From assembly GCF_023336895.1 (NCBI RefSeq), contig NZ_JAMBLT010000002.1:186001-250000 (forward strand): DNA of 64,000 nucleotides, given 5' to 3'. Source of the stretch: Parasutterella secunda. GTDB lineage: Bacteria > Pseudomonadota > Gammaproteobacteria > Burkholderiales > Burkholderiaceae_F. Numbering within the stretch: the stretch's first letter is position 1; each line of letters starts with the position of its first letter. Below, piece after piece: positions 1 to 64,000 of this stretch. The notes beneath the pieces are model-generated. The model saw nothing but the letters and a program-made list of their open reading frames with translations. It was not told where the DNA came from and ran no database searches. A program made the translations under genes and the position numbers.

Positions 1-621
1 TTTGAGGTGACTTTTGAGGGAAAAGGCGGACACGGTTCTCGCCCTCAGTTTGCTAAAGATCCGGTAATTGCAATGGGCGAGGCTATTTTGGCTTTACAAA
101 CGCTTGTTTCGCGCAACATTTCTCCCCAATTAGCCGCAGTGGTTTCTGTTTGCTGCGCACAAGCCGGTGATCCCAATGGTGTAAGCGTCATTCCCCAAAA
201 AGCAATGCTCAGCGGCACAACCCGGTCATATGAGCCTGAAGTCCAAGACACGATTGAAAGACGTATTAATGAAGTCGCTCACGGCATCGCAAAAACCTAT
301 GATATTGAAGCAGAAGTTAAATACACTCGGCTTTATCCCGCTATGTACAACACGCCAGAAAATGTTGCGGTGGCTCGTGCAATTGCCACACAAGTGTTAG
401 GAGAAAACAATGTCAAAGAAATCTCCAGGACGACTGGCGGTGAGGATTTCTCGTTCATGCTACAAAAGCGCCCCGGCTGTCTTTTTCGTCTTGGCATGAA
501 AGACGCAGATCACACAGCGCCTGTTCACAATGAGCGCTTCAATTTCAACGATAAAGCCATTGCGACCGGAGCGGCTGTTTTAACATCCATTGCTTTAACA
601 CGGATGTTGCCCAATAGCTAG
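1..621 (+). CDS. M20D-family amidohydrolase, C-terminal part (5' end outside window)
   Basis: The reading frame is open from the first base, so only the last 206 residues of a metallopeptidase-like amidohydrolase are present. The visible part holds the dimerisation lid, with GGHGSRPQ near visible residue 10, and the end of the catalytic domain with GGEDFSFM near residue 147, whose Glu is a metal ligand in this family, followed by a late His (DHTAPVHN). These are the hallmarks of hippurate hydrolase / N-acyl-amino-acid hydrolases, which remove acyl groups from amino acids in the cytoplasm. The exact substrate cannot be told. A perfect hairpin follows the stop codon directly. Confidence 0.9.
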   Translation, partial: FEVTFEGKGGHGSRPQFAKDPVIAMGEAILALQTLVSRNISPQLAAVVSVCCAQAGDPNGVSVIPQKAMLSGTTRSYEPEVQDTIERRINEVAHGIAKTYDIEAEVKYTRLYPAMYNTPENVAVARAIATQVLGENNVKEISRTTGGEDFSFMLQKRPGCLFRLGMKDADHTAPVHNERFNFNDKAIATGAAVLTSIALTRMLPNS

Positions 622-628
622 TACTTTA

Positions 629-660
629 ATCGGTATGCCCAAGCACAAGGGCATACCGAT
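629..660 (+). terminator. Perfect 12-bp hairpin after the M20 gene
   Basis: ATCGGTATGCCC (629-640) pairs fully with GGGCATACCGAT (649-660) around an 8-base loop, 8 bases after the stop codon. No T-run follows, so it is a weak intrinsic terminator or an mRNA 3'-end stabiliser. The rest of the gap to 861 is AT-rich and shows no gene. Confidence 0.5.
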
Positions 661-861
661 CGATTAATAAACTCTTCTATTAAGCTTATATTGAGCTGCT
701 CGTGCGATTTTTCCACAAGTCGCTTAATCGGCGCCGCTTTCCATTGATCGTTTTTTTCCGAAAGCGACTGTCTCTCTGCGAACTTGTGTCAAATCTAATG
801 ACAATTTTTAAGCGAAACTACAAATTTTTACCTAGCGTTTTTAACAATTAAGATACTCAAC

Positions 862-1773
862 TCATTGTTTATCAAAACAAAATTCTTTAGCCAGATGCTG
901 AGCATAGACTAAATCGTCTGCTCCCATCTGCTTTAACAAATGGGAATGGTCCTTTTTTGAAAAGACGTACGAAGGCTCGACGCCATCAAATGCTTTTCGA
1001 GCCAAATGCAATCCTTCATTGCGTCTTTTTAGCGAACGAAAACGCCTTGCGAACAAGAACGCTTTATTGTCGCCACTAAATCGAGAAAGTCCTCTTCTTA
1101 CCAGCTCATCCACCCGATCAAAATTTCTGGCTTCAATCGCATCTTCAATGGCCCAATCCAAAACGTTGTAGGAATCAGAGAACTCATCAACCAATTCGTT
1201 AAGCCGTATTTCTTCCCCACTCATCCGGTACATTGAGAGTAATGACAAAAGATTTTCAAGATCTTCAAAAAGTTCCAAGTCTGCCTTGCCCTCTTTAGAA
1301 CGCCTCACATGGTTCTGCCATTTATTCTGAAGTCGCCTTGTCAATTCTTCACCCACAGACTGATCCACTAAATATTCAAGCAGTGCCGGTCGTCCGATGA
1401 TATCTTCAGAACTAAGCAAGTCTTTCTTCAATAATTTTAAAAAACGTCCATCAACCCATTCCCAATCGGCATCTTCTGCGAGACTCTCAAAGCGATCCCA
1501 ACAATACTCCTCGACCTTGTAGGCTAACGCTTTCTCCATTAACGCTACGCCCCGACAAAGCCGATAAAGATACTCCACCCACTCGAACGCTTTCTGACAC
1601 TCATCGCACTCCAGAGCGTCTTGCACGCCCTCGTCCACAAAATTAATCAAACCGAAAGACCATTCGACATCGCGTTCTATCCACGGTGTCTGATCAATCA
1701 TTGATTGGATGCGATTTTTAAGATATTCCGCGTCCACACTTTCACTCAACCAGTTTTGCGTGTACTGCCGCAC
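862..1773 (-). CDS. Unrecognised protein, probably the body of a frameshifted gene
   Basis: A 303-residue frame beginning with GTG. I do not recognise the family: the protein is charged, probably all-helical, with no signal peptide or membrane segment and two Cys in a CDECQ motif near residue 57. The GTG has no Shine-Dalgarno sequence, and this frame can be read upstream only to a TGA. The small frame 1746-1892 overlaps it by 28 bases in the other register. Joining the two by a -1 shift near 1780-1800 gives a natural-looking protein of about 340 residues that starts at 1892 with ATG. So either the gene is broken, the base sequence has an error, or a real -1 shift occurs (a CAAAAAG run lies at the junction). 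Being coding is fairly certain; the start is not. Confidence 0.6.
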   Translation of the reverse strand: MRQYTQNWLSESVDAEYLKNRIQSMIDQTPWIERDVEWSFGLINFVDEGVQDALECDECQKAFEWVEYLYRLCRGVALMEKALAYKVEEYCWDRFESLAEDADWEWVDGRFLKLLKKDLLSSEDIIGRPALLEYLVDQSVGEELTRRLQNKWQNHVRRSKEGKADLELFEDLENLLSLLSMYRMSGEEIRLNELVDEFSDSYNVLDWAIEDAIEARNFDRVDELVRRGLSRFSGDNKAFLFARRFRSLKRRNEGLHLARKAFDGVEPSYVFSKKDHSHLLKQMGADDLVYAQHLAKEFCFDKQ

Positions 1774-1892
1774 AATATCTTTTTGCCACTGTCGGTCGTG
1801 CGAGCTTTTTCAAAAATGGCCGCTCGAAGCTCATCTTCGTCCATGGCGTTGACACAGTTTTCAAATTCTTGAGAGAAATATTCTTTATTCAT
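1746..1892 (-). CDS. Short frame, probable N-terminus of the frameshifted gene
   Basis: Starts with ATG at 1892 and runs 48 codons (MNKEYFSQEF...). Residues up to about 33 look like a natural acidic N-terminus; the tail after the proposed frameshift is basic and Gly/Ser-rich, as expected of out-of-frame sequence. The ATG overlaps the stop of the upstream ATPase debris (ATGAATAA arrangement), which points to translational coupling in the ancestral operon. No function can be assigned. Confidence 0.45.
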   Translation of the reverse strand: MNKEYFSQEFENCVNAMDEDELRAAIFEKARTTDSGKKILCGSTRKTG

Positions 1893-2057
1893 CGTTTGAT
1901 TCCTTATGTATAGGAACAAGTTCGCTAGCTTCAACCAAACAGAGTCTTTCCTGCGGGTCTTGCACGAGCCGTTTCATTTCTGGAGAAAAACCCGAAAGTG
2001 AAAAAAGCATAAAGTATTTTTTATCGAAATGGAGTACATATTTTCTAAAAATATTTT
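1885..2057 (-). pseudogene. C-terminal remnant of an archaeal-type ATPase (DUF234-like end)
   Basis: About 57 codons in a frame different from the MFS gene, ending in a stop that overlaps the next start. The stretch KKYFMLFSLSGFSPEMK followed by a Leu/Val/Glu-rich end matches the typical last strand-helix of AAA-type ATP-binding proteins with a DUF234 or restriction-nuclease-like tail. No ATPase body lies upstream: the frame runs into the MFS gene, where it is only a shadow. I infer that the body was deleted and the MFS gene end now abuts the stump. Confidence 0.55.
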
Positions 2058-3356
2058 TTAGATTTTCTGAAAATTTTCTTTCGTTTTTGATAATTTCATC
2101 GGAAGCAGAAAAATCAAACCCACAACAAAGAACATCCCCGTACACAAAAGAGCCAAGCGTTGATCGTTGCCTGTCACCCAAGTGATCAGTCCATAAGTCA
2201 TCGGACCAATGATATTGGCTACCCACAGCGCCATATTCCAAAATGAATAAAATGCCGCGCGGTCTTTTTCAGGAGCCAGAACACCAACCAAAGCACGACC
2301 TGCTGACTGGCTTGATCCCATTGCAATACCAGCCAAGTTCGCAGCCACCCAAAAAAACGCTTTGGTTTGAGCAAAATAAGCCACGCCCACCATGGCTATC
2401 CAAATAAAAAGCGTCACGATTAAGGCATTTTTGTGACCAATACGATCCTCCACATAGCCAAAAGCAAAGGCTCCGATTGCCGCGGTGATGTTGACGAGCA
2501 ACACAAGGAGAATCGTTTCGTCCGGCGAAAATCCCATGGCTTGATCGGCGTAAACCGCGGCCAGTGTCACCACAACGGCGATTCCACCTTGGAAGAAGAG
2601 ACCGCTAGCAACCAACCAGGCAAAATTTCGGTGAGCGGGCAGACTTTTGAATGTTTTAATAAGGCTGGTTTGGGATTCTTTAACCAAAGACCAAAATGAT
2701 GATTGGGTTCTAGGCACGGCTCTTTCTTTTAGCCATAAAGCAAGAGGTAGGGCTGCGATAAAAAAGATAACCGCCGTGATGAGCATAGTGTAGGGGACAT
2801 AATCCTCAGCAGTAAATCCCTTTGACTGCATAGCCAAAACGACAGCCAAGCTTAACCCCAAAGTCAAAAGACCACCGCAATACCCAAAACTCCATCCCCA
2901 ACCGGAGACTTTCCCAATGGAGCGGTCGTCGGCGATTTCGGGCAAGAAAGCAGAATTAAGCGTCTCTCCAACGTTATAGGCGAAATTGCTGACAATGACC
3001 ATGAGAACGGCCCAGACAATCGTACCGGTGCCGGTAAAAGCCAAACCGACGGTGCCCCCGATACAAATCAAACTCATCAACACCGTCCAAAATTTTTTAT
3101 TGGCTTTAAGGTCACTGGCCGCACCAATGAGGGGCATGGAAACAATAGCCAAAATATTGCTTGCCGCGATAACCGTTGTCCAAAGAAGTGTCGCCCAAGA
3201 AGCTTCTTCACAAATCACGCTGACAAAATAAGCATTAAAAACCGTTGTGAGGACAACGGTCGTATAGCCGGAATTCGCAAAATCAAAGGCCGCCCAAGAG
3301 AGCACCTCACGGCCTGAAACGCCTTCTTTTAAATGCTTAAGTGAAAATAGCGACAC
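2058..3356 (-). CDS. UMF1-family MFS transporter (Atg22-like)
   Basis: A 432-residue polytopic inner-membrane protein with about 12 hydrophobic helices. The N-terminal AAFDFANSGYTTVVL motif (residues about 22-36) is the signature of the UMF1/Atg22 branch of the major facilitator superfamily, suspected exporters of amino acids or other small solutes; the substrate is unknown. The GTG start at 3356 has a good AAGGA seven bases upstream. The gene follows the deacetylase-like gene by 11 bases on the same strand, so the two are probably cotranscribed. Its 3' end abuts the remnant of an ATPase gene. Confidence 0.9.
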   Translation of the reverse strand: MSLFSLKHLKEGVSGREVLSWAAFDFANSGYTTVVLTTVFNAYFVSVICEEASWATLLWTTVIAASNILAIVSMPLIGAASDLKANKKFWTVLMSLICIGGTVGLAFTGTGTIVWAVLMVIVSNFAYNVGETLNSAFLPEIADDRSIGKVSGWGWSFGYCGGLLTLGLSLAVVLAMQSKGFTAEDYVPYTMLITAVIFFIAALPLALWLKERAVPRTQSSFWSLVKESQTSLIKTFKSLPAHRNFAWLVASGLFFQGGIAVVVTLAAVYADQAMGFSPDETILLVLLVNITAAIGAFAFGYVEDRIGHKNALIVTLFIWIAMVGVAYFAQTKAFFWVAANLAGIAMGSSQSAGRALVGVLAPEKDRAAFYSFWNMALWVANIIGPMTYGLITWVTGNDQRLALLCTGMFFVVGLIFLLPMKLSKTKENFQKI

Positions 3357-3367
3357 TCTTGGATCCT

Positions 3368-4300
3368 TTACACATGGGCTAATGTTCTGATGTGGGCAAC
3401 AACCGCTCTTGAAAGACTCCGAGGCTCATAGCCGCCTTCGAGCACGCTGACGATTTTTTCATCACAAACGCTACGCGCGATATCATCAATGATTCGTGTG
3501 ATATGGGCATAGTCCAAATCAGAGAAATCCAGCCCCGACATAATATCGGCCATATGAGCGTCAAAACCAGCCGAAATTAAGATAAGCTGTGGATGACAGT
3601 CGCGAATTAAAGGCTCCCACTTGGAACGAATCACTTCACAGGCCGCCTCTCCTCTGTCACCGGCCGCAAGCGCGAACTTGTGAATATTAGATGCTAAACT
3701 CTCAAGCTTCGGATACGGGAAAATCTCTTTTTCAAAAAAAGAGAAGAAATGAATACCCTCAAGCCCAGCCAGAATATCCTCGGTCCCATCACCATGGTGC
3801 GCGTCAATATCTAAGACTGCCATTCGCTCAATGCCCAAAACATCTCTTGCGTAAAGCGCCGCAATCGCCACATTGTTGAAAATACAAAAACCTTCCGCTT
3901 TATCTCGATGAGCATGATGACCCGGTGGGCGCACACAACAAAACGCATTGGTGAGTTTGCCAGAGTGGACTTCATCAAGCGCTTCAAGTACACAACCCGC
4001 GCTTTCTAATGCGGCCGTCCACGAATCACGGCTCACAATCGTATCCTCACTGATATAAATCAATTCACCTTCTTTTTGGGGAATCAAAGAGCGAACGTGG
4101 TCGACGTATTGTTGATCATGGGCACGTAAAAGATCCTCTAAAGAAGCCTGGCGCTCGGTCTGTTTCCGACAAAAAGCACTTTCCAAACCCGAAGCAACCA
4201 ATCGCTCCTCTATCGCTCGAATTCGCTCAGGCGAATCCGGACTCGAGAATCCTGTGATGTGGCGATAACACGATTCGTGGGTAAATAGACCTGTTGACAC
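3368..4300 (-). CDS. Histone-deacetylase-like amidohydrolase
   Basis: A 310-residue zinc hydrolase of the arginase/deacetylase fold. Visible active-site motifs are RPPGHHA (near 124), FCIFNNVAIAA, DIDAHHGDGT (near 166) with Asp and His zinc ligands, SAGFDAH with the second Asp, and LEGGY near the end. In bacteria such enzymes deacetylate small molecules such as polyamines or acetoin-related compounds; the substrate is not predictable here. The start is GTG at 4300, preceded by AAGGA at six bases. It leads a two-gene unit with the UMF1 transporter, which might export or import its substrate or product (inference). Confidence 0.9.
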   Translation of the reverse strand: MSTGLFTHESCYRHITGFSSPDSPERIRAIEERLVASGLESAFCRKQTERQASLEDLLRAHDQQYVDHVRSLIPQKEGELIYISEDTIVSRDSWTAALESAGCVLEALDEVHSGKLTNAFCCVRPPGHHAHRDKAEGFCIFNNVAIAALYARDVLGIERMAVLDIDAHHGDGTEDILAGLEGIHFFSFFEKEIFPYPKLESLASNIHKFALAAGDRGEAACEVIRSKWEPLIRDCHPQLILISAGFDAHMADIMSGLDFSDLDYAHITRIIDDIARSVCDEKIVSVLEGGYEPRSLSRAVVAHIRTLAHV

Positions 4301-4360
4301 AAATAATCCTTGTTTTTTCTTTGATTTTAACCGTTACCCACAATTAATTCGTCAATCTAT

Positions 4361-4440
4361 ATCGAACAAAATTTTACTTTCTTGTCATTCTGTTCGACAT
4401 ATCGAACAAAAATTTAAAATTAATCAAAATTGTTCGATAT
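4361..4440. repeat. 40-bp iteron-like repeats upstream of the first ATPase
   Basis: ATCGAACAAA occurs at 4361 and 4401, and TGTTCGAYAT at 4391 and 4431, each pair exactly 40 bp apart. At 4391-4408 the two elements meet to form the palindrome TGTTCGACATATCGAACA. The rest of the unit is almost pure A/T. The last copy ends about 31 bases before the ATPase start, where a promoter or operator would lie. I read this as a binding array for a DNA-binding protein, possibly the ATPase itself. Confidence 0.7.
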
Positions 4441-4471
4441 AATAGCTAATAATAAAAAAAGGGGAACAAAA

Positions 4472-5716
4472 ATGAGCGAACTCTTAGTACCTCGATCTGA
4501 TCTATTGGAAAAGATCAAACCGTTTTACAACGATTTAGATTTGATCAAAGTTTTAACCGGTATGCGACGTACCGGCAAATCCACCCTTTTTGAACTTATC
4601 AAGGCAGATATTTCCAATTCTTTACACCTTAAAGACAACCATTTCTTGAGTATTAATTTTGAAGATATCCGTTGGCGCTCGCTTCCCCTTGAAGAGATTC
4701 ATGAAAAAATATTGCACTTTGCTCAACAACAAACCCCATCTTTTGTTTTTTTAGATGAAGTACAGAATGTTGATCGCTGGGAAATCATGGTGAATTCCCT
4801 TCGTCAGCACGCCATTGCCAGTATTTTCATAACCGGTTCCAATTCAAAATTATTATCCGGAGAACTCGCCACTCATTTAAGCGGTCGTTACGTTTCTTTT
4901 GAAGTTTTCCCTTTTTCATTTAAAGAATTCGTCCTTTGTAATAAAGGAAACTCTGATTTATCAATAAATGAAATTTTTAATACCTACCTCACAGTCGGAG
5001 GAATGCCCGCCTGGGCTCATGGATTTTCCAAGCGCCCCTTTGAAGCTTGGCAACAGTACTTAAGCGACCTTTTTGACACCATTTTTATTAAGGACATCAT
5101 CTCGCGACGTCAAATCCGTGATGTTGAACTATTCAAAAAAGTTCTCCGTTACCTCTTTGACCAAACCGGGCATCCAATATCAATCGCTTCCCTGGCCAGA
5201 TATTTGAAATCTGAAGGGCGAGCACCCAGCAAGGAAACCTTGGCCAATTTTATTGAGGCTGCCTGCGAAGCTTTTATTTTCGAAAAAATGAATTTTGAAA
5301 CGGCCGAAGGTAAACGTATGCTAGCCTTCAACCATAAGTTTTACATCAATGATCATGGCTTGCGTCAGGCTTTGTTTTTATCTAACCAAATAAATATTGA
5401 TCAGATATTAGAAAACATTGTCGCGATTGAGTTACGCAGACGTGGTTGGAAAGTAAGCATTGGAAGAATTGCTTGCGCTCAAAAACCGTCGAAAGAACTT
5501 GAGGTTGACTTCATAGCGAGAAAAAACAATCAAACCCTCTATGTTCAAGTGGCCTATTTACTAGCCAATAAGGAAACCGAAGAACGTGAATTCGGGGCAC
5601 TTTTATCAATACCGGATAACTTCCCGAAGGTTGTACTTAGCTTGGACCCGATCTTGAGACCGCAAAAAGGCATTGAACACCAAGATCTTCGGCAATGGCT
5701 TTTATCGGAATGGTAG
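4472..5716 (+). CDS. AAA ATPase with DUF4143-type nuclease-like tail (COG1373)
   Basis: A 414-residue cytoplasmic protein. Walker A is GMRRTGKST (residues 30-38), Walker B is FVFLDEVQ (about 90-97), and the C-terminal part has ELEVDF...LYVQVAY (about 342-360), the PD-(D/E)XK-like core seen in this family with Gln in place of the usual Lys region. The ATG at 4472 follows AAAAGGGG, and is preferred over an upstream TTG. The gene stands alone, directly behind a 40-bp repeat array. The family is abundant in gut bacteria, often multicopy, and its role is not established; defence or mobile-element functions have been suggested only by distribution. Confidence 0.88.
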   Translation: MSELLVPRSDLLEKIKPFYNDLDLIKVLTGMRRTGKSTLFELIKADISNSLHLKDNHFLSINFEDIRWRSLPLEEIHEKILHFAQQQTPSFVFLDEVQNVDRWEIMVNSLRQHAIASIFITGSNSKLLSGELATHLSGRYVSFEVFPFSFKEFVLCNKGNSDLSINEIFNTYLTVGGMPAWAHGFSKRPFEAWQQYLSDLFDTIFIKDIISRRQIRDVELFKKVLRYLFDQTGHPISIASLARYLKSEGRAPSKETLANFIEAACEAFIFEKMNFETAEGKRMLAFNHKFYINDHGLRQALFLSNQINIDQILENIVAIELRRRGWKVSIGRIACAQKPSKELEVDFIARKNNQTLYVQVAYLLANKETEEREFGALLSIPDNFPKVVLSLDPILRPQKGIEHQDLRQWLLSEW

Positions 5717-5787
5717 AACACTCTAAAAAAGTCGTATTTTGTTTTAGAATTCAGAACTGAATTGTTCTACTCTTTTCTCGCTCATTG

Positions 5788-6348
5788 ATGAAACGCTTAC
5801 TTGACATTGTGTTGATTTTGCTTTCGCTACCAATCATGTTACCTGTAGCGTTAATCGTTGCCATTGCTATTAAGCTTGATTCTCCCGGCCCTGTCTTATA
5901 CTGGTCTGAACGTATTGGTCGAAATGGAAGGCCATTTATCATGCCGAAATTTCGTTCCATGAGTGTTGGTGCACCCATTGTAGAAGCTGAAAAATTCACC
6001 AATGCCGGCAGCTACATCACCAAGGTTGGAGAATTTATTAGAAAAACCAGCCTAGACGAAATTCCTCAGTTCTGGTCGGTTTTAAAAGGTGACATGAGTC
6101 TTATTGGCCCCAGACCGCTTTTGCCGATTGAAACCCATGTTTTGGAACTGAGAAAAGCGGCGGGCGTTGATAAGCTTTTACCCGGAATTTCCGGTTGGGC
6201 TCAGATTAACGGGCGCACATGCATAAGCGGCGATGACAAGGCTAGCTTAGACATCGAATATATGAAAAAGCGCTCTCTCTTATTTGATATCAAAATCATT
6301 CTGTTGACGATCTGGAAAGTCATCAAGCAGGATGACATTGTTCATTAG
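5788..6348 (+). CDS. Initiating sugar-phosphate transferase (PglC/WcaJ-type)
   Basis: A 186-residue monotopic phosphoglycosyl transferase, the short catalytic form. It would move a sugar phosphate from a UDP-sugar to undecaprenyl phosphate at the inner face of the cytoplasmic membrane, starting a glycan. Evidence: one re-entrant hydrophobic helix (about 4-26), SPGPVLYWSERIG, KFRSM, the catalytic Asp-Glu in SLDEIPQFW, SLIGPRPLL and PGISGWAQINGR. It sits alone between two repeat-linked ATPases, 17 kb from the LPS genes. ATG 5788 follows an in-frame TTG; no strong ribosome-binding site is seen. Confidence 0.92.
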   Translation: MKRLLDIVLILLSLPIMLPVALIVAIAIKLDSPGPVLYWSERIGRNGRPFIMPKFRSMSVGAPIVEAEKFTNAGSYITKVGEFIRKTSLDEIPQFWSVLKGDMSLIGPRPLLPIETHVLELRKAAGVDKLLPGISGWAQINGRTCISGDDKASLDIEYMKKRSLLFDIKIILLTIWKVIKQDDIVH

Positions 6349-6370
6349 TTGATCGCTTTTTCTCCATTCA

Positions 6371-7729
6371 CTAAACAGCCAGAGCTCCAATGTCTACTCG
6401 GTGGAGCCATTGTCTAGGCAATTGGTCTGCCTTCAAAAACATCACCATGTACCAAGGTAAATAAAGAATGCGTTCATCGCTGTCCACATTACCTTGACAC
6501 AAAACAACGGCCTCGGATATTCCCCAATCTTTTACATCCAAAACATTATTTAATGCCGCATGTAACTTAAAACTTTTCCCGGACTTCACCTCAACCGGCA
6601 AAACTTTTCCATTCTTCTCCACAACAAAGTCAACCTCTCCGTGTCGAATTGAATTGAAATACCTTAATGGGAAACCATTCGCCAGAAGTTGTTGAGCCAC
6701 CGCGTTTTCAAGAATACTGCCCCAATTGACAGAAACATCACCATTAAGCAATGCGAATTGAATGTTTTGCGCGCAGGCAGCAGTCAATAAACCGGTATCA
6801 CAGAGATAAAGTTTAAATAAATTGTGTTTTTCGTTTAATTTAAGCGGAATGGTTGGCTGCGTGACGTTGTAGCAGGCAAGCGCGACGCCCGCATCATTGA
6901 GCCATAAAAAAGAGCTTTCATACCGATTTTGTCTGGCATTTTTTTCCAAAGACGACAAAGTAAAGCGCCTGTTCTTTTCATCCAACTGCCCGGGGATGGC
7001 ATCAAAAATACGATGAATCTTATTGCTATTTTGAGTAGAGTATTTGACTATGTCCTGTCGATAAAGAGCCAGAATCTCTCGCTGAAAAGAGATCACTTGC
7101 ACGATATCGTTCGTAGACACGAAAATATTCACCGCTTCCGGCATTCCCCCGACCACGAGATATGAATAAAATAATTTTTTCATCGTCTCGTGAATCAATT
7201 CGCTGACAGGACGTTTATTCAAGTACGCGTCATGTAACAATTCAATTGTCTTTTTCTGAACGCCATTGGCCCAACAAAATTCCTCAAAATCCAAAGGATA
7301 CATGGTGACCGGTTCTTCAAACCCAACCGGCAAAGAGGGAACGGATTTTGTACTAACACCCAATAAAGAACCGGATTCAATGTAGTCAAAACGACCGTCT
7401 TCGACTAAAAACTTAATAGCCACCCGAGCTTGTGGACACTCTTGAATTTCATCCAAAAAAATTAATGTATTGCCAATTTCAAGCGGTTGTCTGACATAGG
7501 CTGTTAAGTTGGCCAGTAACTCCTGAGGGCGCAATGAACCGGAAAATATCGTTTTAGACAAAGGGTCATTTAGAAAATTTATCTCAACGAAATGCTTGTA
7601 CTGCTCTTTACCGAATTGCCGAATGAGTGTTGTCTTCCCGACTTGTCTTGCCCCCGATATACAAAGTGCCTTTCTTCTTTTTTGTGATTTCCATTGAAGC
7701 AACCTTGCATAAAGTTTTCGCTCTAACAT
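6371..7729 (-). CDS. AAA ATPase with DUF4143 and PD-(D/E)XK-like tail
   Basis: A 452-residue protein, distant paralogue of the ATPase at 4472. Walker A is GARQVGKTT (residues 26-34), Walker B is LIFLDEIQ (89-96), and the C-terminal end carries HGEVDFVV...LPVEVKSGK (about 364-385), an intact E-D-E-K nuclease-like signature. I prefer the ATG at 7729 because GGGAG lies five bases before it; the ATG nine codons upstream has no ribosome-binding site. It lies tail to tail with the sugar transferase and is preceded by three 33-bp repeats. Function is unknown. Confidence 0.88.
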   Translation of the reverse strand: MLERKLYARLLQWKSQKRRKALCISGARQVGKTTLIRQFGKEQYKHFVEINFLNDPLSKTIFSGSLRPQELLANLTAYVRQPLEIGNTLIFLDEIQECPQARVAIKFLVEDGRFDYIESGSLLGVSTKSVPSLPVGFEEPVTMYPLDFEEFCWANGVQKKTIELLHDAYLNKRPVSELIHETMKKLFYSYLVVGGMPEAVNIFVSTNDIVQVISFQREILALYRQDIVKYSTQNSNKIHRIFDAIPGQLDEKNRRFTLSSLEKNARQNRYESSFLWLNDAGVALACYNVTQPTIPLKLNEKHNLFKLYLCDTGLLTAACAQNIQFALLNGDVSVNWGSILENAVAQQLLANGFPLRYFNSIRHGEVDFVVEKNGKVLPVEVKSGKSFKLHAALNNVLDVKDWGISEAVVLCQGNVDSDERILYLPWYMVMFLKADQLPRQWLHRVDIGALAV

Positions 7730-7770
7730 CTCATCTCCCAACGCTAATCTGGTCATCTAATAATGAGTAT

Positions 7771-7850
7771 TGTAACGTTTTTTAAATATTTTTAATGGGA
7801 TTTTGTAACGTTTTTTAGATTTTTTAAGAATTAAAATGCTACGTTTTTAG
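7771..7850. repeat. 33-bp iteron-like repeats upstream of the second ATPase
   Basis: TGTAACGTTTTTTA begins at 7771 and again at 7804, and a decayed copy, TGCTACGTTTTTAG, at 7837. The spacing is exactly 33 bp both times, and the filler is nearly pure A/T. In the ATPase reading direction the units read as an A-run followed by CGTTACA, ending about 42 bases before its start. The core differs from that of the other ATPase locus, although the architecture is the same. Confidence 0.7.
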
Positions 7851-7871
7851 AATTTTTGACTCCTTATAAAC

Positions 7872-7906
7872 AAAAAATGGAGAGTTCCTCATTCAAAGAA
7901 CTCCCC
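7872..7906 (-). terminator. Intrinsic terminator of the purF operon
   Basis: On the minus strand a 9-bp stem (one G-U pair) formed by 7898-7906 and 7879-7887 with a 10-base loop is followed after one base by six T (7877-7872). It stands 27 bases after the purF stop. Confidence 0.85.
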
Positions 7907-7932
7907 AATTAAAGACCTAATCGTCTAATCGA

Positions 7933-9426
7933 TCAGTCTTCGTCAACTTTTTTCGGTTGAGCTTTAGCAGCTTTTGCTTGTGCTTCAAGTTTAGCCAAGT
8001 ACTCTTCCGTAATGTCACCCGTAATGTACTCACCGTCAAAGCACGAGCATTCAAAACGCTCGATGGCAGGATTCATATCATGAAGGGCAGACTTTAAGTC
8101 TTCCAAACGTTGGTAAACCACGGCGTCAGCTTCAAGAATCTTGCAGACTTCATCATCGGTCTTGCCGTCTCCGCAAATGAGTTCCGAGCGAGTCGGCATA
8201 TCGATACCGTAAACATTCGGGAAGCACACGCGAGGAGCAGCGCTCGCCACAAACACTTTCTTCGCACCGGCTTGTTTTGTCATGCGAACAATTTCATGCA
8301 TCGTTGTGCCACGAACGATGGAGTCATCCACCAAGAGCACGTTCTTGTCTTTAAATTCCACAGCCATGGCATTTAATTTCTGACGAACGGTCTTTTTACG
8401 AATGGCCTGGCCCGGCATGATGAAGGTACGACCCACATAGCGGTTTTTAATGAAACCTTCGCGATAAGGTAAGCGCAACCGTTGGGCAAGCTGCTGAGCC
8501 GCGGGGCGCGAGCTATCGGGAATCGGCATCACAACATCAATTTCATCCACAGGAATCCTGCGGGCCACTTCGTGAGCCAAGTATTCACCCAAACGCAAAC
8601 GGGCACCGTAAACCGAGATACCATCAATGACGCTATCGGGACGGGCGAGATAAACGTATTCAAATGCACAGGGAACAAGTTGGGCGTGTTCTGCGCATTG
8701 GGCCTGATGGATGTCACCCTTCATGTCAACCCAAATGGCTTCGCCCGGTGCAACGTTTTGAAGCGTTTCGTATTCTTGAGCCTCAAGAACATCAGACTCG
8801 GAAGCAAAAATAACATCTCTTCCCGTTGACGTTTCTTTTGTACCGTAACATAACGGACGGATACCGAAGGGATCACGGAAGGCAAGCATGCCTTTACCGG
8901 CAATTAAAGCGATACAAGCGTATGAACCTTTGACGCGTTTATGAACACCTTTAACGGCTTCAAAAACGATTTCTGGGGAAATCTTGCTATTGAGCGTCAG
9001 GCGGGATAATTCATCCGCCAAAACATTAAGCAGCACTTCCGAGTCACTCGTCGTATTGATATGGCGGCGGTCAGAGTCGTAGAGCTCTTGCTTGAGGGCT
9101 TCGGCATTGGTGAGGTTGCCGTTATGCACAAACATGATGCCGTAAGGGGCGTTGACATAAAACGGTTGGCTTTCTTCATTGCTGTCAGCATTACCCTGTG
9201 TGGGATAGCGAACTTGACCCAAGCCGCTATTGCCTAACAAATCTCGCATGTTGCGCGTTCTGAAGACATCCCGCACCAAGCCCATTGCTTTATGAATGTG
9301 AAAGGTCAATCCGTCAAGCGTGGCAATACCAGCCGCATCCTGACCGCGGTGTTGCAACAAAAGCAACGAGTCATAAAGCCGTTGGTTGACCGGCTCATGA
9401 GAAAAAAGACCTACAATCCCACACAT
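7933..9426 (-). CDS. purF: Amidophosphoribosyltransferase
   Basis: A 497-residue enzyme for the first committed step of purine synthesis, making phosphoribosylamine from PRPP and glutamine. Residue 2 is the catalytic Cys of the N-terminal glutaminase (MCGIVGLFSH), RGQDAAG follows, and the C-terminal phosphoribosyltransferase half has the PRPP-binding loop VLLVDDSIVRGTT. A Cys-rich patch (FECSCFDGEY) near the end is common in the family. It follows cvpA by 50 bases and ends at an intrinsic terminator, as in other beta-proteobacteria. Confidence 0.98.
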   Translation of the reverse strand: MCGIVGLFSHEPVNQRLYDSLLLLQHRGQDAAGIATLDGLTFHIHKAMGLVRDVFRTRNMRDLLGNSGLGQVRYPTQGNADSNEESQPFYVNAPYGIMFVHNGNLTNAEALKQELYDSDRRHINTTSDSEVLLNVLADELSRLTLNSKISPEIVFEAVKGVHKRVKGSYACIALIAGKGMLAFRDPFGIRPLCYGTKETSTGRDVIFASESDVLEAQEYETLQNVAPGEAIWVDMKGDIHQAQCAEHAQLVPCAFEYVYLARPDSVIDGISVYGARLRLGEYLAHEVARRIPVDEIDVVMPIPDSSRPAAQQLAQRLRLPYREGFIKNRYVGRTFIMPGQAIRKKTVRQKLNAMAVEFKDKNVLLVDDSIVRGTTMHEIVRMTKQAGAKKVFVASAAPRVCFPNVYGIDMPTRSELICGDGKTDDEVCKILEADAVVYQRLEDLKSALHDMNPAIERFECSCFDGEYITGDITEEYLAKLEAQAKAAKAQPKKVDED

Positions 9427-9476
9427 TTGATAGCCTCATCGGTTAAAAATTTAAAAATTGTCCCTTCTCAATAGCT

Positions 9477-9962
9477 TTACTTGCGAAGCTTGGCGATGGA
9501 ATCCGGCATCATCGGCATCATCCAGTCAATCACATTTTCAGCCAAAGGAATACAAACAGAGTGTCTCCACATTTGAGTGGAGGTTGCGCTCGTCATGCCG
9601 GCCAAAAACACCACCGCACAGACAAAAACCACACCGCGCAAAAATCCGAACACACTTCCCAGTACGCGATCCTCGGCGCTAATACGAGCCACTTCAAGCA
9701 TCTTGCGCAAAATCGTTCCTAAGAGTCCGATAGCAAAGACGCAGGCCACGCAGATTAAGACCGCCGCAATAATTGTCCGAATAGCAGGGCCTAAGCTTTC
9801 AAGCGGAATGAGCCCCGCCAACTCAGGCGAGAATCGGATCGCAAAAACAATCCCGATCACCCAGCCCACAATCGATAAAATTTCACGCACAACACCCCGT
9901 GTCACCCCAACCACCGTGGAGAGAACTAACACGATAATGATTGCCCAATCCAATTCATTCAC
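9477..9962 (-). CDS. cvpA: CvpA family membrane protein
   Basis: A 161-residue inner-membrane protein with four hydrophobic helices, beginning MNELDWAIIIVLVLS. It matches the CvpA/colicin V production family both in sequence character and in its place directly before purF. The biochemical role is not settled; it affects envelope stability and colicin V secretion in Enterobacteria. It starts 15 bases after dedD. Confidence 0.92.
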   Translation of the reverse strand: MNELDWAIIIVLVLSTVVGVTRGVVREILSIVGWVIGIVFAIRFSPELAGLIPLESLGPAIRTIIAAVLICVACVFAIGLLGTILRKMLEVARISAEDRVLGSVFGFLRGVVFVCAVVFLAGMTSATSTQMWRHSVCIPLAENVIDWMMPMMPDSIAKLRK

Positions 9963-9977
9963 GATTAACAGTCCTTA

Positions 9978-11003
9978 TCACTTGTGTCCGCTTTCGCGAA
10001 GCTTTTGCGCTATCACGTCTTCACGGGTTGATTTCAACAAATCCGCCAAGGGATCGTCACTGGCACTCTTCTTAGATGAAACCTTTTGAGTAGCCTTCGG
10101 TGCAGTTTCTTTCTTTACCGGCTGGCTTGTTTTTGCTGCCGTGGCCGGTTTGACAGCCTTTGGCTGAGCCGGCGTGGCGTTTTTTATCGGCTGCGATTTA
10201 GCCTTCGCAGGCTGCGCCGCAGGCGTCTTCGCCTTTTGCTCTTGAGAACGACTGTGGGCTTCCTGAGCCGCACTCTTTAACGTTCTCGTGGGCGCAATTC
10301 GGTTCATATCACGCTTGGCGCTTTCTTCCACCTGAACAGGCATGTGTGAAATTTTTCGGCTATCCAAAACCTTGGCCACCCGTTCGGCTTCCTCTTTTGT
10401 TTTAAAAAGACCCAAGCGCACTCGCCAAAGTGTTGCCGACTTCTTTTGAACTTTCACAGAATAGACCGGTAAGCCCATTGCTTGATAGCGCGCCATCTCA
10501 CGCATCGCTCCGGCTTCACTTGAGGTGGCAAGCACTTGAATGTAAAGTGAGCCTTCCGTTGAGGGGGCGTAAGTTTGCGCCTCATTTTGTTTTTGATCCA
10601 ATTCCGGCGTGGGACGAGCCTCCGGAGCGTCCTTGACAACATTGGGTTTTGAAAGATCCTTCAATGCGCTTTGGTCAGCCGGCATGGACACTGCCGGCCG
10701 ATTATTAACCGGAAGTTCCATTTTGTAGAAAGGCTCTTTAGTGATGGGAGGAATCTTCGTCTCAGCGTGCCGGTCACTTTGAATAGCAGGCTCTTCAAAG
10801 AAAATCGGCAACACCGTTGCCAAAGCGGCAACCAACACGACAGCTCCCACCAAGCGATGGCGAAACTTTGCCTTCACTTGGCTCACCTCAAGCTCCTTAT
10901 CTTCGGCAAGGTGCTCAAGACCCACCTCAACGCTTTCTTGAGGTGACTTCCAGAACGCTTCTTCGTTGGTTGGTTTATTGGACTCTTGCATTTGTTCGAA
11001 CAA
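9978..11003 (-). CDS. dedD: SPOR-domain protein, DedD-like
   Basis: A bitopic 341-residue protein. One membrane helix lies near residues 50-70 (LVGAVVLVAALATVLPIFF), then a Pro-rich periplasmic linker, and a SPOR domain at about 150-227 that binds denuded peptidoglycan at the division septum. The C-terminal 110 residues are an unusual Lys/Ala/Pro/Gln tail, low in complexity and beyond the normal end of DedD. The start overlaps the folC end by 29 bases; an internal Met at residue 5 is an alternative. Confidence 0.88.
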   Translation of the reverse strand: MFEQMQESNKPTNEEAFWKSPQESVEVGLEHLAEDKELEVSQVKAKFRHRLVGAVVLVAALATVLPIFFEEPAIQSDRHAETKIPPITKEPFYKMELPVNNRPAVSMPADQSALKDLSKPNVVKDAPEARPTPELDQKQNEAQTYAPSTEGSLYIQVLATSSEAGAMREMARYQAMGLPVYSVKVQKKSATLWRVRLGLFKTKEEAERVAKVLDSRKISHMPVQVEESAKRDMNRIAPTRTLKSAAQEAHSRSQEQKAKTPAAQPAKAKSQPIKNATPAQPKAVKPATAAKTSQPVKKETAPKATQKVSSKKSASDDPLADLLKSTREDVIAQKLRESGHK

Positions 11004-12264
11004 GCGGCAGGGCCGCGGTTACTGTCACAAAGGAACCGAAGATAATGATTGTATCAATGATCGATGCCTGACGCTTTGCCTGCTTAAAAGCCTCTTCAAC
11101 ACCTTCGCATTGCGTGATTTTGCCATCTTCAACACCCGCCTCAAGCATGACCTTATGCAACACATCCACGCTTGCCCCACGGGGTCCCGGCAAACCAGTG
11201 ATAAACCACTCGTCAATCACTTCAGACATGATTTTCACCACGTCAATCATGTCCTTATCCGCAAGCATTCCAAAAACAGCAATGACCTTGCCTTGCGTTT
11301 TCACGTCTCGAATATTCTGAGCCAAAACGCTAGCCGCATGGGGATTATGACCGACATCCAAAATAACGGTCGGATCCGATTGCACCTTTTCAAATCGTGC
11401 GGTTATGCGAACTGTTGTCAACCCCTTTTCAATATCAGCAAGCGTAACCGGCAACTTATCCATCAAGGAAACAACTAGAGCAAGGACACCAGCCGCATTG
11501 TCCATTTGATTTCGACCGCGAAGGGCCGGTCGGGGCAAAACCCAGTCATTGACACCCATCCTAAAACGCATACGACCGCCGTCTTCTTCGGTAACGGAAA
11601 AATCTTTACCCGCGACCTCAAGATTTGTCTTTAGCGCCTTTGCGTACTGTAAAAGTTTGACCGGGGGATTTTTATCCGCGCAAACAGCCGGGTGTCCTTG
11701 ACGATAAACATGAGCCTTTTCCCAACCAATGGCATCTCGCGTATTACCCAAATAGGCCTCATGATCAATGCCGATGCTCGTGACAATGCTTGCCGTTGAT
11801 TGAAGAGCATTAATCGCGTCAAGCCTTCCGCCCAAACCGATTTCCAAAATCACCACATCGGGTTTGGCTTTTTGAAAGACTCTCAGGATACCCAAGGCCG
11901 TGAATTCAAAATAAGTCAGAGGCATCCCCGCTCGAGCTTCTTCTACCTCTCGAAAAGCTTCCACCAACGGAGCATCTTCAACAATTTCTCCGTTAATTTG
12001 AGCACGTTCGTTAAAAGAAAGCATATGCGGAGAGGTATGCATGGCGGTTTTGTAGCCAGCCGCACGATAAATAGCCTCAAGCATGGCGCAAGTGCTGCCT
12101 TTACCATTGGTTCCGGCAACAGTGATCACCGGACAATCAAAATGGATATCCAGGCGATCGAGCATCTTTTTCATGCGCGTAAGACCCAACTCAATCACAT
12201 TTTCAGGATGTGACGAAAGAATGTAGTCCAACCATCCATTTAAAGTATCTTTACCTTGAGACAT
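10975..12264 (-). CDS. folC: Dihydrofolate synthase / folylpolyglutamate synthase
   Basis: A 429-residue ligase that adds glutamate to dihydropteroate and folates. Its Mur-ligase-like ATP loop GTNGKGST is at 51-58, GLGGRLDAIN carries the family motif, and LDVGHNPHA marks the C-terminal domain. I start at ATG 12264 rather than an upstream GTG at 12291 because the latter lies within a stable hairpin and has no ribosome-binding site. It stands between accD and dedD, the usual beta-proteobacterial order. Confidence 0.95.
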   Translation of the reverse strand: MSQGKDTLNGWLDYILSSHPENVIELGLTRMKKMLDRLDIHFDCPVITVAGTNGKGSTCAMLEAIYRAAGYKTAMHTSPHMLSFNERAQINGEIVEDAPLVEAFREVEEARAGMPLTYFEFTALGILRVFQKAKPDVVILEIGLGGRLDAINALQSTASIVTSIGIDHEAYLGNTRDAIGWEKAHVYRQGHPAVCADKNPPVKLLQYAKALKTNLEVAGKDFSVTEEDGGRMRFRMGVNDWVLPRPALRGRNQMDNAAGVLALVVSLMDKLPVTLADIEKGLTTVRITARFEKVQSDPTVILDVGHNPHAASVLAQNIRDVKTQGKVIAVFGMLADKDMIDVVKIMSEVIDEWFITGLPGPRGASVDVLHKVMLEAGVEDGKITQCEGVEEAFKQAKRQASIIDTIIIFGSFVTVTAALPLVRTNARVQ

Positions 12265-12285
12265 TTCTGTGTCCAAAAACAACGC

Positions 12286-12306
12286 GACCACGCCGCAAGC
12301 GTGGTC
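12286..12306 (-). terminator. Hairpin between accD and folC, possible attenuator
   Basis: GACCACGC (12286-12293) and GCGTGGTC (12299-12306) form a perfect 8-bp stem with a 5-base loop. On the minus strand a GCG and then TTGTTTTT follow, just before the folC start. It could partly terminate accD transcripts and lower folC expression. Confidence 0.45.
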
Positions 12307-12345
12307 TCTAGTGCGTCTTTAAATTTTAGATCGTTCTCAAACAAA

Positions 12346-13227
12346 TCATTCGGCGTCCGTAATACGCTTTCTCATGAGCATCGCCATGATTTCTGCAATG
12401 TTAGCACGCATTTCACGACGATCCACGATCATATCAATAGCGCCCTTCTTGAGCAAGAATTCCGAGCGTTGGAAGCCATCGGGCAACTTTTCACGAACCG
12501 TTTGCTCAATCACACGGGGACCAGCAAAACCAATCAAAGCTCGGGGTTCTGCAATCACCACATCGCCCATAAAGGCAAAGCTTGCGGAAACGCCACCCAT
12601 TGTCGGATCGGTTAAAACCGAAATAAAGGGCAATTTTTCACGGGCAAGACCGGCAATGGCAGCCGTGGTTTTAGCCATTTGCATCAAGGACATCAAACCT
12701 TCTTGCATACGAGCGCCGCCCGAAGCCGCAAAACAGATGAAGGGGCACTTCATGCGCGTGGCTTCTGCCACACCGCGCACGAAACGTTCACCGACAACCG
12801 AACCCATTGAGCCACCCATAAAGTTAAATTCAAAGGCGGCCACAACGACGGGCAAACCGCGAAGCGTACCACGCTTGACAACCAAAGCGTCCGTTTCACC
12901 TGTTTTTTGCTGAGCTTGCGCTAAACGTGCAGGATAGGGTTTGCTGTCCACAAACTTCAACGGGTCTGTCGGTTGCACTTCTTGAGTGATTTCCACCTGA
13001 TTTTGCGCATCCAAAAAGTTTTCTACGCGCTCACGAGCTCTAATGCGCATATGATGGCCACACTTCGGGCAAACCATCAAAGAATCTCTCAACTCTTCGG
13101 TATAAAGCACTTGCTCGCAACTCGGGCATTTTGTCCAAAGCCCTTCAGGAATAACACTTTCCTTCTTTTCGGGGTGTTCTGAATCCGACTTATGAATGCG
13201 AGGCAATAGCCGATCAATCCAACTCAT
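12346..13227 (-). CDS. accD: Acetyl-CoA carboxylase carboxyltransferase subunit beta
   Basis: A 293-residue subunit of the cytoplasmic carboxyltransferase, which together with AccA moves the carboxyl group from biotin to acetyl-CoA for fatty-acid synthesis. The four-Cys zinc ribbon is Cys34, Cys37, Cys53 and Cys56. [10 protein letters not shown] and [10 protein letters not shown] mark the crotonase-like core. A GAAGG lies ten bases before the ATG. The usual upstream trpFBA genes are absent. Confidence 0.98.
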
Positions 13228-13381
13228 AGAAGAAGTCCTTCAATACAATTCTGTACAAATAATACGATTTGGGATTTTATCAAATCTAAAGCTGTTAACG
13301 AATGCCATATTTTGGTTATTTTCTCAAGACCAACAACGTGCACCTTGCCCCTGTCTATCAATTAACTCCACACAGCTTTAG

Positions 13382-13449
13382 CTGTCAAGAGAATTAGGCA
13401 AGAATCTAAAAACTGTCAACTAAACCAGGAAATCGTTCAGAACTGTCAA
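13382..13449. repeat. Three CTGTCAA repeats, 30-31 bp apart
   Basis: CTGTCAA starts at 13382, 13413 and 13443; the last two are both AACTGTCAAC. Read on the plus strand the middle copy is TCTAAAAAACTGTCAAC, an A-run followed by a core, like the units in front of the ATPase at 6371-7729. The array overlaps the end of an ATPase remnant. Confidence 0.5.
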
Positions 13450-13585
13450 CCGATTTCACGACAAGTCTCTCTTTTTCATTTTCAATTAAAAAGTCAATTT
13501 TTTGATTTTCCTGATTACGCCAATGATACAAAGGCCATCCTCAATGCAGATCTATTTCAGGAGCAATTTGATTTTGTCTATTGCA
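13406..13585 (-). pseudogene. C-terminal remnant of a third DUF4143 ATPase
   Basis: Translating the minus strand from 13585 to the TAG at 13406-13408 gives 60 codons with one in-frame TGA (13541-13543). The part GWPLYHWRNQENQKIDFLIE followed by a short VVKS segment has the form of the nuclease-like end of DUF4143 ATPases (G-PLYYWR, E/K-DFLIE, VKS). Upstream the frame meets another stop, and no Walker motifs exist in the gap, so only a stump remains. Confidence 0.6.
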
Positions 13586-13663
13586 CTATGAATATTTGGC
13601 TTATTTAATTATCTATTTTTTGTCTATTATCTATATTATCACATTGATTTTAAATGATTTTTA

Positions 13664-14452
13664 TTATTTCATCAGCTGTGACCAAAGTGTCGGACTATAA
13701 CTGGGCAGCTGAGGGGCATTAGGATATTTCACCCCAACAAGATAAAGGCCTCCTGCGGCAAACGTAGGGGCGGCGACCGTACGGTCACAGGCTTCTAAAA
13801 CATCGTTGAACCACTGTACGCTTTGCTTTCCCGTACCAACATAAACCAAACTGCCAACGATATTTCGAACCATATGGTGCAAAAAAGCATTGGCTCGCAG
13901 TCGAATGCCGATCATGTTGCCGCAACGCTTAACTGTTACTTCGTGGATTGTTCTGATGGGGCTTTTTGCCTGACACTCTGATGCTCTAAAACTCGTGAAA
14001 TCGTGCTCACCCAAAAGACACTGAGCCGCCTCCTGCATTTTCGTTTCGTCACAAGGTCTAAAAACCCAACCGACGGCCCCCTCCATCAAAGGGGATCTCA
14101 CTGGATCATTTAAAAGCCAATATTCATAGGTGCGCTCGGTTGCACTAAAGCGAGCCGAAAAGTCATCAGGCACTTCGCAAGCCCAGCGCACAGCTACGGT
14201 CGGAGGCAAAAAGGTGTTTACGCCCCGCACCCATGCATTAAGGGGTCTTGCGACAGGAGCTTCAAAATCCACCACTTGATGCGTAGCATGCACTCCAGTA
14301 TCGGTGCGCCCCGCGCAGATAGTAGAAATCGGCACTGTCGCAAAAGCTTTCAGTGCCGATTCCAATGTGTCTTGAACGTTCGGCATATCGGGTTGGGTTT
14401 GCCAACCGCAAAATGCCGAACCGTTATATTGAACGCCTAAAGCAATTCGCAT
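13664..14452 (-). CDS. truA: tRNA pseudouridine(38-40) synthase
   Basis: A 262-residue enzyme that isomerises uridines 38-40 of the tRNA anticodon arm. The catalytic Asp51 is in AGRTDTGVHA, and FLHHMVRNIVGSL is the second family motif. Its ATG touches the fimV stop by one base, so both are on one transcript. The length is normal. Confidence 0.97.
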   Translation of the reverse strand: MRIALGVQYNGSAFCGWQTQPDMPNVQDTLESALKAFATVPISTICAGRTDTGVHATHQVVDFEAPVARPLNAWVRGVNTFLPPTVAVRWACEVPDDFSARFSATERTYEYWLLNDPVRSPLMEGAVGWVFRPCDETKMQEAAQCLLGEHDFTSFRASECQAKSPIRTIHEVTVKRCGNMIGIRLRANAFLHHMVRNIVGSLVYVGTGKQSVQWFNDVLEACDRTVAAPTFAAGGLYLVGVKYPNAPQLPSYSPTLWSQLMK

Positions 14453-16254
14453 CAGACGCGCTCATGAACTTGCTTTAAAAGGGCCTCAGCTTGTGCCTTA
14501 TCGGCAGGACTGCCTTTTTGAAGCACTTCTTGCAACAAGGCAATGGCTTCATTCTTCGCTCCAATGGAGATAAATGAACGAGCCATGTCAAGCGAATCCT
14601 TCATGCCGTGATCGTCAGCAGCGGCAGCTTTGTGCTCTGCTTGAGTCGGCGCCGGCTGGACTTGCACCGGTTCGTCATCAGCAACCAAATCAAACACATT
14701 GGCGCTTGCCGCTTGTTGGCTTGCCGGTTTTTGTGCCGTGGCAACTGTTGCAGTCGGCGCTACAGGAGCTGACTGCACTGCTGGACGCGCTTCAACACGG
14801 GGCTCTTCACGCACAGGCGCATGGCTCACACTTTCAAAGGAACTGGTGGGCGCGGACGGCTTAGCGGCACGCGGTGCCTGGGGAGCCTGACGGATCGTCG
14901 GCTCTTCATGAACAGGAGCCTTACCCTTATTCATCACTCGCTTGAAGGATTGGAAATCCACATAGCGGCCTTGCTTCGTGCGCCAATAGATAAAGCCCGC
15001 GGCGCCCAACATCAAGACAATCAACAGGTACCAGAACCAAGAGGTCGACTCTTCCTCAACAGGCTCCTCTTCTTCAGTCATGATTTCTAATGTCGGCATG
15101 GCTTCTTGAGGCGAAGTGCTTTCTTGAGCTTCAACCGATTCTGAAACGGAAGGCGGATTTTCAGGGATAGCCTCTACAGGAGCCTCAGAAGTAGCAGAGA
15201 CATTTTCCGCCGGCTGCTGAGCCTTATCCGTAGCCGTCAAATCACCATTTTGAGGAGCAGGCGTTGCCGGTGCGGGTTCGGCCGCCTTCACATCACTTTG
15301 AATCTCTTCTTTGGTCACCGGCAAATGCTTAACCGGTGCTGTTTGGATAGAGGGCAACGGTTTCTTGTGTTTTGGAGCCTCTTGTTTGACCTCTTTAATG
15401 GGAGCCGGACGTTGGGCGACTTCTTCAATACTCAAACCCTTTTGAACGATTTCTCGAGCCGTCTGAGCATTAATGGATTCAACCAAAGACGCTGACGGTG
15501 CCGTCACTTTGGCGCCCGCTTTTAATTGTCTGACATTGCCGGCAGGGAAGGCTTCCGGATTGTGAATGGCCAAAGCAACCAACACTTGATTGACGCTGGC
15601 GTTGGGGTAACGCTTTTGATAGAGGACTCCCAACGACCACGGGGTGTAACCGGCTTCGACAAGAACAGGTTTACTTAAGTCATAATTTTTCGCCTGCATG
15701 CGCTCTAGTGGTGTCATTTCAGTCTTGGTTGCAGGAGCCGGAACAGAAGCCTTAGCCGAAGAAGCAGTCTTTACTGCGGGTTTAGACTCAGGATCTCTCT
15801 TTGCCACAGGGGCGGCAGTGGTAATGGGCGCAGCCGCCATCGACACCACTTCAACCGGTTCAACACTGCCTGTCGCGCCAATATGAATATTGTATTGACG
15901 AACCGTAACATGCCCGCCTTCGTTTAATTCAACTAATAACGGGAACGCGCGCTCAACTGCCGGGCGATTAGAAGAAATTCGAAGCGTTAAAGGAGACTTA
16001 TTGATTAAAGCCAAGTTAAGACCCTTGGCCGTTTCAGGCATCGTAATACCGTATTTAGAATAAGTTTCCGCGGGAGCCAATCGAGCCGTAAGCGACGATC
16101 CTGTAGGCGATACATCATGAACTAAAAAAGTAGCCTGAAAATTCTGACTGGCTTGGCTTGTTACTTGCAATTGTCCCAAATAGGCTGCCTGAGCTGTGGC
16201 ACCTACCGCAAGCATCACACCTAACACCAATGCTTTTTTAGAAAAACTCTTCAT
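14452..16254 (-). CDS. fimV: FimV/HubP-family cell-pole protein
   Basis: A 600-residue envelope protein. A signal peptide (1-24), an N-terminal FimV domain, a LysM-like segment around 180-270 that would bind peptidoglycan, one membrane helix near 415-435 (FWYLLIVLMLGAAGFIYW), an acidic/Ala-Pro-rich cytoplasmic linker, and the conserved short FimV C-terminal helix motif (about 553-600) follow in that order. Homologues organise the pole for type IV pili and chemoreceptors; no pilus genes are in the window. The ATG at 16254 has AGGAG seven bases upstream, better than the frame opening 14 codons earlier. Confidence 0.9.
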   Translation of the reverse strand: MKSFSKKALVLGVMLAVGATAQAAYLGQLQVTSQASQNFQATFLVHDVSPTGSSLTARLAPAETYSKYGITMPETAKGLNLALINKSPLTLRISSNRPAVERAFPLLVELNEGGHVTVRQYNIHIGATGSVEPVEVVSMAAAPITTAAPVAKRDPESKPAVKTASSAKASVPAPATKTEMTPLERMQAKNYDLSKPVLVEAGYTPWSLGVLYQKRYPNASVNQVLVALAIHNPEAFPAGNVRQLKAGAKVTAPSASLVESINAQTAREIVQKGLSIEEVAQRPAPIKEVKQEAPKHKKPLPSIQTAPVKHLPVTKEEIQSDVKAAEPAPATPAPQNGDLTATDKAQQPAENVSATSEAPVEAIPENPPSVSESVEAQESTSPQEAMPTLEIMTEEEEPVEEESTSWFWYLLIVLMLGAAGFIYWRTKQGRYVDFQSFKRVMNKGKAPVHEEPTIRQAPQAPRAAKPSAPTSSFESVSHAPVREEPRVEARPAVQSAPVAPTATVATAQKPASQQAASANVFDLVADDEPVQVQPAPTQAEHKAAAADDHGMKDSLDMARSFISIGAKNEAIALLQEVLQKGSPADKAQAEALLKQVHERV

Positions 16255-16425
16255 TTGCCGGCTCCTAAACCCATTGTTTGAAGTCTTTTGAGTCAATCAC
16301 AATGGGCCTGATATATAAAACCATCACTATCTGGAATCATTGTCAATAATGATTCACGTATACTTGTCGCATTTTAAAGAGATCCCATTGTTTTTTGGGG
16401 ATTTTTAACGACTAGGAACAAAAAA

Positions 16426-16695
16426 ATGTCTGTTGATCGCCAATGGCTCATTGATGCCTTAAGTGACGCGCTCGAAGCGTTGTCTGAAACGGTAGAACGC
16501 TTAGAAGATGAGAGACTCGATCCTGAGGAGATACTCCTTGATGATTTAGCCAATGTCTACGCTAAACTCAATTTTGCCGTCAACACCGCAGAAACCGGCC
16601 CCGCCGCCATCGATACAACGGACCACGATGAGCTTATTCAGTGGCCCGAATGTATGCCCTTTGATAGAGATGAAGATTCTCCTCAAATGTCATAA
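16426..16695 (+). CDS. Small acidic protein of unknown function
   Basis: 89 residues, strongly acidic, with a heptad-like helix at 12-35 (ALSDALEALSETVERLEDE) and no membrane segment. I do not recognise it. It is likely real: AGGA precedes the ATG, codon use fits the neighbours, and the gene diverges from fimV. Its end overlaps the convergent murJ end by 13 bases. Confidence 0.7.
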   Translation: MSVDRQWLIDALSDALEALSETVERLEDERLDPEEILLDDLANVYAKLNFAVNTAETGPAAIDTTDHDELIQWPECMPFDRDEDSPQMS

Positions 16696-18233
16696 CGGGG
16701 TTTTAAGTGACGAGGGCGCAAGCCCATCACAATAAGTAATCCGAAATAAACGACAAGGGCCGCGGCTATGTACAGAAAGACGAGACCGGCACGTTTTACC
16801 CATTCACTTTGCATACCGGCCCAATCCACTCCCTGTTGCAAAAACGCAATAGTGGCTCCCATTGCCACGGTTGCCACAACGATTCTCACGCTCCACATCA
16901 GCCAACCAGAAATCGGCTGGTATTGTCCTCGGCAAATCAGAATAACCAAAAGAGTCAACGCGTTGATGCAGCTGCCCACACCGACAGAAAGCGCCAGTCC
17001 CGCATGAGCGAAAACGGGAACAAACGCGATGTTGCAAAGCTGCACACACACAAGACTCACCGCCGCCACCTTAACGGGCGTGCGAATGTCTTTTCGAGCA
17101 TAAAAGGCAGGAGCCAAAATTTTGATAGCAATAAGCCCCAATAAACCAAACGAGTAACCCATCACGGCAAGGCTTGTCTGGTGTACGTCAAAGACCAAAA
17201 AATTTTTCCCTTGATACAAAAAGGCAACCAATGCTTCGGCCATCAAACCTAAACCCACCGCAGCGGGAATGGCCAAAAGGACAACGAGTCTTAAGCCGTT
17301 ATCAAGCAAGGCGTTGTAACGAGTGAGATCATTTTTGGCAAACGCAGCCGAAAGACTCGGCAGCAACACTGATCCTAACGCGACTCCGAGAAGAGCCGTC
17401 GGAAATTCCATCAGACGGTCTGCAAAGGAAAGCCATGTCACAGAACCCGTCCCCAAGCGAGAAGCAATATTGGTGTTAATCAAAAGAGAAAGCTGGGCAA
17501 CGCCAACGCCAAAAAGCGCAGGAATCATTAACTTCATCACCCGGATGACGGAGGCGTCCTTTGCTGCCTTAAACGGATTGACGGGGCGAGGCAAAACTCC
17601 CAGTTTCATTAAAGACGGAATCTGAATTCCCAACTGCAGTACTCCCCCGACAATCACTGCCGCGGCTAGTGCAAAAATCGGCTCATCCAGGTGCGGCGTC
17701 AAAAGCAAGGTAAACGCGATGAAAGAAAGGTTCAACAAAACCGGGGTAAAAGCAGGAATGGCAAAGTGCTTCCAGGTATTGAGTACACCCGCGCTCATCG
17801 CCACCAAGCTCATAAAGAAGATATACGGGAACATCCACCGGGTCATTTGGGTGGCAAGATCAAAGCCTTGGGGATTTTCTGCCAAGCCGCCCGCAATTAA
17901 CCAAACCAAAACCGGAGCGATTAGGACACCAAGGATACTGGTGAGAACAAGGACACTCGCAAGAAGACTAAAAACCTTATCGATAAAACTTCGGACTTCC
18001 GTCTCTGTTTTTGTTGCCTTAACATCGGAGAGCATTGGGACGAAGGCTTGCTGAAACGCGCCTTCAGCAAACAAACGCCTAAGCATATTGGGCAGGCGGA
18101 AAGCCACATAGAAAGCGTCAGTAGCGGCACTTGAACCAAAATAACGTGCAATCAGCATATCGCGTACAACACCTGTTATACGAGATAAAAGCGTCAAGGA
18201 GGAGACGGTGGCGGCTGCTTTGATTAAACTCAT
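16683..18233 (-). CDS. murJ: Lipid II flippase MurJ
   Basis: A 516-residue inner-membrane protein with about 14 helices, of the MOP superfamily, that moves lipid II across the cytoplasmic membrane for peptidoglycan synthesis. The N-terminus (SLTLLSRITGVVRDMLIARY, FGSSAATDAFYVAFRLPN) and RRLFAEGAFQQAFVP are diagnostic of MurJ and hold essential Arg residues. It is divergent from rpsT, as is common in proteobacteria. Confidence 0.97.
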   Translation of the reverse strand: MSLIKAAATVSSLTLLSRITGVVRDMLIARYFGSSAATDAFYVAFRLPNMLRRLFAEGAFQQAFVPMLSDVKATKTETEVRSFIDKVFSLLASVLVLTSILGVLIAPVLVWLIAGGLAENPQGFDLATQMTRWMFPYIFFMSLVAMSAGVLNTWKHFAIPAFTPVLLNLSFIAFTLLLTPHLDEPIFALAAAVIVGGVLQLGIQIPSLMKLGVLPRPVNPFKAAKDASVIRVMKLMIPALFGVGVAQLSLLINTNIASRLGTGSVTWLSFADRLMEFPTALLGVALGSVLLPSLSAAFAKNDLTRYNALLDNGLRLVVLLAIPAAVGLGLMAEALVAFLYQGKNFLVFDVHQTSLAVMGYSFGLLGLIAIKILAPAFYARKDIRTPVKVAAVSLVCVQLCNIAFVPVFAHAGLALSVGVGSCINALTLLVILICRGQYQPISGWLMWSVRIVVATVAMGATIAFLQQGVDWAGMQSEWVKRAGLVFLYIAAALVVYFGLLIVMGLRPRHLKPRYDI

Positions 18234-18297
18234 TGTTCAAATTCCCCAAATATCCTGTGCATTGTATTCGATCTTGAGCAAAAACTTCATTAACCGC

Positions 18298-18326
18298 TTG
18301 AGAGGTTTAAAAGTTTTTGCTAAACT
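18298..18326 (+). promoter_or_regulatory. Probable sigma-70 promoter of rpsT
   Basis: TTGAGA (18298-18303) and TAAACT (18321-18326) are 17 bases apart, upstream of a leader of roughly 185 bases containing inverted segments. The long leader fits the known autoregulation of S20 at the translation level in other bacteria. Confidence 0.5.
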
Positions 18327-18519
18327 TTGGGACTTTTCCAAGGGAGTGTTCTTCGTGGACGTGTGCGCATGCCCGAAAGAACCGTAAAAATCCGTTGGAA
18401 ATGAACTGATTCACCAGCCGCTTCCGACTCTGTGCTGCAAGCGTATTTCAATGCTCAATGCCTTTGAAAGCGGCTGTAATTAACAGCCGTAACTTTTTAT
18501 ATAAGGCAAGGAACTAACA

Positions 18520-18783
18520 ATGGCTAATACCAAACAAGCTCGTAAGCGCGCCCGTCAAGCTGTTGCGCGCAACCAGCACCTTTCTGCTCAACGTTCTCAA
18601 TACCGCACCGCCATCAAGGCCGTGCGTAAATTGGTTGTGGCTGGCGACAAGGCCGCCGCTTCTGAAGCTTTCGTGAAGGCTCAAAAGATCATCGACACGA
18701 TGGCCGGTAAGAACGTTTTGCACAAGAACGCCGCTGCTCGTCATAAGAGCCGCTTGGCCGCTGCTATCAAGGCAATGGCTTAA
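18520..18783 (+). CDS. rpsT: 30S ribosomal protein S20
   Basis: 87 residues, very basic, starting [13 protein letters not shown]. It binds 16S rRNA in the body of the small subunit. Codon use is strongly biased toward a few codons, as in a highly expressed gene. The ribosome-binding site is AAGGAA eight bases before the ATG, and an intrinsic terminator follows, so the gene is monocistronic. Confidence 0.98.
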
Positions 18784-18812
18784 TTCTTTAAGTTTGAAAG
18801 CTTAAAACACCA

Positions 18813-18844
18813 ACGGGGTTGACTTCTTAGACAACCCCGTTTTT
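18813..18844 (+). terminator. Intrinsic terminator of rpsT
   Basis: ACGGGGTTG (18813-18821) pairs perfectly with CAACCCCGT (18832-18840) around a 10-base loop and is followed by a T-run. Confidence 0.9.
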
Positions 18845-18885
18845 GTATCTTCAAGAATTATTCGAAAACGATCTTCTCTTACCGA

Positions 18886-19197
18886 TCACTTTTCAATTTC
18901 GTAGGGCCAGTCAATGATGCCGCCCATATCATAAACGTGGGTGTAGCCAGCCGCCTGAAGTTTCAGCATGGCATAGTGACTGCGAACGCCGGATCGACAA
19001 TAGATGATAATCGGGTGATCCAAATCCTCCGGTAAAGATTCCGGTCTCACTCCTTCTTCAATATCATCGTTATCAAGCAATACCGCTCCAGGGATATGCC
19101 CCCACTCGTATTCGTGAGCGTGTCTGACATCAAGAATGAGGAGCTTATCGCCCAATTCTTGCATCATCTTTTTGCCTTCTTGAGCCGTGATGGCCAT
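18886..19197 (-). CDS. Single-domain rhodanese-like protein
   Basis: 103 residues forming one rhodanese domain: DVRHAHEYEWGHIPGA at 23-38 and the active-site loop YCRSGVRS with catalytic Cys67. It probably carries persulfide sulfur in the cytoplasm; the acceptor is unknown. It follows the FAH-family gene by 5 bases and is likely cotranscribed. Confidence 0.92.
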   Translation of the reverse strand: MAITAQEGKKMMQELGDKLLILDVRHAHEYEWGHIPGAVLLDNDDIEEGVRPESLPEDLDHPIIIYCRSGVRSHYAMLKLQAAGYTHVYDMGGIIDWPYEIEK

Positions 19198-19202
19198 ACC
19201 GG

Positions 19203-19901
19203 TTACTCCCCTTTAAATTTCACTTTCAAAACGCCGACGCCCTGCACGCCGCCCTCTAAAACATCACCGGGATGAACCGTACCAATGCCGGCAGGCGTCC
19301 CCGTCATGATCAAGTCGCCGGGTTTTAATTCATAAAGAGTAGACAAATAGCTAATGATTTCAGGGACTGTCAAAATCATCTCTGCGGTCGTTCCCTCTTG
19401 GCGCTTTTCGTTATTGACATAAAGCCATACTTTCATCGGTTCATTATCGGGGGTTCGGGAAGCAGGCTTTACAGCCGTCATCGGAGCCGATTCATCAAAG
19501 GCCTTTGCGGTATCCCACGGTTGCCCTTTGGCGCTACTTTTTCTCTGGAGGTCTCGGCGCGTCATATCAAGACCGGCCGCATAGCCCCAAACGTAGTCCA
19601 TCGCATTTTCAACAGGGATATTGCGGCCGGCTTTACCGATCGCAACCACTAATTCAATTTCGTGCTGAAGATCTTCTGTAGCCACAGGGAAATCCAATTC
19701 CAGTGTTTTATCAGCCGCTGCATAAACGGCCGCATCAGCCGGCTTTAGAAAAATACTGGGAGGTGTTTTTTCTCCGAGCGCGGCATTAACTGCTGCATAG
19801 TTACGAGCCACACCGTAGATACGATGAATAGGGAAGTAGAGGTTTGTTTCGCCGTCAATTGGCAAAACCGGCATGGGAGTAGGAGCAAATAAAAAAGACA
19901 T
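19203..19901 (-). CDS. Fumarylacetoacetate-hydrolase family protein
   Basis: 232 residues with the FAH catalytic fold. Metal ligands are in LQHEIELVVAIG (two Glu) and AAGLDMTRRDLQ (Asp), with the end motif GDLIMTGTPAGIG. The closest functional groups are acylpyruvases and oxaloacetate decarboxylases, which cleave or decarboxylate beta-keto acids; the substrate is not decided by sequence alone. The ATG at 19901 has AGGG eight bases before it; a TTG two codons upstream is less likely. Confidence 0.9.
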   Translation of the reverse strand: MSFLFAPTPMPVLPIDGETNLYFPIHRIYGVARNYAAVNAALGEKTPPSIFLKPADAAVYAAADKTLELDFPVATEDLQHEIELVVAIGKAGRNIPVENAMDYVWGYAAGLDMTRRDLQRKSSAKGQPWDTAKAFDESAPMTAVKPASRTPDNEPMKVWLYVNNEKRQEGTTAEMILTVPEIISYLSTLYELKPGDLIMTGTPAGIGTVHPGDVLEGGVQGVGVLKVKFKGE

Positions 19902-19969
19902 TTTCAATACCCTATTGAAAAAGGGGACAGCTCATTAATAAAAGCCATCCCCTGTTTAGCACAAAACGA

Positions 19970-20770
19970 TTAGTTTTCGTCTCTGACCGGACGCACCGGA
20001 TTGGGTAACCCACGAACCCAGAGATAGAACTGATAGACGTAACCGCTTACCGCATAGCAGCAGAAAACGATAAAGGCCGATAACGACGGGTTGCTGGAGA
20101 AGCAAATAAAAGCAAGCGCTGCCACAAGCACAACCCAGAAAGGAATCGTACGAACAAAACCCATGTTTTTGCCGCTGAAAAACGGAGCGTTGGAAACCAT
20201 CGTCACGCCGGCGTAGATACAGAGAACAGCGGTGATATGGGGGATATATTGGGTCAAGGTGGGTGTCAGGTGACCGGAAACCGCTAGCCAGACAAAACCC
20301 ATCACTAAAGCGGCGCCTGCGGGGCTTGCCAATCCTTGGAAAAAGCCCTTGTCAATGAAACCAATATTGGCATTGAAACGAGCCAAACGGACACCGGCGC
20401 CAGCACAGAAGATAAAGGCCGCGGCCCAACCCAATCCGCCAAAATCTTTGAGTGCGAACTCAAATGCAATCAAAGCCGGGCAAACACCGAAAGCGGTCAT
20501 GTCCGCGATGGAGTCAAACTGTTCGCCGAAACTGCTTTGCGTGTGCGTTAAGCGAGCCACGCGTCCGTCCATTCCGTCTAAAAGCATGGAAAGGAAAATG
20601 GTGGCCGCCGCAATGCCAAATTTCCCTGCCATTGCCTGAGTAACCCCCCAGAAAGCACAAATCATCGATGCCATCGTAAAGGAGTTAGGCAAAAGATAAA
20701 TACTGCGGGCACGGGCCTCTTTAATACGTTCCTTAATATTTGCTCGAGGAGAACGACGAATTTTTCGCAT
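19970..20770 (-). CDS. pssA: CDP-diacylglycerol-serine O-phosphatidyltransferase
   Basis: A 266-residue membrane enzyme making phosphatidylserine, the precursor of phosphatidylethanolamine. The CDP-alcohol phosphotransferase motif (D-G-x2-A-R ... G-x3-D-x3-D) lies in DGMDGRVARLTHTQSSFGEQ and the following FDSIAD. About seven membrane helices follow. Directly downstream of psd on the same strand, so both steps of PE synthesis sit together. Confidence 0.95.
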   Translation of the reverse strand: MRKIRRSPRANIKERIKEARARSIYLLPNSFTMASMICAFWGVTQAMAGKFGIAAATIFLSMLLDGMDGRVARLTHTQSSFGEQFDSIADMTAFGVCPALIAFEFALKDFGGLGWAAAFIFCAGAGVRLARFNANIGFIDKGFFQGLASPAGAALVMGFVWLAVSGHLTPTLTQYIPHITAVLCIYAGVTMVSNAPFFSGKNMGFVRTIPFWVVLVAALAFICFSSNPSLSAFIVFCCYAVSGYVYQFYLWVRGLPNPVRPVRDEN

Positions 20771-20800
20771 GATAAAACCTTTCTCTCTTTACTCGCTCAA

Positions 20801-21460
20801 TTAAGCCTTAGGAGCCAATTTGGCCAAAATAGTTTCGGTTCCAAGTACCTTTTCACCGATGGTGACGCAAGGCGTTGCATCCGTGGGCAGATACACATCC
20901 AGGCGACTGCCAAAACGGATAAAGCCGTAACGTTCACCCTTAGATAATTGATCGCCCTTTTGGATATAACAAAGGATACGGCGTGCCACAAGGCCAGCCA
21001 CTTGAACCACTGTGATACGGTTGCCGTCATTAACACGAACGATCACCGCGTTGCGTTCATTTTCAGTACTGGCCTTATCTAAATCGGCATTTAAGAATTT
21101 GCCAGGATAGTACTGGACATCTTCCACCGTTCCATTAACGGGGAAACGTTGGCAGTGAACATTAAAGATATTCATGAAGACGCTGATCAAAATCGCTTCT
21201 TCATTGGTAAAGGGATCGATCGTTTTTTCAACCTTCACAATTTGCCCGTCTGCGGGAGACAAAACAGCTTCGGGCATAGCAGGAACGGTGCGGGGCGGAT
21301 CACGGAAAAACTGCGTGACAATAATGAAAAATATCCACAACAGCGCGGCTACAAAACCAAATCCGGCCAGTGCCGTCCACAAAAGAGCTAAAAGAAAAGT
21401 ACCACCGATGTAAGGCCAACCTTCACGGGCCAAAATGGGGTGTGGGTACTTTTGATTCAT
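20801..21460 (-). CDS. psd: Phosphatidylserine decarboxylase proenzyme
   Basis: 219 residues, the short form of the family. It self-cleaves between Gly and Ser in [11 protein letters not shown] near residue 180 to create the pyruvoyl group, then decarboxylates phosphatidylserine to phosphatidylethanolamine. Two N-terminal hydrophobic helices anchor it. I start at ATG 21460, which has GGAG nine bases upstream, not at the frame opening nine codons earlier. Confidence 0.95.
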
Positions 21461-21597
21461 GAGTCTGATCTCCGTGACTAAATTCAAACTGCCAATTGTA
21501 CGCTATTGGCAAAGAGTTTCTGCTTTTTGCTCATGTTAACCGCAAATGATTTTTATTGGCACGTTGTTAAAGGAATGTAACACTTTTCCGTTGTCTG

Positions 21598-21631
21598 AAA
21601 AAATGGCCCGTCTGTCTAATACAAACGAGCC
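21598..21631 (-). terminator. Intrinsic terminator after the SIMPL-domain gene
   Basis: On the minus strand GGCTCGT (21631-21625) pairs with ACGGGCC (21611-21605) with one G-U pair, followed by AT and six T. Confidence 0.8.
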
Positions 21632-21654
21632 TCATTACCAAAAACCCACTTAGC

Positions 21655-22401
21655 CTAGCGCTTAATGAGAACCTCCGCACTGACCGTTAAATTCAAGTCG
21701 CTGGTTCCGGCCTCCAATTGCGGAGCAATCACTGCTGCGTCTCGTGCTGACTTTGCCGAGGCTGACATCATCACATTTAAAGGCCTTGGATTAGCGCTGC
21801 CGCTAAACCGCAAAGACTGCAACTGCACCTTAGAGGCTTCACTTCCGACAGATTGAGCAATCCAAACAGCTCTCTGCGTAGCATCGGCTACAGCCAATTT
21901 ATGAAGTGATTCATCGTATTTTGCTTTAGCTGTATCTGATACTCTGAAATTCAAACCATCTAAAGCCAACTCACCATTGACGCTTTCAATAACCTTAGGC
22001 ACTAATGTCACATCAGGGGCAATCACTTGCAAAGACTGCGTCACACGCCAAGCAACAATTTTTGGTGTTTGATTGCCTTTTGTCTCGCCGTAAACCGGAT
22101 AAGAATTGATGTATTGCGTTTTAAGCTGTAATTGATCGCTTACTGCCTTAATTTGAGATAAGCCTTTATTCATCGCTTTGACGGCCTGAGACGTTGCTTC
22201 CTGAAGGGTGGAGGCCTGAGCCATAGCCGACCAATTCATCAACGCTTCATCATTAGGAACGGTTAAAGAGGCAGTCCCATTAATACTTAAGGTCAGCCCT
22301 TTTTCTGACAACTGAATACCATTCATAGAGTTTGAAGCTATAGCTACACCTATTGTCGCCATTAAAGCACCCGCAGCAGCCACTTGGAGGATTTTATTCA
22401 T
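21655..22401 (-). CDS. Periplasmic SIMPL-domain (DUF541) protein
   Basis: 248 residues with a signal peptide (about 1-23, cleavage near AIA-SN) and one SIMPL domain. Homologues form ring-like oligomers in the periplasm or outer membrane, and their role is poorly known; stress tolerance has been reported for some. It is divergent from the LPS core operon and ends at its own terminator. Confidence 0.88.
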   Translation of the reverse strand: MNKILQVAAAGALMATIGVAIASNSMNGIQLSEKGLTLSINGTASLTVPNDEALMNWSAMAQASTLQEATSQAVKAMNKGLSQIKAVSDQLQLKTQYINSYPVYGETKGNQTPKIVAWRVTQSLQVIAPDVTLVPKVIESVNGELALDGLNFRVSDTAKAKYDESLHKLAVADATQRAVWIAQSVGSEASKVQLQSLRFSGSANPRPLNVMMSASAKSARDAAVIAPQLEAGTSDLNLTVSAEVLIKR

Positions 22402-22513
22402 CTATTTATCTCCATAAATAAAATTGATCGGTTAGTCTTATTTTAGGAGTTTAACTCGAGTAAAATGTGACATTATTTTCTTTTCTGTATCAGCTTTTTA
22501 AAACGAGACTGTT

Positions 22514-23452
22514 ATGAATCCGATTGTTGTTTGCCGCTTACCGAACCATGTCGGCGACTGCTGTATGACCCTTCCCTCATTGCGTTTATTAGAAGCCAGT
22601 GGCTTTACCCCCTATTTGGTCGGCAAACGCTTTGCCGAAGACTTGATGTTGGGAATGGGATGGCGCTTTGACCCGATCGAAGGTCATGTAAGCGAAGACT
22701 TGCAAAGACTTCATTACCTCTCGGAACAATTAAACAAGCCTTTGGGACTACTGTTCCCGAATTCTTTTGGCTCTGCCCTTCAATTCCGCTTAGCCGGCAT
22801 CAGAGCCGCGGGTTTCCCCACTGACGGTCGATTCCTACTTTTGGATCAAAAAGTGCCGGAACCTGAAAAAAATATCCACGAAGTGGAGCGCTTCTTTGCC
22901 GCAACGCTTGGTGCAATTAAAGCTTGGGGGAAGGAACCCGCGTGGACTGAACCCACAAAAGACCTTGGTCTCAAATTGATAACTCGCCACACCGCGGGTG
23001 CCAAGAACCTCATTGAAAAATTCCATATTCCCGAAAAGTTTGCTTTGATCGCCCCGATTGCCCGAGGCGTTCATCACGGGAAAATTAAGCATTGGACGCA
23101 CATTAATTGCGTTGTTAAGCCCTTACGTGAACTGGGAATTGAACCGATCGTTTTACCTTCGCCTGACGAAGCTGCGGACGCTAAGGTGGCATGTCCTGAT
23201 GCCACGCACTTGCCGCCCACCAACTTGGGAACCTATGCTGCTTTATGTAAGGAAGCTCAATTGGTTATCGCTAATGATTCCGGTATTAGCCACGTTGCTG
23301 CTGCCGTTGGTGCTCGACAAATTACTTTAATTGGCGTTACTGATCCGAAGCGTACTGGTCCGTGGAATCCCAATGCCGTTGTGTTGGGTAAAGAAAACTG
23401 TTGGCCTACAGAAGATGAGGTCATTACCAAAATTAAAGAACTAGTTCATTAA
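22514..23452 (+). CDS. Heptosyltransferase-like glycosyltransferase (GT9)
   Basis: 312 residues with a GT-B fold. NHVGDCCMTLPSLRLL near the start and NDSGISHVAAAVGA near 257 are the two halves of the ADP-heptose:LPS heptosyltransferase signature. It would add heptose to the inner LPS core on the cytoplasmic face. It is the first gene of the core operon; WaaF or WaaC cannot be chosen with certainty. Confidence 0.9.
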   Translation: MNPIVVCRLPNHVGDCCMTLPSLRLLEASGFTPYLVGKRFAEDLMLGMGWRFDPIEGHVSEDLQRLHYLSEQLNKPLGLLFPNSFGSALQFRLAGIRAAGFPTDGRFLLLDQKVPEPEKNIHEVERFFAATLGAIKAWGKEPAWTEPTKDLGLKLITRHTAGAKNLIEKFHIPEKFALIAPIARGVHHGKIKHWTHINCVVKPLRELGIEPIVLPSPDEAADAKVACPDATHLPPTNLGTYAALCKEAQLVIANDSGISHVAAAVGARQITLIGVTDPKRTGPWNPNAVVLGKENCWPTEDEVITKIKELVH

Positions 23453-23500
23453 AAATGAATTTTCACCTTAACTCTTAACCTGACTGAAACGAAAATTACT

Positions 23501-24688
23501 ATGCCAGGCTATATGCTTAACGATACCCAACGGATTAAATCCTTTCTTCCCTGGGTAGTTTTTTTTGTCACTATATCTAGTGCTTGTTTGTTATTTTTAT
23601 TAGGTATTCATTTTGCAAAGTATTTGATTTTTGCTTTTTCAATTCTCAGCATTGTATTGATTTTCGACAAAGAAACTTTCAAAGAGTCTATCAAACAAAT
23701 TTCAATATTTTTGACTCCCTGGTTATTTTGGTTACTCAGTTTACTTGTACTTAGTGCGATTCACGGGGCTGATGGATACTCATATGGATACAATGCCTTG
23801 CTAATAATGGTATTGGTGTTTCTATCCCTACAGTCAATTTCTCTTTCGAGGAATTTACTTATTAGAGTGATCGCTTTATTCCTATTTTTTATGTCTATCG
23901 CAATTATTATTCATGTTTTAACGATAGGCTTCATCGATAATGGTGTTTACTCTGTTAATAAGAACAAAGTCGCAGGGGTTGTCACTTTTTTATCTATTTG
24001 TTGTTTTAGTAGCTTGATCTTTGAGAAAGATATTTTTGCCTTTAAAGAACAAATTTTTATCGCTTTAAGTGTCCTAACCTCTTTATTGTGTATTGTTCTT
24101 TTGGAAGCTAGAACAGCATTATTAGCTTATTTTGCTTTAGTCTTAGTCGTTTGTTTAGGGAAAAAATTTAAAGTCGCCTTGGTAGTGTTGATAATTAGCT
24201 GCATTATGGTGGCACTTTTTTCTGCTACAGGCAGAATTCAACAGGGTATTTCTGATTTGCAAAACTTCCAAGATGGAAATAATCGTACATCTTGGGGCAT
24301 TCGCTTGGAATTATGGAAATTTGCTCTAATCGGTTTCTGCGACTCCCCTGTATACGGATGGGGAAGTAAAGCGTTTGATGCCCTTGTAGACAATGGATAT
24401 GTCTTTGGAGTGCAGGATTACTTCAGGACTCATTTTCACAGCGATTTTTTCCAAACACTTGTAGGTGGAGGATTAATCGGTGTTATAGGATGGATCAGCA
24501 CCCTTATCTTACTAGTAAGGCAATCTTGGAAAGATTTTACAAAATTAGCTCTACTAGCCAGCATTTTAGCCATGGGACTAACCGATAGGTATTGGTCTCA
24601 TTGGATTACGTTTTACCCTTTTGTTTCTCTTTGGGTTTTACTCTATCTGTCAGGGGATAGTGAAGAGAATAGGATAAAAAATGTCTGA
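23501..24688 (+). CDS. waaL: O-antigen ligase family protein
   Basis: 395 residues, about 10 membrane helices, with a large periplasmic loop containing RTHFHSDFFQTLVGGG, the His-containing motif of the Wzy_C/WaaL family. It would join undecaprenyl-linked O-antigen to lipid A-core. AT-rich compared with the preceding gene. The last 8 bases overlap the next gene. Wzy polymerase is the main alternative, but the position in a core operon favours ligase. Confidence 0.85.
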   Translation: MPGYMLNDTQRIKSFLPWVVFFVTISSACLLFLLGIHFAKYLIFAFSILSIVLIFDKETFKESIKQISIFLTPWLFWLLSLLVLSAIHGADGYSYGYNALLIMVLVFLSLQSISLSRNLLIRVIALFLFFMSIAIIIHVLTIGFIDNGVYSVNKNKVAGVVTFLSICCFSSLIFEKDIFAFKEQIFIALSVLTSLLCIVLLEARTALLAYFALVLVVCLGKKFKVALVVLIISCIMVALFSATGRIQQGISDLQNFQDGNNRTSWGIRLELWKFALIGFCDSPVYGWGSKAFDALVDNGYVFGVQDYFRTHFHSDFFQTLVGGGLIGVIGWISTLILLVRQSWKDFTKLALLASILAMGLTDRYWSHWITFYPFVSLWVLLYLSGDSEENRIKNV

Positions 24689-25679
24689 AAAAATTAGTGT
24701 AATCATTCCGGTTTTTAACGTTGAGAACTATATCCGTGAATCTTTGGATAGTTTATTAAACCAAACTTACAGTAACTGGGAAGCCATAGTGGTCGATGAT
24801 GGCTCTACAGATTCTTCTCCAAAAATTTTGTCTGAGTACGCTAATCAAGATCAGCGAATAGTCGTTATACGTCAGGAAAATTCCGGTGTTTCAAGCGCTA
24901 GGAATACAGCTTTAAGGAAATTAACCGGAGATTATGTTCTCTTTTTGGATCCAGATGATTTTATTCATCCACAATTAATAGAGATCGCCTTATCGAACCT
25001 AAAAAAACACAACACTCCATTAATCGTTTTCGGAGCCCAGAAGTTTTATCGTAATACGAAAGTTGCACAATCGAAAGTTGAACTAGATCAAAGTGCCTTC
25101 CGTGACATTGGGAAAATCGATTTCTTTTCTTTAATGTTTAATGAACAGCATCATTCAAAATATTGCAAAGGGGGGTATGTTTACACAAAGTTATATAAGA
25201 AAGAACTGCTAACTGATTGTTTTTTTGATGATAAACTTTCTTACTACGAAGATGAAGTGTATAGCAATCAGATTTACAACAAATTAGATTCAAATTTCAG
25301 AACTGTATATTTAGATTATCCCCTTTACTTTTACCGCCAAAGAGCCTCTAGCGCAATAAGAGCTAATCGAATAAGAAGACTTTTTGCACAATATTCTTGC
25401 CGCAAAAGCATTCTGAGACAACATAACCCAAATACTGAAGAGTATCGTACTATCGATCACGCTCGTTTAGTTTGTTTAATCAAATTAATGCAAATATCCT
25501 TGTTATCTGGCTACAGTGGTGCTTTTTCTCTATTCAGGAAAATTCTATTATCCAGAAAAGATATTCCATTACGTACTTTGCTACCATATTTAACAGGCCC
25601 AGTGTTCGCGACATTTTATTCGAAACGCCGATTAAAAAAGGCCTCAGAAAAAAATAAAAACTTGAAGTATTGGGCTTAA
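24681..25679 (+). CDS. Family 2 glycosyltransferase
   Basis: 332 residues. The GT-A domain is obvious: ISVIIPVFNVENYI, VDDGSTDSSP (near 41) and the metal-binding FLDPDD (near 96). The C-terminal third is basic and would lie at the membrane. It overlaps waaL by 8 bases and is likely an outer-core transferase; the sugar is unknown. Confidence 0.92.
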   Translation: MSEKISVIIPVFNVENYIRESLDSLLNQTYSNWEAIVVDDGSTDSSPKILSEYANQDQRIVVIRQENSGVSSARNTALRKLTGDYVLFLDPDDFIHPQLIEIALSNLKKHNTPLIVFGAQKFYRNTKVAQSKVELDQSAFRDIGKIDFFSLMFNEQHHSKYCKGGYVYTKLYKKELLTDCFFDDKLSYYEDEVYSNQIYNKLDSNFRTVYLDYPLYFYRQRASSAIRANRIRRLFAQYSCRKSILRQHNPNTEEYRTIDHARLVCLIKLMQISLLSGYSGAFSLFRKILLSRKDIPLRTLLPYLTGPVFATFYSKRRLKKASEKNKNLKYWA

Positions 25680-25698
25680 GATAAAAGGGAATGTTATT

Positions 25699-26808
25699 GT
25701 GAAAATTGCTTTTTGTTTATATAAATATTTTCCTTTTGGAGGACTACAACGAGACTTTTTCCGTGTAGCTAAAGAAATTGTCCTCCGAGGACACACAGTT
25801 CGAGTTTATGTCAGGGAGTGGGTTGGCGAAAAACCTACCGATTTTGAAATTATTGAAGTTCCCACTCATTCAATTAGCAATCACGGTAAAAATTCTGAGT
25901 ACTTCAATTGGGTAAGTAATCACTTAAATAGTAATCCTGTAGATAGGGTCGTTGGTTTTAATCGGATGCCGGGTTTGGACGTGTATTTCACCGGTGACGT
26001 ATGTTACGCAGAAAAAACAAAAAATAAGAATTTCTTATACAAGCTAACCTCCCGTTATCGTCATTTCATCAGTTTTGAACAGGCTGTTTTTAACAAAGGA
26101 CTTGCGACCAAGATTTTAGTTCTTACGGAAAACCGTAAATCAGAAATCCAAAAACACTACCACACGGAAGATGATCGCTTTTATTTATTGCCTCCAGGTA
26201 TTGATATTGATCGAAAATACGATAGGCAACCTCAAGATTGTCGAGAAAAATTCCGCGAAGAATTTGCTTTAAAGAATGAACAAAAACTTTTATTGCAAGT
26301 CTGTTCAAATTACGAGCTAAAAGGAGTTGATCGAAGTATTAAAGCCTTAGCCTCTCTTCCCACAACTACGAGAGAAAACACCTTCCTTTTCGTTGTTGGC
26401 GAAGATAATCCAGAAAAAATGTCGGCTTTGGCACAAAATTTAAATATCTCAAATCATGTGCGTTTTTTCCGGGGAAGAAATGACATCAGCCGTTTCATGC
26501 TTGGAGCAGACCTCATGCTGCACCCCGCGCGACAAGAAGCTGCAGGTATAGTTATTCTCGAGTCCATCGTATCCTGCTTACCCATTATCGTCAGTGGTAA
26601 TTGTGGTTATTCGTCATATGTGAATACGGCTGGTGCCGGAGTTGTTTTAGCAGAACCTTTTGATCAAAATAGCTACAATCAAACTATTGAAACAGTGCTT
26701 GAAAATAGCTCACTACGACAAACATGGCATGCAAATGCTAAACGCTTCGCCGATACACACGATCTTTACGGTTTAGCCAAACGCGCTGCCGATATTATTT
26801 TGCAATAA
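25699..26808 (+). CDS. waaG: LPS core glucosyltransferase WaaG-like (GT4)
   Basis: 369 residues. The N-terminus [18 protein letters not shown] is diagnostic for WaaG/RfaG, which adds the first glucose of the outer core to heptose II. The GT4 E-x7-E motif is in [14 protein letters not shown]. The start is GTG at 25699 behind AAAGGGA. It is followed two bases later by waaP, its usual partner. Confidence 0.93.
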
Positions 26809-26810
26809 CT

Positions 26811-27608
26811 ATGTTCATTCTAAAACCGCCCTTTCTTGAAGCTTGGAAAGGAAAAGATCCTTTTGAAGAGGTCGAAAAAATTTCAGGAGATATCTCCCGC
26901 AGAGTAAAAACCAGAAGAACTCTGCGTTTTGACTTCGCAGGTAAGAGTTACTACCTTAAATTACACCATGGAACAACTTATGGCGAAGTTTTAAAAAACC
27001 TCTTGACTGCTCGTCTCCCTGTCCTTGGAGCAGATCGTGAATGGAGAGCCATACACGAATTATCGGCAATTGGTGTAGATACCATGAAGGGAGTCGCGTT
27101 TGGTCAAAAGGGATGGAATCCTGTTAAAAGAACATCTTTCATTATTACGGAAGATTTAGCCCCTACAATTAGTTTGGAAGATTATTGTAAAAACTGGATT
27201 AATGAGCCTCCTCCCTATTCAATAAAGAGAATGCTGATTACCAGAGTGGCAGAGATGGTTAGGAAAATGCACTCTATCGGCATTAATCATCGTGACTGCT
27301 ATATATGCCATTTTCTCCTGCATTTACCGTTTAACGGAAACAGTGATGAATTGAAAATTTCGATTATTGATCTCCATCGGGCTCAATTTAGGAAGGCAGT
27401 TCCAATTCGCTGGAGGAACAAAGATTTAATTGGTCTTTACTATTCTTGCATGGGTATTGGATTAAGCAACAGAGATTACTTACGGTTTCTCAAAATATAT
27501 TTTCAAAAACCCTTAAAAAGTATTTTTAAAGAAGAGGCCAGTCTTATCTCGCAAGCTCGAACACGAGCTGAAAAAATTAAAGAGCGCTCCACTAGAAAAG
27601 GGTTGTAA
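26811..27608 (+). CDS. waaP: LPS core heptose(I) kinase
   Basis: 265 residues, a eukaryotic-like kinase fold. Visible are [20 protein letters not shown] with the ATP lysine, ITEDL, the catalytic [10 protein letters not shown] (near 160) and the metal-binding IIDLHRA. It phosphorylates heptose I of the inner core and is important for outer-membrane integrity. The conservation is very strong. Two bases separate it from waaG and two from the next gene. Confidence 0.97.
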
Positions 27609-27610
27609 AC

Positions 27611-28180
27611 ATGTCTGATGTCTTGTTTGGGAAAGTTATCGGTAGAGGTATGGAACGGATATGTTATGCCAACCCTAATAATCCTAAAACTTGCTTTAAA
27701 GTGAGCCGATTAGGGCATGATGTTCAAAGCAGAAGAGAGATTCATTATTTTAATTTTCTGAAAAAAAGAAACATTTCTGCCGATTTCTTACCTACCTATT
27801 ATGGCTTCAAAAAAACAAATGAATTCTTGATTATTGAACAAGAACTTTTTGTCTCTGATGACTCAACGCGTGCGATGCTATTAGGAGATTATGTAAAACA
27901 AGCTTCTGAGGCAGAAATTGCTCAACTTGAGCTAAAACTAAAAGAAATCAAAAACGAAATGATTCAAAAAAACATCATCATTTCGGATATTCGTCCTGCC
28001 AATATGATGGTTTTGGAAAAATCTAATGAGGGTCTTAAAAGAATTGTTTTTTTAGACGGTTTCGGATCCCCGGAATTTATCCCTTTACCAATCTACTGCC
28101 CTTATTTTGGAAAAAAGAAGATTGAAAGACAGTGGAAAAAATTTTGTCGTTATTACTACAATGAAAAACAACACGGTTAG
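27611..28180 (+). CDS. YrbL-family kinase-fold protein
   Basis: 189 residues resembling the PhoP-regulated YrbL family. The order is GRGMERICYANPNN (glycine loop), CFKVSR (Lys), NIIISDIRPANMMV (catalytic-like loop, with D-I-R-P-A-N) and VFLDGFGS (metal-loop-like). Likely phosphorylates something in LPS core assembly, though activity has not been shown for the family as far as I know. First of three such proteins here. Confidence 0.85.
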   Translation: MSDVLFGKVIGRGMERICYANPNNPKTCFKVSRLGHDVQSRREIHYFNFLKKRNISADFLPTYYGFKKTNEFLIIEQELFVSDDSTRAMLLGDYVKQASEAEIAQLELKLKEIKNEMIQKNIIISDIRPANMMVLEKSNEGLKRIVFLDGFGSPEFIPLPIYCPYFGKKKIERQWKKFCRYYYNEKQHG

Positions 28181-28209
28181 TTTCATTGTCGTTCAGTATA
28201 TTTTTCATC

Positions 28210-29514
28210 ATGTTTAAGAAAACAAGAAAAAAACTAAAGCTCCTGTCTTATCAGCACCCACAAGCCACACAGCAAGTGGAGAATTACCTTCGTAGTTATG
28301 CATTTGGGGCTTCATTTTTCAGAACTATCTGCAACGTCCTTTTTTCTCTTCAGGCTAAAAATCGCTTGCCTTTGAATCAAAATCATGAGGAATATGTTCA
28401 AAGGATGCTCAACCTTCATCAGCGACATATTGTCATTATGGGGCATGAGCACGTGGCTATCGTTATACGTTTAATCCAGGAAAAGTTAAAACTTGTCGGT
28501 ATCAGTTCAGAAGTCATTGATAAGCCGCCAGAAGGTGGCTTCAGTGATGCTGTCCACATTGTCCTTTGCCCTCAAGCATTCCGAGCTTTGCCAAGGAACT
28601 ATATTGCTTTTCAAATGGAACAGCTGGCTATTTCTGATCGTTATCGCAATAAAAGATACTTGGATATTTTATGCAATGCATTAGCCGTGTTTGATTATTC
28701 TTTAATGAATATTGAGTATATGATCAAACACGGTGTTCCCAAAGAACGCATTTTTTACTTACCTATTTTTTCTAAGGTTCGTAACGATTTCAATCAAAAT
28801 CTTGTCTATGACGTATTGTTCTATGGCGATATCCATAGCGAGAGAAGACAAAACTTATTAAATAAGCTTAAAAAAGACTTTAATTTGAAAATCGCCTTTA
28901 AAGTTTGGGGAGAACAAAAAATTGAAGAATTAAAAAAAGCGAAGGTAATTGTCAATCTACATTTTTATGAGGACGCATTACTAGAGTCCACACGACTGTT
29001 TGAATGCTTAGAAATGGGAAAGGTCGTTGTTTCCGAAGAATCTTTGGATCAAGTGACATACCAACATTTAAATGGGATTGTTGAATTTTTCCCGGCTGGA
29101 AACTATCCAGAATTAAAACAACTATTAAATAACCTACTCAATAACGATAAGCTGGAACAACAGATCAAAAATATCAAACAGGGTCTTGATAGACAACTTG
29201 ATTGGTTCACCCTATATTTTTGCCGAGCGTTATTAGCGCTCGATATCATTTCTTTCGACTCATTCTATGAAGTCATCGGCAAACAAATTAAGCTTTCCGA
29301 TAAAGTTACTGTCAGAACTATCGAATATGAAGCTATCAATCCAGATAACTCCTTACTGGCAAATAATGGAACTGTCTTGGAAGCTCTTAGACATTACTTG
29401 CCAGAAAAGGCGCGTGACTACACTTATGATCTCATACGAAGAAACGCAGAGCTTTTGAATAATCCAACGCCACATTTGGCGTTTACTGAACAAACGAAGC
29501 GTTCCTGGATGTAG
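28210..29514 (+). CDS. Glycosyltransferase-like protein, paralogue of the gene at 35318
   Basis: 434 residues from ATG 28210; no clear ribosome-binding site. The body resembles a GT-B enzyme: IPIF-type linker, DVLFYGDIHSERRQ, then KVIVNLHFYEDALLESTRLF with E-x2-R/E-type motif as in the nucleotide-sugar domain. It shares long stretches with the protein at 35318 (for example FQ-EQLAISDR, PIFSKV, LLESTR-FECL), but the last 100 residues differ. Substrate unknown. Its stop directly abuts the stop of the convergent YrbL-like gene. Confidence 0.75.
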   Translation: MFKKTRKKLKLLSYQHPQATQQVENYLRSYAFGASFFRTICNVLFSLQAKNRLPLNQNHEEYVQRMLNLHQRHIVIMGHEHVAIVIRLIQEKLKLVGISSEVIDKPPEGGFSDAVHIVLCPQAFRALPRNYIAFQMEQLAISDRYRNKRYLDILCNALAVFDYSLMNIEYMIKHGVPKERIFYLPIFSKVRNDFNQNLVYDVLFYGDIHSERRQNLLNKLKKDFNLKIAFKVWGEQKIEELKKAKVIVNLHFYEDALLESTRLFECLEMGKVVVSEESLDQVTYQHLNGIVEFFPAGNYPELKQLLNNLLNNDKLEQQIKNIKQGLDRQLDWFTLYFCRALLALDIISFDSFYEVIGKQIKLSDKVTVRTIEYEAINPDNSLLANNGTVLEALRHYLPEKARDYTYDLIRRNAELLNNPTPHLAFTEQTKRSWM

Positions 29515-30102
29515 TTACTTTAAATTAGCCAAATATTTTTCCATATAACGGTCAAAGCGTTGAAATAAACGCTTTTGTTTCTGATGGCAAAACCAAGGCC
29601 AATAGAGAACCAACGGAACACGTTGAGCGAAACCAATGTTGTCACAAACAACCGGAAAAATTTCTGTTTGGCTTACTCGGTGACAGAGTATGTTGTGAGG
29701 CTTCAGCGCCATAGTCACGATGAGGTTATCCCATAGATACTTTTTGAGTTTCTCAATCAGAAGCGATAACTCTTGGTCGCTTAACTCACCGTTTTTATAA
29801 TAGTCCCCTAAAGTCTTTGAACTCTGACCATCGAAGTCCATGATGCGGTCATACACGTAACCGTTACCTAAGTTTGTTTGCACAACACCATAAAATCTAG
29901 ATATGCCACGCCAATCTTTCAAGTACGTGTTTAGGTGTCTGTAATAAGATAATTCTCTTTTTATTTCTTTTAATGCAATATCTGAAGGGTTATAAATAAT
30001 TTTGATACATTTCTGAGGATCATCGGGATGAATATAACAAGCCCTGTGTGCTCCAACACCAATCACTGAAATATCGGAATGATCTTTTGATAGTTGAATC
30101 AT
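29515..30102 (-). CDS. YrbL-family kinase-fold protein, tandem copy 1
   Basis: 195 residues, closely related to its neighbour at 30221 and more distantly to 27611. GVGAHRACYIHPDDPQKCIK is the nucleotide loop with Lys, LKPHNILCH the catalytic-loop region (Lys-Pro-His-Asn), and VCDNIGFA the metal-loop position. The start ATG follows a 118-base AT-rich gap. Confidence 0.85.
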   Translation of the reverse strand: MIQLSKDHSDISVIGVGAHRACYIHPDDPQKCIKIIYNPSDIALKEIKRELSYYRHLNTYLKDWRGISRFYGVVQTNLGNGYVYDRIMDFDGQSSKTLGDYYKNGELSDQELSLLIEKLKKYLWDNLIVTMALKPHNILCHRVSQTEIFPVVCDNIGFAQRVPLVLYWPWFCHQKQKRLFQRFDRYMEKYLANLK

Positions 30103-30220
30103 TTTAAAAATCCTAACGTCTTAATGAATCTTTGAGTGAAATCGAGACTTTTCAACAAAAGTAACGATTTCCTAATTGTAATAATTTTCTCTACTTTAAC
30201 TCAAATTAAATATTGGAACG

Positions 30221-30820
30221 TTAATTCTTATATTCTCTTAATTGTTTTAATAACGGTAACTGCATAAATCTACTAAATAATCGCTTTTGTTTTTGATGAC
30301 AAAGCCAAGGGCAATAATACTCAACGGGCAAAAAAGAGGCACTACCAATATTGTCACATACAACAGGGATAATTTCCGATTCACTAATTCGATGACAGAG
30401 TACGTTATAGGGTTTGATAGACATAGTAACAATGCGGTTATCCCATAGATAACGCCGAAGTCTATCAATGAGCCTCGAAAGTTCTTCGTGCAATTGATTT
30501 AAATTATTCTGGTTATAACGTTGTTCAATACTTTGTGAGGGTCTTCCATCAAAGTCAACGATACGGTCGTATACAAAGCCTCTCCCAAGGCTTGTTTCAA
30601 CTTCACCGTAAAATCTCGGTAATCCACCCCAGTCCTTTAGGTAACTTTCAAGATGTTTGTAATAGGCAAGCTCGCGCTTAATTTCCTGGAAAGCGTGTTC
30701 TCCGGGATTGTGAACAACTTTAATACACTTACCGGCATCTTCCGGATGGATGTAGCAGGCTCTATGTCTGCCAACACCGACAACCAATGGATTCGAATGA
30801 TCTTTGGGTAATTCAATCAT
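30221..30820 (-). CDS. YrbL-family kinase-fold protein, tandem copy 2
   Basis: 199 residues. Nearly the same motifs as copy 1: GVGRHRACYIHPEDAGKCIK, FYGEVETSLGRGFVYDRIVD, IKPYNVLCHR and VCDNIG. The two are clearly a tandem duplication that has since diverged. It follows dnaE by 18 bases on the same strand, so it may be transcribed with it. Confidence 0.85.
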   Translation of the reverse strand: MIELPKDHSNPLVVGVGRHRACYIHPEDAGKCIKVVHNPGEHAFQEIKRELAYYKHLESYLKDWGGLPRFYGEVETSLGRGFVYDRIVDFDGRPSQSIEQRYNQNNLNQLHEELSRLIDRLRRYLWDNRIVTMSIKPYNVLCHRISESEIIPVVCDNIGSASFLPVEYYCPWLCHQKQKRLFSRFMQLPLLKQLREYKN

Positions 30821-30838
30821 TTTTAAGCTCTTTTTTAA

Positions 30839-33800
30839 CTAAGCGTCACCTTTGGAGGCGAGATGATAGTCAAGTCCCGGAATTTCTTCCAACTCGTCTA
30901 GCAAAGTTTGGTTTAGATAAACTTCCCAGTCTTTTGAAAAAACAAAAGAAGCCTCTTTTCCATGATCCATTACTTTGACGGAAACTCTGCAACCCGCATC
31001 ATCTACATCGGGTCGATGATCCTCTAAAAATGTCTTTAAGAGATCAAAGTCAAAATTAGGATCCTTTAATTCGATTTGTAAAACCGTACTGTTTTTGGCT
31101 CGAAGCGTTGCCGGTACCTCAACAGAACGCGCCGTGATACTGACCCCTGTTGCTGAGAATTTATCCTCCCTAGCATTACCTCGCACAAACACCAACTCAT
31201 CGCTTTTAACAATATTTCGATAAATCATCCAATCATCACCAAAGCAGGTCACAGAAATCGTCGATGTTCCATCATCCAGAACAAAACTACCCATTAAACG
31301 ACCTTCTTTGTTAAAGCTCTGCTTAATGTTGGAAGCAATGCCAGCCACTTGCACAGAAGGTGACCGACGATTAGCACTTCGTTGAGCAGGTTTGACATTG
31401 ATGATTGGTGTCGGGTGCAATTGGGCAGCCTCTTCTTGAACAGCCCCATAGAAATGCCCACGGAAAACACATCCCATCACATCGCGCTCTCCAATCAGCT
31501 CTTTGTACGCGCTCCAGGGTTTTGCATCAATGTATTCAGGTTGCACTTCATCCATCACATCGGCAAATAAACTTTCCTGTCCGGCGTTGGATGATTCACT
31601 TTCACTTAATGCGATCGCGTTATCAATATTGGCCGCAAGCTTTGCACGATTAGGCTCTAAACTGTCAAATACGCCGGCCTGAACAAAGGACAACAGTGTT
31701 CGTTTAGAGAAATTCGTCCGATCAACGCGGCTCACTAAGTCAAAAAGGTCTTTATAGGGGCCGTTTTGCTCACGCTCCCTAACAATTGCCTCTGCCGCAT
31801 CTTTGGGAATGCCCTTAATGCCGCCTAAGCCGTAACGAATTTCATGCATTGAAGTCGGCACAAATTCCCATTCACTCTTATTGATGTCGGGCGGCAATAC
31901 AGAGATATCGTTTAAGAAGCAGTCATCGATAAGGTGCTTTAACTTTTCACCCGAATCCATCACCAAGCACATATTGGCTGCCATAAAGGGAGCAGGATAA
32001 TGTACTTTCAGGTAAGCCGTTTGGTAAGCAACGTAAGAGTAAGCACAGGCGTGGGATTTATTAAAACCGTATCCAGCAAACTTTTCCATCAAATCAAAGA
32101 GGTCGCCCGCTTTATCCTCGGCCATTCCGCGCTCAACTGCACCTTTTACGAACACCGCGCGTTGACGCTTCATTTCATCGACTTGCTTTTTACCCATGGC
32201 ACGACGCAAAAGGTCTGCGCCGCCCAGTGAGTAGCCACCGATTATCTGCGCCACACGCATCACCTGTTCCTGATACACCATGATGCCGTAGGTTTCTTTC
32301 AAAACAGGCTCTAAGCGCGGATCCGGATAATGAACTTCTTTTTCACCGTGCTTACAAGCGATATATTCAGGAATAAGATCCATCGGCCCTGGACGATAAA
32401 GGGCATTTAAAGCAATCAAATCTTCTAGGCAATCGGGCCTTGCATCACGCAAAAGCTTTCTCATGCCGTCACTTTCAAATTGAAACACGGCACTTGTATT
32501 GCCCACTTGGAAAAGGTGATAAGTTTCCGGATCGTCAATCGGGATCGCTTCCAAACGCAACGTTGTATTAGGATCCAACTGACGGATAAAGCGCATGGCA
32601 AATTCCAAAATCGTCAGCGTTGTTAATCCCAAAAAGTCGAACTTCACCAACCCAACGTTTTCAACGTCTTTTTTGTCAAATTGACTGATCACGTTATCCG
32701 GGTTTTCATCCTGCGAATACAACGGACAGAAATCGGTTAGTTTACCCGGTGCAATCAGCACGCCCCCTGCGTGCATACCTAAGTTACGCACCAAGCCTTC
32801 TAAAGGGAGCGCCTTATCAACAAGCTGCGCAACAGATTCATCTTTTTCTATCAGGTCTTTTAAATCCGGTACCGTCTTGATGGCTTCTGCCAACGTCACG
32901 TTTTTTCCCGGTTGAGCCGGAATAAGGCGCGAGACCTTGTCACAAAGGCTGTAGCTGATACCCAACACCCGGCCGACATCACGAATCACGCCCTTTGCAC
33001 CCATCGTGCCAAACGTGGCAATTTGGCTCACGGCATCTTCACCGTAGCGGGATTTAACGTAATTAATCGTGCGTTGACGGTTATACTGACAGAAGTCCAC
33101 GTCAAAGTCAGGCATGGACACACGTTCCGGATTTAAGAAACGTTCAAAGAGCAAGTCGTACCGCAACGGATCCATGTCGGTAATTCGCAAAGAATAAGCC
33201 ACCAGCGAACCGGCACCCGATCCACGCCCCGGACCTACAGCCACCCCATTTTGTTTAGACCAGTTAATGAAGTCCTGCACAATAAGGAAGTAGCCTGGGA
33301 ACCCCATTTTCTTGATGATTCCCAATTCAAACTGCAAGCGTTCTTCGTAACGGGGACGTTCTTTTTCCCGCTTTTCCTTATCAGGGTACAAAAACTCCAA
33401 ACGTTGCTCCAACCCCTCATGAGAAAGCTGATCGATGTAGTCATCCAAACTCATGCCATCCGGCGTTGGGAAAAGCGGCAATTGCGGTTTACTTAAAACT
33501 CCTTCTAAGTTACAACGCTTGGCTATTTCTACAGTATTGGCTATAGCGGAAGGTACATCAGCAAAAAGACTGATCATCTCTTCCGGGCTCTTTAAGTACT
33601 GCTCCTTGGAGTAGAGTTTTGGACGAGATTTATCGGCTAGAACATCGCCTCTGGCAATACAAACACGAATATCATGGGCATCAAAATCTTCAGGCTCCAA
33701 AAATTGGATAGGATGCGTAGCCACGACCGGAATGTCGCACTCGTCAGCAATACTTAAGTGATAGCGAACAACAGCCTCATCAGAAGGACGCCCTGCTCTT

Positions 33801-34312
33801 TGCAATTCCAGAAAAAACCGATCTCCCCAAAGAGACTTCATTTTCTTTGCTAAAACAATAGCCTCAGCTTTCTTTCCAGACAAACACAGTTGAGCAATTT
33901 GTCCTTCCGGGCCGCCAGAGAGAAAAATCAGACCTTCATGATGCTTAAAAAGCCACTCTAGTTTTGTTTCTCCATGCCCCATGTACTGATTTTTTAGCCA
34001 TGCATGGGTAAGGATTTCGCAGAGATTTTTGTAACCTTCATGATTTTGACAAAGGACTGCCATCCTGAACGGCTTATCTCGATCTGTCTCATTTTGGATA
34101 ACCAAATCGCAACCCATCAGCGCTTTCACACCTGCCTTGCGCGCATGGGTATAAAAAATAAGGCCACCAAAGATATTATTTAAATCAGTTAAGCCTAAGG
34201 CGCCTACGCCCTGTTCTTTTACTTTTTTAATGGCTGAATCGAGTCTCACCGTACTATCAGTAACGGAATACTCAGAGTGCATACGGAGATGGACAAATTG
34301 AGGCTGTGTCAA
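30839..34312 (-). CDS. dnaE: DNA polymerase III subunit alpha
   Basis: 1157 residues, the replicative polymerase. The N-terminal PHP domain starts VHLRMHSEYSVTDS, the palm motif includes GPGRGSGAGSLVAYSL and the catalytic Asp pair in SMPDFDVDF (about 400). The helix-hairpin-helix and OB-fold regions follow, the latter with GSFVLDDGTSTISV. Length is normal. It is flanked on both sides by LPS genes, unusual for a housekeeping gene. Confidence 0.98.
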   Translation of the reverse strand: MTQPQFVHLRMHSEYSVTDSTVRLDSAIKKVKEQGVGALGLTDLNNIFGGLIFYTHARKAGVKALMGCDLVIQNETDRDKPFRMAVLCQNHEGYKNLCEILTHAWLKNQYMGHGETKLEWLFKHHEGLIFLSGGPEGQIAQLCLSGKKAEAIVLAKKMKSLWGDRFFLELQRAGRPSDEAVVRYHLSIADECDIPVVATHPIQFLEPEDFDAHDIRVCIARGDVLADKSRPKLYSKEQYLKSPEEMISLFADVPSAIANTVEIAKRCNLEGVLSKPQLPLFPTPDGMSLDDYIDQLSHEGLEQRLEFLYPDKEKREKERPRYEERLQFELGIIKKMGFPGYFLIVQDFINWSKQNGVAVGPGRGSGAGSLVAYSLRITDMDPLRYDLLFERFLNPERVSMPDFDVDFCQYNRQRTINYVKSRYGEDAVSQIATFGTMGAKGVIRDVGRVLGISYSLCDKVSRLIPAQPGKNVTLAEAIKTVPDLKDLIEKDESVAQLVDKALPLEGLVRNLGMHAGGVLIAPGKLTDFCPLYSQDENPDNVISQFDKKDVENVGLVKFDFLGLTTLTILEFAMRFIRQLDPNTTLRLEAIPIDDPETYHLFQVGNTSAVFQFESDGMRKLLRDARPDCLEDLIALNALYRPGPMDLIPEYIACKHGEKEVHYPDPRLEPVLKETYGIMVYQEQVMRVAQIIGGYSLGGADLLRRAMGKKQVDEMKRQRAVFVKGAVERGMAEDKAGDLFDLMEKFAGYGFNKSHACAYSYVAYQTAYLKVHYPAPFMAANMCLVMDSGEKLKHLIDDCFLNDISVLPPDINKSEWEFVPTSMHEIRYGLGGIKGIPKDAAEAIVREREQNGPYKDLFDLVSRVDRTNFSKRTLLSFVQAGVFDSLEPNRAKLAANIDNAIALSESESSNAGQESLFADVMDEVQPEYIDAKPWSAYKELIGERDVMGCVFRGHFYGAVQEEAAQLHPTPIINVKPAQRSANRRSPSVQVAGIASNIKQSFNKEGRLMGSFVLDDGTSTISVTCFGDDWMIYRNIVKSDELVFVRGNAREDKFSATGVSITARSVEVPATLRAKNSTVLQIELKDPNFDFDLLKTFLEDHRPDVDDAGCRVSVKVMDHGKEASFVFSKDWEVYLNQTLLDELEEIPGLDYHLASKGDA

Positions 34313-34329
34313 TTTAAAACTCTTAAAAA

Positions 34330-35223
34330 TTATTCAATTCTTTCCATGATCTCGACATTGTACTGAGACAAATTTATTTCATCTCTTACTTCCCTACCCT
34401 TCTTTAGTTCATTAACATACTTACCTGGTATAGGAATTTTTTTGGTAGCACCGCGTAAAAACCACTCATATTCAATATCAAGATGGCCTACATCTAAAGC
34501 CTGATACCCTTTTCTACTTAAATCTAGGATCAAAGGTTTCGCTGCGGGCCCTAACGCAACCAAAATCAACGCATCTTTGGGTATTTTGTTTGACGCTTGA
34601 AGAATAAGATCATATTTTTCAAAGGCATTCTTTGCAGGGGCTTCAATTCTTCTAATTGTTTTAGCTCCGCTCAATAAATCATTCCCAACACCGAATCTTG
34701 TTTTTTCTCCTTCGACAATGACAATATCTCTTGCGAAAAAAATCTTTTTAAAGTCGTTGAAAATTTGACCAGCGATAGACTTTTCATGTTGATCAATATA
34801 AGGGCGCGTCATTTGCGTGTTCCCATACTCATAGTCCTGACGTAAGTTCTGCCTTAGATACGGAAAAAACTTACAGATGATGGCTATCCAGTGATAACGC
34901 GCGCGTTTCGTATACGCTGTCATTTTTTCTATGTCGAAAGGCTCTGGTACACATAACAAAACATTTTGGTCTGTATTTGTCAGAACTTCCAACAATGCCT
35001 TTCTCAGGTGAACAGACATTTTTTGATATCCTGGCCCCCCAACTCCTTTGAGAATACCGAACTCACCATCACCCAATCTGACACAGGAACAATTTGTTTT
35101 TCTTATTTTTTCAAGCGTTTCAATAGAACTTAACACTTTAATTTTTGGGAAGAAATTTTTGATAATCGGCCATACAAGGTAAACCCAAAAATAAATTTTT
35201 TTAAACTTGTGTAGAAACCCCAT
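34330..35223 (-). CDS. GT-D fold glycosyltransferase (SP_1767 / DUF1792 type)
   Basis: 297 residues. CSCVRLGDGEFGILKG is the nucleotide-binding motif of GT-D enzymes, which were first described in streptococcal adhesin glycosylation; LIVALGPAAKPL-type segment and DVGHLDIEYEWFLRG near the end also fit. It probably adds a sugar to a surface glycan. ATG 35223 has GAGG five bases upstream, better than the frame opening at 35247. AT-rich. Confidence 0.85.
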   Translation of the reverse strand: MGFLHKFKKIYFWVYLVWPIIKNFFPKIKVLSSIETLEKIRKTNCSCVRLGDGEFGILKGVGGPGYQKMSVHLRKALLEVLTNTDQNVLLCVPEPFDIEKMTAYTKRARYHWIAIICKFFPYLRQNLRQDYEYGNTQMTRPYIDQHEKSIAGQIFNDFKKIFFARDIVIVEGEKTRFGVGNDLLSGAKTIRRIEAPAKNAFEKYDLILQASNKIPKDALILVALGPAAKPLILDLSRKGYQALDVGHLDIEYEWFLRGATKKIPIPGKYVNELKKGREVRDEINLSQYNVEIMERIE

Positions 35224-35317
35224 AAATACCTCAATGTTATAAATCAATTCATTAGCTAAAATCCATATCTGTAAAAATTAGTAAAGTCTGATTTTATTTA
35301 ATCAGTAGGGAACAGAA

Positions 35318-36793
35318 ATGAATAGTTTTTCTTTGAGATACATAAGAAAGAATTTGCATTCTCGAGCTCTCATCAGTTCATCAACATTTGAAAATTTGTC
35401 TAATTATATTTTTAGCCGAAAGTATAGTGCTGAGCTAATCAGGCTCATGATAAACGTTTTTTTTAAAACAGGAAAAGCCCAGACAACAAACAATTTTTAC
35501 GTTCAGAGATTTACTATTCTTTGTCCCAAGTACCTCCAGTTCCTTGGCAAACTTATTCAAAATCATTTATCTGAGCTGGGAATTCTCTCGAATATCATTG
35601 GCAGTGAGCCCAAAACTGGCTTTTCAAATAACCAAGTCTATATTGTTCTTTTTCCTCAGCATTTTAAAGTGTTACCTCCATATTACCTTGTCTTTCAACT
35701 GGAACAACTGGCAATCAGTGACCGTTTTAGAAGAGAGTCTTATCTATCACTATTAAAAAATGCCATTGCTGTTATGGAATACTCACAAAAAAATTTTGAG
35801 TATCTTCAATCTTATGGAATAAAGAATTGCTTCTACGTTCCGATTTTTTCAAAAGTACACCATTTGCCTAATCAAGAACCACTTCATGATGTTTTGTTTT
35901 ACGGTTCTACAAGTAGTGAACACCGACAAGAGTTTCTGAACAAATTAAAAAAGGACTTCAACATCCACATTGCTAAAAGTATTTCTGGAGAACAAACAAT
36001 TGAGGCTATTCACAACTCTAAAGTTATTGTTAATTTGCACAATTACGACAACGCCTTGTTGGAGTCTACTCGCATTTTTGAATGTTTGTCTGCTGGAGCT
36101 GTCATCGTTTCTGAGGACGGGAATGATCAAAATGAATACGATTATTTATCGGACTTCGTGGATTTTGTGAAATCCAACAATTACGACCAACTAAGGTCAA
36201 AGATTTCTGAAAGGTTGAGCAATGACAACTACAAAACTCAAAGAATCTTTATCCGGGACCAACTAGAAAAACAATTTGATCGTTTTGGGTTCGGTTTCTC
36301 AAGAATGCTTCTCGCATTGGGATATATTTCGTTTGATACTTTCTGTAAAACATGGATAACCAAATGCCTGCCCCCTCCCAAAGAAGGTTATGTATCGATA
36401 CGAAATGAGAAACAAATTAACTTTACTGAAAACTTTACCTTCTGCACATTGCGTCACCACTCAAAGTGGATAGAAAACGAGTTGAATACAAAATTTCTTT
36501 GTCTACTAGCAAAACAAAATGATTTACCTTATCTAACAGTGGATTTTGACGGAAAGTGCTCAAAAGAGTATTTGAAGCAGCTATCCAAATACTTTCTTAG
36601 CCAACATATTGATCATCCTATTCTATGCTCTGGCATAGCTTTTATACCAAATATAGCATACACGCAAATTATCTCTTGGAATGAACTCCCTCGGATTGTA
36701 AATAGCGATAAATACAGTTTGTGGGATAATTTCGAAAAGGTTGATCAGGGTACAATCGAAAAGATTACATATAGCCCTTGTTTAAAGGATTAG
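35318..36793 (+). CDS. Glycosyltransferase-like protein with extra C-terminal domain
   Basis: 491 residues. The first 330 align with the protein at 28210 (shared LEQLAISDRFR, PIFSKVHH, DVLFYGSTSSEHRQ, ALLESTRIFECLSAG). The last 150 residues are unrelated to it and contain FLCLLAKQNDLPYLTVDFDG, which could be a separate domain. An AGGGA precedes the ATG. It starts a plus-strand run into rfbC with a 4-base gap. Function unknown beyond a likely glycosyltransferase fold. Confidence 0.75.
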   Translation: MNSFSLRYIRKNLHSRALISSSTFENLSNYIFSRKYSAELIRLMINVFFKTGKAQTTNNFYVQRFTILCPKYLQFLGKLIQNHLSELGILSNIIGSEPKTGFSNNQVYIVLFPQHFKVLPPYYLVFQLEQLAISDRFRRESYLSLLKNAIAVMEYSQKNFEYLQSYGIKNCFYVPIFSKVHHLPNQEPLHDVLFYGSTSSEHRQEFLNKLKKDFNIHIAKSISGEQTIEAIHNSKVIVNLHNYDNALLESTRIFECLSAGAVIVSEDGNDQNEYDYLSDFVDFVKSNNYDQLRSKISERLSNDNYKTQRIFIRDQLEKQFDRFGFGFSRMLLALGYISFDTFCKTWITKCLPPPKEGYVSIRNEKQINFTENFTFCTLRHHSKWIENELNTKFLCLLAKQNDLPYLTVDFDGKCSKEYLKQLSKYFLSQHIDHPILCSGIAFIPNIAYTQIISWNELPRIVNSDKYSLWDNFEKVDQGTIEKITYSPCLKD

Positions 36794-36797
36794 TTTT

Positions 36798-37346
36798 ATG
36801 GCAATTTCAATCTCTGAGACAAAATTAAACGAGATAAAAATTATTGAACCGAAAGTCTTTGGTGATGCTCGAGGTTTTTTCATGGAGTCTTGGAATAAAA
36901 GAGATTTCTCTCGAATAACGGATATCATCTTTGTTCAAGACAATCAATCAAGAAGCAAAAAAGGAGTGGTGAGAGGACTTCATTTTCAGCTTCCTCCCCA
37001 TGCACAAGCAAAACTCGTTCGTTGTGTCGTTGGTAGCATTTTCGACGTCGCTGTTGACATTCGACGCTCCTCTCCAACATTTGGTCAATGGGTTGGAGTT
37101 GAACTAAGCGCAGAAAATAAAAAACAACTTTGGATACCCGAGGGCTTTGCCCATGGTTTTGTAGCCCTGACGGATTATGCAGAAGTTTTCTACAAAACCA
37201 ACGAGTACTGGCATAAAGAGTCTGAAGGTTCTATTCGTTGGGACGATCCGACGCTCAATATCCAATGGCCATTAGATGTTAATCCTTGCCTTTCTGAAAA
37301 AGATGCAGCCGCTCCTTTCTTTAAGGATGCTATTCTTTTCGATTAA
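36798..37346 (+). CDS. rfbC: dTDP-4-dehydrorhamnose 3,5-epimerase
   Basis: 182 residues, a cupin-fold dimer acting in the third step of dTDP-L-rhamnose synthesis. The catalytic His is in VVRGLHFQLPP, and IPEGFAHGFVAL and FYKTNEYW are family motifs. Full length. The four rfb genes lie together in the order C-B-D-A. Confidence 0.97.
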   Translation: MAISISETKLNEIKIIEPKVFGDARGFFMESWNKRDFSRITDIIFVQDNQSRSKKGVVRGLHFQLPPHAQAKLVRCVVGSIFDVAVDIRRSSPTFGQWVGVELSAENKKQLWIPEGFAHGFVALTDYAEVFYKTNEYWHKESEGSIRWDDPTLNIQWPLDVNPCLSEKDAAAPFFKDAILFD

Positions 37347-37360
37347 TTGGGGACACTAAG

Positions 37361-38422
37361 ATGATTCTTGTTACCGGTGGAGCTGGATTTATTGGTTCTA
37401 ACTTTGTATTAGATTGGCTCAAAGAAAGCAATGAACCTGTTGTTAATTTAGATGCCTTGACTTACGCTGGCAACCTCGAAAATCTTCAATCCTTAACAGA
37501 TGATCCCCGTCATATCTTTGTGAAAGGCAATATCTGTGATAAGGAATTGGTTTCGTCATTGCTTACGAAATATAAACCTCGTGCAATCGTTCACTTTGCA
37601 GCTGAAAGCCACGTGGATCGCTCAATCTGTGGCCCCGATCTTTTCTTTGAAACGAATGTGATGGGGACGCTAAACCTTTTAGAATGTGCCAAGGCCTATT
37701 ACGATCAAGAGCTTTCTGAAAATGAGCGCTCAGCTTTCAGATTTTTACATGTTAGTACGGACGAAGTTTATGGAAGCCTTACATTTGACGAGCCGGCCTT
37801 TACTGAAGAGACTCCCTATCGTCCAAATTCTCCCTACTCTGCGTCTAAAGCTTCCAGTGATCATGCGGTACGCGCCTGGTTTCATACCTACGGCTTTCCG
37901 GTTTTAACTACCAATTGTTCCAATAATTACGGACCATACCAATTCCCGGAAAAGTTAATCCCCTTAGTTATTTCAAATGCCTTAGCTCGTAAACCGCTGC
38001 CGATCTACGGAGATGGTCTTAATATTAGAGACTGGCTATACGTTGGCGACCATTGTTCCGCTATTCGCTGTGTACTTGAAAATGGAAAGATAGGCGAAAC
38101 CTATAATGTAGGTGGCCATAACGAAAGAAACAACATCACGATCGTTAAGACCATTTGCGCTATTTTGGATGAAATGAGACCGCATCGGGATGGTTCTTAC
38201 GCAAACTTGATCACTTATGTGAAAGACCGCCCGGGGCATGACAGACGTTATGCAATTGACTCAACCAAACTTCAAACACAGTTGGGTTGGAAACCTAAAG
38301 AGTGTTTTGAGACAGGCATTCACAAAACGGTGCAGTGGTACTTGGATCATCAAGACTGGGTCAAAAATGTCCAAAGCGGTGCATATCGCGAGTGGACAGC
38401 TAAACAATACGGTAACTGGTAG
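37361..38422 (+). CDS. rfbB: dTDP-glucose 4,6-dehydratase
   Basis: 353 residues, an extended SDR enzyme. The NAD loop is GGAGFIGSNF at 6-15, the active site STDEVYG with Thr-Asp-Glu, and the Tyr-Lys pair is in YSASKASSDH. It converts dTDP-glucose to the 4-keto-6-deoxy intermediate. A GGGGA lies upstream. Confidence 0.97.
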   Translation: MILVTGGAGFIGSNFVLDWLKESNEPVVNLDALTYAGNLENLQSLTDDPRHIFVKGNICDKELVSSLLTKYKPRAIVHFAAESHVDRSICGPDLFFETNVMGTLNLLECAKAYYDQELSENERSAFRFLHVSTDEVYGSLTFDEPAFTEETPYRPNSPYSASKASSDHAVRAWFHTYGFPVLTTNCSNNYGPYQFPEKLIPLVISNALARKPLPIYGDGLNIRDWLYVGDHCSAIRCVLENGKIGETYNVGGHNERNNITIVKTICAILDEMRPHRDGSYANLITYVKDRPGHDRRYAIDSTKLQTQLGWKPKECFETGIHKTVQWYLDHQDWVKNVQSGAYREWTAKQYGNW

Positions 38423-38429
38423 AGATACG

Positions 38430-39329
38430 ATGGCAAGATTTCTCATCTTAGGAAAAAACGGACAAGTAGGTTGGGAATTGCAAAGAGCACTCGCTCTTCA
38501 CGGTGAGGTTCTCTGCCTTGGACGCCATGATGAGGGAGGAGATCTGTCATGCCCAGAGAAAGTAGCCATCGCTATATCAAACTTCTCTCCCGATGCTGTT
38601 TTCAATGCAGCTGCTTATACGGCTGTCGACAAAGCTGAAACGGACAACGAAGAAGCGTACTTAATTAATGCCCAAGCACTCCAACCTGTGGCGTGTGCTT
38701 GTAAAAAAGTCGGTGCTCTGTTGATTCATTACAGTACTGATTACGTATTTGATGGATCGGGGCTAACTCCTCGAACAGAAGATGCGATACCATCTCCAGT
38801 TAATGTTTACGGAGCCTCTAAACTGGCAGGAGAAAAGGTTATTCGGGATTCCGGTTGCTCTTCTCTAATTTTTCGGACAAGTTGGGTGTACGGGGTTCAC
38901 GGGAAAAATTTCATAAAGACCATTTTAAGATTAGGTCAAACAAAAGAATCACTCAATGTTGTTAATGATCAGGTTGGAACGCCAACCTCAGCTGAATTCA
39001 TTGCTGACGTTTCCACAGCTTTGGCCATGCGAGTTTTAAGTGGAGAAAAATCACTATTGGGAACCTATCATTTAGTCCCCAATGGAGAAACGAATTGGTG
39101 CGATTTTGCCAAATGGATTATTTCTAACGCTAGAGCACTTAATTATCCACTGACTCTGTCAGTGCAAAATATTAAAGGTATTCCTAGCGAAGAATACCCG
39201 ACACCTGCTAAAAGACCGCTTAACTCTCGTTTAGATAACAATAAACTGAAGGGGCTTTTCCCAAAACAAAGTATTCATTCATGGGATACTTATGCTAAAC
39301 GAGTGTTGACAGAACTAGCGGGAGTTTAA
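38430..39329 (+). CDS. rfbD: dTDP-4-dehydrorhamnose reductase
   Basis: 299 residues from ATG 38430, 7 bases after rfbB. The NAD(P)H loop is GKNGQVGWEL near residue 8, followed by YSTDYVFDG and the catalytic YGASKLAGE. It makes dTDP-L-rhamnose. A longer in-frame reading into rfbB is clearly a shadow. Confidence 0.97.
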   Translation: MARFLILGKNGQVGWELQRALALHGEVLCLGRHDEGGDLSCPEKVAIAISNFSPDAVFNAAAYTAVDKAETDNEEAYLINAQALQPVACACKKVGALLIHYSTDYVFDGSGLTPRTEDAIPSPVNVYGASKLAGEKVIRDSGCSSLIFRTSWVYGVHGKNFIKTILRLGQTKESLNVVNDQVGTPTSAEFIADVSTALAMRVLSGEKSLLGTYHLVPNGETNWCDFAKWIISNARALNYPLTLSVQNIKGIPSEEYPTPAKRPLNSRLDNNKLKGLFPKQSIHSWDTYAKRVLTELAGV

Positions 39330-39341
39330 AGGAGTAACACA

Positions 39342-40211
39342 ATGAGTCGTAAGGGCATTATTTTGGCCGGTGGATCGGGAACGAGACTTTATCCGGTTAC
39401 GTTGACGGTCAGTAAGCAGTTGTTGCCAATTTATGATAAACCGATGATCTATTATCCGCTGAGCACTTTAATGCAAGCCAAGATTCGAGATATTTTAGTG
39501 ATCAGCACTCCGAGGGATATCGGCCGATTTGAAGAATTATTAAAAGACGGTTCCCAATGGGGTATCAATATTTCATATTGCGTTCAGCCCAGTCCAGATG
39601 GTCTTGCTCAAGCTTTTATTTTAGGGAAAGACTTTATCGGAAATGATCCATCTGCTCTTATTCTTGGAGACAATATTTTCCACGGAGCGTATTTAAATCA
39701 ATTACTATCTCGGGCCAATCAACGACAAGACGGAGCAACGGTGTTTGCCTATCAAGTCAATGATCCTGAGCGCTATGGTGTTGTTGAATTTGATAAGAAT
39801 TTCAAAGCAATATCCATTGAAGAAAAACCTCAAAAACCCAAGTCCCAATATGCTGTGACCGGCCTTTATTTTTATGACAACACGGTCTGCGATATTGCGA
39901 AGGAAGTGAAACCAAGTGCCCGAGGAGAACTTGAAATCACAACAGTTAATGAAACTTACTTAAAACAAGGAAAATTAACGGTTGAGATTATGCACAGGGG
40001 TTTCACTTGGCTCGATACCGGGACACACGATAGTTTAATGGATGCAGGAGGCTACATTGCAACAATTCAAAATCGTCAAGGCATCTTAATCGGAAGCCCT
40101 GAGGAAATCGCATTTGAAAATCAATGGATTTCCTCAAACGAGCTTGATCGGTTAGCAAGTGAGCTGATTAAAACAAGATATGGCAAATACTTAAAATCTC
40201 TGTGCCACTAG
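39342..40211 (+). CDS. rfbA: Glucose-1-phosphate thymidylyltransferase
   Basis: 289 residues. The nucleotide loop [11 protein letters not shown] is at 10-20, and [12 protein letters not shown] and [20 protein letters not shown] fit RmlA. It makes dTDP-glucose, the first rhamnose-pathway step. GGAG precedes the ATG by about seven bases. Last gene of the plus-strand unit. Confidence 0.97.
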
Positions 40212-40222
40212 AGGTTTTTTAT

Positions 40223-42223
40223 TTACTTACCCCAAACGGCCTTCTGAATTAAGGGCCATATTTTTTTGTTGCCATAAAACGACAGATGGTTATCATCAAC
40301 ATATAAAAGTTCACCATTTAACCAGACTGGGCATTTTCCGTTTTGACACAGTTCTTTCTCCAGATCAATTAAAGTAACGTTATCCCAATGGGCAGCTTCT
40401 TTAATTAAGAATTCCCGTGTAAATTTATAGGTGTATCTCATCTCATTGATGTTTACGTTGCATTCCACATTATCTGGCAACAAGCTCACCCTTTGTGTTC
40501 TAATGCAACGCTTTAACAAAGTAGGCGGTAAGACAGGGTTATCTAGTACCACAAAAACTTTTTTATTCAAGGCTTTCAATGTCTTAAAAGTTTCACGCCA
40601 ATGATATTGGAAAATCTCTTCAGAATTCCAGGCGGAGTTAAGATCAGAATGAAGTGATTGAGCCAGATAATTTCCCCAATAGCTACGTAAAACGATACTA
40701 TCGATTTCTGGACTATTTTCAATTACACTCCAAAAATGACGTGCTAAATCATTATTCTTGCCCTGTCTTTTAATAAGATAGGCATCCTTAAACGTAAAAA
40801 AAGCATCTTTACCTAGAAGATAAAAGTCGGGTAACTCATTCACCGTTTTCAGATATTTCCACATTACATGAGTGTGGGAATCACCCAAAATTAGTACTGA
40901 TGGATTATGGGATGTGGCACGGCAAACATCAAAACCCTCTCCAAATTTAGCTTTACAAACAGCGTCCGACTTTTCCTTTTCATCTAAGTCTTCTCTTAAT
41001 TGAAGCAATGAGTCGGGGATACCGTTATCAATAACCTTTTCAATTGATTGGCTGTGTCGAATTAATTGTTTTGACCCCAGTGAAACGATAAGAAGTACAA
41101 CAAAAAGTACCAACACTAAACTCCATGTTGCTTTTTTACTTCTCATGGGCCGTTCGACGAAATTGTATGTTAAGTATGCTAGGAGAAAACTAGACAGAAT
41201 CAACAAGCACATCAGCCAACCGCTCGGAATTTCTCCTGCAAGATTATTTCTAAAAATACAAATGATTGGCCAGTGCCACAAATATAGTGGATAACTTATT
41301 AAACCTATGAAAACAGCTAGTTTATTGGCAAAAATATATTTATTAAGAAAAGCTTCTGAACCTGCTGCAATAATCAGAACTGCACCAATGGTTGGCAGAC
41401 AGGCTTTCCAACCAGGGAAACTGTCCACCTCCTCGATAAAAAAAATTGAAAAAACGATAAGACTAAAGCCAATACAAGACAAAAAATTGTCGATTATGTA
41501 TGAGCCCCCTTCATTGGTAGGCATCAATAAATAATTTTTATAGTCCGGCCATATCAACTCAACATAGGCCAAAATTCCCCCAATAAGTAACTCCCAAAAT
41601 CTCGTGTGTAAAGAATAAAAGGCTCTAACTGACTCATAAGAGGTATCGTAAAGACATAGCCCCCAAGAGATTACAAACATTAAAACCAAACTAGCTAAAA
41701 ATTTTCTAGCACTAACTCTCCATAACAAAAAGCAAATTAATGGGTAAAAGATGTAATACTGTTCCTCAACACCTAAGGACCAAAAGTGCATAAAAGGCTG
41801 AAGTTCAGTTGCAACTTCCCAATAACCCCCTGTTGTAACATACAATCGCCAATTTTCAACAAAAAAAGCAGCATAGGGAGACTCTGCAATTAAATCCTTA
41901 AATTCTTCTGGTCTCAAAAAGAAAAAACCAAGTAGAAAGCTACCTAATAAAACGATGGTTACGGCAGGAAAAATTCTTCTAACACGCCTAGCATAAAAAT
42001 CAAAAAAACTAAATGACCCTAACGCCAACCCACGAAAAATAATGTTTGAAATTAAATATCCTGAAATTACGAAGAAAATATCAACACCTACAAAACCACC
42101 TAGAAGAGTGTTTGGATAAGCGTGAAAAATAAGAACTGACAAAATTGCCAAGGCTCTCATACCATCTATATCAGGGCGATACCTGGGACGAGAAAAGGAT
42201 TGGGGGGAGGTTGTAATGCTCAT
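40223..42223 (-). CDS. OafA-type O-acetyltransferase with C-terminal SGNH domain
   Basis: 666 residues. The first 370 hold an acyltransferase-3 domain with about 10-11 helices and the RYRPDIDGMRALAILSVLIF start, including the catalytic His-Ala pair that follows it. The C-terminal periplasmic SGNH domain has LILGDSHTHVMWK (Ser nucleophile) and VDDNHLSFYG (Asp, His). It would move acetyl groups onto a surface glycan, probably O-antigen. AT-rich. Confidence 0.92.
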   Translation of the reverse strand: MSITTSPQSFSRPRYRPDIDGMRALAILSVLIFHAYPNTLLGGFVGVDIFFVISGYLISNIIFRGLALGSFSFFDFYARRVRRIFPAVTIVLLGSFLLGFFFLRPEEFKDLIAESPYAAFFVENWRLYVTTGGYWEVATELQPFMHFWSLGVEEQYYIFYPLICFLLWRVSARKFLASLVLMFVISWGLCLYDTSYESVRAFYSLHTRFWELLIGGILAYVELIWPDYKNYLLMPTNEGGSYIIDNFLSCIGFSLIVFSIFFIEEVDSFPGWKACLPTIGAVLIIAAGSEAFLNKYIFANKLAVFIGLISYPLYLWHWPIICIFRNNLAGEIPSGWLMCLLILSSFLLAYLTYNFVERPMRSKKATWSLVLVLFVVLLIVSLGSKQLIRHSQSIEKVIDNGIPDSLLQLREDLDEKEKSDAVCKAKFGEGFDVCRATSHNPSVLILGDSHTHVMWKYLKTVNELPDFYLLGKDAFFTFKDAYLIKRQGKNNDLARHFWSVIENSPEIDSIVLRSYWGNYLAQSLHSDLNSAWNSEEIFQYHWRETFKTLKALNKKVFVVLDNPVLPPTLLKRCIRTQRVSLLPDNVECNVNINEMRYTYKFTREFLIKEAAHWDNVTLIDLEKELCQNGKCPVWLNGELLYVDDNHLSFYGNKKIWPLIQKAVWGK

Positions 42224-42272
42224 TTTTCAATAAATTCCACTAATGATTTTTTTGTTAAAAAGTAAAATAAAC

Positions 42273-43445
42273 CTAAAAGTTATCTAGATCTCTCTCAACA
42301 ATTTCATTAATCACAATCGTTGGTTTAAATTTCTGAATCGCTCGGATCTTTTCATCCATTGAGCTACGTCTAGATACGTACATAACATCAGAAAAATATA
42401 GGTTGAAATACGGACTCATGGCATTATTGAATGAATCACAAAGTACCAAGAGTTTTGTTCTATACATTGCCGATTCATTTTTCATGTAAGCATAAAACTT
42501 AGAGGGAGCACTTCCTGAAGAAACTGTAAAAGGCTTCAGTTCCTCTTTCTTATTCACTTCTTTCCATCTAACCAATAACTGATCGGGACGTTGGAAAAGG
42601 TAATCAAAATCTTTTGAGATCTTGTAACCACTCGGTAAAGCGAGTATATGTGCCAAATCTCCGAGCTTCTCATTCCGGATCTGTTTTAAATCCATTAATG
42701 GTATTTCTTGAAAATCTCGAATAAGTCCGAGACGTTCCATGTTTCTCATGAGAGCAACAAAACCAACTTTTCCACCCAACAAATTCCAGTGCGTATCCGA
42801 CTTATAAAATAATTGACCTTTTGAAATCTGTGACTTTAATTCCAACGCTGGGTATACAACATCCACCGAGGTTTCATCTTCAATTTTGTGAATTAATTTT
42901 CTTGTATAAATTTCTGAATTCTTACAAGTAGCTCCAAGCCACTGCGGCAATTCATCGCAATAGATATTGTGCTTATCGGGAGCGATGAATAGTACATAAG
43001 TGCCTCCCAACCCCTCTGTTGTGTTTTTTAGTAAGTCAATTTTATTAATTGAAGATTGGAATTCATAATTATCTAAGGGAAAGTTTTCCTGGCAATGTTT
43101 ATCAATCACTCTTGAATAGTCATTTCCCAAAAAGATCCATTCATTCTTGCCGATAAGCCCCTTGCTTAAATCGAATCGAGAGACCTTTTCAGGATCTAAA
43201 AGTAGCTCGTTTAACACGGGAACTAACTCTTCCTTGCCCATCAGACGATCATCTATATATTGATTTTTATTACCAAAAAAGCGCTTTAGTCCATGAGATG
43301 TAAAACGATCTATTCCAGTCATTGATACTACTTGTCTATTCTCTGAAGGCAAAAATACCCCGCTTTGTTCTCCAAAAATGAGCAGGCTACCAAAAAACGG
43401 TACTGCAAAAAGAATGACAGTAAAAATAGCAAGAATTCTTTTCAT
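42273..43445 (-). CDS. AlgX/AlgJ-like SGNH O-acetylation protein
   Basis: 390 residues with an N-terminal signal anchor (1-25). FIAPDKHNIYCD and YKSDTHWNLLGG are the Asp-His elements of the DHHW/AlgX family, and LVLCDSFNNAMSPYF gives the Asp-Ser. It acts in the periplasm to acetylate polysaccharide with the MBOAT partner, whose gene ends 6 bases upstream. Confidence 0.9.
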   Translation of the reverse strand: MKRILAIFTVILFAVPFFGSLLIFGEQSGVFLPSENRQVVSMTGIDRFTSHGLKRFFGNKNQYIDDRLMGKEELVPVLNELLLDPEKVSRFDLSKGLIGKNEWIFLGNDYSRVIDKHCQENFPLDNYEFQSSINKIDLLKNTTEGLGGTYVLFIAPDKHNIYCDELPQWLGATCKNSEIYTRKLIHKIEDETSVDVVYPALELKSQISKGQLFYKSDTHWNLLGGKVGFVALMRNMERLGLIRDFQEIPLMDLKQIRNEKLGDLAHILALPSGYKISKDFDYLFQRPDQLLVRWKEVNKKEELKPFTVSSGSAPSKFYAYMKNESAMYRTKLLVLCDSFNNAMSPYFNLYFSDVMYVSRRSSMDEKIRAIQKFKPTIVINEIVERDLDNF

Positions 43446-43451
43446 GATGTC

Positions 43452-44858
43452 TTAGAAATTGAAATAAATAAACGGATTCCTCGCTCCTGTATAGAGGATA
43501 GCCATAGACAACATTACCAAAGCGACATTTACACCAAAAAGGCAAACATTAAACGATTTAACCTCAGTCTCACTGTTATTAAATAACTGTTTTGAGCACA
43601 ATGAAATAGCCAATCCAACAAATAAAACAGCAAGGTTCACTGTACCGAAAGAATTTTGATATTCAAATCCATTGAAGCCAAACATAGATTGGAAATAACT
43701 GGTTGCCTGAGACAAATCATTGGCTCTAAAAAATACCCATCCGAACACAACCATTAACATGCAGTAGCATCTTTGGGCTAACACAGGCAGTGAAGTTAAA
43801 AAAGTTGCAAACGAAGTTCTTTCCAAGATTAAAAGACAGCCATGAAAAAGACCCCAGATCAAAAACGTCCACTGGGCTCCATGCCAAAGTCCGCATAAGA
43901 CAAATACAATGACTAAATTTCTATAGGTCAATAACTTCGAGCAGCGACTACCCCCAAGTGGGAAATACAAGTAGTCTCTAAACCACGTTGAAAGCGAAAC
44001 GTGCCAACGTCTCCAAAATTCTTTAATGCTTTGACTTCTGTAGGGTGCAAGAAAGTTTTCCTGAAAACGAATACCCATCATCGCAGCCAAACCAATAGCC
44101 ATGTCAGAATATCCAGAAAAATCGAAATAAATTTGAACTGTATAGGCAAGAGCTCCCAACCAAGCGTCGGCCATTGACAACTGACCATTTGAATAAAAAC
44201 AAATATCGGCAATCGGCGCTACTGAATTTGCAATCAATACTTTTTTATTGATTCCTAAAATAAATCGAAAGACTCCCCATGTAAACAGATCCCAATCGCG
44301 TTTTCTGTTCTGAATATCCTGTCTAACTGACTCAAAACGAACAATAGGACCTGCAACAAGATGAGGGAACATAAAGAAATACGTTAAGAAATCCGTTGTT
44401 TTGTAGTCGCCAACCTTCCTGTTATACAGATCAATAAGATAGCTGATGCCATGAAATACAAAAAAACTAATCCCTAGAGGTAAGTGTGGACTGTCTAGAT
44501 TGGGAAATGCCGAGCCCCAACCTAAACCAAGTAAGTCAAATAACACTAAAAATTGACTAAGAACCCAAAATAAATATTTGAAATAAAAAAGAACTGTCAG
44601 ATTAGTAAAAATACCCGCAACAAGATAAATCTTCTTAATTTTTGCAGAAGAAACATTTGCAATCCGTCTTCCGAAAAGAAGATTAATAAAAGCCAGTATG
44701 ACCAATAAAAAAACACCCGTTGCTTCGCCCCACACATAAAACAACAGACTCGTAAAAATTAATAACGCATTGCGAAAGTAGGACTTATTACTGATTAAAT
44801 CAGCAAGAAGAAAAACTGGCAAAAAGAAAAAAAGAAAAGTTGTAGAGGAAAAAACCAT
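43452..44858 (-). CDS. AlgI-like MBOAT acyltransferase
   Basis: About 468 residues, polytopic. The MBOAT motifs are plain: FWRRWHVSLSTWFRDYLYFP and the catalytic His in GLWHGAQWTFLIWGLFHG. It passes acetyl groups across the inner membrane to an SGNH protein. I choose the ATG at 44858, giving the family-typical start MVFSSTTFLFFFLPV; the frame opens 26 codons earlier without support. The ribosome-binding site is weak. Confidence 0.9.
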   Translation of the reverse strand: MVFSSTTFLFFFLPVFLLADLISNKSYFRNALLIFTSLLFYVWGEATGVFLLVILAFINLLFGRRIANVSSAKIKKIYLVAGIFTNLTVLFYFKYLFWVLSQFLVLFDLLGLGWGSAFPNLDSPHLPLGISFFVFHGISYLIDLYNRKVGDYKTTDFLTYFFMFPHLVAGPIVRFESVRQDIQNRKRDWDLFTWGVFRFILGINKKVLIANSVAPIADICFYSNGQLSMADAWLGALAYTVQIYFDFSGYSDMAIGLAAMMGIRFQENFLAPYRSQSIKEFWRRWHVSLSTWFRDYLYFPLGGSRCSKLLTYRNLVIVFVLCGLWHGAQWTFLIWGLFHGCLLILERTSFATFLTSLPVLAQRCYCMLMVVFGWVFFRANDLSQATSYFQSMFGFNGFEYQNSFGTVNLAVLFVGLAISLCSKQLFNNSETEVKSFNVCLFGVNVALVMLSMAILYTGARNPFIYFNF

Positions 44859-44997
44859 CTCTAAAAATACAGCTAATACGAAACTGAACCGAAGTTTACC
44901 CAGTTTGTTATACAAATCAACACAAATTCCATTCAAATGAAAACAAAATCACATCAGGAACTGTAATATTGACCTGTTTTATTTATAGGTTTACATC

Positions 44998-47037
44998 ATG
45001 AGCAACAACCCTCTTTTATCCATCAACGATTTAATTGATTTTCCAGCTATCAAACCTGAGCACGTCGTCCCCGCAATGAAATCTTTGATTGCCGACGCTC
45101 AAGAGACTTTAACCGCAGTTACTCAGGATTCAACCCCTGCAACATGGGATGATGTCATCACCCCATTAGAAAAAAAGACACTTGCCCTATCTCGCGCCTG
45201 GGGCGCGGTCAGTCACCTAATGAGCGTGTGTGATGAACCGGAACTTCGTAAAGCCTATAACGAAGCTTTACCGATTGTCACTCAATTTTGGATTGGCTTA
45301 TCACAAAGTTCGCTTTCTCAAAAATACAAAGCGATTAAAGAAAGTGACGGTTTTAAAAATCTCTCTGCCGTTCGCCAACGCATCATTAATGAAGAATTAA
45401 TTGACTTTAAGTTAGCCGGTGCTTTCTTACCAGAAGATAAAAAGGCTGAACTTAAAACAGTTAAAGAAACGTTAGCTCAAGAAAGCCAAAAGTTTTCCGA
45501 AAACTTATTGGATGCCACCAATGCTTACGGTCTTTTAGTTGACGATGAAAAAGAGTTGGCCGGCATCCCTGCCGATGACATTGCTGCCTTTAAAGAAACG
45601 GCTCAAGCGGCCAATCAAGAAGGCTACCGAATCACGCTACAAATCCCCCATTATTTAGCTGTTTTACAGTACGCCCAAAATAGAAAATTGCGCGAAACGC
45701 TTTATCACGCTTATGTCATTCGGGCTTCTGAATTGGACTTTGATGGCAAATTCAACAACAACGATGTGATGCGCCGCATTGTAGAATTGCGCGCTCAGGA
45801 AGCCAGACTTTTAGGTTACAAAAATTACGGCGAAGTGTCTTTGGCAACCAAGATGGCGAAAACGCCACAAGAAGTTGTGGCCTTTTTACGAGATCTCGCG
45901 CAAAAAAGCTTGCCTCAAGCCAAAGCGGACATGGCTGAAGTTAAGGCCTTTGCTAAAGACAACCTTGGTATTGCCGATCCTCAAAGTTGGGATCTTCCCT
46001 ATGCAAGCGAAAAGCTTCGAGAAGCTCGTTACGCCTATTCTGACCAAGAGGTTAAGCAATACTTCACACTTCCCGCTGTCTTTAACGGTCTATTTGGGCT
46101 GGTGCAAACGCTCTTTAACATCCGCATTGTTAAAGACAACGCTCCGGTCTGGCACCCTGATGTTCAATTCTTCCGGATTGAAAACGATCAGGGTGAAAAG
46201 ATTGCGCAGTTTTATGTCGACCTCTATGCTCGCCCCAATAAGAGAGGCGGCGCTTGGATGGATAACGACCGAACAAGAAACCGTTTGTACGGATCATTAC
46301 AAACACCCGTTGCATATCTGGTCTGCAACTTTGCCAAACCTGTTGGCGACAAGCCTGCGCTTCTCACGCACGATGATGTGCTCACACTTTTCCATGAATT
46401 TGGACACGGCTTACACCATATGTTAAGCCGCATTGAAGAGCCATCCGCCAGCGGTATCAACGGTGTGGAATGGGATGCTGTGGAGTGCCCGAGTCAATTT
46501 ATGGAAAATTTCGCCTGGGATTGGACTGTGCTTGAATGCCTTACAAGCCACGTACAAACCGGTGAGAAGCTTCCACGGTCGCTATACGACAAGATGCTTG
46601 CCGCCAAGAATTTCCAAAGTGCCATGGCCATGGTGCGCCAGCTTGAGTTTGGGCTCTTCGATATGCTGCTTCACACTGAGTTTGATAGTCAGAAAGACAA
46701 CATTCTTGATCTTTTGGCCCAAGTTCGTAAGGAAGTCGCCGTTACTAAACAGCCAGATTACAACCGTTTCCCCAATTCTTTCAGCCACATTTTCGCGGGC
46801 GGCTACGCCGCAGGCTACTACAGCTACAAGTGGGCTGAAGTGTTAAGCAGTGATGCTTTCTCCTTATTTGAAGAAACCGGGGTATTAAATCCCGAAACCG
46901 GTAAGAAATGGTTAAATGAAGTACTGGCCGTTGGCAGTTCCCGTCCTGCAATGGATTCGTTTATTGCTTTCCGAGGACGCGCTCCTAAAATTGACGCCCT
47001 GCTCCGACACAGTGGCATTAAACCTATTGCCAAGTAA
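44998..47037 (+). CDS. prlC: Oligopeptidase A (M3 metallopeptidase)
   Basis: 679 residues. The zinc motif HEFGHGLHHM is near residue 466, with EFPSQFMENF-type region (ECPSQFMENFAWD) providing the third ligand. It degrades cytoplasmic peptides and cleaved signal peptides. Standard length. The xth gene follows after 9 bases. Confidence 0.96.
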   Translation: MSNNPLLSINDLIDFPAIKPEHVVPAMKSLIADAQETLTAVTQDSTPATWDDVITPLEKKTLALSRAWGAVSHLMSVCDEPELRKAYNEALPIVTQFWIGLSQSSLSQKYKAIKESDGFKNLSAVRQRIINEELIDFKLAGAFLPEDKKAELKTVKETLAQESQKFSENLLDATNAYGLLVDDEKELAGIPADDIAAFKETAQAANQEGYRITLQIPHYLAVLQYAQNRKLRETLYHAYVIRASELDFDGKFNNNDVMRRIVELRAQEARLLGYKNYGEVSLATKMAKTPQEVVAFLRDLAQKSLPQAKADMAEVKAFAKDNLGIADPQSWDLPYASEKLREARYAYSDQEVKQYFTLPAVFNGLFGLVQTLFNIRIVKDNAPVWHPDVQFFRIENDQGEKIAQFYVDLYARPNKRGGAWMDNDRTRNRLYGSLQTPVAYLVCNFAKPVGDKPALLTHDDVLTLFHEFGHGLHHMLSRIEEPSASGINGVEWDAVECPSQFMENFAWDWTVLECLTSHVQTGEKLPRSLYDKMLAAKNFQSAMAMVRQLEFGLFDMLLHTEFDSQKDNILDLLAQVRKEVAVTKQPDYNRFPNSFSHIFAGGYAAGYYSYKWAEVLSSDAFSLFEETGVLNPETGKKWLNEVLAVGSSRPAMDSFIAFRGRAPKIDALLRHSGIKPIAK

Positions 47038-47046
47038 GGAGGCCGT

Positions 47047-47832
47047 ATGAAAATTGCCACCTGGAACGTCAATTCTCTCAAAATGAGACTTCCTCATGTT
47101 TTGGACTGGCTTGACCAGTCCAAAACGGACATTTTATGTTTGCAGGAACTCAAAATGACCGACGATCTCTTTCCGATCCAGGCTCTTGAAGATAACGGAT
47201 TCGGCGCAGTCTGGTCAGGACAAAAAACATATAACGGCGTGGCGATTGTCTACCGCAAAGATAAATTGGGAGAGCCGAAATCCATTCAAAAAAATATTCC
47301 CACGTTTCCTGATGAGCAAAAGCGCCTGATTGCCTGCACTTTTAAAACAGAATCAGGAGACATTCGGATTGTCTGTGGGTATTTCCCCAATGGCTCAGAG
47401 GTGGGATCGGACAAATTTACCTATAAACTCGCATGGCTGGCCGCTCTTAATCATTGGTTAAATAATCAATTGAGTGAATACTCCCAATTGGCGCTTTTGG
47501 GCGACTTTAATATTGCCCCCGATGACCGTGATGTCTGGGATCCCAAGGGGTGGGAAGGCAATATTTTGGTTTCTCCTCAAGAACGTCAAGCTTTCAATAA
47601 CCTCCTGTCTCTCGGGCTTTCTGATTCTTTCCGACTTTTCGATCAACCCGAAAAGCGCTACACATGGTGGGATTATCGGATGCTGGGTTTCCAGAAAAAT
47701 CATGGATTGCGAATTGACCATATTTTGGTTTCTAATGCGTTAAAGTCCAAAGTCAAAGCCGCGGACATTGATAAAGCCCCCCGCAAATGGCCAAAACCCA
47801 GTGATCACACTCCTTATTGGATTGAAATTTAA
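47047..47832 (+). CDS. xth: Exodeoxyribonuclease III
   Basis: 261 residues of the exonuclease-endonuclease-phosphatase fold: WNVNSLKMRLPHVLDW, CLQELKM with the metal Glu, GDFNIAPDD, GLRIDHILVS and the catalytic PSDHTPYW. It repairs abasic sites and trims 3' ends. AAGGAGG precedes the ATG. Likely cotranscribed with prlC. Confidence 0.96.
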   Translation: MKIATWNVNSLKMRLPHVLDWLDQSKTDILCLQELKMTDDLFPIQALEDNGFGAVWSGQKTYNGVAIVYRKDKLGEPKSIQKNIPTFPDEQKRLIACTFKTESGDIRIVCGYFPNGSEVGSDKFTYKLAWLAALNHWLNNQLSEYSQLALLGDFNIAPDDRDVWDPKGWEGNILVSPQERQAFNNLLSLGLSDSFRLFDQPEKRYTWWDYRMLGFQKNHGLRIDHILVSNALKSKVKAADIDKAPRKWPKPSDHTPYWIEI

Positions 47833-47875
47833 AAGAAGCAGATAATTGAAGTTGATATCTGTTTATGGAAGAGCT

Positions 47876-48715
47876 ATGTATACACGTTGGAGTTCAGAAC
47901 TAACCTCGCTTCTTGAGCCTTCTTACGGAACGAAGTCTCTCAGGATTAGCAATCTTGAGTACCATGTCTTGCCTTCTGATGAGCAAGCCGCATTACTAGA
48001 GGTAGCCCCCAAGCTTGATAGCTTAATTGAAGAAGGAAATGTCCAAAAGCACTCTAAGAAATCAACCGCCAGTCTATTTAAGGCTGGTGAAACGATTGTG
48101 TTCGGCAAACATGTTCGTTTTCACCAAAAAGCTTTTGGACTCCGCTTCCGTTATTTTTTACAACCCTCCCGCAGTTTTTGGACTGCGGTAGTCGCAAAAA
48201 AACTTGAAGAGGCCGGACTTGGAACTCCTAAAGTTCTAGCTGTGGGAGAGAGACGAACACTACAACTTATTTCGGACTCTTACATTATTACCGAAGCTCT
48301 TAAGGATGCCTATACCGCTGATAAAGTTTTACGGAGTCAACCGAATAGCTATGAGTTGTTGCAAAATGCCGGCCGCTTATTAAGACGCCTTCACGATGCC
48401 GGTATCACCCACGGTGATATAAAACTGGCCAATTTTTATGTCCAAGGTGACTCCATGGGCTTTTGGGACCTGGATTCCGCCATGGTGTTTTCCGGTCAAA
48501 CACCTCAAAAATGGATCATCCGAGATTTGGGACGACTGTTATCATCTTTTATTCTCACAGTCGATGACATGCCCCAAACACAGGATTACTTCAGGAACGC
48601 TCCTGAAATTGCCCAGGTATTGGCCGATGCCTACGGCACTGATGTCCAGACTTTTTTACCGTCTTATTACAGTTATTGGCTCAAAAAAATTAAACTCAAA
48701 CACGATTTCGGTTAA
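47876..48715 (+). CDS. LPS-kinase-like protein (WaaP/KdkA fold)
   Basis: 279 residues. GITHGDIKLANFYVQ is the catalytic loop and FWDLDSAMV the metal loop of the lipopolysaccharide kinase clan. The N-terminal half lacks an obvious glycine loop but has FGKHVRFHQKAF near 80. It may phosphorylate Kdo or a heptose. ATG 47876 sits behind GGAAGAG; the frame opens at a TTG ten codons earlier. It stands between xth and nadX, away from the core operon. Confidence 0.8.
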   Translation: MYTRWSSELTSLLEPSYGTKSLRISNLEYHVLPSDEQAALLEVAPKLDSLIEEGNVQKHSKKSTASLFKAGETIVFGKHVRFHQKAFGLRFRYFLQPSRSFWTAVVAKKLEEAGLGTPKVLAVGERRTLQLISDSYIITEALKDAYTADKVLRSQPNSYELLQNAGRLLRRLHDAGITHGDIKLANFYVQGDSMGFWDLDSAMVFSGQTPQKWIIRDLGRLLSSFILTVDDMPQTQDYFRNAPEIAQVLADAYGTDVQTFLPSYYSYWLKKIKLKHDFG

Positions 48716-48738
48716 TTCTTCTTAAGGAGTCCTCTCAT

Positions 48739-49542
48739 ATGAAAACAGTGGCAGTAATCGGCGCTGGGGCGCTGGCTCATATTTTCTGCAGAGAAACGCA
48801 AAGACTGCTTTCTGACGACTATCGCATTGTCGCCGTAATGGCCCGTCATGAAGAGCATGCCAACGAATTAGCTGAGTCTTTGGATGCTGATGCCTGTACT
48901 ACGCTTGATGATCTCCTCTCAAGCTTTCCTGACATTGTTGTTGAATTTGCCGGCAGGGAAGCCGTGAAAGAATACGCCCAACGTGTTCTTGAACATGGCT
49001 CCGATCTTGTGATTGCTTCAATTGGAGCATTGGCTGATGATGCTTTTAGAAAACACCTTGAAGCAGTAGCAAAAGACAGCCACCGCAAGGTCTATCTGCC
49101 CAATGGAGCAATCGGTGCTTTGGACTTAATGCAAACGTTTGCTTTAATGGGCAATGCGGAAGTGGTGATCGGTAACACAAAAGCGCCCAAAAGTTTGGAA
49201 GGCGCTCCTTACCTAAAGGGGAAAACTCTCTCGACCGACAAAAAAGAAGTCGTTTTTACTGGATCCGTACCTGACGCTATCAATGGCTTTCCTAAAAATG
49301 TCAATGTCGCGGTTGCAGCCGCTTTGGCTTCCGGAGCCCTTTATGATGCCACGGTTCAAATTACAAGCGACCCGGACAGTACTGAAAACGTTCACCGTAT
49401 CCGTCTCAAAAACAATCTCATGCGAGCAGAATTAACGGTGGCGGGCAAGCCCGATCCTGCCAACCCGAAATCCAGTACCTCGACAGCTTGGAGTGTTGTC
49501 GCATTGCTGAAAAATTTAGCCTCCCCTGTACAATTTTTCTAA
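48739..49542 (+). CDS. nadX: L-aspartate dehydrogenase
   Basis: 267 residues. The NAD loop is VIGAGALAHIF near residue 6, with VVEFAGREAVKEYA and the C-terminal PKSSTSTAWSVVALLKN typical of NadX. It oxidises aspartate to iminoaspartate for NAD synthesis, replacing the oxidase NadB, which is useful without oxygen. AAGGAG precedes the ATG. Confidence 0.93.
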   Translation: MKTVAVIGAGALAHIFCRETQRLLSDDYRIVAVMARHEEHANELAESLDADACTTLDDLLSSFPDIVVEFAGREAVKEYAQRVLEHGSDLVIASIGALADDAFRKHLEAVAKDSHRKVYLPNGAIGALDLMQTFALMGNAEVVIGNTKAPKSLEGAPYLKGKTLSTDKKEVVFTGSVPDAINGFPKNVNVAVAAALASGALYDATVQITSDPDSTENVHRIRLKNNLMRAELTVAGKPDPANPKSSTSTAWSVVALLKNLASPVQFF

Positions 49543-49563
49543 GGCAACATTTCCTAAGCCAAT

Positions 49564-50364
49564 ATGAAGCGATTCGTCATCCGCCCCTTTGTTCTTGTTG
49601 GTGTCATTTTCACCATTATTTTGCTCTGGGCAACCGCACACTCTTACAAATGGCACTACGGTCTTGCCTATCATTTAGGTCTGCTTGATCTTAAACCTGC
49701 GCCTATTTTGAATATCGATGAAGATAGATACATCGCTCATGGCGGAGGCGCTATTGATGGCATTCAGTACACTAATTCGTCTGAGGCTTTCATTAAAGCC
49801 ATTGACGATGGCTATCGTTTCATTGGATTTGATTTAAGACTTTCTTTGGACGGTCACTATTTCGGTGCTCACTACATTGATGACTTTAACGACAATACCG
49901 GTCATCCATACCAATGGTTAATTCCCCCAACGGTTTCTCAAATTCGTGAGCGCAAAATTCTCAATCGCTATACCCCGCTTTTACTGGCCGATATTGATGA
50001 AATTTTGGATAAATACCCTCATGTGATGATTGATATTGATAAAGGAGAGGACTATCCAAAAATGCTTCAGGAATGCCCTCGTCCTGAGCGAATGATTATT
50101 GAAACGAACACACCTTACCGTTACATCGCTGCCCGCGCTGCAGGATTCCCCTACGTGGCTTTTGATGGATACGATAAGGAAATCATTGAAGAACTTGGCA
50201 TCAAGATCCTTGTTTTGGACGATGGCATCGATCCTAATGATCCTTATCTGCAAAAGTATTGTGATAAAGGCGGGCTTTTATTGATCACCGGATTTAAAAA
50301 CGCAAAAGACATCCCCGCTGATTTTCTTAAACTCAATGCGCTTTTTTACATTGATGAAAAATGA
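49564..50364 (+). CDS. Membrane-anchored glycerophosphodiester phosphodiesterase-like protein
   Basis: 266 residues: one N-terminal membrane helix (about 8-27), then a TIM-barrel domain of the PLC/GDPD clan. YIAHGGGAIDG stands for the usual H-R-G, followed by GFDLRLSLDGHYFGAHYID with acid metal ligands and the second His. The first motif has Gly where most members have Arg, so substrate or activity may differ. It would face the periplasm. 21 bases after nadX. Homology is moderate. Confidence 0.75.
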   Translation: MKRFVIRPFVLVGVIFTIILLWATAHSYKWHYGLAYHLGLLDLKPAPILNIDEDRYIAHGGGAIDGIQYTNSSEAFIKAIDDGYRFIGFDLRLSLDGHYFGAHYIDDFNDNTGHPYQWLIPPTVSQIRERKILNRYTPLLLADIDEILDKYPHVMIDIDKGEDYPKMLQECPRPERMIIETNTPYRYIAARAAGFPYVAFDGYDKEIIEELGIKILVLDDGIDPNDPYLQKYCDKGGLLLITGFKNAKDIPADFLKLNALFYIDEK

Positions 50365-50429
50365 CTTTCGTTTTAAGGAAATTTTGAACTTGAATCCATT
50401 CGTGAAGGGCAGTCCAAAAATTTGAAGGA

Positions 50430-50675
50430 GACTTGAGGAACAAACGTGATAGTACGCACAAGGGTCAAGCCCATTCGGAAATCGGCCCCACCAGTTACGG
50501 TTTCGTGCGGATCATCGCCCAAATGACAAAGCTTGCGAGCATCAGGTCGAGCCTGATATCGCCCGTGACACTTACATCAAAGTGTGCGATAACCAACGAG
50601 CACGAGGAGAGAACGTATGTCATCACGTCACCTCATGTCAAAAGACTTAGCCCAGTGTTAGTAGCGCTGGGCTTT
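50430..50675 (+). ncRNA. Candidate structured RNA with a 14-codon internal frame
   Basis: This stretch of a 730-base gap is much richer in GC than the sequence on its right (50820-51090) and packed with hairpins. ATCAGG/CCTGAT lies at 50541-50557. TATCGC/GCGATA (50557-50562, 50586-50591) encloses ACACTT/AAGTGT (50568-50585) with a 5-base bulge. GCCCAGTG/CGCTGGGC at 50650-50672 is a terminator-like stem followed by TTTG. A short frame, ATG 50617 to TAG 50661 behind GAGGAGA, ends inside that last stem. A further strong imperfect palindrome (about 50710-50760, GAATTCTT/AAGAATTC) follows. A 128-codon frame spans the region, but I cannot recognise it; a decayed IS end is the alternative. Confidence 0.35.
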
Positions 50676-50978
50676 GTCAATTTCACACCCCTTGCGGGGA
50701 CCCTTTCGGCTTTCGCCGGAATTCTTTTCGTGCGAAAAATATTGAAGAATTCGGCGGAAAGTTTCAGGGCAGAGATGACTGGCGACAATGTCTCCTCAAT
50801 CGGCTCGGTCGGCATTTAAACATGACAATCTTTAGAGATTTACTAAAATATAAAAATCTGTAGACCCTTTATAAAAGCAGAACAAATAACCCAAACACAA
50901 AGCACCAAAACATCAATAAACAAGACGCTAATTACACAGATAAATTTGTTTTTCTCTTGATGACCATATAACAATTTT

Positions 50979-51038
50979 TTGACACCATTTTCACGCCAAA
51001 AAAATAAAATTTAGGACTATAGTTCGAGAATTGTTCTC
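50979..51038 (+). promoter_or_regulatory. Possible promoter and operator of the 51-59 kb operon
   Basis: TTGACA at 50979-50984 is followed by A/T-rich sequence with TAAAAT at 51005 (spacing 20, not ideal) and TATAGT at 51018. GAGAATTGTTCTC (51026-51038) is a perfect 5-bp inverted repeat, suitable as a repressor site. The region 50820-51060 is otherwise plain AT-rich DNA. Confidence 0.3.
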
Positions 51039-51094
51039 TTTTAACAAACGAGTGAGAGTAACATTCTCAAAGAGCACAAAACCAAGGAGTTGCA

Positions 51095-51580
51095 ATGTCT
51101 GAGAAAAAACGCCCGCGCGTCATGGTAGATATGTCCGCCACACTCATCCACCACGGTCATATCCGTCTTTTAAAGAAGGCCTCTGAAATTGGCGATGTGG
51201 TTGTTGCCCTGACCACTGATGATGAAATTAAACAGAAAAAAGGCTATACCCCGGAATTAAATTTTGAAGAACGAAAAGAAATTTTAGAGTCCATCAAGTA
51301 CGTCTCGGAAGTGGTTCCCAGTCCTTGGCTTATTTCTTTTGACTACATGAAGGAACATCACTGCGACCTATTGGTGCACGGTGCTGACAACTCCAACCAT
51401 ATCCCGGAGGAAAATCTCGTGATTTTCCCGCGCACAGAAGGCGTGAGCTCCTCCACGCTCAGAGAGCGAGTTTTGGATAGCTTAATTGAAATGAACACGG
51501 ACGCGAAGCCTTCTAAGGCCTCAGATAAGGTCGCTCGATTCTTAATCGAGTCCATTAAAAAGGAATTCCGACTCGAATGA
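51095..51580 (+). CDS. TagD/PntC-like cytidylyltransferase
   Basis: 161 residues, one nucleotidyltransferase domain. HHGHIRLLKKA at about 18-28 is the H-x-G-H nucleotide site and RTEGVSSSTLR near 122 the second signature. Members couple CTP to glycerol 3-phosphate (TagD), phosphoethanolamine or, in phosphonate pathways, 2-aminoethylphosphonate. AAGGAG is four bases before the ATG. First gene of a six-gene unit; its stop overlaps the next start (ATGA). The neighbouring importer of the aminoethylphosphonate type makes a phosphonate substrate plausible (inference). Confidence 0.85.
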   Translation: MSEKKRPRVMVDMSATLIHHGHIRLLKKASEIGDVVVALTTDDEIKQKKGYTPELNFEERKEILESIKYVSEVVPSPWLISFDYMKEHHCDLLVHGADNSNHIPEENLVIFPRTEGVSSSTLRERVLDSLIEMNTDAKPSKASDKVARFLIESIKKEFRLE

Positions 51581-52572
51581 GCCGAGTACTTCAAGCTCTC
51601 CTTTCTTTCATTGTCCTTTTATTTTTAGCAAACGCATCCTGCGTTTCGGCCAAAGAGAGGTTGCTTGTCTACACGGCAGTGGAACCGGAGTTTTTACCTC
51701 TTTATAAAGAGGCCTTTGAAAAAGAAAACCCCGATATTGAGATTACCTACATTCGTGACTCAGCAGGCCCCATTTCGGCTAGGCTTATGGCCGAAAAAGA
51801 CAATCCCAAAGCCGATGTCATTTTAGGTCTTTCTGCCATTGCTCTGGAAAGGCTCAATCAGGCCGGGCTATTAGATTCCTACAGTCCCCAAAACGCATCC
51901 GCCATCAATTCAAAAATGAGGGCTCGTGATTTTTCATGGTTTGGCATTAATGCTTGGGGTGGATCGATTTGCATTAACACGGAACTACTTAAAAAGTACA
52001 AACTTCCGATACCTAAGACTTGGGACGATCTTCTGGATCCCATCTATAAAGGTCGAATCGTCATGCCCAATCCAGTTGCCTCAAGCACCGGCTTTATGTT
52101 TTTGATGGGTTGGCTTCAGTCAAAGGGTGAAAAAGCCGGCTGGCGCTACATTGAAAAGCTTCACGAAAATATCCTTTTTTATACCGCTTCGGGCGCAAGG
52201 CCAGCCGCCATGGCCGCTCAAGGTGAAATTCCGATTGCGCTTACCTCAGAGGCTTTTGTCAGACCCTTTATGCGCTTTTCCATACCGGTGATCACCGTTG
52301 AGCCGCAAGAAGGTATCGCTTGGGACGCTGAAGGCTGCGCCTTGCCCAAAGGCAGCCCCCATCCGGTTTTAGCCAAACGTTTTCTTGACTTTTGCGCATC
52401 CAAACCCGTCGCCGACATTGCCGCCTCGTTTAGCGGCATTTCCTCTATTGACCGCTATTCAACCGAAACCGGCAAAAAACTGGTTGCCCGATTTTTAACT
52501 TTGGATTTCAGACAAGCGGCCATTGAAAAAAAGACCATAACAGACCAATGGCAAAGCATCGCATCAAGGTGA
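51577..52572 (+). CDS. ABC substrate-binding protein, 2-aminoethylphosphonate type
   Basis: 331 residues with a signal peptide (about 1-25, cleaved near VSA-KE). It belongs to the periplasmic binding proteins shared by ferric-iron and 2-aminoethylphosphonate importers. AFEKENPDIEITYIRDSAGP, MAEKDNPKADVILGLS and GRIVMPNPVASSTGF agree closely with the PhnS2/AepX-type 2-aminoethylphosphonate group as I remember it, and the paired Tyr of iron binders is not evident. Overlaps the cytidylyltransferase gene by 4 bases. A ligand other than 2-AEP, such as a phosphoethanolamine, is possible. Confidence 0.85.
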   Translation: MSRVLQALLSFIVLLFLANASCVSAKERLLVYTAVEPEFLPLYKEAFEKENPDIEITYIRDSAGPISARLMAEKDNPKADVILGLSAIALERLNQAGLLDSYSPQNASAINSKMRARDFSWFGINAWGGSICINTELLKKYKLPIPKTWDDLLDPIYKGRIVMPNPVASSTGFMFLMGWLQSKGEKAGWRYIEKLHENILFYTASGARPAAMAAQGEIPIALTSEAFVRPFMRFSIPVITVEPQEGIAWDAEGCALPKGSPHPVLAKRFLDFCASKPVADIAASFSGISSIDRYSTETGKKLVARFLTLDFRQAAIEKKTITDQWQSIASR

Positions 52573-52576
52573 GCCC

Positions 52577-53587
52577 ATGGATAACCAATTATTGATTGAA
52601 AACTTAAGCAAATCATTCGGCTCCACGCACGTGCTTTCCGAGATTAATCTCTCGATTCCATTAGGTGCCTTTACCAGCATTTTGGGACCGTCGGGAAGCG
52701 GTAAAACAACACTTCTCATGGTGCTAGCCGGAATTGAAAAAGCGACAAAAGGCAGAATCATCTTCGGTGATGAAGACATTACCGATATTGCCTTGCCCAA
52801 CCGTAAAGCCGGCATTGTTTTTCAACACTATGCGCTTTTCCCCAACCTTACGGTTAGGGACAATATTCTGTTTGGCGTCTCCAGTAAGGTTGATCAAAGG
52901 ATTAAGGAAGAAAAGCTCGCGCACCTCTTGTCACTGACTCATTTGGAAGAACTTCAAAACCGTTATCCTCATGAGCTATCGGGCGGGCAAAAGCAGCGTG
53001 TGGCTATTGCACGGGCTTTGGCTATCAATCCACGTTTTTTGCTTCTGGATGAACCGCTTTCTGCGCTTGACGCTCAAAACCGTTTAACCATCGGGCGCGA
53101 GTTGCGTGAAATCCAACAAAAAGCCGGTATCACCACCGTGATGGTGACTCATGACCGCAATGAAGCCCTTTCTCTTTCGGATTTCATCGTCATTATTCAT
53201 AACGGCAAAGTAGAACAAGCCGGCACACCTCAAGCGATATTTGATCATCCGGCCTCGCCTTTTGTAGCGACCTTTGCCGGCGGTATGAATCTCATTCGTG
53301 TACCCGCAATCAATAACGGTAAACTCACCGGCATCCGCCACAGTGATGTTGAAGTCTTTGAGGCTACTGAAAGAACTTTAAGTGAAGCATTGACCTTTAC
53401 GGCGGAGTTATTAGCCAAAGAATTTTCAGGGGAAAGCGTCTTGGCGCATTTCCTTTTAAATGACTTTAAAACAAAAATTTCTGCCCGTATTCCCCGCACA
53501 TCACCGTTAGCCGACTCGTTATCCATCGGCGAACTTTATGCGATAAGACTGCCTCAAGAACGTTGGCACACCTGGGAGCAGGACTGA
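52577..53587 (+). CDS. ABC transporter ATP-binding protein (PhnT2-like)
   Basis: 336 residues. Walker A GPSGSGKTTLL near 38, signature LSGGQKQRVAIARA near 134, Walker B LLLDEPLSALD, H-loop VTHDRNEA, then a C-terminal regulatory TOBE-like domain from about 240. It powers the importer formed with its two neighbours. Its stop shares bases with the permease start (TGATG). Confidence 0.95.
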   Translation: MDNQLLIENLSKSFGSTHVLSEINLSIPLGAFTSILGPSGSGKTTLLMVLAGIEKATKGRIIFGDEDITDIALPNRKAGIVFQHYALFPNLTVRDNILFGVSSKVDQRIKEEKLAHLLSLTHLEELQNRYPHELSGGQKQRVAIARALAINPRFLLLDEPLSALDAQNRLTIGRELREIQQKAGITTVMVTHDRNEALSLSDFIVIIHNGKVEQAGTPQAIFDHPASPFVATFAGGMNLIRVPAINNGKLTGIRHSDVEVFEATERTLSEALTFTAELLAKEFSGESVLAHFLLNDFKTKISARIPRTSPLADSLSIGELYAIRLPQERWHTWEQD

Positions 53588-55146
53588 TGCTCAAACACGC
53601 CGCGTCCCTTCTGACTCTTTGCCTTTTATTTCTGCTTGCCGGGCTCTTGCCTGCCGCGATAAGTCTTTTCTCAACTTTGTCCGATGGACCGGCACTGACT
53701 TCATTTATAACGGGTTTTAATCTGAGGGCCTTTTTTAATACGATGGTCATGGGCCTTGCCGTTGGCCTTTCAGCCTGTGTTGCAGGATTTACAATCGCCT
53801 ACACGATCGTAAACACCAAAGGTTTTGCATCCAAAACCGCAAGAACCATTTTCCCCATCGCGCTTTTTGCCCCATCGGTCATGCCCGCCATCGGTCTTAT
53901 CTATTTGATCGGCAACAACGGCTTGATTATTCAAACGCCCCTTTACGGTGCAACCGGGGTCTTTTTGGGAGCGCTTGTTTTCACACTTCCTCATGCCACT
54001 TTGCAATTGCTCTTAAGTCTTGAAAGGTTAGATGCCGGCCTGATATTGGCCGCCCGCTCACTGGGAGCCTCGCCGCTAAAGGGCTTCTTAACCATTATTC
54101 TTCCTCATTGCCGCGCAGGACTCATTAACGCCTTTTTAATTGCCTTTGTTTTGACGGTCACTGACTTCGGTGTCCCAAAGCTCTTAGGCGGCAACTTCAG
54201 CATGCTTGCCACCGAAATTTATAACCAAGCCATCGGCAATCAAGACTGGGCCGCCGCGGGCTTTCTGAGTTTATGGCTGATGCTGCCTTGCATCCTGACT
54301 TTTTATTTCACATCCAAGTATCCGATGACTGTTGCTCAACCGGGTGATATCCCCGCCCGTCCCTTCTCTGAGCATCCCATCGGCTGGAGTATCGCTGCCT
54401 GGCTCTTTCTTATATTCGAAGCCTCGTGCGTGCTTGTTGTCATCTACGGCTCTTTTGTGACATTCTGGCCTTATGTCCCCGAGATGACGCTCGCCAACTA
54501 CAGCTTTAAAAATTCCACCTATGGCATTGATCCCTGGATAAATAGTTTTGTATTGGCAACCAGCGTTGCAGCCATCGGCACCATTGTGAGTTTTGTCGGC
54601 ACTTACTTGACTCGACGCGTCAAAAACATCCCGCCCGCCCTCACAAAACTTTTTTCGGCCACCGCTCTTCTTCCCCTTTGTATTCCGGGTACGGTGTTGG
54701 GCCTAGCCTTCGCTTTGGCTTTTTCCGGCTGCTCGATTTTCTCAAGTGCCACTGGCGCCATGACTTTATTGGTCTTTAATACCCTCATTCACCTTTACAC
54801 CGTCGCCCATATCACAGCCGGCAATACTTTCAACCAAATTGATCCTCGTTACGAAACCGTGGGGGAAAGTTTGGGAGTAAGTCCCCTTTCGACCATCAGG
54901 CAGGTTATTTTGCCGTTATGCAAAACTGGGCTTGGTGAGGTATTCTGCTACCTTTTCGCCTCCGCCCTGACAACGATTTCTGCGGTGGTGTTTTTGTATA
55001 CGCCGGAGACAATGCCCGCTGCCGTGGCAGCGATTCAAATGATTGACAGCGGTTTTATTTCCGAAGGAGCCGCCATGTCAACTTTGATTTTTGTCTCCGC
55101 ACTGGCAGTCAGAATAATTGTTTTGCAAATCTCTCAAACAAAATGA
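53587..55146 (+). CDS. ABC transporter permease, fused two-module type
   Basis: 519 residues from ATG 53587, with about 12 helices in two halves. Each half carries the cytoplasmic EAA loop that docks the ATPase: RSLGASPLKGFLTIILPHC near 165 and ESLGVSPLSTIRQVILPLC near 440. This arrangement is normal for FbpB/PhnU2-type permeases. Overlaps the next gene by four bases. Confidence 0.93.
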   Translation: MLKHAASLLTLCLLFLLAGLLPAAISLFSTLSDGPALTSFITGFNLRAFFNTMVMGLAVGLSACVAGFTIAYTIVNTKGFASKTARTIFPIALFAPSVMPAIGLIYLIGNNGLIIQTPLYGATGVFLGALVFTLPHATLQLLLSLERLDAGLILAARSLGASPLKGFLTIILPHCRAGLINAFLIAFVLTVTDFGVPKLLGGNFSMLATEIYNQAIGNQDWAAAGFLSLWLMLPCILTFYFTSKYPMTVAQPGDIPARPFSEHPIGWSIAAWLFLIFEASCVLVVIYGSFVTFWPYVPEMTLANYSFKNSTYGIDPWINSFVLATSVAAIGTIVSFVGTYLTRRVKNIPPALTKLFSATALLPLCIPGTVLGLAFALAFSGCSIFSSATGAMTLLVFNTLIHLYTVAHITAGNTFNQIDPRYETVGESLGVSPLSTIRQVILPLCKTGLGEVFCYLFASALTTISAVVFLYTPETMPAAVAAIQMIDSGFISEGAAMSTLIFVSALAVRIIVLQISQTK

Positions 55147-56453
55147 TGTATTTGGATAAAGCACTTCAATTCGTCTCCATCGGTTTGCTCGTTTACTTAC
55201 CGATTAATGCCTATGCCTATCTTGATCCTGGCACGGGCAGCATGCTTTTGTCTGTATTGATCGGATTGACTTCGAGCGCTTACTTTCTGGTGAGAAAACT
55301 GCCGAGTATGGTGCGTTCAGTCTTTTTTAAATTCACGGGTAAAAAAGACGATCTGAAGAATAATTCCATCGTGTTTTACGCCGAGTCGGCTGCCTACTGG
55401 TCAACCTTTAAACCGGTTTTGGAAGCGCTTGCCGCTAAAAATGTTCGCTGCACCTATCTCACCAGCGATGAAAACGATCCCGTTTTTAAAAACGGCTTGG
55501 ATAAATGGGTTCACGCGAAATTTATCGGTAAAGGGCAAACCGCCTACACCGCTTTGGGCTTTTTAGAAGCCGATGTGTTTGCTCTGACAACCCCGGGCGT
55601 TGACGTTCTTCAAATCAGACGTTCCGCTGGCGTTAAAAAGTACGTCCACATTGTCCATGCCGCAGGCGACATCCACACCTATAAGTTCTATAGCTTCGAC
55701 TACTATGATGCCTTTTTCTGCGCGGGCCCCGCACAGGCCAAAAGCCTTCGTGCACTGGAATCCTTAAGGCACACCAAACCCAAGGAATTGCCTCTCTTGG
55801 GCTGCCCCTATTTCGATGGCATGCTTAGCCGAAAAACAGCCGACTTAAAGCCCGATGACGATACCATCCTTATTGCGCCGACGTGGGGTAAAAACGGCTT
55901 ATTGACCAGAACGGGATCCATGATTCCGAAACTTTTAGCGCAGGCGGGCTATCACGTCATTTTGCGCCCCCACCCGCAAAGCTTTATTTCCGATAAAGAG
56001 CTTATGGAAAAACTTCAGTCGGAATTAAAAGCGTTTGACAACATCGAGTGGGATAGAAATCCCGATGGCTTTAAGAGTTTGAGCCGCGCCCAACTGATGA
56101 TTTCTGACGTCTCGGGCGTTATTTTTGATTTTGCTTTCATCTTCCTGCGTCCGGTTATCTCCGTTGGCAACGGTCCCTTAAAGGATGGCTTTGAAGCCTG
56201 GGAAATTCCTCACGAAGCCTGGGAAATGCAAGCGCTCGATAGTCTCGGCAAACGCGTTTTGCCGGGAAATGAAGAGAATATTCCCGCTTTGGTTAAAGAT
56301 CTCTTGATGCGTCACGAAGACATGGCAAGCCGCATTGAAGCCATTCGACGTGAAAACGTTGTCAATTTCGGGCACGCGGGAGAACCGATCGCCCAAGCCT
56401 TGATTGATATGGCTAACTCCGTTCACACTCAGAAGACTCACAAAAATGATTGA
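55143..56453 (+). CDS. CDP-glycerol glycerophosphotransferase-family enzyme
   Basis: 436 residues. The N-terminal part is a membrane anchor with YLDPGTGSMLLSVLIGL; the GT-B-like transferase domain of the TagB/TagF family follows, with ILIAPTWGKNGLL, VILRPHPQSF and MISDVSGVIFDFAFIF. Such enzymes transfer glycerol phosphate, or related alcohol phosphates, from a CDP-linked donor to a membrane-bound or glycan acceptor at the cytoplasmic face. Gram-negative examples occur in capsule loci. Here the donor is probably made by the cytidylyltransferase at 51095. Confidence 0.88.
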   Translation: MMYLDKALQFVSIGLLVYLPINAYAYLDPGTGSMLLSVLIGLTSSAYFLVRKLPSMVRSVFFKFTGKKDDLKNNSIVFYAESAAYWSTFKPVLEALAAKNVRCTYLTSDENDPVFKNGLDKWVHAKFIGKGQTAYTALGFLEADVFALTTPGVDVLQIRRSAGVKKYVHIVHAAGDIHTYKFYSFDYYDAFFCAGPAQAKSLRALESLRHTKPKELPLLGCPYFDGMLSRKTADLKPDDDTILIAPTWGKNGLLTRTGSMIPKLLAQAGYHVILRPHPQSFISDKELMEKLQSELKAFDNIEWDRNPDGFKSLSRAQLMISDVSGVIFDFAFIFLRPVISVGNGPLKDGFEAWEIPHEAWEMQALDSLGKRVLPGNEENIPALVKDLLMRHEDMASRIEAIRRENVVNFGHAGEPIAQALIDMANSVHTQKTHKND

Positions 56454-59319
56454 CTTTTTATATACCCTTTTCATCGCTCCGCTTGAATATTGGATGCACA
56501 AGGCCCTGCTTTGGGGATTCGATATCACCCAACAGTGGGGATGGGCCATCATCGTGATGAGTCTTATCGTCAACTTTGTGATTCTGCCCATCTACATGAA
56601 GGCTGAAGCCTGGCAGGAAGAAGAAAGAGCTCTTCGCAAAAGCTTTGAAGCTAAGGAGCAAATGATTAAGCGCGCCTATAAGGGTCAAGAGCGCTTTGCC
56701 ATGATCACGACGATGCATCGACAGGCCGGTTACTCACCGCTATTGACCCTGCGATCAAGCATCGGTTTTTTCCTGCAGATTCCGTTTTTCTTTGCGGCTT
56801 ACCATTTCCTAAGCCACTTTGAACCGTTACAAGGCATTTCGTTTTTAGGATTGACCGATCTTTCAAAGCCTGACGAACTTTTCAAAATCGGAGACTTTGC
56901 GATCAACTTCATGCCGATACTGATGACGGTCATCAATATCGCCAGTGCCCTGATTTACACCAAAAATCTCTCCAAGCGTGACAAGTACCAACTCTACGGC
57001 ATGGCCGCGCTCTTTTTGGTGCTTTTATATAACGCCGCCTCAGGCCTGGTGCTTTACTGGACCTTCAACAATATCTTCTCGCTTGGCAAGAATATTGTTT
57101 ATGACCTGGTGCGCCACTTTGCCAACAAACTTCGTGGGTTGGGTCTTCTTATTAAAAGCACTTGGCTTAAGATTTTTGCCTTCACCGATAGCGGCACAAC
57201 CTTTCAAAGCAGCCCCTCTATCGTAAACGGTTATCTTGTCTACCTCTGGGGCTTGGCTGTCGCTCTGGCCGTTTTAAGCAGTAATCAGATCACTTGGTTT
57301 AGCGATGGTCTCAAGCTTTCTTTAAGTGCCTATTCTGACTACGCTTTTCTTTTGCTCGCAGCATGCGCCGTTATCGAATGCGTCAGACTGCGCATGTGGA
57401 AGCACCCCATTGCCCTGATTCTCATTGCATTGCTTTTGTACTATGAACTCAACACTTGGTACAAATGGAGCTGTCTCGGCTTAAATCGACGCTACTTTGC
57501 TCTGAGCGCCTCTTTTGCGTTCCTGATCATTTCGCTCACGCTTACTAATTTCAAGTTTGGCTTAAAGAATCTGCTCTATCCGAGTGAGTCCAAGCCCGCT
57601 GCGCTCTTAACACCGGGTGCTATCTGGCTTGTTATTCTTTTAGCGTTTTATCTGCCGATTCAAGCTTTCAGCACGGCTCCGGAAGGCTTCTCGCGTATTG
57701 AAGAAGTGCTCGCCATGCTTTTAGCCTGTGTGTGCGTCGCAGGCGTCATTTTCTGGTGCCTGACTAAGCTTTTTGAATTGACCCGTTACGCGGATTTCGC
57801 TGGCTACACCTTTGCGTTCATTTCGCTTTTAATGACCGTCTATGCGTTCCTGCTGCCTTTGAACGTCGGAACGATCAATGCGTTTATCATCGCCAACCCA
57901 GAGCCCCTTTTCCGCAATGTCAACGTTGTGGTTGATGTCGTGGTGATCACTTTATTTTCCATTGTTTTCGTTTGGCTTATCCGCAGCAATAAAGTCGTCT
58001 GGATTAAAAATATTTTGATACTGTGCATTGCGGGCAGTCTCTTTAATTCTGTCTTTATTCTCTGGTCCACACAGGAAGCCTGGTCTCGAGACGCCGAAAA
58101 CACACAAACAGTCGATTTACCGGACTATAATGATCGACTGTTCGGTTTTAGCAAAGAAGGGCAAAATGTGGTTGTCGTGATGCTTGATGCTTTCGCGGGA
58201 CGTCACTTAGATCGCATCATGCAAGAAACACCAGCATTAAAAAACCGATACAAAGGCTTTACTTGGTATCGCGAAGCGTTGGCAACCGGTCCTTCCACTA
58301 TTTCGAGCCTTCCGTCCATTATTTGTGAAGAAGCTTGTACCCCTTGGGAATTAAATAAGGACGAAAACCTGACACTGGCTGAAAAAGTCAATCGTGGCTT
58401 TGCCAATACACTTAATCGTTTCGGACCGTCTTTTGATGTCTCGCTTTACGAAAGAAACTGGACGGAAAGAAACCGCTTGGCCAAATACACAAGCCATCAG
58501 CCATTATTAATCCGCAACATCGGCGACAGCTACATTCGCCGTTATGCGGCCGAAAACAATCTCAAAATTGACCGCGGCAACAGCGACAGTTTCTTGATTG
58601 CTGTGAGTTTCTTTAATGCCGTTCCTTGGGGACTTAAAAACATGATCTACAAGGACGGCCGTTGGATTGAACGTCTGATGGGTGAAAGTACTGCCGCTTT
58701 GGTTTACAACACCTACCGTGATCTGGCGTTATTCAAGCTCCTGCCCTCGGTATCCAACATCCGTGCGCAAAAAAATACGTTCAAGTTCATCGATTCGGAA
58801 TTAAGTCACTACCCGTGGTTTTCTGAACCGGGTAGCTGCAAACTCTTGCCTTACGAAACCCCCGGAACGCGTCCGGATGGAATTCCGATTGGGCAAATGG
58901 CGGCAGAAACTTGTTCCCTCCAAGCCTTGGGTGATTGGTTTGATTGGATGAGAAAAGAAAAAATCTTTGATAACACCACAATTGTGGTGGTATCGGACCA
59001 TAGCTCTGGCTTCGTGCCGGAGTTATCCGCCGTTAACCGAAAGGGCTCTGTGGGCCGTCCAAGCTCGCTCTTACTGATTAAACCGCAAAAAGCAAACGCC
59101 AATGCTCCGCTGCAAATTAGTGATGATTACGTCGGGATTGTGGATACGATGAAATTTATCTTTGCATCGCTCAATAACCAAAACATTCGCGTCAACAAAG
59201 CGACTCGTTATACGTTTGTCCCTGATGGGCTGACCGCCAATCAGTACCGCGAGGAGAAGTTCTGGAAAGTTGAAGGCTCAATGTTTGATGAGCGCTCTTG
59301 GAAGGATATTTCCCATTGA
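56446..59319 (+). CDS. YidC/Oxa1-domain fused to a sulfatase/LtaS-like domain
   Basis: 957 residues. Residues about 1-225 form an insertase domain: WGWAIIVMSLIVNFVILPIY, a charged cytoplasmic hairpin, FFLQIPFFFAAYHFL, INFMPILMTVINIASALI and AASGLVLYWTFNNIFSLGKN, in the order seen in YidC. About 260-540 is a further block of some 9-10 helices. The last 390 residues are an alkaline-phosphatase-fold domain with VVVVMLDAFAG (metal Asp), GPSTISSLPSI (nucleophile Thr/Ser position) and TTIVVVSDHSSGF (Asp-His), as in LtaS, OpgB or EptA transferases. ATG 56446 overlaps the previous stop by 8 bases. A separate housekeeping yidC is expected elsewhere; it is not in this window. Confidence 0.88.
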   Translation: MIDFLYTLFIAPLEYWMHKALLWGFDITQQWGWAIIVMSLIVNFVILPIYMKAEAWQEEERALRKSFEAKEQMIKRAYKGQERFAMITTMHRQAGYSPLLTLRSSIGFFLQIPFFFAAYHFLSHFEPLQGISFLGLTDLSKPDELFKIGDFAINFMPILMTVINIASALIYTKNLSKRDKYQLYGMAALFLVLLYNAASGLVLYWTFNNIFSLGKNIVYDLVRHFANKLRGLGLLIKSTWLKIFAFTDSGTTFQSSPSIVNGYLVYLWGLAVALAVLSSNQITWFSDGLKLSLSAYSDYAFLLLAACAVIECVRLRMWKHPIALILIALLLYYELNTWYKWSCLGLNRRYFALSASFAFLIISLTLTNFKFGLKNLLYPSESKPAALLTPGAIWLVILLAFYLPIQAFSTAPEGFSRIEEVLAMLLACVCVAGVIFWCLTKLFELTRYADFAGYTFAFISLLMTVYAFLLPLNVGTINAFIIANPEPLFRNVNVVVDVVVITLFSIVFVWLIRSNKVVWIKNILILCIAGSLFNSVFILWSTQEAWSRDAENTQTVDLPDYNDRLFGFSKEGQNVVVVMLDAFAGRHLDRIMQETPALKNRYKGFTWYREALATGPSTISSLPSIICEEACTPWELNKDENLTLAEKVNRGFANTLNRFGPSFDVSLYERNWTERNRLAKYTSHQPLLIRNIGDSYIRRYAAENNLKIDRGNSDSFLIAVSFFNAVPWGLKNMIYKDGRWIERLMGESTAALVYNTYRDLALFKLLPSVSNIRAQKNTFKFIDSELSHYPWFSEPGSCKLLPYETPGTRPDGIPIGQMAAETCSLQALGDWFDWMRKEKIFDNTTIVVVSDHSSGFVPELSAVNRKGSVGRPSSLLLIKPQKANANAPLQISDDYVGIVDTMKFIFASLNNQNIRVNKATRYTFVPDGLTANQYREEKFWKVEGSMFDERSWKDISH

Positions 59320-59327
59320 CAAGTAAT

Positions 59328-59369
59328 GCCGCCGACAAACAAAATTCAAAGCATTGTCGGCGGCTTTTT
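59328..59369 (+). terminator. Intrinsic terminator of the 51-59 kb operon
   Basis: GCCGCCGACAA (59328-59338) pairs perfectly over 11 bp with TTGTCGGCGGC (59354-59364), loop of 15, followed by five T. Only 8 bases after the last stop codon. Confidence 0.95.
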
Positions 59370-59537
59370 GATTAACGGTTTAATACTGAAAACAAAAGAG
59401 ATAACGTACTTTGACAAAACCGACGATTTTTTAATCTTTCAGGCATCCAATGGGGACAACCAATACACCATCTACATGATCTAATACATGATTTAATACA
59501 TATTGGAATAACATTATTGCAATTCATTCAGAATCAA

Positions 59538-59629
59538 CGAACTATTTGACGATTTTTCATCGAACTATTTGGCAATTTTTTAACACACTACTTGGCGCTT
59601 TTTTAGCGAACCATTTGGTTATAGTTTTG
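59538..59629. repeat. Orphan array of four 23-bp tandem repeats
   Basis: Units start at 59538, 59561, 59584 and 59607, exactly 23 bp apart. The first half of the unit is CGAACTATTTGGC (variants CGAACTATTTGAC, CACACTACTTGGC, CGAACCATTTGGT) and the second half a T-run. The array lies in the gap between two terminators (59370-59702) with no gene. It has the look of the arrays in front of the two ATPase genes, but no ATPase or obvious remnant lies here. Confidence 0.75.
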
Positions 59630-59702
59630 AAGCTTTGTTAATTTCTGAAAAAAACAAGTCTGTCGACCGAGAAGCCTCTGAAATAGAATTTTCCTAAGAG
59701 AA

Positions 59703-59724
59703 GGCCCGTACACTCGCACGGGCC
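59703..59724 (-). terminator. Hairpin after the RND pump gene
   Basis: GGCCCGT (59703-59709) and ACGGGCC (59718-59724) form a 7-bp GC-rich stem with an 8-base loop, 13 bases after the pump stop on the minus strand. The tail is only TTCTCTT, so termination may be partial. Confidence 0.6.
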
Positions 59725-59736
59725 TCTTTACTCTCT

Positions 59737-62700
59737 TTATTTACCGTCGCTTGGTTCTTCCGGCTTTTCCGGATGACTCAAGAAAGGTGAAGCACGTTCA
59801 TCCTCATCGTCATCATCTCGCCGTACCGGATTCTTAGAGACGAACCAAGTAAAGTAGACCGGCACAAAGATAATGGCGATAAATGTGGCAACCAACATTC
59901 CGCCTAACACACCGGTACCCATGGATTGGCGAGCAGCCGCACCGGGACCGGTAGCCAAAGCCAGAGGCACCACACCAAGAATGAAAGCAAAAGAGGTCAT
60001 CAAAATCGGACGCAACCGTAAAGAGGCTGCCTCAAGAGCCGCATCAAAGACACTCTTACCCTGCTCTAACTTCTGGGCGGCAAATTCCACAATCAAAATG
60101 GCATTCTTGGCCGATAGGCCCACTAATACCAATAAACCGATTTGGAAGTAAATATCGTTCGAGAGTCCCCGGCAATAAGTTGCGAGCAACGCCCCCAACG
60201 CGGCAAATGGCACCGCGAGCACAACGGCGATCGGCAACGACCAACGCTCATACTGAGCAGCCAAAATGAGAAACACCACAATAATGCCGAAAATGAAAGC
60301 TGTGGAAGCTGAAGCTCCTAAACGCTTTTCCTGGAAGGCTTGACCGGTCCAACCGATAGCGTAACCTTCCGGGAGCATTTCATCTCCGATGCGTTCCACT
60401 TCCGCGATGGCTTCACCGGAACTCACCCCGTGAACCGCCTCACCCATAAAGCGCGCAGCAAGATAGCCATTCATGCGCGACATGGTCTCAGCACCTGATG
60501 TTCTCTCCCAAGACACCAATGTAGACATCGGAATCATTTCACCGACGTTGTTTCTTACCCATGAGCGCCCCAAATCCTCAGGCTTCATACGGTAGTCGGT
60601 GTCCGCTTGCATAATTACGCGATTAATTTTGCCGTTACGCGTGAAGTCATTGATATAGGTACTGCCCATAAAGGCTGAGAGCGTATCGTAGATGTCTGAA
60701 ATAGATACGCCCATGGCCAAGGCCTTTGCTTCGTCAACATTGACCAATAACATGGGCGATTCGGCCATGGCCGTGTGACGAACACCGGTTAAAAGGGGCG
60801 AACGGCTCAACTCATCAATAAAGTTATCGGCCACTTGCTGCAACTGAACCGGATCATCGCTTTCTCGAGATTGCAAAAATCCTGAGAAACCGCCCGAAGA
60901 CCCCAGACCTCTGATTGGCGCCGGGGTTGAAGCCGTGGCTCTGCCCTCGGTAATGTCTTCGGCCATCTTCGTGAGAATTTGAACAACGTCATTGGCCGTA
61001 TTCTTACGCTCATCCCAAAGCTTAAGCTTCAGCACAAAAGTGGCGGCGTTTTGTCGTGTGTCATTGGCAACCGTATCAAAGCCCGTCAGGGTCAAAACGG
61101 ATTCCACCCCCTCGATTTGACCCATTTTCTTTTGCAGTTCATCGGAAACTCGCTCGGTACGGGTTTGTGAAGCACCTTCCGGTAACGAAAGACTCAAACG
61201 AACAACCCCTTGGTCTTCTCTGGGCACAAAAGAGGTCGGTGTAATCTGAACCATCTGCCAGCAGGCCGCCATGACCGCTAAAAGCAACACGCCGCTTGCC
61301 ACTCGATGATGAAGAGCCAAACCCACCAGGCGTTGGAATAACTTCGTAAAGCGTCCCAAGCCCAAATTAAAGCGTTGGAAGAATTTCGCCGGATCTTTGG
61401 TTCGGGGTTTAAGCAAAATGGCACAAAGCGCAGGTGTGAGCGTCAAGGCCACAAAGCCTGAAAGGGCGACGGAAATCGTGATCGTCACAGCAAACTGACG
61501 ATAAAGTTCACCGGCCATGCCGCCCAAAAACGCAACCGGCACAAACACTGCCGAGAGCACTAACACAATAGCCACCAGGGCAGCGGCCACTTCCTTCATA
61601 GCCCGTTTGGCAGCCACCCGCGCTGAGACCCCCTCAGAGACCATGATGCGCTCGACGTTTTCTAGCACCACAATGGCATCGTCGACCACAATACCAATGG
61701 CTAGCGTCATGGCAAAAAGCGTAAGCGTATTGAGTGAAAAATCAAACGCCCACAATCCCACCATCGTCCCAATCAAAGAGACAGGGACCGCGATCATCGG
61801 AATGAGGGTTGCGCGCCAGCTTTGCAAGAAAAGGTAAACGACAAGGAGCACCAAAAGACCGGCTTCAACCAATGTCTTTGCCACCTCGTGCAATGAGGCA
61901 GACACAAAGATCGTCGTATCGTCCGTGATGGTGTGGGTAATGCGGCCTTTTGGATAGTGCTGAGCCAGTTCTGCCACGCGCTCTTTCACAAGCTCAGCCG
62001 TACTCATGGCGTTGGCACCCGTTTGCAGGTACACAGCCACGGTAATAGCCGGCGCACTGTTTAAAAGGTTGTAGGAATCGTAGCTGCGTTTACCGACTTC
62101 AACCCGAGCGATATCCTTTAAGCGAATAATGCCATCGGGACCATCGGAGCGAATCGTAATGTTTCCGAATTCCTCTTCAGTTAAAAGCTGACCTTCGGTG
62201 GTCACCGTGTAAAAAAGCTGCTGATCGGGAGCCGTCGGCGCTGCGCCCACGCGGCCGGCCGCATACTGTTGGTTTTGAATATCAACGGCATTTTCAACGT
62301 CGCCCACCGTCACACCCAACAGAGCCATTTTGTCGGGATTGAGCCAAATACGCATGGCCCCTTGAACGTTACCGAAGATACTTACGTCGCCCACGCCCGG
62401 AATACGCTTTAAGTCATCGACAATGTTAAGCGTCGCATAGTCAGCCATTTGCGTTGGATTCATCGACCCATCGGGCGATGTTAACGCCATCATCAAAAGG
62501 GTTTCTTCGGAGCGCTTTCTCACCGTCACGCCGTTTTGACGAACCGTCTCGGGTAGCCGTCTTTCGGCTGTACGCACACGGTTATTGATTTCAAGCATGG
62601 CGTCATTCGGATCAATGCCGACTTCAAACGTACAGGAAATGCGCACATCACCGTTAGAGCGCAAAGAAGTGGTGTAATACTGCAGTCCCTCAATACCCGA

Positions 62701-62910
62701 GAGCTGATCTTCAATTGGAGCGGCAATGGTACGAGCAAGCGTCTGAGCGTCTGCCCCTTCGTAGCTTGTTGAAATGGATACACTTGGAGGAGAAATGTCC
62801 GGATATTGAGACAGAGGCAAAATGCGCGCGCAAACCAAGCCTGCGAGCACAATCAATATGGACATCACGGATGCAAAAATCGGACGGCGGATACAAAATT
62901 GCGACAGCAT
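59737..62910 (-). CDS. RND multidrug efflux permease (AcrB/MexB type)
   Basis: 1057 residues, the inner-membrane trimer of a tripartite pump of the HAE1 group. The start MLSQFCIRRPIFASVMSIL, the paired proton-relay Asp in AIGIVVDDAIVVLENVER (TM4, near 410) and FVPVYFTWF near the end are typical. An acidic patch (RRDDDDEDERASP) closes the C-terminus. Its start lies 12 bases after the adaptor gene. Uses the proton gradient to expel drugs, dyes and perhaps bile salts; the substrate range cannot be read. Confidence 0.96.
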   Translation of the reverse strand: MLSQFCIRRPIFASVMSILIVLAGLVCARILPLSQYPDISPPSVSISTSYEGADAQTLARTIAAPIEDQLSGIEGLQYYTTSLRSNGDVRISCTFEVGIDPNDAMLEINNRVRTAERRLPETVRQNGVTVRKRSEETLLMMALTSPDGSMNPTQMADYATLNIVDDLKRIPGVGDVSIFGNVQGAMRIWLNPDKMALLGVTVGDVENAVDIQNQQYAAGRVGAAPTAPDQQLFYTVTTEGQLLTEEEFGNITIRSDGPDGIIRLKDIARVEVGKRSYDSYNLLNSAPAITVAVYLQTGANAMSTAELVKERVAELAQHYPKGRITHTITDDTTIFVSASLHEVAKTLVEAGLLVLLVVYLFLQSWRATLIPMIAVPVSLIGTMVGLWAFDFSLNTLTLFAMTLAIGIVVDDAIVVLENVERIMVSEGVSARVAAKRAMKEVAAALVAIVLVLSAVFVPVAFLGGMAGELYRQFAVTITISVALSGFVALTLTPALCAILLKPRTKDPAKFFQRFNLGLGRFTKLFQRLVGLALHHRVASGVLLLAVMAACWQMVQITPTSFVPREDQGVVRLSLSLPEGASQTRTERVSDELQKKMGQIEGVESVLTLTGFDTVANDTRQNAATFVLKLKLWDERKNTANDVVQILTKMAEDITEGRATASTPAPIRGLGSSGGFSGFLQSRESDDPVQLQQVADNFIDELSRSPLLTGVRHTAMAESPMLLVNVDEAKALAMGVSISDIYDTLSAFMGSTYINDFTRNGKINRVIMQADTDYRMKPEDLGRSWVRNNVGEMIPMSTLVSWERTSGAETMSRMNGYLAARFMGEAVHGVSSGEAIAEVERIGDEMLPEGYAIGWTGQAFQEKRLGASASTAFIFGIIVVFLILAAQYERWSLPIAVVLAVPFAALGALLATYCRGLSNDIYFQIGLLVLVGLSAKNAILIVEFAAQKLEQGKSVFDAALEAASLRLRPILMTSFAFILGVVPLALATGPGAAARQSMGTGVLGGMLVATFIAIIFVPVYFTWFVSKNPVRRDDDDEDERASPFLSHPEKPEEPSDGK

Positions 62911-62922
62911 CTTGTCCTCCGG

Positions 62923-64000
62923 CTACTGCTTGGTGTCCCCGGTGGCGGCGTTCTGAGGCTCGGAAACGTTTTTCTCCTTCACTTTGATTCCTTCTCTAAG
63001 CCGCAGAATCTGATTGGTAATCACTTTATCGCCCGGCTTTAAGCCACCAGTGACAATCCAGTCTTTGCCTTCCCAGTTTCCAAGTAAAACACCCCGCTCG
63101 CGCGCCACGCCTTCTTCCATCACGTAGACCGAATAAGTGCCGTCGGATTTCTGACGCACAATACCCTGCGGCACAAGATAGGCATTTTGATACTCACCCA
63201 TCATAAGCCGAACTTGAACATACTGGCCGGGAAGGAATTTATCCGTGGGAGGCAAAACCGCACGCAGTCTCAGCGTGCCGCGATTTGCATCGACTTGTTG
63301 ACTGATGAAATCCAACTTAGCCGGTAAAAATTCTTTGGAGTCGGGCAAAAAGACTCGAACCAGATTATCTTTGGTCAGTGTTGCTCCGGCAAGCGACTTA
63401 TCACCGATTGCAAACGAAACGCGTAGCGTATCGGGTTGTGTGATAGACGTTAAAAGTGTTGTACCGGCTGAAATCAATGAACCGATATTGACTTCACTTT
63501 TACCGGCAATGCCGTCAACCGGCGCGGGAACCATTGCATGGGAAAGATCAATTTCCGCATTCTGCTCCTGAGCCTGGGCTAAGGCTAAGGCGCTTTTAGC
63601 CACCGCGAGTGCACTTTGCGCATCGTCATACTCCTGACGGCTCACGGCGTTGACTTTGATGAGTTCTGAAGCTCGTTTGGCATCTCGACGAGCTTTAATC
63701 AATTGCGTTTTTGCTTGTTGTGTTTGAGCTCGAGCCTGTCTTAATTGGGCCTCATAGGGATCTTTTTCAATTTCAAAAAGCGTTTGCCCGGCCTTGACTC
63801 GTTCGCCTTCTCTGAAATTGAGCTTACGCAAGACTCCGGAAACCTGAGCACGCACCTCAACTTCTTCTGCACCTTCCGTTTGCCCGAAAGTATCCACCCA
63901 ACGAAACGCCGTCGTGGGCGTTGCCGTCATGGTCGCCACTTCAATGGGGGCACGCTCAACCGATGCTTTTTTATCACCGCATCCGGCAAGCACCGCGGCC
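62923..64000 (-). CDS. RND efflux adaptor (membrane fusion protein), 5' end outside window
   Basis: The frame continues past the window edge; the visible start AAVLAGCGDKK shows a lipobox with the acylated Cys, so the signal peptide is just outside. The order is typical of AcrA: beta-barrel and lipoyl halves (VEVRAQVSGVLRKLNFREGE and VPAPVDGIAGKSEVNIGSLI) around a coiled coil (QLRQARAQTQQAKTQLIKARRD...), then the barrel and membrane-proximal domain. It bridges the AcrB-like permease to an outer-membrane channel, whose gene is not in the window. Confidence 0.95.
   Translation of the reverse strand, partial: AAVLAGCGDKKASVERAPIEVATMTATPTTAFRWVDTFGQTEGAEEVEVRAQVSGVLRKLNFREGERVKAGQTLFEIEKDPYEAQLRQARAQTQQAKTQLIKARRDAKRASELIKVNAVSRQEYDDAQSALAVAKSALALAQAQEQNAEIDLSHAMVPAPVDGIAGKSEVNIGSLISAGTTLLTSITQPDTLRVSFAIGDKSLAGATLTKDNLVRVFLPDSKEFLPAKLDFISQQVDANRGTLRLRAVLPPTDKFLPGQYVQVRLMMGEYQNAYLVPQGIVRQKSDGTYSVYVMEEGVARERGVLLGNWEGKDWIVTGGLKPGDKVITNQILRLREGIKVKEKNVSEPQNAATGDTKQ

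What the first reader, a model, noticed from the sequence alone, without database searches (positions are those of the whole stretch)
4361..7850. Two AAA/DUF4143 ATPases, each with a private tandem-repeat array at its start
Seen: ATPase 1 is preceded by 40-bp-spaced copies of a TGTTCGA/TCGAACA palindrome; ATPase 2 by 33-bp-spaced copies of a TAACGTT core. Arrays end 31 and 42 bases before the starts. The cores differ, yet the plan (short core, A/T run, exact period, promoter position) is the same. Inference: each ATPase, or a partner, recognises its own array, giving self-regulation or a replication/partition-like unit with locus-specific addressing. I know of no described function for such pairs.
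Basis: partly seen in the sequence, partly recalled or inferred. Interest (0 to 1): 0.66.

Follow-up and report, generated by a model that had tools for sequence, protein, structure and literature searches.

The report
Defence-candidate ATPases with private operator arrays
Two neighbouring bacterial genes for DNA-binding ATPases, members of one of the commonest families of suspected anti-virus genes, each carry their own evenly spaced DNA repeats at the promoter; the spacing is kept in distant relatives while the letters change, so each protein probably reads its own address to control itself.

Summary
ATPase 1 (4472-5716, +) has three 18-bp sites exactly 40 bp apart, the last running into a predicted -10 box. 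ATPase 2 (start 7729, -) has three 33-bp-spaced direct repeats. Both match PADLOC's phage-defence candidate PDC-S01 (E 7e-132, 3e-179). The pattern is general. Of 11 intact family genes in this genome, 10 were tested and all 10 have a promoter repeat or palindrome; the cores differ by eye. The period belongs to the protein clade: 40 +-1 bp in 50 of 87 ATPase-1 relatives (19 of 53 in a second set), 33 +-1 in 25 of 26 ATPase-2 relatives, 23 +-1 in a third clade (14 of 27 new genes). Core sequence follows protein identity (similar in 55% of clade A pairs at 60% identity or more, 0-3% below 50%). In 18 of 40 clade A genes with a clear promoter the palindrome centre lies 47.5-52 bp upstream of +1. 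Models show AAA + winged helix + a C-terminal domain read as PD-(D/E)XK-like. Best reading: each ATPase binds its own array cooperatively and regulates its own promoter, probably as a repressor. Replication/partition is not supported. I found no description of this in the library searched.

The parts
4351..4368 (.). Operator site 1 of ATPase 1 (right half TCGAACA intact), centre about -90 from the predicted +1
   Evidence: sequence
4391..4408 (.). Operator site 2, full palindrome TGTTCGACATATCGAACA, centre -50.5 from the predicted +1; only exact match in own genome
4431..4448 (.). Operator site 3, left half TGTTCGA intact, right half replaced by the -10-like TATAAT (4438-4443)
4414..4443 (+). 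Predicted sigma-70 promoter of ATPase 1 (TTAAAA-18-TATAAT, 10 of 12; shuffles of the region give 0.8 such sites, so weak on its own)
4472..5716 (+). ATPase 1, 414 aa, AAA_14 + DUF4143, PDC-S01 model PDLC04787 (clade A, 40-bp arrays)
5123..5347 (+). Winged helix of ATPase 1 (residues 218-292, read from the order of helices and strands of the model), presumed DNA reader
5396..5641 (+). C-terminal domain of ATPase 1 (residues 309-390) read as PD-(D/E)XK-like; D346 kept, E-x-K position reads Q359-V-A
6371..7729 (-). ATPase 2, 452 aa from ATG 7729 (ORF opens at 7756), AAA_14 + DUF4143, PDC-S01 model PDLC04792 (clade B, 33-bp arrays)
6803..7027 (-). Winged-helix region of ATPase 2 (residues 235-309, read from the model)
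6497..6724 (-). C-terminal domain of ATPase 2 (residues 336-411) read as PD-(D/E)XK-like, with E365, D367, E380-V-K382 invariant in its clade alignments
7773..7783 (-). Array 2, copy nearest the gene (AAAAAACGTTA on the coding strand; followed by CAAT, giving a -10-like TACAAT by eye)
7806..7816 (-). Array 2, middle copy, 33 bp upstream
7839..7849 (-). Array 2, third degenerate copy (TAAAAACGTAG on the coding strand), 33 bp further
59534..59618 (.). Orphan 23-bp-period array (4 copies, core GAACTATTTGGC + T run), no DUF4143 gene or remnant found beside it; same period as clade C arrays

Best explanation
Each gene is a one-gene cassette of the PDC-S01 / COG1373 family. The protein is an AAA ATPase with a winged helix and a PD-(D/E)XK-like C-terminal domain. 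It reads, through the winged helix, a private operator array at its own promoter and binds it as a cooperative oligomer whose geometry sets the repeat period (40 bp in ATPase 1's clade, 33 bp in ATPase 2's). Occupancy of the array, which abuts or overlaps the promoter, sets the level of the ATPase itself, most likely by repression, so that a potentially harmful effector stays low until something such as phage infection releases it. Shown here: the arrays, their clade-fixed period in genes from many phyla, private cores, covariation with protein identity, one preferred place relative to the promoter in part of clade A, and the predicted domains.
For: Period by clade: mean z 2.65 at 40 bp with all periods outside 39-41 between -0.3 and 0.4 for 87 clade A genes; mean z 7.1 at 33 bp for 26 clade B genes, with periods other than 32 and 33 between -0.9 and 0.7. 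At z>=2.5, 50 of 87 at 40+-1 (2-14 in triplets that do not include 39-41) and 25 of 26 at 33+-1 (0-4 outside 31-35); among loci fetched after the periods were first seen, 45 of 77 and 15 of 16 (listing). Second sets: 19 of 53 clade A genes from viral contigs against 4 of 53 in their downstream DNA; clade C from genomes 16 of 29 at 23+-1 against 3 of 29 downstream, 14 of 27 without the two own genes. Clade A hosts include Firmicutes, Bacteroidota, spirochaetes and methanogens (titles). Covariation: operator similarity z>3 in 55% of 20 clade A pairs at >=60% identity, 8% of 50 pairs at 50-60%, 3% of 289 at 40-50%, 0% of 382 below. Position: best palindrome centre at -47.5 to -52 in 18 of 40 clade A genes with a promoter of >=10/12, window gene included; shuffles put 16.5% in the whole range -65 to -35, where 21 of 40 fall. 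No recurring partner found in 80 loci. Models pLDDT 91.9 and 85.3; best VIA matches 2qen and 2fna (Z 19.0/18.2 and 16.7/15.3), with CED-4/NLR and Orc1/Cdc6 folds below. PDC-S01 match.
Against: 37 of 87 clade A genes show no significant 40-bp repeat, and 31 of 62 genes in the first mixed set lack a repeat that beats all 60 shuffles; inverted repeats alone differ less from downstream DNA (24 of 62 against 12 of 60, terminators included). The rank correlation of operator with protein identity is low overall (0.11 clade A, 0.17 clade B); similar pairs are also close relatives, and shared descent of the whole upstream region was not separated from selection. In clade A the C-terminal part predicts the operator better (0.150) than the winged helix (0.117), so the reader domain is not pinned down. 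Clade C from viral contigs peaks at 22/44 rather than 23/46 (5 of 12 at 23+-1, downstream 1 of 12) and clade D is weak (4 of 11 at 33+-1, downstream 2 of 11). The second palindrome group at -82.5 to -90.5 (7 of 40) is little above shuffles (11%). The palindrome abuts the -35 box rather than covering it, which would also fit activation. No binding, expression or phage data exist for either gene.
Confidence: 0.62

Rival explanations
1. The array is more than an operator: it is the assembly platform or sink that holds the effector in an inactive, ATP-dependent oligomer (as Orc1/Cdc6 or STAND proteins assemble), and loss of that hold switches the effector on; transcriptional control is secondary.
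For: Period is fixed by protein clade although the core changes; fold is nearest to 2qen/2fna, then CED-4/NLR and Orc1/Cdc6; PD-(D/E)XK residues invariant in the clade B alignments; three arrays seen without a gene.
Against: Ordinary cooperative autoregulation explains the same anatomy; the nuclease motif is degenerate in clade A; no biochemical data.
Confidence: 0.17
2. The arrays are bound by a different host regulator, not by the ATPase.
For: Regulation of defence genes by separate repressors is known (RptR binds three direct repeats in a defence-island promoter: passages of PMC12255303).
Against: Cores differ by eye between paralogues in one genome, no partner gene was found to recur in 80 loci, and period and core follow the ATPase clade in many phyla, which a host factor would not do.
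Confidence: 0.1
3. Replication- or partition-like unit: the array is an origin or centromere and the ATPase its initiator or motor.
For: Fold resemblance to Orc1/Cdc6; arrays look like iterons or centromere repeats.
Against: Twelve family hits in one genome, six of them on one 295-kb contig; related species lack the ATPases between the same neighbours; GC skew of the window shows no lasting reversal at the locus; the palindrome has a preferred distance to the promoter in part of clade A.
Confidence: 0.04
4. Type III toxin-antitoxin-like: the array is transcribed as a repeat RNA that neutralises the protein.
For: Tandem repeats upstream of a single gene (type III layout is recalled, not looked up).
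Against: The predicted -10 box of ATPase 1 lies at the gene-side end of the array (a weak prediction on its own), no coding-strand terminator between array and gene in either case, and many relatives show a single palindrome rather than an array.
Confidence: 0.03

Closest known systems
PDC-S01 (PADLOC phage-defence candidate; COG1373-like ATPases, Pfam AAA_14 + DUF4143)
   Same: Both proteins match PDC-S01 models over nearly their whole length; ATPase fused to a PD-(D/E)XK-superfamily domain and listed among single-gene candidates in passages of PMC12988326.
   Different: The passages that I read do not mention promoter arrays; [quoted passage not shown] In clade A the nuclease motif is degenerate.
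Archaeal AAA+ ATPases PABY2304 (2qen) and SSO1545 (2fna)
   Same: Best VIA matches over AAA and winged helix (Z 19.0 and 18.2 for ATPase 1; 16.7 and 15.3 for ATPase 2).
   Different: The alignments end near residue 300-320, so the C-terminal domain is not covered; their promoters were not looked at.
Orc1/Cdc6 initiators with private origin repeats
   Same: AAA + winged helix that binds repeats beside its own gene (the last point recalled); Foldseek hits 2qby and 2v1u.
   Different: Here there are many copies per genome, the array lies at the promoter, and there is no sign of an origin.
RptR repressor of a defence island
   Same: Represses its own promoter through three direct repeats with a short palindrome (passages of PMC12255303).
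   Different: RptR is a separate repressor with 9-bp repeats; here the presumed reader is the effector itself and the repeats are 23, 33 or 40 bp apart.
BrxR / CapW WYL regulators of defence loci
   Same: Transcription factors of defence loci (search listing and starts of abstracts only; their winged helix is recalled).
   Different: Separate regulators with WYL domains, not fused to an ATPase/nuclease.

Membership tests
PDC-S01 / COG1373 (AAA_14 + DUF4143) | Full-length match to family models | tested here: met
   PADLOC E 6.8e-132 and 2.6e-179; Pfam AAA_14 and DUF4143 above cut-off in both
PDC-S01 / COG1373 (AAA_14 + DUF4143) | Single-gene system without conserved partner | tested here: met
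   80 clade A loci, ORFs of 90 aa or more: recurring groups of 23 and 4 loci are, where I checked coordinates, mostly ORFs overlapping the ATPase gene itself; one of 6 loci is ABC-transporter-like; groups of 3 or fewer were not looked at. Clade B flanks were not tested
PDC-S01 / COG1373 (AAA_14 + DUF4143) | Anti-phage activity | not testable with these tools
   No phage assay; validation pending for most PDCs according to passages of PMC12988326
Autoregulated defence gene (RptR-like) | DNA-binding domain encoded in the controlled transcript | tested here: met
   Winged helix read from both models, inside the aligned range of 2qen/2fna
Autoregulated defence gene (RptR-like) | Binding of the protein to its own promoter | not testable with these tools
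   Only comparative evidence
Orc1/Cdc6 replication initiator | AAA + winged-helix fold | tested here: met
   Foldseek and VIA matches to 2qby, 1w5t and 1fnn
Orc1/Cdc6 replication initiator | Locus at a replication origin | tested here: inconclusive
   GC skew mostly negative over the window without a lasting switch at 4-8 kb; 12 family hits in the genome; no replication test possible
ParABS-like partition | Separate motor and centromere-binding genes | tested here: not met
   No second recurring gene found in 80 clade A loci; clade B not tested
Type III toxin-antitoxin (layout recalled) | Terminator between repeats and gene | tested here: not met
   No coding-strand terminator between array and gene in either case
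Type III toxin-antitoxin (layout recalled) | Promoter upstream of the repeats | tested here: inconclusive
   The only promoter-like site found for ATPase 1 ends at the gene side of the array, but shuffles give 0.8 such sites; none on the coding strand of ATPase 2

The most novel reading that the evidence does not exclude
PDC-S01 is a self-addressed immune ATPase: an Orc/STAND-like protein that must assemble on its own private promoter array, with a clade-fixed pitch, to be both repressed and kept catalytically silent; invaders trigger it by pulling it off or competing for it. Arrays left behind after gene loss (three seen here) act as decoys or immunity marks that protect the cell against a newly arriving cognate cassette.
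Probability: 0.14. Interest if true: 0.88.

Novelty: new variant of a known kind. Interest (0 to 1): 0.7.

Why it matters
[quoted passage not shown] A promoter array whose period marks the protein clade and whose core is private gives this family a concrete handle: a predicted DNA ligand for each protein, a way to look for its trigger with promoter reporters, and a rule for subtyping it. It also raises a specific question that can be tested at once: how an AAA protein fixes a 23-, 33- or 40-bp pitch while freely changing the letters it reads.

Tried and rejected
Chance: rejected by shuffles, downstream controls and other-period controls. Dispersed repeats (REP-like): rejected for these two arrays, since the ATPase 1 palindrome has one exact match in its genome and the array 2 pattern occurs at 2 places in 31 genomes, both in the same syntenic gap. 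'Clade A sites are palindromic, clade B sites directional' as a general rule: not upheld, since 20 of 50 clade A and 7 of 25 clade B repeated segments hold a palindrome of 4 or more pairs. Origin or partition, RNA element: see rivals. A genome-wide census of arrays without genes was not possible. Clade E (23-bp palindromes, L027/L043/L042) gave no relatives in viral contigs, so its period rests on a few genes; clades D and B had too few new genes in viral contigs to test. A Pfam search of the 500-aa ORF in the HDAC-side gap of a sister species gave nothing. Sequence search of solved structures gave nothing for ATPase 2 and only weak FemX and cytochrome b562 rows for ATPase 1. The fold comparison hardly covered the C-terminal domain; its PD-(D/E)XK reading rests on motif, order of strands, weak below-cut-off YraN/Cas4 profile matches of ATPase 2 and the published description. 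Literature searches for DUF4143, COG1373, AAA_14, DUF234, PDC-S01, PDC/PADLOC, guilt-by-embedding, BrxR/CapW and combined terms listed no title or abstract start describing such arrays; subscription papers and preprints are not held, and I read only the passages cited.

Rows dropped before counts: one search used 62 genes. One search left out 8 further ORFs (7 without a Walker motif found, 1 without a start), and family hits under its E 1e-8 cut never entered, e.g. the own gene at C13:37473, which shows no repeat by eye. One search kept the best 80 of 568 relatives. One search used 77 of those 80 (L205, L206, L254 left out as partial or at a contig edge) plus 10 genes from the tree, and 21 of 25 clade B loci (L276, L280-L282 left out as partial or weak), reduced to 16 by removing identical upstream ends, plus 10 from the tree. 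One search used 39 and 21 genes with a core of 8-30 bp. One search kept ORFs with E<1e-20, a start codon and 140 bp of upstream DNA whose last 70 bp were not already present. One search used the 40 of 87 clade A genes with 180 bp held and a promoter of at least 10 of 12.
Full report
WHAT IS THERE. ATPase 1 (4472-5716, +, 414 aa) and ATPase 2 (7729-6371, -, 452 aa) are AAA_14 + DUF4143 proteins. Upstream of ATPase 1 are three 18-bp sites at 4351, 4391 and 4431, exactly 40 bp apart; the middle is a complete palindrome, the outer two keep one half-site each, and the last half-site is followed directly by TATAAT. Upstream of ATPase 2 the core AAAAAACGTTA (coding strand) appears twice and in a degenerate form once more, 33 bp apart; the last copy continues into CAAT, which gives a -10-like TACAAT (my reading; the promoter scan found none on that strand). 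In both cases 0 of 60 dinucleotide shuffles reach the direct-repeat score.

THE SAME PLAN IN THE REST OF THE GENOME. The genome has 12 DUF4143 hits, one of them broken by a stop. Of the 11 others, 10 entered the test, and all 10 have a direct or inverted repeat within 150 bp upstream that at most 1 of 60 shuffles reaches (7 of them 0 of 60); the cores differ by eye. The eleventh (C13:37473) was not scored and shows nothing by eye; the broken copy has no array directly upstream by eye. In the wider first set (62 genes from the 31 genomes), 31 of 62 upstream regions beat all 60 shuffles in one of the two tests, against 14 of 60 downstream regions; direct repeats alone 19 of 62 against 4 of 60, inverted repeats alone 24 of 62 against 12 of 60, where terminators count.

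PERIOD IS A PROPERTY OF THE PROTEIN CLADE. Relatives of ATPase 1 were taken from GTDB genomes (best 80 of 568) and relatives of ATPase 2 from viral contigs (25 loci). A repeat spectrum from 12 to 60 bp of the upstream 140 bp gives one peak in each: 40 bp (39-41) for 87 clade A genes, 33 bp (32-33) for 26 clade B genes. Counted at z>=2.5 within one base, 50 of 87 and 25 of 26 have it; triplets that do not include the peak have 2-14 of 87, and 0-4 of 26 outside 31-35. Leaving out the tree genes in which the periods were first seen, it is 45 of 77 and 15 of 16 (listing). A second clade A set from viral contigs repeats the result less strongly (19 of 53, downstream 4 of 53; other sampled triplets 1-8). 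Clade C has 23 bp with its double, 46 bp, in genomes (16 of 29, downstream 3 of 29; 14 of 27 after removing the two own genes), where several genes share one core and are not independent; in viral contigs it peaks at 44 and 22 (5 of 12 at 23+-1, downstream 1 of 12). Clade D is weak: mean z 2.1 at 32 bp, 4 of 11 at 33+-1 against 2 of 11 downstream.

CORES FOLLOW THE PROTEIN. Among clade A genes with a core, operator similarity reaches z>3 in 55% of 20 pairs at 60% protein identity or more, 8% of 50 pairs at 50-60%, 3% of 289 at 40-50% and 0% of 382 below; clade B shows the trend more weakly (21% of 14 pairs at >=60%, 0% of 196 below). Mantel permutations: 3 of 500 (A) and 10 of 500 (B) reach the whole-protein correlation, which is small (0.11, 0.17). 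The winged helix is the best predictor in clade B (0.228; AAA 0.186) but not in clade A, where the C-terminal part is (0.150 against 0.117). So covariation is shown, the reading domain is not, and simple shared descent of upstream DNA among close pairs was not excluded.

PLACE AT THE PROMOTER. In 40 clade A genes with a promoter of at least 10 of 12 matches, the best palindrome centre lies at -47.5 to -52 from the predicted +1 in 18, the window gene included (-50.5); 21 of 40 fall between -65 and -35, against 16.5% in shuffles. A second group at -82.5 to -90.5, one period upstream, has 7 of 40 (shuffles 11% in -95 to -80). This argues for transcriptional control. It does not decide its sign: the sites abut the -35 box, while the third half-site of ATPase 1 touches the -10 box.

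ONE GENE, COMING AND GOING. No partner gene was found to recur in 80 clade A loci. The gap that holds ATPase 2 could be read in four other species of the genus: three have neither gene nor array there, and one of these also lacks ATPase 1 between the same neighbours. The fourth (PurF 95% identical) lacks ATPase 2 but keeps a three-copy array in the same gap, two of its cores identical and the spacers diverged. Beside it lies a broken fragment of a different, clade A ATPase (E 4e-6). The same species has an orphan three-copy 40-bp array between genes that I recognise as hemN and alaS (names not searched), followed by a possible 20-residue remnant whose best match among 62 ATPases is ATPase 1 (E 0.002 for one query, 50%, so weak). 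A third orphan array, 23 bp, lies in the window at 59534-59618; its pattern is found nowhere else in 31 genomes and no remnant was found.

PROTEINS. Models: ATPase 1 pLDDT 91.9, ATPase 2 85.3. Both show an AAA domain and a winged helix; the nearest solved structures by VIA are archaeal ATPases 2qen and 2fna, then CED-4/NLR and Orc1/Cdc6. The C-terminal domain, hardly covered by those alignments, is read as PD-(D/E)XK-like: E, D and E-x-K are invariant in the clade B alignments, with weak below-cut-off matches to YraN and Cas4 profiles; clade A keeps the D but has Q in place of the E of E-x-K and no K. Both match PADLOC PDC-S01, described as very common, with an ATPase fused to a PD-(D/E)XK domain, in passages of PMC12988326, and as the most frequent individual locus in a rumen survey (passages of PMC13356809).

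MECHANISM. The simplest account is autoregulation by the ATPase through its private array, bound as an ordered oligomer that fixes the pitch. Precedent for direct repeats in an autorepressed defence promoter: RptR (passages of PMC12255303). A faint hint of inducibility: a DUF4143 gene of Thermus thermophilus rises 6.6-fold when a plasmid is present in Argonaute-positive cells (passages of PMC4406477). Repression, oligomerisation and the defence role are inference.

VERDICT. Self-regulation is the likely function; replication or partition is not.

Noticed in passing
window 59534-59618: Orphan 23-bp-period array (4 copies) in the gap between an ORF with a YidC-type (60KD_IMP) domain (56404-59319) and an AcrB-type RND pump (59737-62910); no ATPase or remnant found nearby, pattern found nowhere else in 31 genomes.
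   Followed up: partly
L156 3820-3897 (sister species, gap matching window 6350-7930): Three-copy array, two cores identical to array 2, without ATPase 2, next to a broken fragment of a different clade A ATPase.
   Followed up: yes
L091/L164 (sister species, gap between hemN- and alaS-like genes): Orphan three-copy 40-bp array TGTTCGATATATCGAATA followed by a possible short C-terminal ATPase remnant closest to ATPase 1.
   Followed up: yes
L019 1157, L014 1782, L046 695, L156 3100: A 26-bp intergenic element (CTGTCAACCAATTTCAGGCAAGGTCA, up to 2 mismatches) occurs 7 times, in 3 of 9 genomes of the genus; three copies lie about 100-140 bp upstream of family ATPases, one between an unidentified 500-aa ORF and the sugar transferase; perhaps a mobile-element end.
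   Followed up: partly
G000:C2:182887 (L012 about 2260-3412), just outside the window: One of the 12 family hits is a broken clade A copy, apparently with coding DNA rather than an array directly upstream.
   Followed up: partly
L271, L274, L275 (IMG/VR contigs) and L013/L031/L054: ATPases in IMG/VR contigs share a GTGTGATT-type array core with genus copies (72-86% protein identity for L274 and L275 against L013 and L054; L271 by eye only and without a significant 33-bp score), which suggests transfer of gene and array together.
   Followed up: partly
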